The notes beneath the pieces are model-generated. The model had not been told where the DNA came from and searched no databases. It worked only from the letters and a program-made list of their open reading frames with translations. A stretch of 64,000 nt of DNA from Dromaius novaehollandiae (Eukaryota; Chordata; Aves; Casuariiformes; Dromaiidae), in assembly GCF_036370855.1 (NCBI RefSeq), contig NC_088112.1, forward strand, positions 13,880,469 through 13,944,468. Reading direction: 5' to 3'. Positions 1 through 64,000 of the stretch are shown one piece after another; within the stretch, counting starts at the first letter, position 1, and each line of letters begins with the position of its first letter. A program made the translations under genes and the position numbers.

Positions 1-1640
1 TCAGCCTTGCAATGTGTCATTACCTTCACTTTCAAACTCCTTTTCTCCATGTGATTTAAACTTTTTGTTAATACATCATTCTCAAAAAATCCTTTTGACG
101 TTTCCATACCATTTTCAACTTTAATAATCATTTTAAAGGATTCTTATCTACCACTCCCCAAATGGAGTTGCTACAGGGATTTTCCTAAGGGATTTTTGTT
201 TTCTAATATGCAGCATGCACAACAATTTAGGAGATTAGCTCCTAGGCTGGAGTATACACAGGAGCATATTCCTCAAAATGCTCAGAAATGCTTGCTGTGA
301 ACATGAGACACTGGAATGGAGCCATTAGGCATCAATTTGTCTTGCAGTCACTTCTTTTATTTCACTCTGCAGCATCGCAGGACATAGTGCTCATCAGGAT
401 GAGAGGGAGTAAGCATTTGCTTTAAAACTTCCCCACTACTTTTTCTTCCTTCTTGACCTCCAGGAGTTTACCATAGTCTAAACCCAAAGAATACCACCAC
501 AACACAAATGCCTCAGTACAAAGAAAAGACAATGCTGTTTGGGCTCTGAATTATAATGATGTGGTCTTAGTTAAATTACTTGACCACTCTGCACTTACTA
601 ATGTTAGGATTGAGCACCACCACGTGTTTTCATAGCCAGGAAAAAGGACGTATTTATCTGTGGCACACAAATGTTGTTAAGATCAGAGTGTTTCTGAACT
701 AGCACAGAGAAGTCCTAGTCATGGCTCAGGCTTCAAGATACTATAATACCAGTATCATACATGAAATGAAGTATCAGTAACAATACTTACACTTTCTCAT
801 ATTCCTCCTCAAAAAGAAAAAAAATAAAACCAAGACTCCTACTGCCTCCTCTCCAAAAGACAGCTTTTTAAAAGCCAATCAAGCATTCATAAGAATGTAT
901 TAGACTACAAGACTAGAGAAGCTACCACACTATATACCACTTTCCTAGCCTGAATTTTTAAATACGCCTGGAGGGCGCATAGTTTTATGACAGGGTGTGA
1001 CTTAGTTGCTACTTGCTGCTCTGGAAGCGTTCCAGCACTACCTGTAACGACGCGCCATAAAAGCACAAAGAAAACCCTTCGAGACTGAGATACCTACCGC
1101 CTTGTTTTACACGTGTTTGCACGCAGGCAGCAGCAGTCACTGCAGTAGTCACCCTTTTGTTTTGCTCTTTTGGAAACCAAATCACTTTTATGCTAAAAAC
1201 TGAATATAGAACAGAACTCAAAATACATATCCAGGCAGGAAACCCATTAAATTCACTTCCAGTCAGGAAAGAAACGGACTGCGGTAAATCAGCTTCCAGC
1301 CAGTTTTTATTTATACTGCACTTATTTGCTAAGATTTGATATACTTGATAGGAATGGCTCCTAAATTCATAGATGCCTTTCTGAAGAAGAAACAAAGCTT
1401 TATTTGTTTCCTGGGTGCTCACCTCTCCTCTTTTGTTCCCTTCCCTACTTATCTCAAAAAAAAAAAAAAAAAAAAAAAAAGGAGGAGAAACAACATCTAA
1501 TCTCGCTACGGAGCAAGACCTGCCAGGTGAGCCAGGACTGCAACTTTCAGTCTCTCCCTCGCATTCAGCAGCACCTCTGCCGCCGCCAAGGGGAACTGCA
1601 GGCCGCAAAAACGCCCTCGAGTTCACGTTATTCTCTTCCA
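1..1640. other. Intergenic DNA upstream of UBLCP1
   Basis: I see no convincing exon on either strand. The stretch is AT-rich unique-looking sequence and contains a pure A run at 1456-1480, either a simple repeat or the tail of an old retroposon. In mammals RNF145 lies beyond UBLCP1 in the divergent direction; none of it is recognisable here. Confidence 0.5.
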
Positions 1641-2300
1641 ACTGTTCCTGTGTAGCGGCATAACAAAACGCCACCTTGGCGCAAAATGCATTCCTCTCCC
1701 CCGGAGCACGCCTGCTGCCGGCGCAACACCACGGGGGCCCGGCGGAACCGCTTACTCAACAGACCCGGAGCGATAACGCGCCCGTAAAGAACCGGTCTAC
1801 GAGAGAGGCGGCGGCCGGGAGCCCCCGGCGCGGAGCAGGCCCGGCCCGGCCGCCGCGTTGCCCGGGAGAGCGGCGCAGCAAGGCGCACATCCGCCCCCAC
1901 CCCCGCGGCTACCCCTGCCGCTTCCGGCCGGCGCTGGTTCCGCTTCCGGTGCGGCGGATCCCGGGAAGGCGCCGGTTCCGTTGCCAGGGTGAGGGACCGC
2001 GCCGGGCCGCCGCGGCCGGGCCCGGGGCTGGGGGGGCAGCGGGGGTGGCGGCGTGGCCGCGATCGCCGGGGCAGCCCGGTGCGTCTGGGCCTGGGGCGGC
2101 CCCGGGCCCCGTCCGCGCTCACCGTAGCGCCTGCGGGGGCTGGCGGCTCCCGGGACAGCGGCGCGGGCGGAGGGGGAGGGCCGGCCCGGTCTCTGCCTGT
2201 TGCTGCTGCCCCGGGAGGCGCCGCCGATGCTGGTTTGCTCGCAGCAGCCTTTGATCTGAACCCGATTTCTCCCTCACCGCTGAAGCGCAGCGGAAAGCCC
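1640..2300 (+). promoter_or_regulatory. UBLCP1: CpG-island promoter and non-coding exon 1 of UBLCP1
   Basis: GC content and CpG density rise sharply here against AT-rich flanks. Two CTTCCGG motifs (1921-1927 and 1943-1949) look like ETS-factor sites of housekeeping promoters; no TATA box is visible. A good donor (GTGAGG from 1989) probably ends exon 1 at 1988. The partner acceptor is at 4470-4471, so the first intron is about 2.5 kb and the start codon lies in exon 2. Open frames of 130-190 codons on both strands here come from the GC-rich composition and are not taken as genes. The exact transcription start cannot be read from sequence alone. Confidence 0.75.
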
Positions 2301-4511
2301 CCTCTGCGCAGTTTTTCCTGTTTTTTAAAGAAAATAATTACACTGTCGCGCAGTAAAATAGCCGGGAGCTTCAGGACATGGATCTGTCTTTAATCTTCCG
2401 AGAAAAGTGGTGTAACACAGCGATGTAGCTACAGCAACGCAGTTTGGACAAAATTCTCCGTCTCAGTGATTTTCCAGCCTGTCACTGCAGACCCTTGGTG
2501 GGCCAGGGGGCTTTCAAGGGCTCTGGAAATGCAACTAAGTAGAGCAAAGCTCATGTCCCTGAGTTTCAGTTCCAGCTGCTGACCAGCCTGGGTGGTAGAA
2601 ACATTGAAAATCCCTGCTACTTTCTCTTTGGTCCTAATCTGTTTTACTTTAGATAGTGATTGTGGTATCTATGCTCAGTCCCTGTAGTGTTTTGGGATTG
2701 AATAACATCATTTATTTCTATCTGGTGTTTCTGATAATTTTCATCTTGACAGGAATGTAACTCAGTAAGAATAGATGATAGCGCGAATGTTTTAAGAACA
2801 GACAGTGGCTCAAATGCTTAAGTTAGGATTGATGATCTTTGTAGTTTAGCACTGGACAGAGAACTGAGAAATTTTCTTACAATTCTTGCCTCATCCATTT
2901 TCTTGCTGAATGACTTTGGGAAGGTCGGTGCATGGGTACAGGTGAGAAAGGAGACAACAAACTCTTCTTTTTGTAAATTTAGTCTAAGCTTTATGGACAG
3001 AGATCATTTGTGATGATAACCTTGTGCATCTCCATTGCTTGCCACTATACAGCCTTAAACTCTGTTGGATCTCTTAGCACATCTGTGATATGGACAATAA
3101 CCTTTTCTCATGGTCCTTTTCACAGGATATCTAGTTCTGGTTACTTGAAAAAAAATTAGGCTTTTTCTTGTTCAGGACTATCAGTTTTCAGCTTGTGATC
3201 AGGGCTCTCAGAGGGAATAATGAGGACCTGTGGCTTTTGGTGTCTTCAGCAAGCAGATTGTGTATGTCTAGTCCTCTATTTCTCATCTCTCTCTTTCATG
3301 GTAGGTATGCCTGAGTAATTACTTGATCATTCCTAACACAGTATAAATGAGAAGTATTTCGGCTGAGAGCAGGTAATCTCTGAGAATATGATGCTGGAGA
3401 GGGAGCAGAATCAGATTTTCTGATTCTGACATTTCTCAGGCTCTTAATTCAAAATTGCTATACTTGTATTTCTTGGTATAATGCATCTTTGGGAAGTGGA
3501 TCATTTTTGCATAGATCTGCTTTCTGTTTTTTTCAAACAACTTTTTTTGAAGACAGTCTCACCATTAGTGGTGCGGAGGCCTTCTCTGCGTTTCCTGATA
3601 ATCTGGAAGAGCCTTTTCTTACCTCTCTACCCCCTTGATTCTCTGCTTCCAAACTTTAATGGAAAAACATGTTCTTTTTTTGCCTTCCATGTACAGTTAA
3701 AAATGCTGTTTCTCTGCTGTTTGATGCAAGACTAAACTGTAAATACAGTTCATATAAATGATGCTGTGTAAATTGAAGATCATGTAATTACAGTTGTTTT
3801 ATCAGCACTGCAACAAATGTGCAGTTCTTACTGTGTAATTGCATTGTGTAGGTGTGTATTTTGGCTGTGTTCTCAAACTCCTACTTTGGTATCAGTGTGG
3901 TGAGACGTGGCCTGGGGTGTGTATTACTGCGGGTATTGCACAGATCTTAGTGACAGTGAGTAGAGAAAACTAATGCTTAAATTGAACTGTTGGTTCAGAA
4001 ATGTTTTTATTTTCTGTATGTTGGCAGTATTTTATATTTGCTGTTTTGTAACTACATATGTCAAGTTATCATTGATTGGTTCAGTTGCCCGATGATTGCA
4101 GAGGACTTTTCTGAGGTTTGAAATGACTTTTATGGTACTGCAGTACTCTGCTTGGGTGCTGATTGTGCAGTGAACAGGCTGTACCTGCCCAGAACACACC
4201 GCAAATGAGCATATGCTGGAGCAAGTGGTGAATGTGACATTGCTGAATACAGTGAAACAGAACTTGGAGCCCTAGTTTTAACGCTCTTCTTTCTCCCATA
4301 GTTTCAATACTTTGTCAACATGTTTAGCATCTGTTCATGCAGAATGAACAACCATGTGATGTTCAGTTCAATAACATTTTTAAAATACTTCAAGTAGTAT
4401 AGTTTGTCTTCCAAGAGGAGCAATTAATTCTTTTTTCTTCCTTTCGTGATCGCTTTCTATTCCTCCTCCAGCAGATTTTTCAGAAAATAATACGGAACAT
4501 ATGATTCAAGG

Positions 4512-7500
4512 ATGTCTCTCTCTCTTATAATAAAATGGGGTGGACAGGAGTATACGATAACCTCACTGTCAGAAGAGGACACAGTGTTGGATCTGAAGCA
4601 GTCTCTTAAAGGCCTTACTGGAGTGCTACCAGAACGTCAAAAGCTACTTGGACTTAAGATGAAGGGTAACTATTCAGGTTTATTGTTTGTTGTGGATGTG
4701 TCTGAGGCATTTAAGGAAGATCATCCTCTAACCCTAGTCAGGATGTGTGTACCAATAGGGCATCTACCTCCCAGACCTCGCGTTTGGATGAACATAGAAA
4801 TTTTGCACATCACTGGATGTTGCTTATTGTTGTTACATCCATATGGTCATGTTTTTAATGGCCAGTGTGGAAGTGCTGCAAACGTACGTTAAAAAAAAAT
4901 TAAATTGTTGCTAGTGGAACGAGCGCTGTATCTGTATATGGAGGAGGAGGGTAATAGAGCTTGTGAATTCTGGTGTTTAATGGGCAGCTGATTTCAAGTA
5001 AGCACAAAATGTATTATATTGACAATTTTCTAAAATATCTCTACTCTAATAAATAAAAATCTCTGCTTGCATTATAGGCAAACCTGCAGATGATGATGTT
5101 AAGCTTGGAGCTCTCAAGTTAAAACCGAATACTAAAATCATGATGATGGGCACTCGTGAAGAGAGTTTGGTAAATATTTTACTATTTAACTTAAAAAATA
5201 GAAAGAAAAAGCTTATACTTCTCCTCACTGTGATTTTAAGTTGAGAATATTCCAGTAATCATTGTAAAAATAATAGCACAGTAGATTTCTATTGGTGTTG
5301 TTTTTTATATAAAGTAAGCTGTTCTGCATAATTTGTATACATTAAACTCCTATATTGTTCTGGGCTTAAAGTATAAGCCTGTTACTGTAATATTCATGCT
5401 AACTTCTTGAATCTCAACATTCCTCAGCATCTCTTGCTAGTTACTCCAGTATGAAGTGAAAATCACTTAGGATAAGTAATACCATTGTTTTTATGAAACA
5501 TGCAGTAACAGAATCTTGATATCTAGTGTCATTTTGCTTTAATGATCTTAGTTATCTTTTACTATCATTTCTCTAGGAAGACGTTCTTGGGCCACCCCCT
5601 GACAATGATGATGTTGTTAATGATTTTGATATTGAAGAAGAAGTTGTTGAAGTAGAAAATAGGTTAGCAGTTTTATCTATTAAAATAGTCCTGTTACTGA
5701 ATATACAGCAAGCATTTTAATTAACTATAACTTTTTACTATGTTGTATTAGGGAAGAAAATCTACTAAAAATTTCACGCAGAGTTAAAGAATACAAAGTG
5801 GAAATTCTGAATCCTCCCAGGGAAGGAAAAAAGTTGCTGGTACTAGATGTTGATTATACGCTGTTTGGTGAGATTTTTTGCAATTTTCTGGTTTTGTTTG
5901 TTTTTGTAAGAAGTCAATCTATTTCACAGTTAATGTTTCTTGATTTTTCTTTCCAAGTCTACTTCAGTAACTTTGGCATGTGTGGTACTGCTCAATGTCT
6001 ACTTTGTAATATTTTGGGATCTTCTGCTGATATTTTAAAAAGAATTGTGCGTTGCAAATGTTGCATACCATTGATTTTAAAGCAGCAGTTCTTTACTTTC
6101 TACACAAAAATGCAAAAAGAAATAATTTAGCAGTTTATCCAAATAACCTTTTTTTTTTTTAAACCAACTTGTGTCTTGGGCATCAGGGCAGCAGCAATGA
6201 GTTTATTGTTGTAAAGTAATGATCTCCATCCATACGTGATTGATTCCTGTTTTGGAAAGTGGGAGAGTAGCTTCAAATTATATTTTCAGAGAGTTACTAG
6301 ACATGCATGAAAGCACGTTTCACCTGAAAATTCTGTCAGACTGGTTTTCTTGGAAGCCAGAATTTTCCTTCTGACTTCATTCTCCTAGGATGTAGGTGTG
6401 TCATGACAGCTTGATTATAAACAGTAACTAAGAGTTTGTGTCCTTCTCTTTCCTTAATTCTCTTTTTTGATGAGATTTGTTTGCAATCTGAGATCAAAAT
6501 TCCACCTGTTAGTGACTGAGTTAAACACTTTTAGAGGTCTCCTTCTAATGGAGTTTCACTGACAGCAGTTTTCTAATTGGAACAGGCAGTGTTTGAGTGT
6601 CTGAAATAAGCTTGATACATGTTCACAAGATGAACTGGACTAGGTTTGCATCTGTTTTATGCCTGGGCTGTTACAGATTTGCTAAGGTGCATAGATGAAC
6701 TATTTGGCCTGGCTGCTCAAAGATATTTAGACACGCAGCTCTCCCTGATTTAATTATTAGTTAAGCCCCCAAATACCTATATGGATCAACAAGTTAATGT
6801 TCCCTCTGCTGCTTCTCTCCACTTTTTAAAATGGGAATGCTAGCTTGCTATGCATTGAGCAGGCAGGAGGGTGAATTTGTTCATTGCTTCAGAGTGCTCC
6901 AGTGCTACCCTGGTAAAACTCTCTAGGTCTCTGGTGAGAAAGTCAGACTGAACATCCTAAACTTAGTGATGAATTTCTCATCTTCCTTGCAGACCATAGA
7001 TCATGTGCTGAAACTGGTGTAGAGCTAATGAGGCCATATCTTCATGAGTTCCTGACATCTGCCTATGAGGATTATGATATTGTAATTTGGTGTAAGTATT
7101 ATACACAACACCTAACTAAGACTTTATTGTAAGTTGTCATTCAGAATGGAGACACCAGGCTAGAAGTACTTATATTGCTTTTTAGTGCAAATCACAAGAT
7201 CTGAAAAAATGCCTTAATGTTTGTCTGTAACAGATTCTGCAGGAATGTTCACACACAGCTATTAGAGCTGCTTTAGAAAAACAGTAGTCCTTACGCGGGG
7301 AAAAAACCCCCCACGTATTGTTCACCTGAATGGATCTAATAACAGTATAAAATTCAACATCACTTTACTGAGTGTTAGTTTGTACAAATAAACAAGTGCT
7401 TGCAGTAATGAAATTGTATAATCAATATTCAAACATTTCTTGATAGATATCTTTACAAATAATCGCTGTCTAGACAATAAGTAGTGAACTTCCATAGCAA

Positions 7501-10500
7501 AGGGAAACTGGAAATGAACAGAACTCTCCTGTCTACAGGAATGGTAGATCGTTTGCTTTAACAGGCTGTTTCGCTTCCTGTCCAACAGCTGGAGAGCAGA
7601 CTTTACCCAAGACAGGTTTTAAACCATGTTAAAATTGTATCACAAAATTTAATTTTTATAATCTTGAACAATGATTCCACAAATTCTTAGATCAAGGGGC
7701 AGTGTTGACATTTTGTCCCTTGGGGGCCTTAGGCATTCTTACCATTGCTTCCAGTTAAAAATCCTGTAAAGTCAATATAGTTCCACAGACCAGATGTAGC
7801 ACACTTCTATCACTCTGCAGGCTACAGTTCACTAACAGCTGATCTGGAAAACAGTTTTGAACATATGCAGTGCTTAGTGTATGTATTTATTTGAAAAGTA
7901 AGCTTTTCCAAATAAAAATAAACTTCCACAAAGGCAGGATAGCTTAAAGGCAATGACCTGAAGCTGTGATGAGGATGGATCTTTCTGAAATAAAAGTTTG
8001 TATACAAATTTGATAGGTTAAGTGAACAGGTTTTTGGCCTTTTTTTTAAAAAAAACCCTTTGTTTTCTCCCTTTTGTTTCAGCTGCTACTAATATGAAAT
8101 GGATTGAAGCTAAAATGAAAGTAAGTTGTTCTGAAAATGCTAATTTATTTCTAGTCTGGCTAGCTGTTCATATAATTGCTGCTATGTTCAGCATTGTAGA
8201 GAGGATTAGCAACTGGGGAGCTCATGTAAATCAAAATCTGAGTTTTCTAAATGTTTATAGACACATATTTTTGTCACAAAACTAGATTAAATCTAATTTT
8301 AGAATTCCACATAAACTATCACAGCAGTGGGTCCTAAATTTAGCACAACTAAACACTAGGTGGTACTTGCTGAAATAGATTAGTCACTGCAGCCTTCACT
8401 GCTGCTTTTATGTTTTACCTCTAATTATAGTGTTATGTGTAATACCTTTTTTTTTTTAAAAAAAAAAAAGGAGTGGATAAATTTGGCATGCAGGAGTAGG
8501 TTAGCAAGAGGAAGCCTCTTTCATATTTATCTTGTACCTCTTGCAGCTTTGTGTCTCTGTTGCTTCCTCTGCCTTATTAAAACATCCGTAAGATGTCTCC
8601 TGGTTCCTTCCGCACCTAAATGAGGCAACTGGCCAGTTTTGCACAGCTGACCTAGTGATAAACATATTTACAGCCAGGCTTAAATGTACAGCTAATGAGC
8701 TTACTAAAAATTGCTGTATGTTTGGTTTGTGAGGGTTTTTTTTATGCCTAGAAATCAAAACAGTTTCCTCTTCTTTCCAGGGAAAACTTTTCTAAATTCA
8801 GATTTTTTAATTTCCACTCTTTGTTACAGATTAACCATTTTTTTCAGTATTTAAACAGAGCAAAGAACAATTTCCAATTTTATTTTGCTCAAAATAATTA
8901 TTTCTTACAATTTTTATAAACAAATAAAAATCCTTCATATTGATCTCTGAAATGGAAACCTTTGATCAGAGCTATGAAATAGAGTTCCATGCAAATAAAA
9001 CACTATTAAGACGTGTAAACATAACTTCTAGAGCAGTAGCACAACTCTGTATGTTATGTCTGTCATTGAGTCAAGTCTGCTACATCTAGAAAAAAAATAC
9101 AACTAGATTCTGTAGTACAAAACCATGATTTCAATCTAGAATGAGCATGTTACTAAAATATTCTTGAAAGAGCTTGTGGCTGTTGCTTGTGTGGTTAGTT
9201 CTCTGGCTGTAAACAAAAGCCCTGGAGCAGATAAAGGTGAGTGTGAGTGTGATGAAATAAGTCTACAAAGGTAATCATTAACCTTCCTTTGGCTTTGTTT
9301 CAGTCCGTAATATATATATGCAAGCATCAGCCTTTGCATGTGGGATTTATCATATTGCAAGCCAAATCCTTTGTTTTGCAACAAAGAATCATTTGCGGAT
9401 TCTCTGTACCATACTTTGTAGCCCTAGGATTTTACCTAGTAGAAAGCAATTGTTCCAAACTTTGCTCTTTCTCCCACATTGATCACCTTTCCACATTTCT
9501 AGGTCATCTTCCCACATTTTGGGTCACCTTCCCAAGCCCTTTCTTATACTACTGAATCACAGCCTTTCCGTACCTGGTCCTGTATCTTGATCACTTGAGA
9601 TTCCTACCAGTAGATTACAACTGCTACTTCTCCTTAAACTGACCACACAGGAGTGCTTACCTCTGCGGGTTTCGCTTTTTGTCTGGGAACAGTTATTCCA
9701 GCAATACTTGGCATTCCAGTTTTTGTTTAAATCTACAAAAGCAGAAACAGCATGGAAAAGAGGCAATATCAGATAACCAAGTTTAATCTCTAATTTACCA
9801 TCTACTTATGCCCAGAATTCAGATGGTCTAGAACAGGTAATTTTTTCAGGATAACAGGACACTGGCCCAGGTAGCTGGCACTTTTCATTTGCATATAAAA
9901 GCAAATCATTCAAGTGTGGCTGGATATCTGCAAGAAAGCTGTTGCAGTGGATATTTTCTCTGTTATATAGTTTTGAATACTATTGCTGTTGCATGCACCA
10001 GAATTGTCAGCAATATAAAATGTGTTATAAATTGTCAACAGATTTTACTGTTACTCTTCAGCTTTAGAAAGGATTCGAAATGGAAATGATTTCTTCTCAT
10101 CTAGTTTTCTACTTTTTTCATCTCTTTTTTCATCTACTTTTCTAAAAGTAGTGGTTTTCCCTTGCAGTCTTTATTTTAGGAGTGATCAAATCTTTAAAAT
10201 GCAGACTGACAGTCTCCTGATTTCTGACTGTCATTGGCTATCTTCGAGATGTTCAGGAGAAAAGGCGAACAACAAACTTTTATTGTACATTTGATCAGGC
10301 TGTGATTTACTGCATGTTACTGACATGAACAAATAGCAGAACACACACACCTGCTATCCTTGCTATAAAGCAAAGTTCTGAGACCTGTAGAACTTGTGAA
10401 AGGTTGTGCATGAAGGTATGGCCAAGAGCTGTCTGTATTTTGCCTCTTCTGCAAAGTTGCTTTGATTTTATGCTGACATCAGTTGTTGAATTTCTAACAG

Positions 10501-13500
10501 AAGACACTGCAAAAGTAAATTCCTATCTGCTTTTTTCCTCTTGTTAGAATGGTGTACTTTTATGATTCTCCTTGGATAAAACAACAGATACCTACTTTTA
10601 ACATGTCTCCATTCATCCTCAGCAGCTTACCCTTTGACAAACAACGTCTTACAACCTTGTTCCAATTGTACAGCAGTAAAACTGTCATAATCTGAAGCTT
10701 TAATGATTAGTCTTTGTGATGCAGGAGCTAGGAGTGAGTACCAATGCAAACTACAAGATAACCTTCATGTTGGACAGTGCTGCCATGATAACAGTGCACA
10801 CTCCTAGAAGAGGACTAATAGATGTAAGTACTGTTGTTTTTTCTGGTCTTTTTCTGCTTTCAACAGCCATGTTATCAAACCGTCTTGAAATAATTAAAGT
10901 TGTGCCGCAGTTTCACGTAAGAAAACTGTAAGAATCTCTGAAGCATAGATTTTTTTTCTTCTACTGAAATCCTCTATTAATGTTTAATGTTTTAATTTCA
11001 GTAGCTCATTTGAACAACACTGCTTTCAGATCAAATAATAGATAAGACTGTTGCAAGAAAATGTAGTGCTAGCAGACTTTCTTTAGGTTGGGAGTATTTA
11101 GCATACTATACCATTAAATCTCTCTTCCCTTATTAAAGCCCAACTGCCTGCTAATTTTTCAGCCAAAGAATTCAAGGGTCCATTTAAGCTTCCGTTCAAG
11201 TTCCTATAGAGTTCCTATTTCATCTCCTGCATATGATCTGTAAGTCTGATTTACCTCAGGTACCTTGTATGCATCATTTTTGCAGGTGAAGCCTCTTGGT
11301 GTTATCTGGGGAAAATTTTCAGAATATTACAGCAAAAAAAATACTATTATGTTTGATGATATTGGCCGAAATTTCCTAATGAATCCACAAAATGGACTCA
11401 AGGTAATTTTAATTACATTTTCATTTATTACTGCTTTTCTCATACTTTGAGAAATACCTTCTCATACTTTTTGCTGCATCTTAAAGGCAGCTCTTAATCA
11501 GTGAAGATGCATGTTTTATTTTATTTTTTACTTAAATTGCTATTTGTCTGGGCTAACATTTCCCTAACAGCACTTTTGTAGAAGCAATATATTCTATTCA
11601 CTATTAAATGCACTTTGATTTACTATTAAGTGAGCTTTCAAGAGACTGCTGAAATCAGAAATTATTATTTTTGCCTAAATTTCACTTGCAAAATGTAATC
11701 AGATTGGGCATTACTGACATGTGCCATTAAGATAGGTGATGTACAATCTCAGGAGTGGTTATATTTAGAAAACAAGTCAAATATCAAGCTGCTGTACTTT
11801 ATGCTAGCATGCAGCTGTAATAGCAGGCATTCTGCTCCTGGAAAATAATTAATACCTGGAGCCATTTTGACTGCAGAACAGCAAATATTTCATTTTATAA
11901 AATTATCAACCAGTTCCTGTTCCAAAACTCCTCATCACTGGTTCTCTGAATAAGAAACATGCAACTTAAATTTCTAGTGGTTACAGTGCAGCAATACAGT
12001 ACTAAAAGAACCTCCAAAAAATTCTTAAAAAAAATTGTTTGCAAATGCAACAATACAAGATGTTGTTTGTTTGAAAATATCCATGATTTGAAGAAAACAG
12101 CAATTGGTGAGATCTGACAGGAAGATATTAATCAGAACTGTACACTGTTATGAGCATCAAAGGAATATCAAAAATCTTCCTGGGAGGGGATTGCCCAGAG
12201 AGTTCACTCTAGTTCAGATCTCAAAGATGTCTGTCAAAACATTAACAGAGCTACAGGCAAGAATGTTGAATACCTAAAACAAGGCATAAGTATAATGTAT
12301 TCCAGAGTTAAAGCAGTTGTCAGATAAGCTTTATTTCTGACATCTCTTTTGTCACTGAAGCTATGATTATAATCAAATGTGTTTTTTGGTTTTTTGTTTT
12401 TTTTTTTAAAAAAAGGCATCTGGCTCCAGTGAGGCCACACAACTCATTAAGCAGAGCTGAAAACCCCTCATGTCTCCTATAATACAATCTATGAAATTAG
12501 AAAATGTGACAGACTATTGCAGATCACTTTGTCATTCTGCCTGACTGGGAGGGGAAAGCTTGAAGAACTGCAAGACTAACAGGATAAATTTCTTACTGGT
12601 CGGCGTACAGGGCAAAACCCCTATAGTCCAGATTACATTGATAACAAGACAAATTGGAGGTGGCCGCTAATGGAGAAAGGTTTTCCTTTCTCTTACCTAA
12701 GAGAAGTTATAACTTTGAATAGTACTAAAAATATATTAATTAGGTGCTAAATGTTAGAGAATTGGAAGCATTTTTCTTTAAGCAAATGCTTATACCCCAT
12801 TTATTTATTTTATATAGATAAGGCCTTTTATGAAAGCACATTTAAATCGGGATAAAGACAAGGAGCTTCTAAAGCTCACTCAATACCTCAAAGAAATAGC
12901 AAAATTAGATGACTTTTTGGAGCTGAATCACAAACATTGGGAAAGGTAAGAACAAAGTCAAAATTCTTTCTTCCTTGTATCCCTGGCCCTGCTTTATTGT
13001 GCTTAAGATCGTCTGTAGAAAAACCAGAAACAACTGAGTAGATGAGCATCACTTCCAGTTACAAAGGTCCTTTAGTCTGAGTAGAATTTAAGGCTATGGT
13101 GTTTAGGCTACTTCCCTAAAAAGTTAGGATTCTGACAGTACGGATGCCTTTTCCATGCAATTTCCTCAGCATTTGTTTTCACTAGAGCAATTATGCTTCT
13201 TAAAGGGAAAAGTATTTTTGAAGGAACCTTGTCCCTGGAAATCTTTCTTTTTCCACTCCTAAACTGATGGCCTAACTTTGCAGAGCTCGAGTCCTTTGTT
13301 ACAATGCAGCTTTTCCAGTTGTTACTCCTGAGGTTTGGTGTTACAGTGTGGTTCTTAGGTGCTATCCAAGTTGTGTGGTATTACAATATTCATAGACTCT
13401 GAAATGTAAGTTATTTTGTTACGTATATGTTTTCCAAATGCTTAGGGCAACAGTTAGGGCATCCTAATTCTTACTAGAGAATGGTTAGTTAAAGTGTTTT

Positions 13501-14326
13501 GGCCAAAATTCATCCTCATGATTTTTTGCAGTGCCCAAAGTTTCACTACATGTGGAATAACTGTGTGCAATATGCTACCAGAAAAACATTCATTCAGTGC
13601 TTAAAAGAACAGCCTTGAAAACTTGCTATAATTTTCTTTTTCTTTTATTTTTTCTGATTAGAGGGACAAACACCAAATTTTAGAAGTGGAATGCACTGGA
13701 TGTTTCACAGTATCAGTTAAATTGGTTGGAACTTTTTATAGTATTTACAAAGACTTCAAGGTCACCACATAGCCAAATTGCTCTGGCTGTGGTGGTGGTA
13801 AAACTATGAGATCAGATAACAAGCATTTTTAGAGTAACTCAGATTCTCTAAAGAAACTAGTAGAGGACTGTTCTTGTCATATTTTGCTGAATGGCTGTTC
13901 ATTATAGTCTTAAATTTATTTGAAGGGGTCCCATATTTAACAGGCATTTTTATCTTAAAAGATGTAATAGCTAATTTTCAACTGATGTAATTTTCAACCC
14001 CTTAGAATCAAACGTGTGCATTTGCTCTCCCCTTTTTTTAAAAAAAAGAAGCATAATACAGCTTAATTACAAACATGGCATTGAATGACTGTAAGATAAC
14101 CTATCATGTAATTGAAAGAATGTTGAAATGAAGTAGCAAAATCATAAATACTATTGATCGTAGTCCTGATTTTTTGTCTATTAATAAAGGACTTGCTATT
14201 GAGAAAAGAAAGTAGATTCATAGGTTAGGCTTATAAAAAGTATTATGTATTTGTGCTTACCTCTTTCTTGTTTAAAACTGTATTTTTGTTTCTTTCAGGT
14301 ATCTTTCAAAGAAGCAAGGACAATAA
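4512..14326 (+). CDS. UBLCP1: UBLCP1, ubiquitin-like domain-containing CTD phosphatase 1 (spliced, complete)
   Basis: Nuclear phosphatase of the FCP/SCP (HAD) family that, in the known family, binds the 26S proteasome through its ubiquitin-like domain and dephosphorylates it. Coding exons: 4512-4665, 5078-5169, 5577-5662, 5752-5867, 6993-7091, 8083-8120, 10725-10823, 11286-11402, 12818-12945 and 14299-14326. All have GT-AG borders and matching phases; they sum to 957 nt, 318 aa plus stop, the same length as the mammalian protein. The N-terminal ubiquitin-like domain (residues about 1-80, beginning [14 protein letters not shown]) spans the first two coding exons. The catalytic DxDxT motif, LDVDYTLF, closes the fourth. 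The second acidic motif, [11 protein letters not shown], is in the eighth, and the protein ends YLSKKQGQ. The start is fixed by homology. The acceptor of the start-codon exon is a tandem CAGCAG, so two 5' UTR forms differing by 3 nt are possible. No defect is seen. Confidence 0.97.
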
Positions 14327-15340
14327 CACTAATAAAATTGTATGGCACTGAATTGAAGGGAACATAACTAAGATCATTGGACTTTTCCTTGCTTTTACGC
14401 TAGATATAATAGTGCTGGACACTGGATCCAATGCCAGAATGACTGCTATACTTGGTCTTCCAGTTGGTTGGTTGTGGGTTGTTTTTTTTTAAAAAAGATC
14501 ACAGCAATAAGCTCAAAGTGGGAGAAACAAGTCAGTTACTTTTTCTTGCATTCAGTTCTGGTGTTACTACTTAAAATACTTTCCTCTCCTTTGCTACCAA
14601 AATACAACCATAACCATTAAAGACCAAAATCATTCTGAAACTAGAAAAAAAATATTTAGACCAAAAAAGTTGAGTAAGGAGCCAGCCTTGGCAGTGTATG
14701 AATTGTATGAGCCCTCTCTTCCCTCCATCTTTAGAAACAGTCTCCCTCTCCCATTCCAGTATTTAAGTCTATAAATTACAAGTTGTCTAAGTTTGGTATG
14801 TATTAGTATGTCAGTGTTTCTCTGTGCAAGAAGGTAAGATGGAAAAATACCACCTCTGTGGCCAATTTACCCCAATGTCAGAACTTGTACTATAAAGCAG
14901 TGTTTACTGGAAAACAAGGGATTGAAGTTTGAGGGAGAGAAATCTAGTCCTACTTGGTAAGTGAAAAGCAGTCTACCTGAAAAAGAAAAATTCTCTTATG
15001 TCAGATAAAGGGTTTAAACCTCAGATGGGAGAGTCATGTTCCTAACAAAGCATGAACAAAAACCCTTGTTCTCTTCTAGCTAAATCTTGTCAAAGTGCAA
15101 ACACTGTGTTTAAATACAATATTCAGCCATACTGTTCTTAAAATATCATTTACTTGCGCTGCTTATGCCTGCACTATAGAAGTGTGATGTGACTGCTGTT
15201 TGGCATTACCGACAGTTGTGCATTATGCAGTTCATGTATTTGAAAGAAGACTGACCCTTTCAAATAAAAATGGGATATATTGTTCTTAAGGAACTATAGC
15301 AGTTGTGTAAATAATAAATGCCTTTTTCATAATTTGTGTC
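14327..15340 (+). terminator. UBLCP1: 3' UTR and poly(A) signals of UBLCP1
   Basis: About 1 kb of AT-rich 3' UTR follows the stop. AATAAA hexamers lie at 15263-15268, 15313-15318 and 15385-15390. The middle one is followed within 30 nt by a TGTGTCCTGTGTTGTT GU-rich element, making cleavage near 15336 the most likely main site. Which sites are used needs transcript data. Confidence 0.7.
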
Positions 15341-16469
15341 CTGTGTTGTTTTAAATATGTGATTTGCATAATAGAGAAGCTATCAATAAACTTAATTTTG
15401 ATCTTTTTTTTTTTTTGATTCCATAGATGCTGATTTTGTATTAGTTGTTAAAGTAAGAGACTGGTATGTGCCACTGCAGATTAGGGCAGTGGTGTTGAAT
15501 ACTGAAACACCTAGCTGCTGTGGAAGGGAACCTTGACAGCAAGTGTCAAAATGTCAAGACAGCAGACACAAATGAGCTGTTAAGATGAGCATGTTATGCT
15601 CTGGCTGAATGACCTGTCAGAAAATATACAGTTTTTAACAGTTCTTCATAGTTTAGTAACAACTCAAGCTGCATTTAAACTAGTAAACCAGAAATCAGAT
15701 ATGTTAAAAAAAAAAAAAAAAAAAAAAATCCTTGTTTCAGGTAAATACGGAGGGTGAATATCTTACATGGTGTCTCTTAGAGCTGGTTTCTGAACTAAAA
15801 ATTTGACTTGCTCATGTACTTGCAGTACAGATACACTTTCTGAAGTTTGAAAATTCATCCTGTACCTGGATAGGTTGCAGTAGTACGGGAATATAGGGCT
15901 GATACATGAAGTATGGAAATACCTTTCAACTTAAAGAATGCCAAGGGGTTGCAGTGGCATCACCTCTAGGATGTATTATGCCAGCCAGATGGAGGGAACA
16001 CAAAAATGAGAGGGGAAAGCTGTATTTAAACATGTGCTTGTACCTTTTTGTTTGCAAGTTGACATGCAAACAGAAATTTTATAGTGAAAAAGTGATATTC
16101 TCTTCTTTTGCTTTATAGAAAGCACAGGGAAAAAAGATTTTTAATTTCAGTGACATCAGGATTTTATCCTAGAATTTTAAATTATCTGCTAATCTGAGAC
16201 AGATACACACTCCTCTTTCAAATGTCTTGTAAACCGAAGTGGAAAACAGTGGTTTGGGGGTGGTGATAACTCATAGCTGTTTTTCTGTTTGAAGACTAGT
16301 CTGCAATTTGGATAGTTCTGCAAATGAAATCTGTATTTTAGTGGCTATCTTGTGGAAACACTACAGTAATTTATTTGGCTGAGAGATTATCAAAGTTTGT
16401 AAAGTCATGAAGTTGTGAATAAGGTAAAAGCAGAACTGCTGTTCACCATACCTCACAATACTGGAACAA
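15341..16469. other. Intergenic DNA downstream of UBLCP1
   Basis: No exon is recognised. An A run lies at 15706-15728, perhaps a retroposon tail. The rest is unique-looking AT-rich sequence. Confidence 0.45.
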
Positions 16470-16860
16470 GGAGTCACTTACTCATAGAAAGGCTTAAAAC
16501 TGGTGAGAGAGGCAGGTAATGCTCTTTTGGAATTCATTGCCACAGTTGGTTGTGGATGCAGGGGCTAGCAGCAGGTTCAAAAGGAAATTAGACAACTTCA
16601 CGGACATGAAGTCCATAGTCAGATGCTAAAAATAGTCTGGGAAGTTTTCTCTAATACCCTTAATACAAAAATTGTGGATGTTCAGAAAAAGCGTGAATCA
16701 CAGATATAGGCCAGCAGCCTCTCCCTAAATTCCATACCCTTTAACCACTGCTGGGAACTGGGTCCTATTCATAGTAGGTGACTTTTTAGGCTGTGCTTAC
16801 AAAACTCTAGCACATCACAGGATTCTGTGCCAAACTATCAGGCTTTAGAATAGCTGCAAA
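16470..16860 (+). mobile_element. Old CR1/L3-like LINE 3' end fragment
   Basis: The stretch around 16530-16625 (GGAATTCATTGCCACAG, a GTTGTGGATGCAGG block, then a GTTCAAAAGGAAATTAGACAA block and TGAAGTCCATAG) follows the 3' end consensus of the ancient CR1/L3 group of amniote LINEs, as remembered. Further weak matches (CAGCAGCCTCTCCCTAAATT, CTGCTGGGAACTGGGT, a degenerate CACATCACAGGATTCTG) continue to about 16850. It is heavily diverged, 5'-truncated and non-coding; borders are approximate. Confidence 0.65.
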
Positions 16861-19800
16861 AATGATTACTTTTCTGCTTCGCTAAAAAATAGCGTATTTA
16901 CTGCTCAAATTCAGAGACAGTTACCTCTACTGATGTTTTGTTCCCTTTTTGAGAGGAAAGACAGTTTTGACCTACTTGTACTTCCAAAGTGAAATTAAGC
17001 CTTAGGAATAAGTACCAAGAGCTAAGCTTAACGCCATTAAGCTCCTCATTAATGTTATTTCCTCTTAAATTACATTAAGGTCTCTAAGAAGTCTTTGATC
17101 AGTGGCAGCTTCAGCCATCTCTGTTAAAAGAAATAGGATTAAAACATAATCAAAGGGAGGGAGCACGACTTAATTTTAAAGATCAGAACAATTCTGTGAA
17201 ACTCTGGAGAGGCGTTAAATGGAGTAGCCTGCAGTTTCCCAAACATTTTCCCGTGTCTGAGGGGCCGTCCTGGACTCCCACTACATGTCAAGTGTTTTGT
17301 ACATTGTTCTGTCTGATTATTCATACCAAAAGAGACAGTCCGTTTAAAAATGAAGTTCTCTAAGCTCTGGATATTTGACAGCTCTGATGCCTCGCTGTGG
17401 CGTGCGTGCTCATAACTGGAGTTACAAAGAGTGACAGCCGGAGCCAGGAACGGAACTGCAGATTCAGCTCCACAAACCTTGCTGCAAGACTGTGAAATTT
17501 ACAGCTAGTTGCCAGCGTTATTCCTGACTTGACGTGTGATTGACAGCAAGTGGATGCCAAAGGGTTTAACACAATTTTCCACTCTGTCTATCCAGGATGT
17601 ATTGAGACTGATGTGAGGAGTTCTGAATACTATCTTGGTACCAGTAAGATGAAGTCCAGGTAGAAGACTGTGTTCAGCTACTCAAAAGAGGCAAGGTCTA
17701 GAAGAACTGCCTCACAGCTAAAGACTTGAACAATTTCAGTTTGTTTAGGTTTTTCCAGAGAATGGTGGAAAATGGCTATCATTTGATTACAGTACTAAGT
17801 TTGACTCTCTCGACTCCTAGCTTTATCTGCTGGACCATACTGTCTACTTTAGACCTTTATTTCCCAGCCCAGCTGTTCCAGATCACCTACACCACAATGC
17901 CTAATTCTCTTTCTGCTCCCTGGAAGTTATGTGAGGCTTTGATCTCATCATTCATATATGAGCCCTTTTCTGATGATGTTTTATAGCAGATGGTTTAAAA
18001 ATGAGCTATTTATATACTGATGAGCTTTCTCTTGTATCCCTGAGCTTCATTATTTATGGCTTACTTATGAAATTTGTCCATCTCTGGAAATGCTGTAATG
18101 CTGCTTTGATACCGTGAGCATGTTGGATGTTCATTTGGTTCTCAGGAGTCTGTGCAGACCTCGACATGTTTCCTTGTCACACACAGACATGTACAACACC
18201 ATGGCACCAATTTCTGTCTCTCCTAGCAAATAGATTTCCCACCAATTCTTCTTCTGTTAAGAAATAATAGTGGAAAGTCAAAAGCAGCTTGTTCTCAAAT
18301 TCTATAATGTTCTTAGTACTATGGGTGGGGTGGTAGGCACAAAGTGCATCATTAACACTTAATTGAAATTTAGTTTTTTCTTTCCAGTTGTCCAGTTGGA
18401 ATGGTAAGTGCACCCACTCTACTCACACACCACCAGTTCTAAAGATGTTTATACACCAGAACTCAGCATCCCTTTCATTCCCACCACGGTAAGGACCAGA
18501 GTTGGCTGCAGCCACTGTGCAAGGTACTATGCGACCTGGAGTGAGGCCTGCATGGTCGTGGGTACTGGGTGGTGTCCCCTCCTTCCCTTGTGACATCCTG
18601 GAGGGTTTTGACTTGGGCAACATGAAACACTGCCAGGTTAATGCACCATGTTTATAGTGACTAAATATCTTCACCTGTGGTGTTAAAAATTTCATATGTA
18701 ACAGAGCCTTGTTCTTCACTATTTATGCTGTTTTTATGGGGACAGTAAGTCAAACCTGCAGAGCAGAGCATCAGTCAGAAAAGTCATAGTTCAATATGAA
18801 TGCTCAAGCCAAACATGTCAACCTTCAGATTTGACTGGGATTTTCATCCCCAGCTGTCTGAGCTAGCATTTTGTTCTACTCACTGCAAGGTCAGTCCCTG
18901 CATTTTAAGTTGAATCTGCCATGTATTTTCCTAAACATAGACCGCAAAGTCAGATGGTTTTGCGGAGTGGCTGATTCACAGGGATAGTCAGAAAAAATTT
19001 TTAGGTTGTTTAGTATTGGAGGGAAACATCCACAGATTAAAAAAAAAAAAAAATTTTTGGCTGACACCTAGTAACACTGTAGTCAGAAAACCTCCTTCCT
19101 GCTTCCACCCCGCCCCCCTTTTTTTTTTTTAAGTGGTCTGGAATTTTTCCCTCGTTTCTTAAAAGCTTTTTCATGTGGATTTATATCACATCTCTTAATT
19201 TGCGCATTATTGGCATAGTGGACACTAAATGCTCCCTAGGAAACAGTGTGTTCCGACACTGTAGTGACAGAGTGCTTTGATAGCTTCACATTGTAAGTTA
19301 TTGATGTGTTACAAGCTAATAGCTCCTTTGGTAAGCATCTAACTTTATTCCTCAGGCATTACCCTCTAGTTTGAGTCATACTGGAAAAACAAATTGTGGC
19401 ACAGGAGGAATAATGTTAATAATTTAACAACTTTTAATAAAACATTAAAAGATATTCTGCTTCTTAGGCCAAACTAAGATGTCTGTAGAATTTTGTTTTG
19501 CAAGGCTTATTAGTTCTTTATCCTGCTTTCTATATTCATTCCATGTTTCATTACATACAAGGGCATGCAAGGTTTCTGAGCAGCGAAAATTGCAATCACC
19601 AGTTTAGTAGGTAAGCATGAGCAGAATTTCAAGCACACACAAAGCACAACTGATGCCAGTGTGACTTTTGGGCCCCACTGCTGTCCTGATGATGGATAGT
19701 TCCTTAAATCAGGACAAAAATGAACACATTTTGAAACATTAAGGGTATTAACTGCTTCAGTGATGAAAAATTTTTCAATGATAAAGTGATAGTATTTTTT

Positions 19801-22800
19801 AAAGAGAAGTTATGATGAAGTGGCTTTTAATAAAGCTGATTAGTCCCTTGCAGATGTGTCTGGACATCACAGTTATGGACCAAGGCCTTTTTCTGTGACA
19901 AACATGGTCACATTAAAAACTAAAAATGTTGTGTCTAACACTTTAAAAGGAAGAAATTCTGAACTGTAGATAAAGGTAGGCTTGTAATGAGGTCTGAGCA
20001 ATATGCCCTCCCCACCATGAATAGTAAATTAATTGAGATGCACACATTCAGAAGGTACATTAGGCTACTTTGATTTGAATTTAGGGAAAGAGTTACAGAT
20101 GGAAGAAAAAAGGGTAAATTTTTTAAAGCAGTCAGTGTTTTAAATTGACTCGAAAGTCAGTGTTTTAAATTGACAGTTTGTTTTGAGTGCACATTTTCAC
20201 TTTAAAGTAATTTTAAGAGTTCAAATAACTTAAAATAAAATTCTTTTCCTTAATCTGAAGTGATCACTTTGGCTGGTTTACTGAAAAATATCCAAGAACA
20301 AAATCTCCAAAAGATATTCACTTTAGGTTGACCAAAACTCAGTAAATTCAGTGGTGGCAAAACAAACCCTTCCTAAACTTAAATACAGCGTATAGTTTCA
20401 TGGAATTTAAATGCACTCTTGCAACACTGAAGCGGTGCTGTTGCAGCTGCTAAAACTGTGAATTCGGAGTTTATTGCTTACGCTTGTTACAGCAACTCCT
20501 GACAGGCAGCCTGTCAATTTAAATTCTATTTTTAACTTAGGGATGCTATAAAATATTTGTCCAGTTATACTTACGTCATCAAGGTGAAGTCATTCATCAC
20601 ATGTAGAAACAAGGAAGACTTGCCAGCGTGCGTATGCTGAGAACCCCGCAGCTCGGTGCCAGTCCAGAAATCTCCTCTCGGTGCTGGGAGCCCGGCTGCA
20701 TGGCTGGGCAGCAGAGATAAGGGCAGAGGCAGTGAGTTACAGGGAGACTGACAGGAGAGCAACACTAGTCCTTATCTCTGCTCGCGCTGGTTAGCCCAGC
20801 ACACAGTGTGCAGGGGGTACAGGCAGCAGGCAAGACGGAAACATCAAAAGGCACAATAGATCTTGTGAGATTAACATATAAAATCCCTTAATGGATATGT
20901 AGGCAACCCTGATAATTACAAGTCCACAGAGCATGACTCGGTCGAGTATGGGGCATGCTCCCAGAAACTACGGAAGGGGAGAAAAATCACAGCAATTACC
21001 CTCAAGGAGACTTGAATCAGGCCAGAGACCAGCAATAGCACTAAACCATCAGATGTTATTTAGCCAGCAAGCAGGGCAAAGGGAGACCTGTAGGCAGGGT
21101 TCCCAGCCTCTCTTCTGGTTGATATTTCATAAAGATCAGTTGAGCTTTACACTCCCTTCCCACCTTGCTCTTCCAGAGGGTTGAGCAGAAGTTGTGGGCT
21201 GCGCACAGGACAAGGACCATGGCTAAGTGCTAAGGCCGGGAAGGAAACCAGACAGGAGCTTTTGAGCTAAAGCTTTTGTCAGAGCCAATTAACATGCAAG
21301 GGCTGGATTGTAACAGCTTTACAGGAGTGGGAGACAGCAGAGTGACCTTATCTCACCTAGCAGAGACTACACCAGGCAGGGCGTTCACACAGCCAATATG
21401 CAGAACAGCCCCTCCATCCCTACAACAAGAACCTGGCAGCAACGAACATATGTACTCAGACTGTTCCTTGGCACATAGATCAGTACTGTTCTCCTGTTCC
21501 CTAATGGAGATGGAACATAGGGGGACAGCAGGACTTACCCAAGACCACGAAAATATGCCTTGAAAGCAGAGTGAGGCTGGAGGTGCCTCATAGGTCAATG
21601 CTGTCCTGCCTCCCCTCAGTCCCTGCTCATGCAAGGGGGTATACATCCCTCCGCAGGGCACAGTAGCTGGGCAGAGGGGTCCATACCCACAGTCATGCCC
21701 TAGAGCAGAGTGGATACCCATCTCCCCACAATCAGCATTTCAGCCTTTCACACGCATATCCAGAGCCTGAGACCCTCTACTGCTAAATGCAGACTAAAGC
21801 CACGAGAACAAAATCCTCAAGGCTGATCTCCAGAAAGACTCATGCTCACTGTGACTCCCAGTCTGTGTTTTGGGTGCAGCCACCTCTCTGCCTACAACAC
21901 AAGGAGAAAAGCCAGTGAAGCCATTTGGGGATCTGCCCCCACATCTCACAGAGCAGGGGACCCCAGTCAGCTAAGGCTTTCTCATGGGACAGTCTGAATT
22001 GCTTGAATCAGTCAGTGTTTTTTGCCAGACTACAGTTTGTATGCAAGACTTGAACTTCTGAAAGCCTGCCTGCTGCAGTTTGAGCCATGCCGGCACTTGA
22101 CCTTTGCTCAGAGCAGCACACGCAGCCACCCCGCAGCGTCTCGCTGTGGGGTTGGAACAGCAGCAGACAGACAGCAGCGCTAAGGTCACCGCCACAGGGC
22201 AGGCTGTAGAAACCTGGCTGCCCCATTTCCCAGCTTCCCCATTTGCTGGCACAGTGCTTTTACCAAGAAGCTGCCCTTCTGCCCCAGACACCCTCCCAGT
22301 GACCCAATATCTGCCCTTACACCCTGTGCTCCCTCTTTTCAAACATGAAGGCCACACACAGCTCTTACATTTCCATTACCTTTTCATCAACACTGCAGTG
22401 AGAGTCACAGCAAGGCCAGGAAGCTCAAGTGCTCTTCATTTTTTCAAATCATCCATTTCCATTTGTTATCCATTTGCTAAGAGCAGGAGTTTTAAGGCTC
22501 ACCTCTAATTATACCTTATCATGCATCCTCTCTCAACAGCACAGATCTGCTTCCAAGTGGAAGGGAGGCTTGACTCGTCAAACCTGAATGTTTGAAATGC
22601 ATACAAGCACACAGGTTGGCTACACTAATCTTCACTATCCCACAGGAGAGAGGGTCAGCTTACTGAATTTAACTTTAGGCAAAAAGAATCAAAGCTTCCC
22701 CCAAACTCTGTTTGAGCAGTAAGGATGCTCTCATATTTTATGTAGCATGAGGGTAGGTGCAGCTGCATCAGTGCTTTTCCCTTCCAGATTCAGCTGATCA

Positions 22801-25800
22801 AACAGCTTTTCACCTCTGAAGGCTGTCTGCATTTCTAGAGTTCTCAGTCCGCCCATATATAACTACAGCTCACGGTACTCCTGGAGGTTTCTGCTCCTTA
22901 AATTTTCTTTTATCCCTATCCTATATGGACTTCCATTTTCCTGAAAGGTGAAAGAGAATTTATGAGTATTTCTTCCAGAATATATTTTCTTGTAAGATCA
23001 CTATAAAAATCAAATTAAAAAGCAAAACATGGGCTGCATATTACAGGACATTCACCACTATCCTTTTTGCAATAAAGGCTCCCTGCCACTCTCTTCCCCT
23101 GTAGGAAGGGGGATCTTCTTTCTGTGATAACAATAGCAGTGACAGCTCCCCAGGAGCCATCCCAGCTGTGTCATTGTTTCTCTTCCAAGGCTCTACCAGG
23201 GGAGCTCAGCAGTATCTGCCAGGGGGTCTGCCACAAAGTCCCAGTTTGAAAAATTACTGTATGCAGCTATTGTTATAGTGAAATCAACAGCAAAACTCTG
23301 ACATTAAAAATGCAAGTCCTGGTGTTACCAGCCATGGTAAAGGACAGAGTGACCCTGCTGCAGCAGGACTGCATAGTCTGTCCATGCTGTCTAGAAAGCT
23401 CCCTGGTGTTCAGCCCTGCTAAAATACCAAGTGTTCTTGCTTGCATTGATCCAGTACCTCCCCATACACCTGGGAACAGAGTCCCATATTCAAAGAGGAG
23501 GAGTATGGACTAACTTCTCTCATTGACTCTTGACATACCTACTCTATAGCCTACTGTCAGGCTTCCAAATAAGCATCACCATCTCCCCTGCAGCTCTTTA
23601 CATAGGGTGAGCTCCCCATAGTCACCCACAGTCCTCTTGCCAAAAACATGGCCACAGTTGGTCTGTGGATGGGCTGCGCATGATCTCTCCCACCATGACC
23701 CTAGTCTCCCTGTACTCCCTTGTCCAGCTGTATCCATCTTATGTCTTATGCTGTAGGCTCTCCAGAACAGAGACCATTTCCTAGAGCCCAAAACTGGGGC
23801 ATACAATAGGTATCACAACTAATGGGTAAAGCTTTGTGGAGCAGTCATCCATGCTCCTGAAATATCATGTTAAAATGGGCTGCGAGTAGTTGCTAGCTGC
23901 TCCAGGGGGTCGATGGGGATGGCAGAGGTCAGGCTGACCAGGGTGGAACAGACACACACACCCACAAGAGCCCTTGCTCTAATTCATGATTCCCTCCCAC
24001 CAAAAAGCCTGGGAGGAGGAGCAGCATCTCTCATGCCAAAGATACCTGAAATGAGAAACTGCTCGCTTCCCAGGAGAAACATCCCTCAATACTGAGGCCT
24101 CCCTGATGGGGAGCAGGGTAGTCACAGCCTCTTTCAAGGCAGGGCTGATGCCAACAGGAGAGCTGAAACATTAGAGTAATTGGAGCAACTGGAGCAACCG
24201 AAGCCTATGAAGGCAGGAATGAAGACTGTTATCAGAGCTTGGCGAGAGGGTCACATTTTTGCCTTAGCACCAGTGAGGTCTGTCAAGCTCCTGGAGCTAC
24301 TGCAAATGTGTGTTGTGACCCAGAGCTAATCAGACTTGCAAACGAAACAGGGCCTGGGATTTAGTCCACTGGAAATGTTTGCCACCTGGACTACATCACC
24401 CTGGATTCCCCAGAAAACAAGTTAGCTCTTATATTTTTGAGTTTCTCAGCCTTTGGGGTCTCCTTGAATCATGATTTTGAGCTCTTTTTATTATCTCAGA
24501 TGTTAATATATCAGAGATAGTATCTTTTTATTATCCAGACACACTGGAGGCTGAACCACATGGAATAGACACAGCAGCTTTGATAAAAACCACTCGATCT
24601 GTAGCAGCATCCAGTGTCTGTCATTGGTACTGCGCTTTCCCTCCTCCACTGCTCTGCAACTTGCTCACACAAGGAAGAGCATCAGCAATCCATCAGGCTT
24701 TGGAGAGGCAATGCCAAGCCCTAGACCGTGCCAGACAGTTAGCTGAGCCTGGACAGGCCACCAAGAGACAACAGCAAACTGCAGAGCACCCTCTGCAGCA
24801 GCACATCGTCCAAGACCCTGTCAGCATAGAGCAGGCCTGTGCTGGCTCAACAGCTGTGCAGCACCATACCTGCTCAGCACTCCAATATAAGGGTAAGAAA
24901 TCGCTTTCTTGCTTGTCATGGAATTAACAGAGGGAAAGAGCTTTAGCAAGGTGAAGCCCAAGACTCCTTCACAGCAGAACTCAGTGAAAAGTGGAGAGAA
25001 CATGCCATGCCTGGAGTCCACCCCACCAATGATAAATCACAGCATTTGAACCCAGCAACAGACCGACACCCAGCAACAGACCCAGAGGAGTCCTGCTCAT
25101 CTCACTGCCTGCCTCTCTCCAGCCTCAATTTTTTTTCTTCCAGGGTCAGTAGGACAGGTGAGCTGCATCCTGCAGAAGATAGCAGCACATGCAGTCTCAG
25201 ACAGAGGGAGTCACTGATGAGTGATACTTTTATTTATTGTATCAAAGGGACCTGCTGTCACTGCCTCCTGTGACTGAACCCTTTGAAAGGTGACTGGCCC
25301 TGCATGAGGGATGGTGCCTCACCCTGCAAGGGCATTGGGAACATGCTCAGAGCACCATGCCTCAACAGTGGTCTCAGAGGAGAGGAGAACAGTTGCCTGT
25401 AGGCAGAGCTGAGGCATGAGTAAAAAATAAATAAATAATAATTACTAGGATAGCATGCAACACCAGTGGCTCTTTGCCTTGTGTGCACTAAAGTGAATTT
25501 CTGTTGATGTCATTGATTGCAAGAACAGACTAAAACAGACACCCATCCTGAAGAGAGCAGGTGCTTGTGTGCAATCTCAGGACTTTTGAGTCTCTGAGGA
25601 TGAATAGCTTCACTGTAGTTTATGCATAATACTGCTGTTAGCACCCCTAACTATGCAGGGTTTGGCAATTAAAACCAGCTGAGTCTAGGCCACCACTGCA
25701 GAGCATTAGGATTACAAGAAGGCATTAGCTCTTTTCAGCAAAGCTGACTTGCTCCCAGAGGTTGTTGCAAAGGGGACATGATGGCCCCTTGCCAAAATGC

Positions 25801-27239
25801 ACCTGTGCAGCAAGGACCAGAGCAGAGCCTCAGCCCAGCTGGAGTGCATCCAGCTCCCAGAGGCAGGGGTGCTGTGTTGCACAGCCCTCCCTGACATGTG
25901 TCGGTCAGTCACAAGAGGGAGCCCAATACCTGGGAACGAGCAGGACTCCCAGGATTACATCCTCCCTTACTGGTCCTCCCAGCAGAAGTGCCCTGGGCAG
26001 CACTGCTCCAGTATGGTACAGGGCACAACAAAGGTGACCTTTTGATGCCCCTTCTAGCCCCTTTAATATGGCCTTATCAGAAAGATTGACTGGTTGTAAC
26101 TGTGAATAAGGATTAGGGTATATCTAGAAATGGTGGATAACAAAAATCCCTGTATTTACAGGGCAGGGCCTGAGCATGGAAGAGAAAAACAGAGCAGTTC
26201 ATGCTTTTATCATACATGACTCCACAAAAATCACCCTCCCAAAGAAAGCCAGAACTGTTACAGACAGCCTTTGCTAAAAATAACATTCCTGCTAAAATAG
26301 GAACATTTATGCTCATGCCTAATTCACTGAGCAACCTTACCCCAGAAAGAGATGCACTGTACACAACAGCACCACTATCTTCTCTTAGATTTCTAGAAAA
26401 GACTTACACCACAAGCTGAATGCAAGTTCACACCCTGCTTGTTACTAGGCCCAGTGCTATTGCTTGGGACCAGTCCCAGGTTGGTCAAGGCTGCTCTCCA
26501 GACCTAGCAGCAGCACATATTTAACCTTATCTTTCAAGACTTGACTGAGGCTCTGTCAAAGCCCTGCTCCCTCCAGAGACCCCAGCAGCTGGCCTTATTG
26601 AAGCTCTGGCCCTGCACAGGTGCTGAGTATCCCAGAGCCAAACAGATACCTGTAAACCACATCCCCTCATCCCTGAGGCCTTAAAAAAAAAAGCAACTCC
26701 TTATATGAGACCTGTCTTTCTATAGAATTACATCCTATGACATCCCCTGTTTTCTTTCCTTATGGTGGTAACCCTTGTCTCCTACATACATTTTAGAAAC
26801 CTTCCCCAGCAGTTTCAGAGCAGCCTTACAAGATATCAACCCCAGCAACAGTTACTGCAAATAATTCTACAAGATGCTCCTGAAACACACTGCATATTAC
26901 AGAGAAAAAACAAAACCTCCCACCAGCAGACCAAAGTCCTCACCCTCCTATTGCTCCAGAATCAGTGGGGTAGGGATGGGGGTGTGTGTGGGGGGCTAAA
27001 TACTCCTTCTGGGCTCCTATTTAAGTCCATCAGCTGAGATGAGGGGGATTGTCAGCTGATTCACAGCATCTGGGAGTCATTTCATCTCAGAGCAGGCTCT
27101 CAGCTGCTCTCTCTAATCCTTAAGGGATCCCCCTGCTGCGCTCTGTAACTGTCACTATCCACATCTTTTCAGTGCCCTGCAATACTCCAGCACTTCTTCC
27201 ACATATACTCTGAGCAATCCCTTTCCTTTGGCCTAGCTC
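16861..27239. other. Gene desert between UBLCP1 and the Kazal cluster, left part
   Basis: About 10 kb with no exon I can support. GC rises from about 20.5 kb onward. Small structures seen: a 19-nt direct repeat with period 25 (20131-20149 and 20156-20174, core GTCAGTGTTTTAAATTGAC), short A and T runs near 19.05 and 19.12 kb, and a short duplicated motif ACCCAGCAACAGACC near 25.06 kb. In mammals IL12B lies downstream of UBLCP1; I looked for its immunoglobulin and WSxWS-bearing exons and did not find them. Confidence 0.4.
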
Positions 27240-27740
27240 AGCTTTACCTCCCATATCCAGTTTTGGGCCCCTAGTACAGGAAAGACATTGACAGACTGGA
27301 ATGGGTTCAGTGGACAGCTTCCAAGGTGGTTGGGGCTGGAGCATTTTTCTTTTGAGGAGAGGCTGAGGGATCTGGGCTTATTCAGCCTCGTGAAGAGACA
27401 GCTTTAGGGGGACTTAATACAGCTTTTCAGTACCTGCAAGGAGGTTACTTAGCAGATGGAGCAAAGCTCTTCATGGAGATGCATGGTTGGAGGACAAGAG
27501 AGAGTGCCTATTACAAGAGACTGGATATAAGGAAAAACTTCTTCACTGTGATGATAGCCAAGTTTTGGGACAGGATGCCCCCAGAGGCTCTGTTTCTCTA
27601 TCCTTGGAGGCTTTCAAGACCAGAATGGATAAAGTCCTGAGCAACCCTATCTGACCTCAGAGCTGACCCTGCTTTGAGCAGGAGGTTGGCCTAGAGACCT
27701 CCTTAGGTCCCTTCAAACCTGAATTATCCTCTGATCCAGA
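27240..27740 (+). mobile_element. CR1 LINE fragment, 3' end of ORF2 and 3' UTR
   Basis: Reading on the + strand, the run from TTGGGCCCCTAGTACAGGAAA through GAGAGGCTGAGGGATCTGGG, TTCAGCCTCGTGAAGAGA, a GGATATAAGGAAAAACTTCTTC block, CTTGGAGGCTTTCAAGACC and CCTTCAAACCTGAATTATCC matches the order of blocks in the avian CR1 3' region. It lacks most of the element, as usual for 5'-truncated CR1 copies, and is clearly diverged. It has no coding capacity. The left border is approximate. Confidence 0.9.
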
Positions 27741-29879
27741 TCAGCTACTCCCAGGGAAAAGTGGGTGAACTGTAATGACTACCAAATCCAGGGCTTCCTC
27801 ACCAGCCTGGCTGTGGGAACCCTACAATCAGCCCTGCCACCCTGGGATGGTCCTGTGGCAGCTAGAAAAGCTTTGTCAAACACTGTGACGGTCAAAGGAA
27901 AAAGTAGGACAGAGTATTCAACTGAATTGCAACAGACACACATGCCTGTGCAGGGGGAGGAGGAGGGAGTGGAGGATCACACGTGTTAGATGGGCCAAGA
28001 GCCTGGACACAATAACGTATCAGCTGCATGACCAACAGAGTGAAGCTGCGAGATGGAAATCTATCCTTTCCTTCCACCATGTGCATAGCCTGGTCACGGG
28101 AGGGTGCTCAGCTGTGAGCAACATGTTTCTTTCAATAAGAGCAACCATGCACAAATGTAATTCTTCCATTATTTTAACTGAAGAGGCAGAATGAGTCAGA
28201 CACAGGGCCCTGACTATGCTGCAGGTGGCAGGTCTGAGCAGGTGCAGTGGCCTCAGCTCAGTGGACCAAACAGACTGTGTGGATGCTCCAGATGCTGGGG
28301 CAGCCCCTGCTCCAGTCTCTACACTATGGCTGAGGTCCCCCCCTAGGGAAAGAAAGGGCTGTGAAGATGTTTGTGTTATCTAACAGAAAAGAGATCTCAA
28401 GTGTATTATTGACTCACCCACCTTTCAAAGCTGTAAAAAAAAAAAAACAACCCAAAAAACCAAAAAACACAACACAACTTAAAAGTTCGAGGAAGGAATC
28501 AAGGAAAAAATAACGGACAAGAGTTTGATTTCTAAGCTTTGGTATGTTTAAAGCCAAGAAGGCAGCTAGTCACAGCTGTGATTTCAGTCTGGACAGCCTG
28601 TGACCACTGCTGTGGCCCTACTTTGTCACTGGCATTCATCAGTCTTGCTGAGAAAGTGAACACTGTGCACTGAAACCAAAGCGAAAGAGCCTGGCACAGG
28701 CAAAGCTCACTGTCATCTCAGTTAACCAGTACGGATGTGCCTGCACCCTGCCCACTCAGCTGGAAGGACGAATCATGACAGAAGGTGTTCGTCTGATGCA
28801 ACACTTCCTCCCTTGGCCTGTTCTTGGGGAAAAAATTTTATCAGCTTTGGGAAGTTTCCCCACTATGGGAAATCATCTCCTGAAAGGCATACGAGGCTCT
28901 CCTGGCACTTGTGTCACAGTTCAGAGGACAGAAGCAAGGTCTGTCATCCTCAGTGCAATATAAGATTGCGGGGAGGGCTGGGTTAGACAAGCATCCCCAG
29001 TGAACTAAACCAAAACCCCAGGGGTGCGGTGGTTTGCTGCTCACCGGTCTCAGCATGTGACAAGTTCTCTTTCACACAGTCAGATGGCACTTCTGCAGAT
29101 CCCTTTGCTCCTGGTGACAGCCACCCAGCTTCTCTGACTCACACGCTTTCCAAGAAGTGCTCAATTTTCACTACAACACAAGTCGTAGAGTAGGACCACA
29201 CTGCACGCATTCCATGCTGGTAGCAAGCTGGATGTCGCATTCCCTAAACCTGAAGGGGACAGGTCTTGGGAAAGGCCTACAGCCAGGATAACCGTCCAGG
29301 GAATATTTAATGATCTCTTGGACCTAGGATTAAATGAAATTCCCATGAAATCTGTTTTAGACTGGACAGTGCAGTCTTTTATGGTCACCATCTCTGGCAC
29401 ATTACAGTCTCACAGAATCAGAGCAGCAGGACCAGGATCAGCAAACTAAGTCACCTTTGACCAAAGTAGCACATGTCGTGAAAGCCCTCCGTTCCCTTTG
29501 AAAGTTATTCCAAAACCACACAGATCATACAATTGGGAAGAAACTCCTGGTATTATTTTGCCTTTATGTTTCCATGTGCAATTATGTTCTGTGATTATAA
29601 TTATTATTAGTGGGTCGATTATTAAGACATGCTTCTGTATTTACCCCATGCCATGAGTCCCCGTGCAGAGAAAGTGCCATAGTCCTTGTCCTTTAGATAA
29701 GACAAGATGAGGAGCAGAGCTGTGGACTGCATTAGCCTACAGACAACGGGAAGGACTGGTGAAAAGCAAAGCTAGGCACTCTGCAAGGAGGGGACTCGTG
29801 TCTGGGTCTGCTCCAGGGACTTTTAGGCTTTCTACAGAGAACAGTTGGTGGGTTAAAAGCAGAGGAAGGAGAGACGACC
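27741..29879. other. Gene desert, middle part
   Basis: No exon recognised. An A-rich simple stretch lies at 28435-28479. Moderately GC-rich unique-looking sequence otherwise. Confidence 0.4.
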
Positions 29880-30420
29880 TTGGGACACCCTGATCACCAG
29901 GTGAGGAGCCGGGCTGCTCCTTCAGCGCTGCCCATCGACCCCAAAGGCGTCTCTGGCAGGGACTGGGGAAGGGGATGCTACAGGCAGGCCTCCAAGCAGA
30001 GGAGCATGGGGTGGCAAGGGGAGGAGGAGGAGACGCTGGCAGATGGTGGAGGCAGCCCCGGCATCGGCTGCCCCCTGTGACAGGGGAAGACACCAGGGCA
30101 CACGCAGGCCATGGTGGCCAGCACCAGGCCCAGCAGGGCCACCGGGCCCCTCCGCGTCTAGAAGGACGAGGCTCAGCTCTGATTCCCGCAAATCCCAACA
30201 AGATGGGGCAAAGCGAGCAGGGTCGGAGCATGGCTCTGTCGCTGCCGGACCAGCCCCCTCAGCGCTGCCCCCCGCCACCACCAAGGGGACCGACCTGACG
30301 GACACCGCGCACTTCCTTTGGGGGACACGGAAAGGGCGGGAACTGGCGAGGTCTCACCTCTGCGGGCCAATTCCGCTGGGCGACCAGGTCTGCAAGGCTA
30401 ACACACAGTAGCCAGAACAA
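29880..30420 (-). other. GC-rich block with open frame and splice-like signals, unassigned
   Basis: A block of about 540 bp is much richer in G+C and CpG than its flanks. On the minus strand it carries an uninterrupted 164-codon frame (30231 down to 29737) starting MLRPCSLCPILLGFAG, and another frame with a hydrophobic run (VALLGLVLATMACV) followed by a stop. Good-looking splice signals occur: a TTGCAG acceptor and CAGAG/gtgaga donor frame a 32-nt piece near 30.35-30.40 kb, and a CTTCTAG acceptor lies near 30.16 kb. I recognise no protein family. It may be a CpG island with a non-coding first exon, a lineage-specific small gene, or a composition effect. Confidence 0.25.
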
Positions 30421-30832
30421 CAAGACAGAGGTGAGGCGTTGCAGGGAAATTCGGTTTCACAGCTTCTCACTTGCTTTCTCTGCTCTTTCAGCACAGATGG
30501 TGTAGACGATCATCGAGTCTGTAGAGGTGCAGAGGTGTTTTTGCTATTTGCACTGCAATAGCAAAATACAGAATGATTATTAACTAGTGAAGTCTCAGAG
30601 TTTATGCTCTCTTGTGATCTGTCCATGTTATTTCACCCTCCAAATTAAAAAGAATTAGATATCGGAATAGGCTGTGAGATTTTTGGTGTCCCTGAGGGCT
30701 ATTCCGGGCCATCTCAGGTGTAGCACTGTGTCATCCCCTCCCTTAAAATGTCAGTTGCCATCTTAAAAGCAGGTGTTTCTTCGCTGCTGTGCTCTGAGTA
30801 CAGTGCTGCTCCAGAGCCACACTACACAGTGG

Positions 30833-31020
30833 GATCATCATAGGATAACTCAGGTCAGAAAGGACATGAGGAGGTCATCTAGCCCAACCTCCTCTCAGAG
30901 CAGGAGGAATGACGAGGAAGGTCTTGCCACTTTCCCAGTCCTTCATGACCACCTTTCCTTGTACAGGAGCCATTTCCTGCTCCCCTTGATCTTACACATG
31001 TTCTGGATGTCTTGGTGTTG
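30833..31020 (-). mobile_element. CR1 LINE 3' tail, reverse orientation
   Basis: On the + strand the run GATCATCATAGGATAACTCAG, then GTCAGAAAGGACATGAGGAG and GTCATCTAGCCCAACCTCCT is the reverse complement of the typical CR1 3' end (a GGTTGGACTAGATGA block leading to the terminal ATTCTATGAT-type repeat). Only the last 150-190 bp remain; the far border is uncertain. Confidence 0.85.
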
Positions 31021-32500
31021 TGTTTACTAATATGATATCTAAACTGGAAACCGAACAAGTGCGCTTTCCCTGGATGCACAACCTGGGACACGGAGAGGTG
31101 CAGTGTTCTTCCTGGAAGAGGCAGCAGATTTTGCAAGAATCCAGTAAGTTATGATGGGAAAACATTAGGTTTAAACACAGCTGATCTGATCAAACTTTGG
31201 AAGCAGCCTCCGTTGGGTTTCGCCTGCATGGTTTGACTTGCTGGCTGGATGCATCCTGAACGCTGCCTAGGACATTCACAAAGTGACAAAGGATTTGCCA
31301 GAATTGTCATTGCAAACGTGAGTTATCATAAAAGAAGGCAGCATTGGGTGTGCTGAGCGCATTGCTAAGGCCTCTCTGTTTAGACATTGTGCTTCAATTT
31401 AGTTCAAAGCAAATGTTGTGATATGATAGGCAAATGCTCAAGCTCTGTCCAAATGAGGTCCAGAGTTCAGATGCTCAGCATTTAGGTGCTTGCAAAGTAT
31501 GTTGACCCCTGAGGCTCATGATAATATCTAAAGCTCCTTTTGAAAGTTAAATGTTTAACATTAAGAAACTAGTTGCCCATTGATCTGCTGCCAATGCTTT
31601 AACAAGGAGATGCCTCAAGTATTTCCCTGTGTGAATTTTGCACAGTGAATGAGGAGAAGCTATAGAGTTTATTTTCTCATGTTCACTCAAAGAAGGATTT
31701 TCCAACCAGCATTAAGAAGAGAGAGGGCAGTACTGTGAAAAGTAAAGAAAGGAATAAAGTCTATGATGTGCATTAAAATTTGTAAATAAATACAAGCACT
31801 TGCTCCCAGAAAATGAAGGTCTGTGGGTAATTCAGGGAATGTTTATCCTAGAGAAAGGGAGAGGAAGCCCACAGCTTTTCTCCTCCAGGAATTTTTTAAA
31901 ATTATTGACACTTTGTACAATGTGGTGCTCTTCTAAACAGTATTTATTAGCATGAGAAGCCACTTTGCAACAGGAAACTAATGCTGTTGATAGTCACAGT
32001 TTTCAAGACAAAGCATTTCCTTAGACCAAAGAAGAAAGAGCTGCTTTAGAAAGAAAAGCCTCCCTGCTTCTGTCTAGAGCCAGCCTCAACCTGCCACCGT
32101 CTTGTTACAGGCTTAATTGGAGCAATATTCCCTAGTCTTCAGATTGCTTGTCTCCGGTTTCCAAAGATGAGACATATGCAGTCATGCTGTTCACTAGCTG
32201 TCCTGTCACCCTCCCACAGTAACCTCTGGGAGAGGGAGAGACATGTTTAAGGAGGCTGAGTAAAGGATAAAGAGTCACGCTTTCCCCCACCCTGCAGGAT
32301 GGGAAGGGTTGCAGGAGGAGCCCAGGTACTACTTGGCTGGCTGGCAGGCATGTGCCAATTTGTCAGGTGGGACTGGGTGGAAGAGCTAGGGCTACCGCAT
32401 AAGAGAAGACAGAGCTCCATGGGAAACCAGTGGAATCGTTGCTTGTACCAAAGAATTGTGCTGAGTTTCATTTTACTGAGCGGAGATGTCGGAGATGAGG
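31021..32500. other. Intergenic DNA downstream of Kazal gene A
   Basis: No exon recognised. A weak ATTAAA (minus strand, + coordinates 32561-32566) lies only 20 nt past the stop of Kazal gene A, and a full AATAAA (minus) lies much further away near 31945, so the 3' end of gene A is unresolved. Confidence 0.4.
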
Positions 32501-32585
32501 GCAAGCTGCTCCCATGTCTACGCACAGGTGTCTGCAACCGTTGCTGAAGGTTGATCAGCTTTTAATGCTTAGTGACAGTGAGGAT

Positions 32586-35500
32586 TCAGCATGTCCCCAG
32601 ATGCTTCAATCTTATTTTTCCTCCACTTTTCCTATAAAAGGAGCAAGGCAGACTCAGGCAGAGTAGTATATAACAGACAACACAGACACAGCAGTGCGGA
32701 ATAAGGAACTGATCCGTCAGAAGAGGACCATCTGCCTCACTGATGCTAGCAAACCCTGGAGCCTCACAAGGAATATCAAGCTGCTTTCTCCCTCTCCTTT
32801 CTCTTCTCAAATTTCCCCTGCGAGGTGGCAGTCTTCAGTAAGCACTAAAATGTGTATGACTGCTGGGGAGAAATTGATGTTTTGCAAGCACATTTGATCC
32901 AGAAGTGCTGGTTCCAATTACATCTCCTTTAAAGAAGGAGATGGGGAAACAGAGCTCCAGAAAAGGGTAAACTCTGGTTCTTCCTCTGAGGCTATGTCTT
33001 GTTCAACAAAGCCCAGCCAGACTTTTCAGCAACAATTTGATGTGGCTCAACTCCTGCATTCCCCCAGACACTTGTCAGTACCCAGAGGCTTGGGCAGTGG
33101 GAGTTTCAGCCTCTGGCATACAGTGGGATATGCTGTGGATCAATTTAGTCCCCACAGTAGGTTTAGGTAGAATGTAATTGGCTCCCAGGCCCTATGCTGT
33201 CTCTCTGCATGGCAACCAGAATCATAGCATTCAGGTAGCTCTGTTCCAAGGAGGAAATGTTATATTTGGCAGGAATCAGGGACCAGTCCATACAGGAGGA
33301 GCAGCCTGGATGCCAGGCCTCCCCTCCATGAAGAACATCATTGCATACATGAAACCTGGGCCAACCCTATATATTATTTCAATTCCCTTCACTTTCACTT
33401 ACAGAACTGCCTTGCAGAAGGCACACCGGTTTCCATACGTTACGCCATCCGTGCCACAGTGAGGATTGGACTCCCTCGTACAGTACACACTTCTGTTTGT
33501 AAACTCTCTACAAATCTGCAAAAGGAATTAAAAAAAAAGCTTTTAGGACTCCCGTACTCTTTCTTTGTTTCACATCTCTAGTGAGAAACAAGGTCACCAA
33601 TATAATTCTCTTTCTGTCGAGAGGACTGAAAGGAGCAGTGATGATATTGCCTATTTTGTGAAAGAAAAAGGCCTATCAGAAGTGAGCAGAAGTGGTGTTT
33701 CACGGAAATTTCAGCCCTGTGTCTGAGGAGGGAAGTTGTGATTACCTGGGAGAAATTCTCATCTTCTGAAGACAAAAGTGGATTAGCCCAGGCATGTAGG
33801 AGAAGAGTCAGCATTGATGTTCTTTCAGGCACTTGGCCCCAAGTTAGCTCACTGCTAAATGGCATCATGAGCATTGTGAAACAGTGTGCTCAGCTTCGTG
33901 ATTGCTGAGCTTTCTGCCTTCCCAGCAGAATGAGAAAAAGACACAGTTTTTAGGGGATTAAAAATGGTGTCCAGGAAATGTGCAGATATTTTGTCTCTGG
34001 ACAAATTCCCAGTAATGAACCTGGTTTGGGGGGAATAAAATACTCTCAATATCCCATTTGTTTCATGAGAAGATTGGATAGTGGAGCAAAGTGGACAAAA
34101 GCAGTGTTGCAAGGCTAAGCATATGAATACAACACTGTGCAAACACTCTGCACCTAATCCTGGGAGGCATTTGCTAAACTAGTTGTCTATTTCCCTGGTG
34201 TACTTGCTAGCATGGTCACATATTACGTCCCTTATACAATGGTGAACGCCCAAAAAGGTTGGAACAACTTGGAAGGATGCACCTGGTCCCACCAGAAATT
34301 AAAAAGTGTTTACCATGCACCAAGATCTGGGTTACAAAACCATTTGTCTAGAATCAGGAGAAAATGCAGATTCAGTAAGCAGAAACAGCTGCACTAACCT
34401 CTTCAATGTCTTGACCTGCTGCATCTGGAAGAAAAACACAGAGATTTTATGCAATTCAGCATTCTTTTCTGAAAGAAGCTGTATGAAAGTCACAAATCTT
34501 TTCCCCAAACACAGTGACATATGCTCTAGGTTTCCCCTACTCTGTCATCCTGTGTAGTGGAGGAGGGGGCAGGAAACTTTATCTGAACTGCTTTTCAGTA
34601 TTTTGCTTTTTGACAAATGCTATTAAAATAACATATTCATTCATCTGCTAACTGCACCTTACATATATAAACCAATCTCCTTGGAAGGCAGCCACTCCAA
34701 TGGAAGCAAGCTGCCATATCAGAATTGGAGCTGCACTCAACAAAGATTTTAATTCTTTATATTCATTTTTTGAGCTTTGAGTCTCCTGCAGCTCTATATA
34801 GTGAAAATGGCTGGTATTATTAACAGCAGCATTCTGTGAAGCTGTAGCAGAAGGTTCTGTGGTCAGCTTTAGAGCCATCAAAAGTATGATATGGCTCAGA
34901 GACTCTCCCAGAAGAACTTCATCCAGGATGAGATACAAAGAGGTGTCACACTGTGATACTGAGCAGAACAGGCAGTGCCAGTCTGTAAGAGAGCAAAATG
35001 CTCACTGTAACCACAGGGTCTGGGCTTGAAGATAATCAGTCATAGCCCCTTTATATTTCTTCACTGCAAAGACGGCAGTCAGATGCACAGGTTGAGTCAT
35101 ACCTGTGGGACAGGGCAACCCTGTGATCTCTTTAAGGGGGATCCTGGCACTTAGGGGAAGACTGAATGCGGATCTACAGGATGTGGTCCACCAGTACTCT
35201 CTGTATGTGGGACAGCCAAATACCCAGCATCTCACATGACAGTGAGGCAGCAGCAGTTTGGATGTGAGGTTGTGTGTCTAGCTGGGGAGGATTACAGCAG
35301 TGTGCTGAATGCCAGAAGCTGCTGCTGTACTTGCTCGGAGAAGTGCGGTCACTGCCAGTGTCTCACCAGGTGGCTCTGAGCAGAAGTGAACCTGGGCAGG
35401 AGGTGAGAAGACTTTGTACTCCACTTGGGCCCCCTCACTATGCAGGCTGGAAATCCCACCCAGCATCCAATCAGCTAGACCATTATCTATCAACCCACCC

Positions 35501-36654
35501 TACCTCTTCTTCCAATTCTAATGCATTTCCATGTTTTGTCCCTGCCACTGGTATATTTATCACATCCTCTGATCAGGCTAGGCGTCATTAATTGTAAAGT
35601 CACTGTTATGGCTCTCTGTATATTATTTACAAAATAGCTCATTAGACTTTTTTTAATAAATATTACATGCAGCTATACAAGACTTTGTAATGATGTCTCT
35701 TGACATCTATTTATTTTATAGGAAATCACAGAGCATTTTCCCCAGCTTTGGAAGGAAGTTTCAGCACTCTGATGGAACCCAATCCCAATTAAGAGTCAAT
35801 TAGAGATAGATGAATATTTCATAATGACTAATGTGTACAAAGTAATTCACCTCTTCTCTCCATGCACAGCTTGCAATTTTCTCAAGTGAATTCTTTATTC
35901 AGATTATTCACAGAAAAACAAGTATAAATAATTCTTGGTCTGCATATTGTTCAATAACTGTTGCCACAAACCTTCTGGAGCTGGGTCAGCTGGACATATG
36001 CAATTGATTGCACTGATGTGACCTATATGTTCAAAAATCATCAATCAGCTTCCCCGAATCATCAAAAAGATGTGAAAATCTCAAGATAAATAAATGCTGG
36101 ATCCTTTAAATTTGCCCTCTTTGTCCTTGAGGACATTTGAATTTAATTTTCAAGCTTTTCTCTGCAACAGAAATGAAAGCTGAAACTTTCATCTAATTAC
36201 ATGTTTCCACATCTCAAAAGAAAACACCAAATACCAAGACGCTCACAATCAAAACAAGAACCGATGACCATTAGGTGCAAGTTTTTTCTTTAACTGATTC
36301 AGCAAACCTCTCCAGCTAGCATTCATACCAAAATTAATAATTACATTCTGCTTTGATACATTTTTTGAAACAGACACTTAGAATTTGATCTTTTCGTCTC
36401 CCAGTGACACCTTCCCTGCGTTAGTCACTGTGGAAGAGCACAAGGGGTGGAAACTTGTTGTCCAAGTGAGCAAATAAAGCAGATATTTTCCACTTGCTCA
36501 GCTTTATCTTCACACCTGTCATCTAGAGATCAAGGCTTTCTGAAGTTTACTGTTGTCAGGACAGTTTCTTTCTAGGCTACAGAAAAGAAGACTTACCGGA
36601 GAAGAAAGACAGCAACAGCAAGCTGAGAAGCACTAAGACACCTGTGGCCTTCAT
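32586..36654 (-). CDS. Kazal gene A: single-domain secreted serine protease inhibitor (SPINK-like), complete
   Basis: Four coding exons on the minus strand: 36654-36597 (signal), 34424-34399 (26 nt), 33515-33403 (Cys 1-5) and 32631-32586 (Cys 6 and stop). Phases join 1, 0, 2 and all borders are GT-AG. The product is 80 aa: signal [19 protein letters not shown], linker DAAGQDIEE, then one Kazal domain with cysteines in ICRE, VYC, PHC, NRC, AFC and a C-terminal GTC followed by stop; [10 protein letters not shown] is the family signature. The second residue after Cys 2 (CTRESNPHC) is the P1 position, here Arg, which predicts trypsin-like targets. FTNRS holds an N-glycosylation sequon. It is the distal member of the cluster, next to the gene desert. 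I cannot assign orthology to a named SPINK gene. Confidence 0.92.
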
Positions 36655-36719
36655 GCTGCAAGTAGCTCTTTAGTCCAAGTCAAGTGGTCTATTCTGGAGG
36701 TGATGTCTCAGCAACAGAG

Positions 36720-36765
36720 CCTACAATGCGCTCATGAACCTGCCTCTCTGTGTATTTATGTGCCC
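36720..36765 (-). promoter_or_regulatory. TATA box of Kazal gene A
   Basis: CATAAATA on the minus strand (+ coordinates 36753-36760) lies about 100 nt upstream of the start codon. Transcription would begin near 36725, giving a 5' UTR of about 70 nt. TATA-driven tissue-specific promoters fit secreted inhibitor genes. Confidence 0.6.
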
Positions 36766-36769
36766 ATCA

Positions 36770-39700
36770 GTAGCTGTCCTCATTCCTCACCTTAATTGTG
36801 AGAACTTCTCCACTTCATTTCTAAAGTCATTATTGGTCCTGTCCATGTTTATGGTGCTTTAGGAATGCTGTCCTATCCACATCAAACCTAGAAAGAAGGG
36901 CTAATTATATGAGTGATAGACTCAGGCGTGTAATATTTTTTTTCTAAATAGTCACAAGATTCTCACACGGGTGAATTTTCAAAGCAGTGATTCATCAGGG
37001 AAGCTGGTAATTTTCATTCTCTGGGCCCTTGCTGAATACCAGCTCTGAGGTTTTGAGTGCAGCGTGATGACACTTACTAGACATTATGAAATAAATCACA
37101 GCATTAGAATGTGTTGTCTGTGAAACCAATTATACGTTGTTCCCTGTCTATTTTTGAAGATGGTTCTAAATTTGTTGGGTTTGGGTGGAGAAACACACTG
37201 ATGTGACATATTCTCATGGCTGCATGCGGAGTCCCGGATAGGACTGCTGACTCCCCTCCTTGAACAATTTAAACTATAGCTGTCAGTGTTTTCCAGTTCT
37301 CCATATCCACAAACATATGTTAGGGCTCTACTCCCACAGTAAGTGGCAACTAGGGGAATTTGATGGAGAATCATGAGACCTGAGCTCTATTTCCAGCTGA
37401 CACTTTGCAAAGGTTTGTGTTCAGCTGCACTGTTTGCAAAATATCTGTTCCGATAAGAAGAATCATGTAAAATTCTTAGTATGCTTTCCTAAGGAAACAA
37501 GACTTAGGTGAGCACTCTGAATATATGTCTGTCTACCAGTTCTCTCAGTAAATTTTGAATCTGTAACTGATTCCTTCCATATTTGACACTGGAGTGAAAG
37601 AAAAGATCAAGTTTTTGTACACTTTGTAACAAGAGACAATTGGTCAGAGGAAAGACTCTACTAATGTCCTCAGCCAACAAGGGAAAGAATTTCTGCAGGA
37701 GAGTAATGTTAGGAGTGCCGTATATCTGGGAAAGCATTAGAGTTTCCAACTTACTGGATATAAAATCCACATAGTAGAGAAACCATGACTGATGGGTGAA
37801 TTCTCTGATGTCAAATAAGGGTGAGCTCACTATGCAGCCTTTAGTATAATTTAGTTATCAAGTCAGTCAGCCGCAGATCCATTCAAAATCACACTTAGTT
37901 CTGCTGCTCACAGAACTACTTGTTTTTCTTTTCTGGTTTCATACCTGACTGGTCATGACCACAGCATTAATACTTCAGTTCTTTATCTACCCAAATGTTT
38001 TATTTGCTGCAGCATATTTTTCTGGATAAAGCTTTAGAAGATGTACCACAGGGACCAATTCCTTGCAGGCTGAGGAGAGGAAGAGACTAAATTGCCAGAC
38101 AAGTGATTACCTTTATTACCACTTTTTCCACTTCTTTGTAACATCTGAAACAGACCACTTACTAGTGTAGGTGAGGAAATTCTTCTGGACCTCTGACTTG
38201 CCTGGAAATCCGGGATGAAAGAAAGGCACCTGGAACTTGATTTCCAGTCTAATGGGTGTAGTTGGACAACGTCTCACTGGTATCAAGCCAAATATTAACA
38301 CTATGGTGGGCAAATCTCTAGTCTTAGATGACACAGACCTTTTCTTTGTCTAAAGTGTTGGAGTTTGGAGGCTTCCAAGGCATCTAGGCTACAACCGTAT
38401 ACCCTGTGCTTGCCACTTGCCCTCCCTTTCCCTGTACATGAGTAGCTTATTTGAGCTTTTCCAAAGTCTTTTGAGTTCCTAAGTAAAATATCAGGCTTCT
38501 TCAGGCAGAAACTGCCATCACAATTCACTTGCAAAGAAGACTTAACTTAGGATTTTACTGTTGAAAGAAATTGCCTGCTATGGCCATGTCTCAGCTAGTC
38601 TGTGACGACTCAGTAAACCTCTTGGCCAATGAGAAATTACAATAAAGCTGTGTCCTTCGTTGAGAGGCCTGTGTTCACTCCCACTAGCTACTTAGACTGT
38701 TCCTTCTCTTTTCCTAGGATGGGATACTACTCTCTTCTAATGCTAGAGAAAGGGTAACTTCTGGTAGGAGGACTGACAAAATTGCCAGGCCAAGGGAAGG
38801 TCTACTTCAGGAAACAAGACCTAAAGAGAAAGCTTGGAGGTCAGATTTTACCCCCAACTATCAACCTTAACAACTGACTGCCTTGCTACATAACAAGAGA
38901 ATGGAAGGTGGAGAAAAGAAGAGGAAGGCAGTATGTGTGCTGTGTCACCTGGGACTTTTCACCTCTATTGTTTGCATACTCATTACCTGACTCATGCAAA
39001 AAGACAGCACATTGTCATCAACATTCATATGTATTGTTGCACATCCAGTGCACTCTTTATGGTCCCACAAAGATATTATCTTCATATATTATCTTTTCTT
39101 TCAAGATAGAAACCATCTTGGAGCTACCAGCACATCTAGCCTTTCTTTCCTAGGGCTGGAAAACTCGAGACCTTTTCCTGAGGTCCCCTGCCCTACCTGT
39201 GCCTCAAACACTCCAAATGAAACTTTTCAGATCTTTTCTCAAACAAGCTGAAAGTCTGAGCCTGGTCTAATTTCTCCTCTGGTCTTCATTAGGGCTCATT
39301 ACATCAATACCCAGCTTGATCAACAGAGTCTCTAGGGAACACACCCTTCAAGGAAGCAGAAGTTCCTAATTTTCTTCCTTATGAGATAGTTTCTTCACTT
39401 TGCCATAGCCTCCTTTTTATAACACACTGCCAGACCTGTCCCCTGCCCAAGTGTGAGCAAGTAGGGCTCACCATAGCCATTTCACGTTTCTCCAGGGCCG
39501 TTTTCCCTATGCCACCAGGGCTCCTAAAAGGGTCAGTTCCTCCAAGACTCAGTGCTATTACAACTACAAAGCCAAGTCTTGTGCATTTAGGACAAGATGT
39601 GTGCTAGCACACATTTACACACTGTGAGAAACAGAAATGAGGAAAGTGGCAGTATTTTATAGAAGTTTGTTTTCTCTTTTGACAGATGGTAGTTTGGCAT

Positions 39701-39880
39701 GGAGTGACATACTGCTGTCAGGACTCAGACTGTTGTGATGGGCGTTACACTTTGTTCTTTATTGTGGTTTATTTCACAACTACTCCTGCCTGACAGATAA
39801 GCTCCTAAACCCAAGAGAACATTACCCCCACCCTGGAAAAAAAAAAAAAAAAAAACTGTCCATGGCAAAGAGAGCGGCTG
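36770..39880. other. Intergenic DNA between Kazal genes A and B
   Basis: About 3 kb with no Kazal exon and no recognised repeat. A 108-codon minus-strand frame at 37504-37830 has no recognisable domain and no flanking gene signals. An A run lies at about 39837-39855, just beyond the 3' end of gene B. Confidence 0.4.
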
Positions 39881-39884
39881 AATT

Positions 39885-39896
39885 TAATTTATTGAT
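39885..39896 (-). terminator. Poly(A) signal of Kazal gene B
   Basis: AATAAA on the minus strand, about 100 nt after the TAG stop of gene B. The spacing matches genes C and OVM, whose AATAAA lies about 120 nt past the stop. Confidence 0.6.
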
Positions 39897-39992
39897 CAGA
39901 CAAAGCAGAGACCAATACACAGCAGTCCTCTGGAGCAAGAAAGAGCATGTTTGATTGCAGACTTTGCAAGGGAAAAATGAGTGTGAAGACTA

Positions 39993-42900
39993 CTATGCCA
40001 GTGCTCTGCATTCCCCAGCATGTTTGAGGAAAAGAAGCTTGCTACTCCGTCTAAAGAGAAAGAGGGAGACCAAAATTACAAACATGGAATTCAGCTTGAT
40101 AGTCCCAGTGGTGCAGTTGCTATTTACCAAAATAAGTTGATGCCCTCATGCTGCCCAAGTTATAGAGTACTCCACTTAATATTTGACCTCCTTCCTGATT
40201 CCCCAGGTTATATGTTTTCTCATGTGAAAGAGATTCGGACAAATCCAGTAATTTTGGGCACCTCCTCCTACATATAGAGCTTAAATTACTCTTTGAGGGA
40301 GGGAGACAGCAAGACTGCAAATGGGAATCTGGCTTCAATTGTAAGGGAAGCAGAAGAGAAATGAAACTCACTTGGACTAAAGATCTGCAGTGCCTATGGA
40401 GTCATGGAAGAGTGAGTGTCAGGACAGGAGCATACAGCAGAGATGGATTTACGTAGGGGCCTCAAAGAGAGCTCTGGGGCTTTCATGACCAGCTGCTGCT
40501 CCTGCGTGTGTATTTCTGCTCTTCTAATGCAGCAGTGGTTTTATGACTACATGGTGAACTCCATACTTACTGAACTGAATAACAGAACCGGCATCTGTTT
40601 TCATATGTTTTGCCATCAGAGCCGCAAACAGGCTCATACTTAATGGTGCAGATGCCTTTGGCACGGAGGTGGTAACTGCAGTCAACCTGCAGGTAATGGA
40701 GCAACAACACATTTTAAACCTTTTGTGCCCAGTATTTCCCTACATGAGTGATTTACATTATTTAATGTTTGTGATATGGCAAAAACTAAAACCACTTTTT
40801 AGGGGCAGGGTTCTGTTCTAGCAGCTCTGTAAACTCAGAGGCAGAGAACATGCTTGCCTGGAGCCTGAAGTCAGATTCCAAGCAGTGCAGAAGATGGGAG
40901 AAAAAAATCTCAGAAATACTATCATAGAAAATGAAATGGCCATGTCAGTGTTTCCAGGCTGGCCCTCCCACTGGCTGCTGTACTTTGGCTGTGCAGTCTA
41001 GAAAAGACAGATTTACAGGAAGTGGATTGTTGCAAGCCGCGCAGTAAAAAGTACTCCACACCCAAGGAATCACAGCTACTATCCATGAGTATTTCTGATA
41101 ATAAATGATCCCCCTGCTCTCCTGCAGAAAGGATGAGACAGCATCTCCTGCTAAACCACTTTTCCCAGTGAATGAAGGTCTCAGCAGCAGCCAAATGCTG
41201 TGTTTCCAGGTTGGGAGTCCTACACATGGGGACTGCTATCTGAGCCATGGGTTTGTTTCCATATCCTTTAACCCTGGCATACCTTTACTGTTTTCCTCAT
41301 ATCCTATTTTCAGGCCATATTCCATGAGTTTAGTGCCAGAATAATGCAAGTGTTCCTATTATGCAGCTATGTTTCATTTAATTTATGCTGTATAATGTAT
41401 TGCAACAACAGATAATAGTGCAGATTTCTGAGCTTTACCTGCGAACAGTCTCCATGTCGGAGTAGCTCTATGTCAGCTCCATTCCTTTGGGAAGAAAGTG
41501 AGTTGAGAATGAATGAGCGTAGGGCAGCCATTTCAGGAATTAAATTACCTCTTTACTCTCTAAATATCAACCCAAGCATCTACTGATCCAAAAATCACTG
41601 CAGTGAACCCACCCATTCACTTACGCCACTGCAGTGCAGAATTCACACTGGTTGCCATAGGTAATCCCGTTGGTCGCACAGACTGGGTTGTACTCCAGGG
41701 TGCAGATATTGTCATCACCATTGGTTGCTCGCAGGTAGCCAGCGCAGTTGATCTGAAACAGTCACAGAACAATAGCTTTAATCTCTGCCCTCCATTACAT
41801 CTGTCCGGTGCAATGGAGCATGGTGCAAGACACATTTCCCCTTCTCCTCAAGGTAGCAGTAAACATATTGAGCTCTATGGAGACACGAGTTTCCAGCCCC
41901 AGCGCATTACAACTGAAGTAGCATGATTAGCTGAAATTCTGCCTCTGAGAACAGCACAATCCTGGAACATCTCTGCATTTTCCTGCCCTGAAATTGGCTC
42001 AGTGTCAGCTTGGGGTTTTTCCACCATGAACTCCACTGTGCCTAAAATGCCAGTTATATGGCAGTGACGGGACAGGAAATTTTGCTGTGAAATGTCTACA
42101 CAACTTCTGAAAATGGAGTTTACATTTGCCTAAGTATTTCTGCAAACATTACTTACTGTGAGAGTACTGAGATGAAAATTGCAGTATTATGTTAAATTGC
42201 ACAGCCCAGAGTGCTTCTTTATATAATCTCTCTATTCTAAAAATAGATACATCTCCACTCCATGGTAGCTCTACATATTGATAAACAAGTCTTATGATAA
42301 AAGTTCTGATAGACTATTTTTTCCATAACAAAATGATGGTTTAGTCAAAATCCAAATTTCCTCTGAGAATTTCTACATCTCAACAAAATTATTCTAAGCC
42401 TACAGGGAAGTGTTTTGATAATGCTGAAACATAATTGAAATCAAAAGCTTTAAATTTTAAGTTATGTGTTATACATAAGAAAACATTTTAAAACTCACAG
42501 TTGAAATAGAAGATTTTGATTGTTTGAAACAAATTAAAAAATAAACTCTTGAAAATCATAAATTCTTAACTTTGATTCCTTTTCAGACAGTATTGAAATT
42601 GTATTTTTCATGAAGAATAGCTCCTCTTGCCTAGCTTCCTGCCATCGTTTTACATCGCTGCTAAGTGCAGCTCAAGAAGGAGTGGAACGGATCTTGGACT
42701 ATACCTGAATGCATTTTCCATCATGCTTTTTGTCAACTGCTTTGCGACGCCTAGAGGGATAAAGAGAAGGAAAGGAAGCATAAGTCTGTCGATAGCATAG
42801 AGTCATCTCACTCATTACGTCTCTCCATTTGTGAAGCCCCAGTAATTAATCAAACTTAGGAGCTTTGTCACTGAAGAGATCCCTAGGGCAGACAGCAACT

Positions 42901-45900
42901 TCTGAAAAGTCTTCTAGACCACCCTGCGATTAGTCACAGTACCAAAGGCTTTTGTTGTCTGCTACTTGAGCTGGTATTTTAAGTGATCGGGAGAACTCAT
43001 TCTCACCAGATTTCTCTACAGAGTAAGCACTCGTTGGGGTAAGTCACACCATCAGTCCCACAGACGGGTTCCAATGTACTGGGACAAGCAAGATCTTTCC
43101 CCGAAGACAAGAAGTACGTGCTGCAGGAGGCCTATTAAAAAGGACAGAAAGTATAATTTGTCTGGTAGGGAGGAGGGTGTTTCGTGTTAATCATGTTTTC
43201 CTTGCATAGGGATACTACCGTTGATCTTTTTTCCTCTATTGCTCCTCCATGGTGAAGAAAGGGAGCAAAATACACCATGTTTCTCACAGTATGCATGGGC
43301 TCATTTCCACTGTTAAGGTATTCAGTACTGTAGACATGCATTACCGACAAAAATGATCGCTCCTTAGGGAATCAGGGCAGGGAAGGTATTTAGGTAGCTA
43401 TTTAAAAGAATGTGTATATTTTTGTATAGATAGTTTTGAAATTGTGTAATTTTCATGAAGAAGAATAGCTCCTCTTGCCTAGCTTCCTGCCATCGTTTTA
43501 CATCGCTGCTAAGTGCAGCTCAAGAAGGAGTGGAACGGATCTTGGACTATACCTGAATGCATTTTCCATCATGCTTTTTGTCAACTGCTTTGCGACGCCT
43601 AGAGGGATAAAGAGAAGGAAAGGAAGCATAAGTCTGTCGATAGCATAGAGTCATCTCACTCATTACGTCTCTCCATTTGTGAAGCCCCAGTAATTAATCA
43701 AACTTAGGAGCTTTGTCACTGAAGAGATCCCTAGGGCAGACAGCAACTTCTGAAAAGTCTTCTAGACCACCCTGCGATTAGTCACAGTACCAAAGGCTTT
43801 TGTTGTCTGCTACTTGAGCTGGTATTTTAAGTGATCGGGAGAACTCATTCTCACCAGATTTCTCTACAGAGTAAGCACTCGTTGGGGTAAGTCACACCAT
43901 CAGTCCCACAGACGGGTTCCAATGTACTGGGACAAGCAAGATCTTTCCCCGAAGACAAGAAGTACGTGCTGCAGGAGGCCTGTTAAAAAGGACAGAAAGT
44001 ATAATTTGTCTGGTAGGGAGGAGGGTGTTTCGTGTTAATCATGTTTTCCTTGCATAGGGATACTACCGTTGATCTTTTTTCCTCTATTGCTCCTCCATGG
44101 TGAAGAAAGGGAGCAAAATACACCATGTTTCTCACAGTATGCATGGGCTCATTTCCACTGTTAAGGTATTCAGTACTGTAGACATGCATTACCGACAAAA
44201 ATGATCGCTCCTTAGGGAATCAGGGCAGGGAAGATATTTAGGTAGCTATTTAAAAGAATGTGTATATTTTTGTATAGATAGTTTTGAAATTGTGTAATTT
44301 TCATGAAGAAGAATAGCTCCTCTTGCCTAGCTTGCTGCCATCGTTTTACATCGCTGCTAAGTGTAGCTCAAGAAGGAGTGGAACGGATCTTGGACTATAC
44401 CTGAACGCATTTTCCATCATGCTTTTTGTCAACTGCTTTGCGACGCCTAGAGGGATAAAGAGAAGGAAAGGAAGCATAAGTCTGTCGATAGCATAGAGTC
44501 ATCTCACTCATTACGTCTCTCCATTTGTGAAGCCCCAGTAATTAATCAAACTTAGGAGCTTTGTCACTGAAGAGATCCCTAGGGCAGACAGCAACTTCTG
44601 AAAAGTCTTCTAGACCACCCTGCGATTAGTCACAGTACCAAAGGCTTTTGTTGTCTGCTACTTGAGCTGGTATTTTAAGTGATCGGGAGAACTCATTCTC
44701 ACCAGATTTCTCTACAGAGTAAGCACTCGTTGGGGTAAGTCACACCATCAGTCCCACAGACGGGTTCCAATGTACTGGGACAAGCAAGATCTTTCCCCGA
44801 AGACAAGAAGTACGTGCTGCAGGAGGCCTGTTAAAAAGGACAGAAAGTATAATTTGTCTGGTAGGGAGGAGGGTGTTTCGTGTTAATCATGTTTTCCTTG
44901 CATAGGGATACTACCGTTGATCTTTTTTCCTCTATTGCTCCTCCATGGTGAAGAAAGGGAGCAAAATACACCATGTTTCTCACAGTATGCATGGGCTCAT
45001 TTCCACTGTTAAGGTATTCAGTACTGTAGACATGCATTACCGACAAAAATGATCGCTCCTTAGGGAATCAGGGCAGGGAAGATATTTAGGTAGCTATTTA
45101 AAAGAATGTGTATATTTTTGTATAGATAGTTTTGAAATTGTGTAATTTTCATGAAGAAGAATAGCTCCTCTTGCCTAGCTTCCTGCCATCGTTTTACATC
45201 GCTGCTAAGTGCAGCTCAAGAAGGAGTGGAACGGATCTTGGACTATACCTGAATGCATTTTCCATCATGCTTTTTGTCAACCTTTTTGCGACGCCTAGAG
45301 GGATAAAGAGAAGGAAAGGAAGCATAAGTCTGTCGATAGCATAGAGTCATCTCACTCATTACGTCCCTCCATTTGTGAAGCCCCAGTAATTAATCAAACT
45401 TAGGAGCTTTGTCACTGAAGAGATCCCTAGGGCAGACAGCAACTTCTGAAAAGTCTTCTAGACCACCCTGCGATTAGTCACAGTACCAAAGGCTTTTGTT
45501 GTCTGCTACTTGAGCTGGTATTTTAAGTGATCGGGAGAACTCATTCTCACCAGATTTCTCTACAGAGTAAGCACTCGTTGGGGTAAGTCACACCATCAGT
45601 CCCACAGACGGGTTCCAATGTACTGGGACAAGCAAGATCCTTCCCCGAAGACAAGAAGTACGTGCTGCAGGAGGCCTGTTAAAAAGGACAGAAAGTATAA
45701 TTTGTCTGGTAGGGAGGAGGGTGTTTCGTGTTAATCATGTTTTCCTTGCATAGGGATACTACCGTTGATCTTTTTTCCTCTATTGCTCCTCCATGGTGAA
45801 GAAAGGGAGCAAAATACACCATGTTTCTCACAGTATGCATGGGCTCATTTCCACTGTTAAGGTATTCAGTACTGTAGACATGCATTACCGACAAAAATGA

Positions 45901-48900
45901 TCGCTCCTTAGGGAATCAGGGCAGGGAAGATATTTAGGTAGCTATTTAAAAGAATGTGTATATTTTTGTATAGATAGTTTTGAAATTGTGTAATTTTCAT
46001 GAAGAAGAATAGCTCCTCTTGCCTAGCTTCCTGCCATCGTTTTACATCGCTGCTAAGTGCAGCTCAAGAAGGAGTGGAACGGATCTTGGACTATACCTGA
46101 ATGCATTTTCCATCATGCTTTTTGTCAACTGCTTTGCGACGCCTAGAGGGATAAAGAGAAGGAAAGGAAGCATAAGTCTGTCGATAGCATAGAGTCATCT
46201 CACTCATTACGTCTCTCCATTTGTGAAGCCCCAGTAATTAATCAAACTTAGGAGCTTTGTCACTGAAGAGATCCCTAGGGCAGACAGCAACTTCTGAAAA
46301 GTCTTCTAGACCACCCTGCGATTAGTCACAGTACCAAAGGCTTTTGTTGTCTGCTACTTGAGCTGGTATTTTAAGTGATCGGGAGAACTCATTCTCACCA
46401 GATTTCTCTACAGAGTAAGCACTCGTTGGGGTAAGTCACACCATCAGTCCCACAGACGGGTTCCAATGTACTGGGACAAGCAAGATCTTTCCCCGAAGAC
46501 AAGAAGTACGTGCTGCAGGAGGCCTGTTAAAAAGGACAGAAAGTATAATTTGTCTGGTAGGGAGGAGGGTGTTTCGTGTTAATCATGTTTTCCTTGCATA
46601 GGGATACTACCGTTGATCTTTTTTCCTCTATTGCTCCTCCATGGTGAAGAAAGGGAGCAAAATACACCATGTTTCTCACAGTATGCATGGGCTCATTTCC
46701 ACTGTTAAGGTATTCAGTACTGTAGACATGCATTACCGACAAAAATGATCGCTCCTTAGGGAATCAGGGCAGGGAAGGTATTTAGGTAGCTATTTAAAAG
46801 AATGTGTATATTTTTGTATAGATAGTTTTGAAATTGTGTAATTTTCATGAAGAAGAATAGCTCCTCTTGCCTAGCTTCCTGCCATCGTTTTACATCGCTG
46901 CTAAGTGCAGCTCAAGAAGGAGTGGAACGGATCTTGGACTATACCTGAATGCATTTTCCATCATGCTTTTTGTCAACTGCTTTGCGACGCCTAGAGGGAT
47001 AAAGAGAAGGAAAGGAAGCATAAGTCTGTCGATAGCATAGAGTCATCTCACTCATTACGTCTCTCCATTTGTGAAGCCCCAGTAATTAATCAAACTTAGG
47101 AGCTTTGTCACTGAAGAGATCCCTAGGGCAGACAGCAACTTCTGAAAAGTCTTCTAGACCACCCTGCGATTAGTCACAGTACCAAAGGCTTTTGTTGTCT
47201 GCTACTTGAGCTGGTATTTTAAGTGATCGGGAGAACTCATTCTCACCAGATTTCTCTACAGAGTAAGCACTCGTTGGGGTAAGTCACACCATCAGTCCCA
47301 CAGACGGGTTCCAATGTACTGGGACAAGCAAGATCTTTCCCCGAAGACAAGAAGTACGTGCTGCAGGAGGCCTGTTAAAAAGGACAGAAAGTATAATTTG
47401 TCTGGTAGGGAGGAGGGTGTTTCGTGTTAATCATGTTTTCCTTGCATAGGGATACTACCGTTGATCTTTTTTCCTCTATTGCTCCTCCATGGTGAAGAAA
47501 GGGAGCAAAATACACCATGTTTCTCACAGTATGCATGGGCTCATTTCCACTGTTAAGGTATTCAGTACTGTAGACATGCATTACCGACAAAAATGATCGC
47601 TCCTTAGGGAATCAGGGCAGGGAAGATATTTAGGTAGCTATTTAAAAGAATGTGTATATTTTTGTATAGATAGTTTTGAAATTGTGTAATTTTCATGAAG
47701 AAGAATAGCTCCTCTTGCCTAGCTTCCTGCCATCGTTTTACATCGCTGCTAAGTGCAGCTCAAGAAGGAGTGGAACGGATCTTGGACTATACCTGAATGC
47801 ATTTTCCATCATGCTTTTTGTCAACCTTTTTGCGACGCCTAGAGGGATAAAGAGAAGGAAAGGAAGCATAAGTCTGTCGATAGCATAGAGTCATCTCACT
47901 CATTACGTCCCTCCATTTGTGAAGCCCCAGTAATTAATCAAACTTAGGAGCTTTGTCACTGAAGAGATCCCTAGGGCAGACAGCAACTTCTGAAAAGTCT
48001 TCTAGACCACCCTGCGATTAGTCACAGTACCAAAGGCTTTTGTTGTCTGCTACTTGAGCTGGTATTTTAAGTGATCGGGAGAACTCATTCTCACCAGATT
48101 TCTCTACAGAGTAAGCACTCGTTGGGGTAAGTCACACCATCAGTCCCACAGACGGGTTCCAATGTACTGGGACAAGCAAGATCCTTCCCCGAAGACAAGA
48201 AGTACGTGCTGCAGGAGGCCTGTTAAAAAGGACAGAAAGTATAATTTGTCTGGTAGGGAGGAGGGTGTTTCGTGTTAATCATGTTTTCCTTGCATAGGGA
48301 TACTACCGTTGATCTTTTTTCCTCTATTGCTCCTCCATGGTGAAGAAAGGGAGCAAAATACACCATGTTTCTCACAGTATGCATGGGCTCATTTCCACTG
48401 TTAAGGTATTCAGTACTGTAGACATGCATTACCGACAAAAATGATCGCTCCTTAGGGAATCAGGGCAGGGAAGATATTTAGGTAGCTATTTAAAAGAATG
48501 TGTATATTTTTGTATAGATAGTTTTGAAATTGTGTAATTTTCATGAAGAAGAATAGCTCCTCTTGCCTAGCTTCCTGCCATCGTTTTACATCGCTGCTAA
48601 GTGCAGCTCAAGAAGGAGTGGAACGGATCTTGGACTATACCTGAATGCATTTTCCATCATGCTTTTTGTCAACTGCTTTGCGACGCCTAGAGGGATAAAG
48701 AGAAGGAAAGGAAGCATAAGTCTGTCGATAGCATAGAGTCATCTCACTCATTACGTCTCTCCATTTGTGAAGCCCCAGTAATTAATCAAACTTAGGAGCT
48801 TTGTCACTGAAGAGATCCCTAGGGCAGACAGCAACTTCTGAAAAGTCTTCTAGACCACCCTGCGATTAGTCACAGTACCAAAGGCTTTTGTTGTCTGCTA

Positions 48901-51039
48901 CTTGAGCTGGTATTTTAAGTGATCGGGAGAACTCATTCTCACCAGATTTCTCTACAGAGTAAGCACTCGTTGGGGTAAGTCACACCATCAGTCCCACAGA
49001 CGGGTTCCAATGTACTGGGACAAGCAAGATCTTTCCCCGAAGACAAGAAGTACGTGCTGCAGGAGGCCTGTTAAAAAGGACAGAAAGTATAATTTGTCTG
49101 GTAGGGAGGAGGGTGTTTCGTGTTAATCATGTTTTCCTTGCATAGGGATACTACCGTTGATCTTTTTTCCTCTATTGCTCCTCCATGGTGAAGAAAGGGA
49201 GCAAAATACACCATGTTTCTCACAGTATGCATGGGCTCATTTCCACTGTTAAGGTATTCAGTACTGTAGACATGCATTACCGACAAAAATGATCGCTCCT
49301 TAGGGAATCAGGGCAGGGAAGATATTTAGGTAGCTATTTAAAAGAATGTGTATATTTTTGTATAGATAGTTTTGAAATTGTGTAATTTTCATGAAGAAGA
49401 ATAGCTCCTCTTGCCTAGCTTCCTGCCATCGTTTTACATCGCTGCTAAGTGCAGCTCAAGAAGGAGTGGAATGGATCTTGGACTATACCTGAATGCATTT
49501 TCCATCATGCTTTTTGTCAACCTTTTTGCAACGCCTAGAGGGATAAAGAGAAGGAAAGGAAGCATAAGTCTGTCGATAGCATAGAGTCATCTCACTCATT
49601 ACGTCTCTCCATTTGTGAAGCCCCAGTAATTAATCAAACTTAGGAGCTTTGTCACTGAAGAGATCCCTAGGGCAGACAGCAACTTCTGAAAAGTCTTCTA
49701 GACCACCCTGCGATTAGTCACAGTACCAAAGGCTTTTGTTGTCCGCTACTTGAGCTGGTATTTTAAGTGATCGGGAGAACTCATTCTCACCAGATTTCTC
49801 TACAGAGTAAGCACTCGTTGGGGTAAGTCACACCATCAGTCCCACAGACGGGTTCAGAGGTCCTGGGACAAGCAAGGTCTTTCCCTGGAAACAGCAAGTA
49901 CGTGCTGCAGGAGGCCTGTTAAAAAGGACAGAAAGTATAATTTGTCTGGTAGGGAGAAGGGTGTTTCGTGTTAATCATGTTTTCCTTGCATAGGGATACT
50001 ACCGTTGATCTTTTTTCCTCCATTGCTCCTCCATGGTGAAGAAAGGGAGCAAAATACACCATGTTTCTCACAGTATGCATGGGCTCATTTCCACTGTTAA
50101 GGTATTCAGTACTGTAGACATGCATTACCGACAAAAATGATCGCTCCTTAGGGAATCAGGGCAGGGAAAATATTTAGGTAGTTATTTTAAAAAATGTATA
50201 GGTTTTCTGTTGTCTCTCTGTGCTGTGCAGAATTGCACTCTACATTATTAATTGCCATCTTTTATCATACACATGGTAAAATCTCTTTCTCTGACAGGTA
50301 TTTTCTTATTTTTGGAAAAAGAGGTAGTATAATTCTGAGGGGAACTTTTCTTTCTTCCTTTCTCTCTCACTTTCTCTCTTTCTTTGTGTGTCTCTCTCAA
50401 GACTTCTCTGGAATGCAGTGTAATTATGAATTATTTATCTGGACTTAGAAATCAAGACTAAATTAGAAAGATCACTCACCGATTGACCACCAGTAACGAC
50501 ATCTACAATAAAAAACAGAGATTATAAAATATAAAAGTTTTACAATGTCCTTGATTCATATTCATTTGGAGTCATTGATTTCCCATCAGTTACCAAATTC
50601 ACTTTCTTACTACTGAAAAGTGATTGTTTTCCCAAAAGTTTCTTCTAATCTGAGTAAACCAAAAGTAATATCCTAAGATAAAATATTTCAATTGTTTGTG
50701 GAAACAGAAATTTTGACTCACTAAAGAAGTAAGATATGAACTTTTCTCCTCTTGCAGCACTGTTATCCCCATTAAATCTCATAAACGTAAATCAGACAGA
50801 TGTGTCACTAGATCTATAGTATTTGCACAAGGATGAATTTCATCAAAAGAGAAATCATCGCCGTCTCTTCTCCAGAAAGTTGACCTCTTTTTTTAGGCTG
50901 CATACATAACCCCATCTTTCAACAGGCAAAGATTCAGGAAGACCAGAGATATTAGTACAGGCTACAATAGAAACAACTTACCAGAAAGACAGCTGAGAAA
51001 CTCTAGCCCCAGAAGGGCAACAATTCTTATTATCTTCAT
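39993..51039 (-). CDS. Kazal gene B: eleven-domain secreted protease inhibitor with nine tandemly amplified domains
   Basis: Twenty-four coding exons by my reading. Signal exon 51039-50982 ([19 protein letters not shown]), linker exon 50502-50480 (DVVTGGQS), then nine exon pairs of 125 + 46 nt inside the 848-bp array. Exon A starts at 49915 and steps down by 848 to 43131; exon B starts at 49534 and steps down to 42750. Then come domain 10 (41752-41625, 41484-41439) and domain 11 (40686-40571, 40050-39993, ending HAGECRALA and TAG). The sum is 1968 nt, 655 aa, in frame throughout, with every border GT-AG. Array domains read [16 protein letters not shown], then [15 protein letters not shown] and [10 protein letters not shown], ending DKKHDGKC. 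P1 is Arg in domain 1, Ser in 2-9, Leu in 10 and Ile in 11. Domain layout is like ovoinhibitor/SPINK5, but chicken ovoinhibitor has seven domains and lies on the other side of OVM, so this is probably a separate paralogue. The signal peptide has an odd Glu in its hydrophobic core. Confidence 0.9.
42591..50207 (-). repeat. Tandem array of nine 848-bp units, each one Kazal domain (two exons and introns)
   Basis: The period is exactly 848 bp across all nine copies; unit starts are about 42591, 43439, 44287, 45135, 45983, 46831, 47679, 48527 and 49375. Each unit has, in + order, exon B (46 nt), an intron of about 256 bp, exon A (125 nt), and a longer intron running to the next unit. Copies differ by only a handful of bases. 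Units 4 and 7 share three variants: CAACCTTTTTGCG in exon B, ACGTCCCTCC in the intron, AGATCCTTCC in exon A. Unit 3 has its own set. Unit 9, the 5'-most in the gene, differs in a clustered patch of exon A. The left edge (about 42591) and right edge (about 50207) fall in AT-rich sequence where similarity stops abruptly. Confidence 0.97.
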
Positions 51040-51099
51040 AGTGGAGAGGGCTGGACAGTCTGTTACTTGCAAACCTGTTGCTACTGTATTCAGCAGAGA

Positions 51100-51160
51100 T
51101 GTTTCTCAGCTTTCACTGGCAGGACTATGTGTTGACTGTCTCTCTATATATATATCTCCC
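51100..51160 (-). promoter_or_regulatory. TATA box of Kazal gene B
   Basis: A run of alternating TATATATATA (+ coordinates 51145-51154) on the minus strand lies about 110 nt upstream of the start codon. Transcription would start near 51118, leaving a 5' UTR of about 80 nt, similar in layout to gene A. Confidence 0.6.
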
Positions 51161-54100
51161 TGACCTTGCTTGTAAAGTCGTTTCATAAAGTAATTATTTA
51201 CTCTGTAAACCAACAGAATTGTATTTATTATTGAGTTGAGCTCTAAACAATGATTCTTTGTCAGAGAAATGCCCAGAAGTATTGAATAAAAACATGAGCT
51301 ACGCCCATCTTGTTAACTAAGGCCCCCTGCTGTACTATGAGCAGTTTGTACTGTCCATGCAGGAAGAACATCGTACCAAGAACAGATCTGGTGAAATTCC
51401 ATATGGAAGCAGGTAAAGCAAAAGCACCAATCTGGTGAAAGCATTTAAAATTCTGCATAGTGTATTTTATACACTATACAGTATTTGGGCACCAGGAGAT
51501 TTGCAAGGTACAGCAGAGTGATGGGACAGCATCATGGTTCACCCTAAGCTTTTATAGACATAAAACATGGGGTTATATAGATTTTAATCTGTGTATTTTA
51601 GAGGTACTGAGGGCACAGTGAATATCTCCGCACTCTCTTTGTTTTTCTGGTACTCTGAATTTCTCACCAATAGGAAGGAATCAGTCATCATGACAGTAAA
51701 GCATTACCTAAAACTTCAGAAGTTTAAAAGATCTTTGTATGTAGGAACAGGAGTTAGCCAACTGCTGGCAAGGGGGATAGGTCTGATTAAGAAATGAGGA
51801 GAATAACTAGCCTTAAATTTGAACTGAGATAAACTTCCTTTGTGCAGGTGAAATAGGAGTCTTAACGCCTAAGATATGCATGAAAAATTTGCAGCAGCTG
51901 CAAGCAGGAGGTCCTTAGGTTCCCACCTGTTCCCACCCTATTACTTGTCATTAAACTTAGAGTGTCAGCTGGAAGCCATTTTTTAGAGAAGATAAGTGAA
52001 GAATAATATGTTAGCCTCTATTAAATGATTCAATTCTGTGCTGGGTATATGGAAAAACAAATAAGGGATATTGCATAAAGTAAAATGTCTGTACTGAGGT
52101 CGTCAAGGAAGAAAGTGAGGGACAGAACAACATGTTTATGTTTTAGAAGCGGCATGAGCTGTACGTGTGGTTTAGAGGCAGCCTGATTTTTAAATAGAAA
52201 ATCAGAAGTGTTTTTTTTATTATAATAATCCTGGGAGATGTTTAAGTCTTGGCACGGGCAGATAAACCATAAAATTGTAGCTGAAAGTGTAACTGTAGTC
52301 ACAAAATAGAGCTTGCAGGATTTGGCCTGTTCATGTTAATAAGAGCTTTTTTTCTGAAAAATAAATGAGTAATGTTCTTTGGATCTCATTCACAAATATC
52401 AGGAGTTAAAGGGTTCCTTTCAAAGCTGTTTTTGTTGTATTCTTAGCATCTTGAGTGACGTGACTGTCAGATTCCTTAACTGATCATAAGCATATTTGGA
52501 AGAGAAGAAATGATCACAGAAGCATTAATATTGATTATTCTCCAGTGACAGGAATGACTAAGCCTGACAACAAGGTTTCCTCAGAACTGGTGCCAGCCAT
52601 CAGTGGAGATGGTGCTTGCTGGCTTTGAGGAGGTTAGGGAGGCTACTAGGATGTAATGTGTCTCCTTTTTAGCCCTATGACCCAATTTCGGCATATCCAC
52701 TGCTAGATTTGGGATCTCCACTTATCAGAAATTGTGCTGCATCTCTGTTTTCCTCTTCTCCCAGACTGAAATCATGTTGGTCTCTCAGGATCTTCTGTGA
52801 ATAAGAAGATATCTGATAGGGAATGGCATCATTCTCATGTTTGGCCAACATAAACCCTTTGATTAATTAGCTCTGCTTGGTGAGATCTCCCGCTGACCAA
52901 CTGGTGCCTCTGAGGGTCTGAGTAACTAGCCAGGACTACTCCAAAAGCAGCACTTTCCTCTCTTCTTCCGGTAATTAGTGCCATTTCATAGGGCGGGAGG
53001 GAGAACAAGGGAAATAAGGAAAGAGTGTTGCTGCAGAGAGGTCTTGCCTTGGAGAAAGGATAGAAGATAAATGCAAGCAGTCTGGGCAAAGCTGTTGGGC
53101 CAGGTGTGATGTGGGGTGTCACCAGGAGCTGGACTAAAGAAGGGAACAAGACATGAGTAATTATTGCTGGGCAGGAGAGAACATAGGCATTGGGAAGGGT
53201 CAAAATCGACTGTCCTAACACATTTGGAAGAGTGAATTTCAGGAACAGTCATACACACGTTGGGAATGGGAAGAAGGAAATGAACTCACTTGCCAAGGCC
53301 TGCTGTAATATTCAAGAATCTCATGATGGTGCGTTCAGTAAAGTGAGTTTGAGTATAGGATTGTTTTTAGCTTGTTCTTGTGGAGGTATATGATCCACAG
53401 AACAGTTTAATTAAAACTCTTCCTGCTATTTCAAGTTTTTAGAAGGCAAACTTTTTCCATCAATAAGGTTTTGGCCACATAAATAGGATAAAAACTGGTA
53501 GCCACATGATGCATCCTCTTGTATTAGGGTAAATTTCCCATAATCCTGGAAATTCTAACAATTTCTAATCCAGAATTATTTCTTCCCATAACAGTGGTGT
53601 TTCCCTGGGAATCTTTTCCTTTGGTTTTGAGATTCCCTATCTCAGGCAATTCCATAATCTGCCACAGCCTAAGAAATCCCTTGTTCATTTTCCTTGTTTT
53701 AGTTTAAAACTTGTCGCAGGCTTCATCTGGCTACAAAGAGTAATGATATTTTTCAAGTGTTTGAAAAAAGGTGGATGTATGCACGTAACACAGCATGTTT
53801 TCGTTCCAGCAGCAATACCACTGCCCTTGCTGCCATATAATACCGTCACGCAACATACAGAGTTATCAAGAATAAAATGGTACTATACTCCTATATTCTA
53901 TGCTACGGTACAGAAAAAGACAAAATGCATTTCTTTTCCACTGATTAGTGATGTGACATACTGCAAGATCATTTAAAGCAGATTGCTGTTACCAGACCTA
54001 TGCACAGGGGGGCAGAACTAGATTTTCTGTAAGAACATGAATTCAACTGAGAGCAAGTAAAACCTCTGCTCTGAGCTATATTCATGTAATAGTTCTCCTT

Positions 54101-56515
54101 GCAGTTCAGCTACCTGATTGCTGCCTACATATCCCCTGTCATTTAACCATAGATGATACTACAGGCAAGGGTGTCTGGAATAATTTGTCTGTCTGAGAGC
54201 CACATACTTACAGCAAAATGCTGAGGATCTGGCCCCACACATCTGAATTGCACAATGAGTCTCAGCTCTGTCTCACTGCAGTAGCTCTGACATGACCATC
54301 CCCCAGAAATGACGTCTCCAAGTAATTTTCCTTTAAAACATCATTTTATTTTTCTCTGCATTGAGGATGAATGTAGTGACAAACTGTTTATCCTGAATGA
54401 AGTCTCAGAGAACAACTGTATTAACAGAAAGATCTAGGCTGGCCTGAGTTATATTTTGGCCAGCAACAAGTAGAACTAAAACAGAAGTATACTAAAACAG
54501 AAGCATTGATATAAAATAGAGTAGAACAAAATAACCACATGTAATGTGCTAATCAGTTTGTGGGCTAATTGAGTGGCATTTCCTAAATTCATAAACAACA
54601 GATAATGACATAAGGTGCTGAGGTACTGCTTAAAGAGTTGTATCATAAAATACCTCAGCAGGCAGGCAATGTTTCCTGCCTTGAATTTCCTGGAGGGAGA
54701 GTTAGATTAGTGAGAAGATTTTGTGTTGTTGTGGCAGGATTTTATTGAGCAGCATCAAAAAATAATTTCCAACAAGGTGTTCCTAAAAGAATATTGTCTT
54801 CCTCTCTGACCCGAAGAGCTGGCCACCTGGCACAGAAGCATCACAGTGATCCTGCCAGGATCACGCTTTGCCCTCAGTTACCTCTCCAGTATTGCTGGGT
54901 AACTGAGCTCTGCATCAGGGAGGCAGATTCAGCTCCATTAATTTCTACTCACAGTTTCCCCTGAATTGCTTCACAGATTTTCCTGTTCAGCAGAAACGGC
55001 CCTTGGAAGCTGCACTGTGAAGATCCCTGGGATCTTGAGGGCGACAAGGAGCTCCACTTCTTCCCCAAGGCAGCATGGCTCCTCTGGAGCCCTCCTTGTT
55101 CTCTCTGTCCTCCCTAAGAAAGAAAATATGTGATGTGGCTGGTGTTCTCTTGTCCCCCTCCTGCAGTGGAGGGGGACAAGAACGAACATGGAGCCCATGA
55201 GCTGCACATCCCCAGCACTGCATCCCAGAGCCTCACTTTGTCTTGACCCCAAGAAATTGCATATGCCACTGAAACGCCTTCCAGCACACAGACCTGCCTC
55301 TCACAGGAGGGACATTACAGCTCCAGGAAGGGACTTGGCACTAAGTGATTACACACAGTCATGTCTTTTGGAAATAAATTGTCTCTCTTTAGAGAGGTAC
55401 TCTCTCTAGTCTCTGGAAAGTGACATATTGTCACTTAAAATCATTAACTATTTGACTGTGAGACTGCTGCATGCACTACATGCCGCACTGCCAGCACTTC
55501 ACTAACTGTTAACGAATAATAAATTAACGTGATGACTCTGAGCCCTTCCTTTCATCAGACAAGATTTCCAGAGGTCGAAGAATCTTAGAGGATCCTCTAC
55601 AAGCGACAGCGCAATTACCTGCAAGCAGCAGCAAAGTGGTGGGCGAGGTGCAGGAAAGGTCTGTGGAAACTGTTGCTAGCGCGCTTCCAGACATCTCGTC
55701 TATTAAGTCTGACTGCCCACTGGTTTTCTGCAGTACCCTGCACTGATGCACATTGCAAATGTGCATGTGGGCAGCCAGGTATCTGCCTGCATAGAGAAAA
55801 AATGCTGTCCTCTTGCTTTGGGAGGCAGAGTAGAATGCTAAAGGGTTTTTTCCACTGGAAGGTGTGCTTCCTACCCAGCTTTCAAGGGGAAAAGATTCAG
55901 CTGTGATCTGAACTGACACGCTTCTCTTGCCTGCATGAGAAAGTCTGGTTAAGCCAAGAAACTGAAATAGAGGTGAGCAGCTCCCAGTGCCTGAGAGCCA
56001 GTTTGTGCCTCAGTTGCTTTCTGTAGAGCAGCCACAAAACACTCCCAGCTGTAAAAATCTTTGGCCTGGGTTTGTCTCTAATTATGTGTATGTTCAGGTT
56101 TGCTTGGGGCCTCTACAGGCTGCCAGAATATGCATAATGTACAAATAGTAATAAAGGGGTGAGGCAGCAGGTATTTAACAGTAGCAGTCAGTGAGGCGGA
56201 CAATTCCTCCTTGGTTAAGGGGACGTCTGTCCAGGATACTCTTAATGAAACAAATCAATAGGAGCATTGCACCAGGTTACATTTCTACTACTGGTTTTAT
56301 TTTAGAAACCTGGATGAAATAAGATGCCCTCAAGTGCACCCCATTGCCTTTGTAGATGGAGTTGATTTCTTTGTAAATCAGAACAATGTATTTTCTCTTC
56401 CTTAATTCACTATTACTACCTGCACACCAGGATTGTTGCTGTGATATAATCACACGATAGCTGAGAAAAAAAACAGCATGAACTATCCTATTAACATAGG
56501 ATATGAATGGTGGTT
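51161..56515. other. Intergenic DNA between Kazal genes B and C
   Basis: About 5.4 kb in which I found no Kazal signature and no clear repeat. A pyrimidine tract in the flanking gene B intron (about 50348-50402) belongs to the gene B side. A 131-codon minus-strand frame at 55524-55919 and frames near 55.0-55.25 kb have no recognisable domain. Confidence 0.4.
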
Positions 56516-56518
56516 TTT

Positions 56519-56524
56519 TTTATT
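56519..56524 (-). terminator. Poly(A) signal of Kazal gene C
   Basis: AATAAA on the minus strand, about 123 nt after the stop codon of gene C. Confidence 0.65.
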
Positions 56525-56646
56525 TAGCAGAGATTTCAGGATTCATCAGGAGCTTTCAAGGTTCAGGATGGATCTTGGGGCAGCATCTGCCGTAGGAAAC
56601 TTTGCAAGGGAAGGTTCTTCCTTCTGAGCTGAAGCCCTTTGAAGAG

Positions 56647-58664
56647 TTAACACTCTCGAAGATAAAGCAAGGCAAGAGTACGACGTTTTTTCCTAGGGAG
56701 GAGGAAATAGTTATCTCACAGATAAAACATCTGGGCTTTTAATGTTTGTCTGTCCCTCCAGTGAAGGATTTATCATAGAGGAACTTAACCAAAACAGAAA
56801 ACTTCTGAAAGCTATTACAGCCATTTGCTTTTATTACTAACATTCAAAGACAAGATAAAGACTTAATTTAAAGGAAGAATAAATAGTCTGTTGGAAATAG
56901 ACTTTGTATGCTGGAAGAAAGCTCTTCAGCAAATTCCTTAACTCTACTACTGTTACCACCTTCTACCTCAAAGAAAGGAATTCCCAGCAAAATCTCCCCA
57001 TAAAAATCACCAGCCCTTACTGATAAGTAAACAGGTAAACACAAAATAAAAGCACTTCACTTCTCCCAGTGAAGGGCAAATAGATTAGTTAGTTTAAGCT
57101 AAGTTAGCTGTTCAGTTAGTGAAAAGATTTATTTTCATACATACAGAAATGCATTGCAGAATAAACATTTATTGCCATATGTTATGCCGTCAGACCCGCA
57201 ATGTGGGATGTGTTCCAGAGTGCAGAAAAGGCTGGGTATGACGTAGTCACTGCAGTAGTACTGTAGACAGATGAAACATTATGTTCACAAAAGATCTCTC
57301 AACAACTGATGGGTGACATTAGGAGAGACTAGAGATCCACCTGGGCTTCCTCTGGTACTGGCCAATAGCACATGCCTGGAAAGAGCTGACGGATAGGGCA
57401 GCAGTACAGTGGTGTGTTGCTAGTGCACCCTTCCAGCCTCTAGCAATGTAGAGCATGTGTAAATGTCGTAAATGCTGCTGCAGTAACTGTGACAATAACT
57501 TGGGCACTCACTGAATCCTGCACTACTTGTTGAAACTATCAGATGGAAATGAAAATTTCACCCCATAATATGTGCAGCAAATATTGCTGAAACAGCTGGA
57601 GGACTCAGGATCTTCAAATGCTCTATCATAATTAGCAATGATTTCTATTGAAACTGCTTTCAGGAAATAAATGATGGAGAATAACTAGAAAGAACTGTCC
57701 CTTACCTCTGCCTTCAGAGCAACGGTATCTGAAAAAAAAAAGAAAAAAAAACAGTAGAAAAGTAGAAAAACAGCAGATAGAAAAACAGCAGAAACTGTGA
57801 CACAAATGCAGCTCATGGATACTGGTATAGTTAAAATCTGCAAATATTTGTCCTGAATATACAACTTTTAATTCACTGTTAACAAATGCCTTCTTAGATA
57901 AAAATAATGCTACACAAAACTTTGTGCCATGTTATGTGTTACACCATTGATTCTGCAGTGTATATCATGAAGGTTACAGCCAAGATGAAAAAGGGTCCAT
58001 AAAATGAAGGAAAAGAAAAATATATTTTCTATGTCTCAGAGGATGAAGCAGGACATGTACTCAAATATAAACAGGTCAGTGAGAAAAACAAGGCCATACA
58101 GCTATTAAGTATCCTGGGACAGCTTCTTATATGCATTTCTATAGTAGCGCTTAAATAATGGAAGTATTTTGTGAGATGTAATATCTATAAAACTTCTACA
58201 ACTGTTCCAGTTCTCAAATCACATCTCTCAGTTTGTGATGGCTACAGGAAAAGTTCAGTTTCTTTCAGTAAACTAATCTGTGTTTCTGCAACATTTCACA
58301 GTTTAAATACTGGATGGCTGTGTCTCCTGGTTATACCACAGACATGTCGCTTCTTTCATTATGCATAAACTAGCGTTGATTGTAGAGCTGTTCCCACAGT
58401 TGTTCTTACCCACTCAGTTCTGTTGCTAAAATATTACCCCCTAAGTGATAGTCTCTGATGTCAAGTCTTTTCAACACCATCTTTCTAGGAGTAAATAAGT
58501 CCTTGTAGAATGAAACTCTTTCCAGTCAGAGGATGTTTTTGCAGTTTTAAAGACAGCCAGAACTTACTCAAACACAGAGCAATAGGCACTAGGCAGTAAA
58601 GTTACTCACCTGGGAAGCAGTAAAGGGCTAGAGCAAACAGCATCAACGTGCCTGCTGTCTTCAT
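56647..58664 (-). CDS. Kazal gene C: single-domain secreted serine protease inhibitor, complete
   Basis: Four coding exons on the minus strand: 58664-58610 (signal), 57728-57706 (23 nt), 57260-57145 (Cys 1-5) and 56692-56647 (Cys 6 and stop). Junction phases are 1, 0, 2, identical to gene A, and all borders are GT-AG. The product is 79 aa: signal [18 protein letters not shown], linker DTVALKAE, then a Kazal domain with [29 protein letters not shown] and a terminal REC plus stop. The loop reads CTLEHIPHC, so P1 is Leu, as in the classic ovomucoid third domain; chymotrypsin- or elastase-like targets are predicted. The last exon ([14 protein letters not shown]) is unusually basic at its start where relatives have SNGT, so the usual glycosylation sequon is missing. 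No clear TATA box is visible; a weak CATATGCATG lies near 58745. Confidence 0.9.
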
Positions 58665-58744
58665 GGTGGCTGAAGTGTCTGCACATAGCAGAGCCTGTGT
58701 TCAGCTCAGTAACTGTGGTCCTAATTCTCCTCTCAGATGGTAAT

Positions 58745-60090
58745 CATGCATATGTATGTGCGTGCATGCATGTGTATGTGTATTTGTATTTGGTTTATCC
58801 ACCCTTATTCTGAAATAACATCTCAGATGTGTTGTCAGGGTGGTAGTCTTGACAGTATTTACTGAGGTAAGCCATGTTCTAAGCCAGAAAGAATGCTTCT
58901 TCATCAACAAGAATCACAAGAAGTTTATATATGTTAAATACACACTACATGACCTTATTTCAAGTGAAATATGTGGATGGGATGGAACAGCTTTATGGGT
59001 ATTTGCACAGAATTTATACTATTAATTTTCCTTAAAGAGCATTTGCACCATGGATTAGATTTGTATTAGTAGCCTGATAGTCTGATGATCTCACACTGAC
59101 ATGATTCTCTAGCTTGGAGCCCAGAAAAATTGAACTCAATTTGGAAATGATTGCTTCATCCATCTGCCAATCTCAACATAAGCTGCTCCAAAGCATCCTT
59201 TTTTCAAATGACTTCATTCCATCAAGAAAAACAAACATCCCTCTCTCTTTGGCTCCCAAAAGGAATGCACATGGAGAACATTACTTTTTAGAAGGGTTAT
59301 GTCTAATTTACATTTCTCTTGTGTGGATCAAAAAACCCCCCACCAATTCAATACACCAGCAAAGGACAAAAGCAAAATAAATTTAATGGTCAAGGAGCTA
59401 ACAAAAGAGGTCACGCTCTCAAAAACAGAAGGATATTTTGCCTTTGGATCATGAAACACTGCTGAAATACTTCCTTGGCTGACAAGTGGTACTGTTGTTA
59501 AGGATTAAAAAGAAAAGACCATCCCTAGGAGGTCACTTGTCCTCTAACAACCCTCAAGTGTTTTCAGATAATTCCAAGATGAGAAAAGCCTAAAAACAAG
59601 TCACATGGAAGACCCAGACAAACAGGCAGGGCATACTCACATGTCTGAAAAGTATGGGCTTTGTTGACAGACTGCCTTTGCAGAATGCTACACTTAAAGA
59701 ACTGTACTCAGGAGGCCAGGGATCAGCTCTTGGTTCAGACAACAGCAAAGCCTCAACTGCTTTTGCTGATGATGCCTAGACAGGGAAAGTGCACCAGAAA
59801 TACCTTAGCTATACCTCAGATGGTGTCATCAGTTCAGAGCAGTCTTTCAGGCCCTTATAATGTCAAATATCTGAAAGTGCCTCATTACTGATGTAGGCCA
59901 AGTATCATCTAAACATCTGTTTTTAATTTTTGCCTTTCATGACAGGGAGGGGAGCAAGATATTGCTCTTGTTATATCCCAGAGCTATGAGCACATAACCT
60001 ATTCACAGTCAGGCATCATCATTCAACAAATCAGAAGAAAACATTGCATGAGACAGAGCACTAAAAAAGGCAAAAAAATGTTGCTGATTT
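58745..60090. other. Intergenic DNA between Kazal gene C and ovomucoid
   Basis: A short degenerate purine-pyrimidine repeat (TGTATGTGCGTGCATGCATG type) lies at about 58748-58795, directly upstream of gene C. The remainder shows no exon and no recognised repeat. Confidence 0.4.
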
Positions 60091-60093
60091 AAG

Positions 60094-60099
60094 TTTATT
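60094..60099 (-). terminator. OVM: Poly(A) signal of ovomucoid
   Basis: AATAAA on the minus strand within CTCAATAAACTTAAATC, about 117 nt past the ovomucoid stop codon. Confidence 0.75.
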
Positions 60100-60215
60100 G
60101 AGAAAGAAAATCAAAAACGAGCTGAGTCCCCCAGAGAGCAAGATGAACTGAGGTGAGATCTTCAGTTGGGGTTCACCGGTGGGGATCTTGTGGCAAATTC
60201 TCTCAGCACTGATAT

Positions 60216-61643
60216 TTAGCATTTTCCAAAATGGCCTAAAGTGAGAGTCCCATTGCTCTCCCTGAAAATGAGGAAAGGGAAAAAAAATGGATTACACAGA
60301 GTACTGCCTGCTCTAATCTATCCTTTCCCTTGGCTCCTACAGAAGGCATTAGACAGGATCCTGCCCCAGAGCCAAAGGATCTCAGACTCAGAGAATCCCA
60401 TTAGCTATTTCATTTCATTATTAAGAGATGAGTGCAATGATTTAACTCATTCTTAAGACTGAAAATATTTTGGGAAACTATAATGAAACTTCAAATTTAA
60501 TTTTCTTTGCAATAAGTGAGAAAACTCCATTAAGGCTAACGGTCTTCAAACCATTCACACTAACAAACCAAGCATAGCTCTTTGTGTGCTCAGATTAAAA
60601 AAGTGTATGGTTGGCATGGTGCCTGGTATTCTCTTCTACCCCCCAAATCCCTAGTCGACACTGGTCAGTGAGCAGGGAAACAGTAGCTGTACAAACTTTT
60701 GCCTGTAGGAGGTAGTGAATAACAGAAATGTGATCCATGTTTGTACATACACAACCGCATTGCAGAAGTCACACTTATTGTTGTATGTTTTGCTGTCAGA
60801 GCCACACAGAGGCATATACTCAAGAGAGCAGACAGGTTTAGGGTAGTCACTGCAGTCAACCTGCAAAAAAGAAGTCTAATATGAAAGATACGAAGGAGTT
60901 GATAGCAAACAGGCTTGAACCGCTGGCTACAGCTTCAATGATAAAGATAACGATCTTTTTCCTAAGCTGAGGTATCAGTTTCTCTTATGTTAGAAAAATT
61001 TAATAATATAAAAATAGAGCATAATTTCCTGTTTAAAGAGATCTATATCGTAACCTGACCACAGCATTTCTAAGCAGCAGCAGCAGTTCACTCAGTGAAC
61101 ATGCCATGCTCATGATCAGATTGCATCATGCTCCCAACCTGTCCAGGAAATTAACTGGAAAAATCCTAGTGTCTAGAGAGGTGGAGGTGCTGATAAATAT
61201 CTAAGGGTCCAATGTCTCTCCTATAGTCTTACAATAGAAAGATCAGCACCTACCTAGATACTATGAGAATGGGATTTTGTTTCTTTGTGCAATGGGTACT
61301 ATGCTTACTCAGGGATATCATAGTGCAAAAAATTTACATGGGTCCAGGAAGAAGCTGGACATATTCATGGAAGAGAAATCCATTTAGGCTCATTGAATAC
61401 ACATAAAGCACGTCTAGTTTAAGTAGTCCATCATCTGAGAAGAGTTGGAGCTTGGAAGAGCGTTTGGTAAGAGCTGTACATATTCACTCTGTTCCTACTC
61501 TCTCCTATACAGTCCTTTTGACCACTGCTGAAGGTTGGGTTCTTCATCAAGCCACCATGTGCTTGATGCATCATCAGCCTGACCTCAAAAGCCATTCTGT
61601 GTTTTTATTCTCAGTTCTGCCATGATGACTTATTTTTGCTACT

Positions 61644-61687
<44 letters not shown>

Positions 61688-63511
61688 TGATTCCTTCTTG
61701 TGCAGTTACTCTCTTCTTTTTCTGATGTGGATTGTGTGGATAATGTGTATTATGTGTGGAGAAAGCAAAATCTTTCCCTGTGCTGAAGCTGTGCTTGCAT
61801 AGCCTGCTACTAGTCTTCAGGCTGTTACAGACACTTGCACTCTTTTCACTGACAGCAGAGGGGCTAACACCTAGCCCTTCATTACATAATTCACACTTAC
61901 TGTAGCAAATTCCTTCTTGCATTCACCATCATACTTCTTGCCAATGCTGGTACCCTGTTCTCTGGAAAAGGAGAGGCAAGTGTCAGGGAGCTCTGCAAGC
62001 AACCTGCTCTGTTAAACTCTGCCCCAGTGATACTGATTGGCCTCAGGTGTAATGTATGGGATACAAGATACATCCAGCTTAGCCTGTGTCTGCTCTGCTC
62101 TAGACACCAGCTCAGGAAACAACCCCTCTCCCTAGCAAGCAAGCCGGGCCACTGACTTACATCTACACAGCTCAGAGCTAGACCCCCCACACACACACAC
62201 ACACGAGACAGTCTTTGTCCATTTTCCTGGACATGCAGTGTGGTGCCCAATGGCCTTGAAGACATGCACTTGAAGACAAGTGTTTTGTGGCATTTTTGTT
62301 CAGAGAGCCAGATATGTAAGGTGGTGCCACAGCCTGCCAGAGTGCTGTTTTATAAAGCATGATGCTAAGGACAAGAGAGGGCACAGGGTGTTAGGGGGAA
62401 ATAGGAGCTGGGTCATTTGAAAAGGCAGATGCACATTAAGTTAGTTGCTATTCTCTGCAAGGCAACATCTGCCACACAGACCCTTTCAATTTAGTTACGA
62501 GAAGCATTCTCTCCTGCATTAAATCCCCACTGAGCCCTCTGCTGCTTTTCTGAGATGAAAGGCACAGTTTTCCTTCTAAGCACAAAGGAAAACAAGGTCT
62601 ACTTATCAGGGAAGAAGGAAGGTCAGAGTCCCAGAGCTTTACAGAAAAGGCCTTGGTAGAAATTCTGCTGTTTTAAAAGTGCAACTGCCAGGAGTCCAGA
62701 GCGCTTGTTGCCTACTCACAAGGAGAGCTCTGCATACACAGTACTTACATGTTGTGAGCACACAGCAGGCATTCGTTGCTGTAAGTGACTCCGTCGGTAC
62801 CACAGACAGGGCTGAGGATCTTGGTGCAGAGTGGCACCTCTTTGCCTTCCTCATTTGTAGCGTTGGCATATTTACTGCAGTCAATCTGTGGAAGGAACAT
62901 ACAACAAAATACTGGTGAAGACTTATTTATAGGAAGCAAGTATATCTGGTGGATTTGTGCCTTTGGCCTTTTGAGGGTCCACCACAGTAGAAAAAAATGC
63001 TTTTTGTGTCATTATGATGAAGTTTCACCGTAAGAAGATCAATACAAGATTCTGGCATCACATACAACCTCTTATTTAGTGTCTTGAATTGTCTCTTGGG
63101 GAAGTCAATGAGCAGCTTTGACTACTCAGAAGTTGGACCCAACTGTTGCCCTGCCCTTCATTTCACTTACAGGAACAACTTCCTTGCATTCTCCATCGTG
63201 GTCTTTGCTGACATTGGCTCCATATTCACTGGAGAGGGAAAGACAAGCATTAGGAAGTTCAGCAGAGAGTTCTTGCTGCATCCTAAGTGCTGGGAATATA
63301 TGTCTAATCTAAAGGGAAGCAGACTCATTCGAGTTTGCCTGCTCACAAGGAGAGCTCCTCTATCCAGTACGTACATGTTGTAGGCACACAGTAGGCAATC
63401 ATTGCTGTAAGTGACTCCATCGCTACCACAGATGGGGTTAAGGATCTTAGGGCAGAGCAGCACCTCTTTGCCATCCTCATTCGTAGTGTTGGGATATTTA
63501 CTGCAGTCAAC
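60216..63511 (-). CDS. OVM: Ovomucoid (OVM, SPINK7), 5' end beyond the window
   Basis: Six exons encode three complete Kazal domains. Domain 1: 63511-63375 and 63228-63171. Domain 2: 62885-62749 and 61961-61901. Domain 3: 60860-60751 and 60261-60216. Borders are GT-AG and phases are 0, 2, 0, 2, 0, 2. Readable blocks are [70 protein letters not shown], the linker [26 protein letters not shown] and the end [14 protein letters not shown] plus stop. This is the egg-white trypsin inhibitor of birds, secreted by the oviduct. P1 is Lys in domains 1 and 2 and Leu in domain 3. Sequons NTT, NVS, NAT and NGT are kept, fitting a heavily glycosylated protein. The signal and linker exons are not found with confidence before 64000, so the gene is partial here. 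Confidence 0.96.
61645..61684. repeat. Poly(T) run of 40 in an ovomucoid intron
   Basis: An uninterrupted T run lies in the intron before the third ovomucoid domain. On the transcribed minus strand it reads as poly(A), so it may be the tail of a retroposon or a simple repeat; no body of a known element is recognisable next to it. Run length in the assembly may be unreliable. Confidence 0.8.
62188..62204. repeat. Short CA microsatellite in an ovomucoid intron
   Basis: About eight CA repeats follow a C run, within the intron between the two domain 2 exons. Confidence 0.8.
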
Positions 63512-64000
63512 CTGTCAAAGGAACATACAACAGGGCAGTGAAAACAATTTGCATTCGCATCTCTCATTTAACATGAGAGAAGGACCAGATACAACTGCCC
63601 TACAGTGAATTTTTTTTACTCTGTTGTTGCTACTGTAGAACAAACTTGCCCATGTATGTCAATCTGTATCCTTTCTGCAGGGATACCCTGCCCCAGTGCA
63701 GTGGGTGAGGAGGATGACAGGGTTACACCCATGCAGCCACCATCTGGGGTAGGTCAGTGGCAGTCTCTTACGCTCACTAGATGTCATTTTACAAAGGCTG
63801 AGCTTTGGTCCCTCATTCTTACCTTCCTGTGGCATCCGCAGAGCACTTCCACTATTACCCTTTCATTTTCAAAGCATGGATGGTTTTATCAGAAGAACAA
63901 CTCTCCTGAATATCCACACACATGATGTGTGGAAGCTGGAGTGCCTTATACGGTTTTATTCTTTCACCAGGTTGTATTTGGAAAGTTTCTGATGCCACAG
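63512..64000 (-). other. OVM: Ovomucoid intron leading to unseen 5' exons
   Basis: Intron sequence upstream of the first domain 1 exon. The short linker exon usual in this family (phase 1 to 0, here 23-26 nt in paralogues) was sought. One donor-like site (GGAAG/gtaaga, minus strand, near 63825) has acceptor-like AGs 23 or 29 nt upstream with the right length modulo 3, but the encoded residues include extra cysteines and do not resemble an ovomucoid linker, so I do not call it. Confidence 0.4.

Follow-up and report, generated by a model that had tools for sequence, protein, structure and literature searches.

A near-identical nine-unit 848-bp coding array in a predicted eleven-domain Kazal inhibitor gene of Dromaius novaehollandiae, with a diverged reactive-loop island in its first domain

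The 64,000-nt stretch of Dromaius novaehollandiae DNA analyzed here (the window) probably holds an intact-looking ovoinhibitor-type gene for a predicted secreted multi-Kazal serine-protease inhibitor, in which an array of coding units arose by unequal crossing-over and is homogenized by exchange, with the reactive loop of the first domain (D1) spared. The array itself occupies positions 42591–50207 and consists of nine units on the minus strand that repeat with a period of exactly 848 bp, each encoding one Kazal domain. The nine exon A anchors, which are the left-hand exon A positions from D9 to D1 in Table 1 (43007 to 49791), are always spaced by 848 bp, and the nine exon B anchors likewise lie 848 bp apart without exception. 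Exon A (125 nt) and exon B (46 nt) of a unit together supply 57 codons (171 nt); the outer boundaries of the pair are in phase 0, and the intron between the two exons is in phase 2. Because phase-0 introns bound every unit, the reading frame is kept for any unit number. The first-pass annotation had described nine near-identical units, introns included, each adding the two exons of one domain without disturbing the frame, and the anchor spacing, lengths and phases agree with this description.

Units were compared over a 765-bp core, with 83 edge bases of each unit excluded because the outermost units diverge there. In this core D2–D9 differ pairwise by 0–8 bases, and the D1 unit differs from the others by 17–21. 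Four units (D2, D4, D5 and D8) are identical to one another, as are D3 and D6; these identical types are mostly non-adjacent, which points to exchange between units. Identity is lost over ~25 bp at the left edge of the array and ~50 bp at the right. D1 is the promoter-proximal unit at the right-hand end, and D9 lies at the left-hand end. When one unit was searched against the whole assembly, nine matches were obtained, all of them within the array. Because the unit has no match elsewhere in the assembly, derivation from a transposable element was rejected. A scan of the window against Rfam at the gathering score gave no matches. The array is not listed by TRF because the longest period reported by that program is 500.

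Table 1. Predicted features of the array gene, in window numbering.
Feature	Position	Strand	Basis
Whole predicted gene, TATA-like box to first AATAAA	39888..51154	-	
Putative TATA-like box, 115 nt 5' of ATG	51149..51154	-	string match
Exon 1: ATG and signal-like peptide	50982..51039	-	hydropathy values
Exon 2, 23 nt, short linker	50480..50502	-	GT-AG borders and frame
Nine-unit 848-bp array	42591..50207	-	
D1 exon A, P1 Arg	49791..49915	-	
D1 reactive-loop island, codons 7-20	49856..49897	-	10/15 D1-private core differences
D1 exon B, seventh (extra) Cys at domain position 44	49489..49534	-	
D2 exon A, P1 Ser	48943..49067	-	
D2 exon B	48641..48686	-	
D3 exon A	48095..48219	-	
D3 exon B, codon 46 AAG, Lys	47793..47838	-	
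D4 exon A	47247..47371	-	
D4 exon B	46945..46990	-	
D5 exon A	46399..46523	-	
D5 exon B	46097..46142	-	
D6 exon A	45551..45675	-	
D6 exon B, codon 46 AAG, Lys	45249..45294	-	
D7 exon A	44703..44827	-	
D7 exon B, I56V	44401..44446	-	
D8 exon A	43855..43979	-	
D8 exon B	43553..43598	-	
D9 exon A, acceptor TAG in place of CAG	43007..43131	-	borders checked
D9 exon B	42705..42750	-	
D10 exon A, P1 Leu	41625..41752	-	
D10 exon B	41439..41484	-	
D11 exon A, P1 Ile	40571..40686	-	
D11 exon B and stop codon	39993..40050	-	
AATAAA, first polyadenylation-like signal, 99 nt 3' of stop	39888..39893	-	string match

The gene as a whole lies on the minus strand. Splicing at its 23 GT-AG introns, the borders of which were checked without failure, yields a frame of exactly 655 aa that runs from a signal-like peptide through the nine array domains, D10 and D11 to a single terminal stop, in line with the earlier proposal of one eleven-domain gene of roughly 655 aa. 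The predicted product had been called a secreted inhibitor, and its N terminus is signal-like by hydropathy values. All five sequences scanned with the Pfam profile Kazal_1 (PF00050) scored 50–187 bits against a curated cut-off of 21, the input being a shortened chain together with D1, D2, D10 and D11. By reading of the translation, each of the eleven domains retains six conserved cysteines as well as Asn at P15', judged by the contact-residue rule of PMC1236909, and D1 has a seventh Cys. The P1 residue is Arg in D1, Ser in D2–D9, Leu in D10 and Ile in D11. Serine, present at P1 in eight copies, is not known as a classic residue of strong inhibitors. The predicted product would have a mass of 70 kDa, carry reactive sites of four kinds and presumably act as an inhibitor.

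The expansion or homogenization of the array had been judged very recent on first reading. The near-identity of the units supports this, but the array is not uniform, the loop patch of D1 being strongly diverged. Ten of the 15 D1-private differences in the core fall within codons 7–20, around the reactive site. None of 100,000 shuffles placed ten of these differences within 42 bp, a window size that was picked after the differences had been seen and that covers an island of 10 nucleotide changes. In this patch pS is 0.43 (dS 0.64) and pN is 0.18. The nearby non-coding DNA, comprising two introns and a 5' flank ended at 50165, short of the array's own edge, has 4 differences in 927 positions (1/256, 1/421 and 2/250 in the separate stretches; Fisher p 4.5e-7, the patch being entered as a rounded 4/10 synonymous sites). 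The edges of the island are sharp: D1 and D2 have no differences in the rest of exon A (codons 1–6 and after 20). Exon B adds two further coding differences between them, R44C and one at codon 46, and D1 is thus set apart by more than the island. Divergence is high over a short functional stretch and low on both of its flanks. Such a local peak between otherwise converted duplicates has been described as a sign of a selected site (PMC3924837), and the same sign is described for gibbon opsins (PMC3213168). The D1 island looks like an old reactive-loop patch within recently homogenized sequence, a situation that points to concerted evolution in which one site was spared, or to an imported tract, more than to simple recent amplification. 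Positive selection as the sole cause of the D1 loop was rejected, since synonymous change in the patch is raised along with amino-acid change; the raised synonymous change suggests instead that the patch is old or imported.

In the mechanism that we favor, one two-exon domain unit would have been multiplied together with its introns through unequal crossing-over. Exchange, by gene conversion and by unequal crossing-over that involved blocks of one or of several units, would then have held the introns and scaffold codons of the units nearly identical. D1 would have been homogenized on both sides, and its reactive-site loop, with Arg at P1, would remain as an old island that was not overwritten, most likely because its replacement would cost a distinct protease specificity. 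Repeated conversion tends to leave sloping edges, whereas those of the D1 island are sharp, and one imported tract fits the island about equally well. A somewhat unlikely alternative is that the island records a single neutral event, either clustered mutation or a short conversion tract from a diverged Kazal exon, and that the loop was not spared by selection. An imported tract could have entered D1 or, before amplification, the founder of D2–D9. The identity of D1 and D2 immediately beside the island agrees with a single event, and the joint rise of synonymous and amino-acid changes is expected of an imported tract. On the other hand, the patch lies exactly at the loop on which specificity depends, and no donor was found. 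A seeded search of the whole genome with D1 exon A, which a diverged donor could escape, returned only the nine array exons. With the array exons masked out, the longest exact words that either version of the loop shared with 224 kb on either strand were 11–12 nt, no longer than for random pieces. These searches lend no support to templated copying from nearby sequence.

It is quite unlikely that the array exons are dead or mostly skipped and that the gene functions through a short inhibitor such as D1 + D10 + D11. D2–D9 are redundant and carry Ser at P1, and the frame survives the loss of whole units, but none of the nine units contains a stop, a frameshift or a lost splice border, and the variant acceptor of D9 still ends in AG. 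Recent homogenization alone could preserve intact units, and their intactness is in this respect a weak point against skipping. An error in the unit count, with the assembler having expanded a shorter array or collapsed a longer one, is slightly less probable still: the identity of four units over the core makes repeat errors possible, but the contig measures 23.8 Mb, there is no N within the 224 kb examined, distinguishing variants are present in D1, D3/D6, D7 and D9, and the whole-assembly search placed no unit copies on other contigs. Chance is no serious explanation for nine 848-bp copies.

The array gene adjoins the egg-white ovomucoid gene, which lies upstream at ~60.2–63.5 kb. Its three domains, joined without linkers, match the PDB ovomucoid 1yu6 (E 7e-85), which supports the earlier view that the array gene belongs to an egg-protein cluster. 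Single Kazal exons lie on both flanks of the array gene, and seven ovoinhibitor-type domains follow farther upstream at ~78–87 kb in window numbering. Ovoinhibitor is described as having seven Kazal domains (PMC9363672). The array gene resembles this SPINK5-type family in its tandem Kazal domains with two exons each; the seven upstream exon pairs are split in phase 2 as in the array gene, and the layout with phase 0 outside and phase 2 inside is found in the array, D10 and D11. D10 and the sixth ovoinhibitor-type domain also have the stretch CAT(N/D)GITY in common. However, the ovoinhibitor-type set here comprises seven domains of diverse sequence, whereas the array gene has eleven, nine of them near-identical, and so lacks the seven diversified domains of an ovoinhibitor. 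The presence of the separate seven-domain set makes the array gene look like a paralogue rather than ovoinhibitor itself. With ovomucoid (SPINK7) it shares the cluster, the domain and the intron layout, and D11 exon A and domain 3 of ovomucoid share 53% identity. Ovomucoid differs in having three Kazal domains, the third short between C1 and C2, and no array, as against eleven domains here. In a tree of the domains no branch was well supported (0/15 starred), and D10 was not placed with ovoinhibitor domain 6.

Several systems offer parallels. Potato type II inhibitors come from plants, have eight cysteines in each repeat and adopt a fold unrelated to Kazal; like the array gene, they consist of tandem inhibitor repeats. 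Their repeats are described as strikingly alike within a gene in some clades, with P1 as the positively selected site (PMC2259423). In build, the array gene resembles the kringle IV type 2 (KIV-2) repeat of LPA, described as a coding repeat whose highly homologous units each hold a domain's pair of short exons together with introns (PMC11462820). The array gene likewise repeats whole exons and introns in a frame-neutral manner, with 171 nt of exon per 848-bp unit. In contrast, the LPA domain is a kringle, its units are 5.6 kb and 1 to ~40 copies per allele are reported, whereas here the domain is Kazal, the unit is 848 bp and one assembly was analyzed. The D1 island recalls exon 5 of the L and M opsin genes in human and gibbon, in which conversion has homogenized the introns and the functional exon remains diverged (PMC3924837, PMC3213168). 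The opsins, however, are two whole genes with a measured spectral function, whereas the units here are domains of one gene with a predicted inhibitor loop. Abalone VERL, a reproductive protein that is secreted and has likewise expanded its repeated domains greatly, to 23 ZP-N domains by description (PMC8830517), is an egg-coat protein and not an inhibitor.

As a more tentative proposal, the gene may encode a self-overwriting inhibitor, in which exchange continually replaces the scaffold and introns of every domain, the formerly distinct D1 included, and selection spares a 14-codon reactive loop, such that the number of identical inhibitory heads could change between individuals while the one trypsin-type N-terminal head stays fixed. 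If copy number varies, as had been proposed for individuals and related species, the array would parallel LPA KIV-2 in a bird, as a coding VNTR within an egg-protein cluster that would set the valency of a secreted protease inhibitor, possibly one directed at proteases of microbes or of reproduction. In the D1 island, nature offers a small-scale trial of the ability of selection to shield a 42-bp reactive loop from homogenization. Kazal domains are suited to such a trial because, for one of them, the effects of contact residues on inhibition have been compiled across 191 variants (PMC1236909).

To characterize the array gene, its exon copies were mapped and joined in frame. Nine copies of exon A (125 nt) and nine of exon B (46 nt) were found on the minus strand, each series with a period of exactly 848 bp, so that the nine units and the 57 codons per Kazal domain claimed by the first-pass annotation both hold, as does phase 0 at the outer borders; the inner intron is in phase 2. 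When the whole assembly (1.468 Gb, 271 contigs) was searched with one unit, all nine matches fell inside the array, which leaves no hit that would mark a second locus, a stray haplotype copy or a dispersed repeat. The predicted spliced order is a signal-like exon, a 23-nt exon, the nine array domains (D1, promoter-proximal, to D9) and two further domains, D10 and D11. With 23 GT-AG introns, these join into 655 codons with a single terminal stop, in agreement with the eleven-domain product proposed earlier. String matches place a TATA-like box 115 nt upstream of the ATG and AATAAA 99 nt downstream of the stop. Assuming cleavage after the first 19 residues, the computed mature chain is 70.1 kDa with a pI of 8.2, 67 cysteines and no N-X-S/T site. 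The Pfam Kazal_1 score exceeded the cut-off for all five sequences submitted, and all 11 domains, as read from the translation, retain six cysteines and the asparagine at P15'. D1 has a seventh cysteine, encoded in exon B, that looks unpaired (R44C when compared with D2–D9) and might permit a disulphide-linked dimer.

Features of the array gene and its surroundings (window numbering)
Feature	Position	Strand	Remark
Signal-like exon, array gene	50982-51039	minus	
D1 reactive-loop island	49856-49897	minus	42 bp
D1 exon B	49489-49534	minus	
Codon 46 of D1	49522-49524	minus	equivalent codon in each unit
Single Kazal exon	57156-57254	minus	
Single Kazal exon	33414-33512	minus	
Ovomucoid gene, three domains	exons ~60.2-63.5 kb	minus	PDB 1yu6_C match
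Ovomucoid domains 1, 2 exon A	62708-62906, 63335-63532	minus	
Seven ovoinhibitor-type exon pairs	~78-87 kb	minus	past window end
195-bp stretch	115103-115492		outside window; perfect tandem duplication

Array exon A shares ~50% identity with the ovoinhibitor- and ovomucoid-type sequences closest to it. In a weak domain tree (none of 15 inner branches starred), D1–D3 cluster with ovomucoid domains 1–2 and ovoinhibitor domains 1–6, and D10 and D11 with ovomucoid 3, ovoinhibitor 7 and two single Kazal exons. The latter flank the array gene, group weakly with ovoinhibitor domain 7, each have a candidate terminal exon, and are possibly small single-domain genes. When its three domains are concatenated with the linkers left out, ovomucoid matches PDB 1yu6_C (E 7e-85, 171 aa). 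The sixth ovoinhibitor-type domain agrees at 29 of 34 residues with an ovoinhibitor peptide, matched to a killdeer entry, in PMC8535018. In ovomucoid, the first and second domains share 85% identity across 199 bp spanning exon A, a stretch read as including roughly 20–40 bp of flanking intron, so these domains may have undergone exchange as well.

Within the array, the 765-bp core (83 edge bases per unit excluded) is identical in D2, D4, D5 and D8, and likewise in D3 and D6, while D7 carries three changes of its own and D9 a single one. Finding the same type at positions that are mostly not adjacent is the pattern left by exchange of blocks of one or several units. Divergence is higher at the array's outer edges, which is expected given the lack of exchange partners there. 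The remaining codon difference is at codon 46, where D1, D3 and D6 have AAG and six units have GCA, all three bases changing with almost no change nearby.

D1 has 15 private core differences, 10 of them in codons 7–20 of exon A, the reactive-loop island; no 42-bp window received 10 differences in 100,000 randomised placements, the window size having been picked after the data were seen. Beyond the island, D1 also differs from D2 by R44C and at codon 46. Nei-Gojobori counts gave 4.5 synonymous changes per 10.5 sites (pS 0.43, dS 0.64) and 5.5 amino-acid changes per 31.5 sites (pN 0.18, dN 0.20). Surrounding non-coding sequence differs at 4 of 927 positions (inner intron 1/256, next intron 1/421, 5' flank 2/250; Fisher p = 4.5e-7, island rounded to 4 of 10). 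Because synonymous sites are raised too, the island looks older than the sequence around it. Among contact positions, the island differs at P1, where D1 has Arg and D2–D9 have Ser, and at P2'; the remaining amino-acid changes are N-terminal of the loop.

The most likely explanation, in which we place about even confidence for this step alone, is that D1 was a once-distinct domain whose scaffold would have been overwritten while its loop was retained. The island may instead reflect one imported or clustered event; a seeded whole-genome search with D1 exon A and an exact-word search of 224 kb found no donor. For the island, theory (PMC3924837) and an opsin example (PMC3213168) describe local divergence peaks arising from selection against conversion. 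Taken singly, the Kazal domain, the intron layout, the coding VNTR and the divergence peak are all known; their combination was not found among the literature matches listed, the top ones where many papers matched, which lie outside subscription-only journals, preprint servers and bird genome annotation and so give weak evidence of absence. The closest working analogue is the LPA KIV-2 coding VNTR, where a repeat likewise carries one domain's pair of short exons together with introns (PMC11462820).
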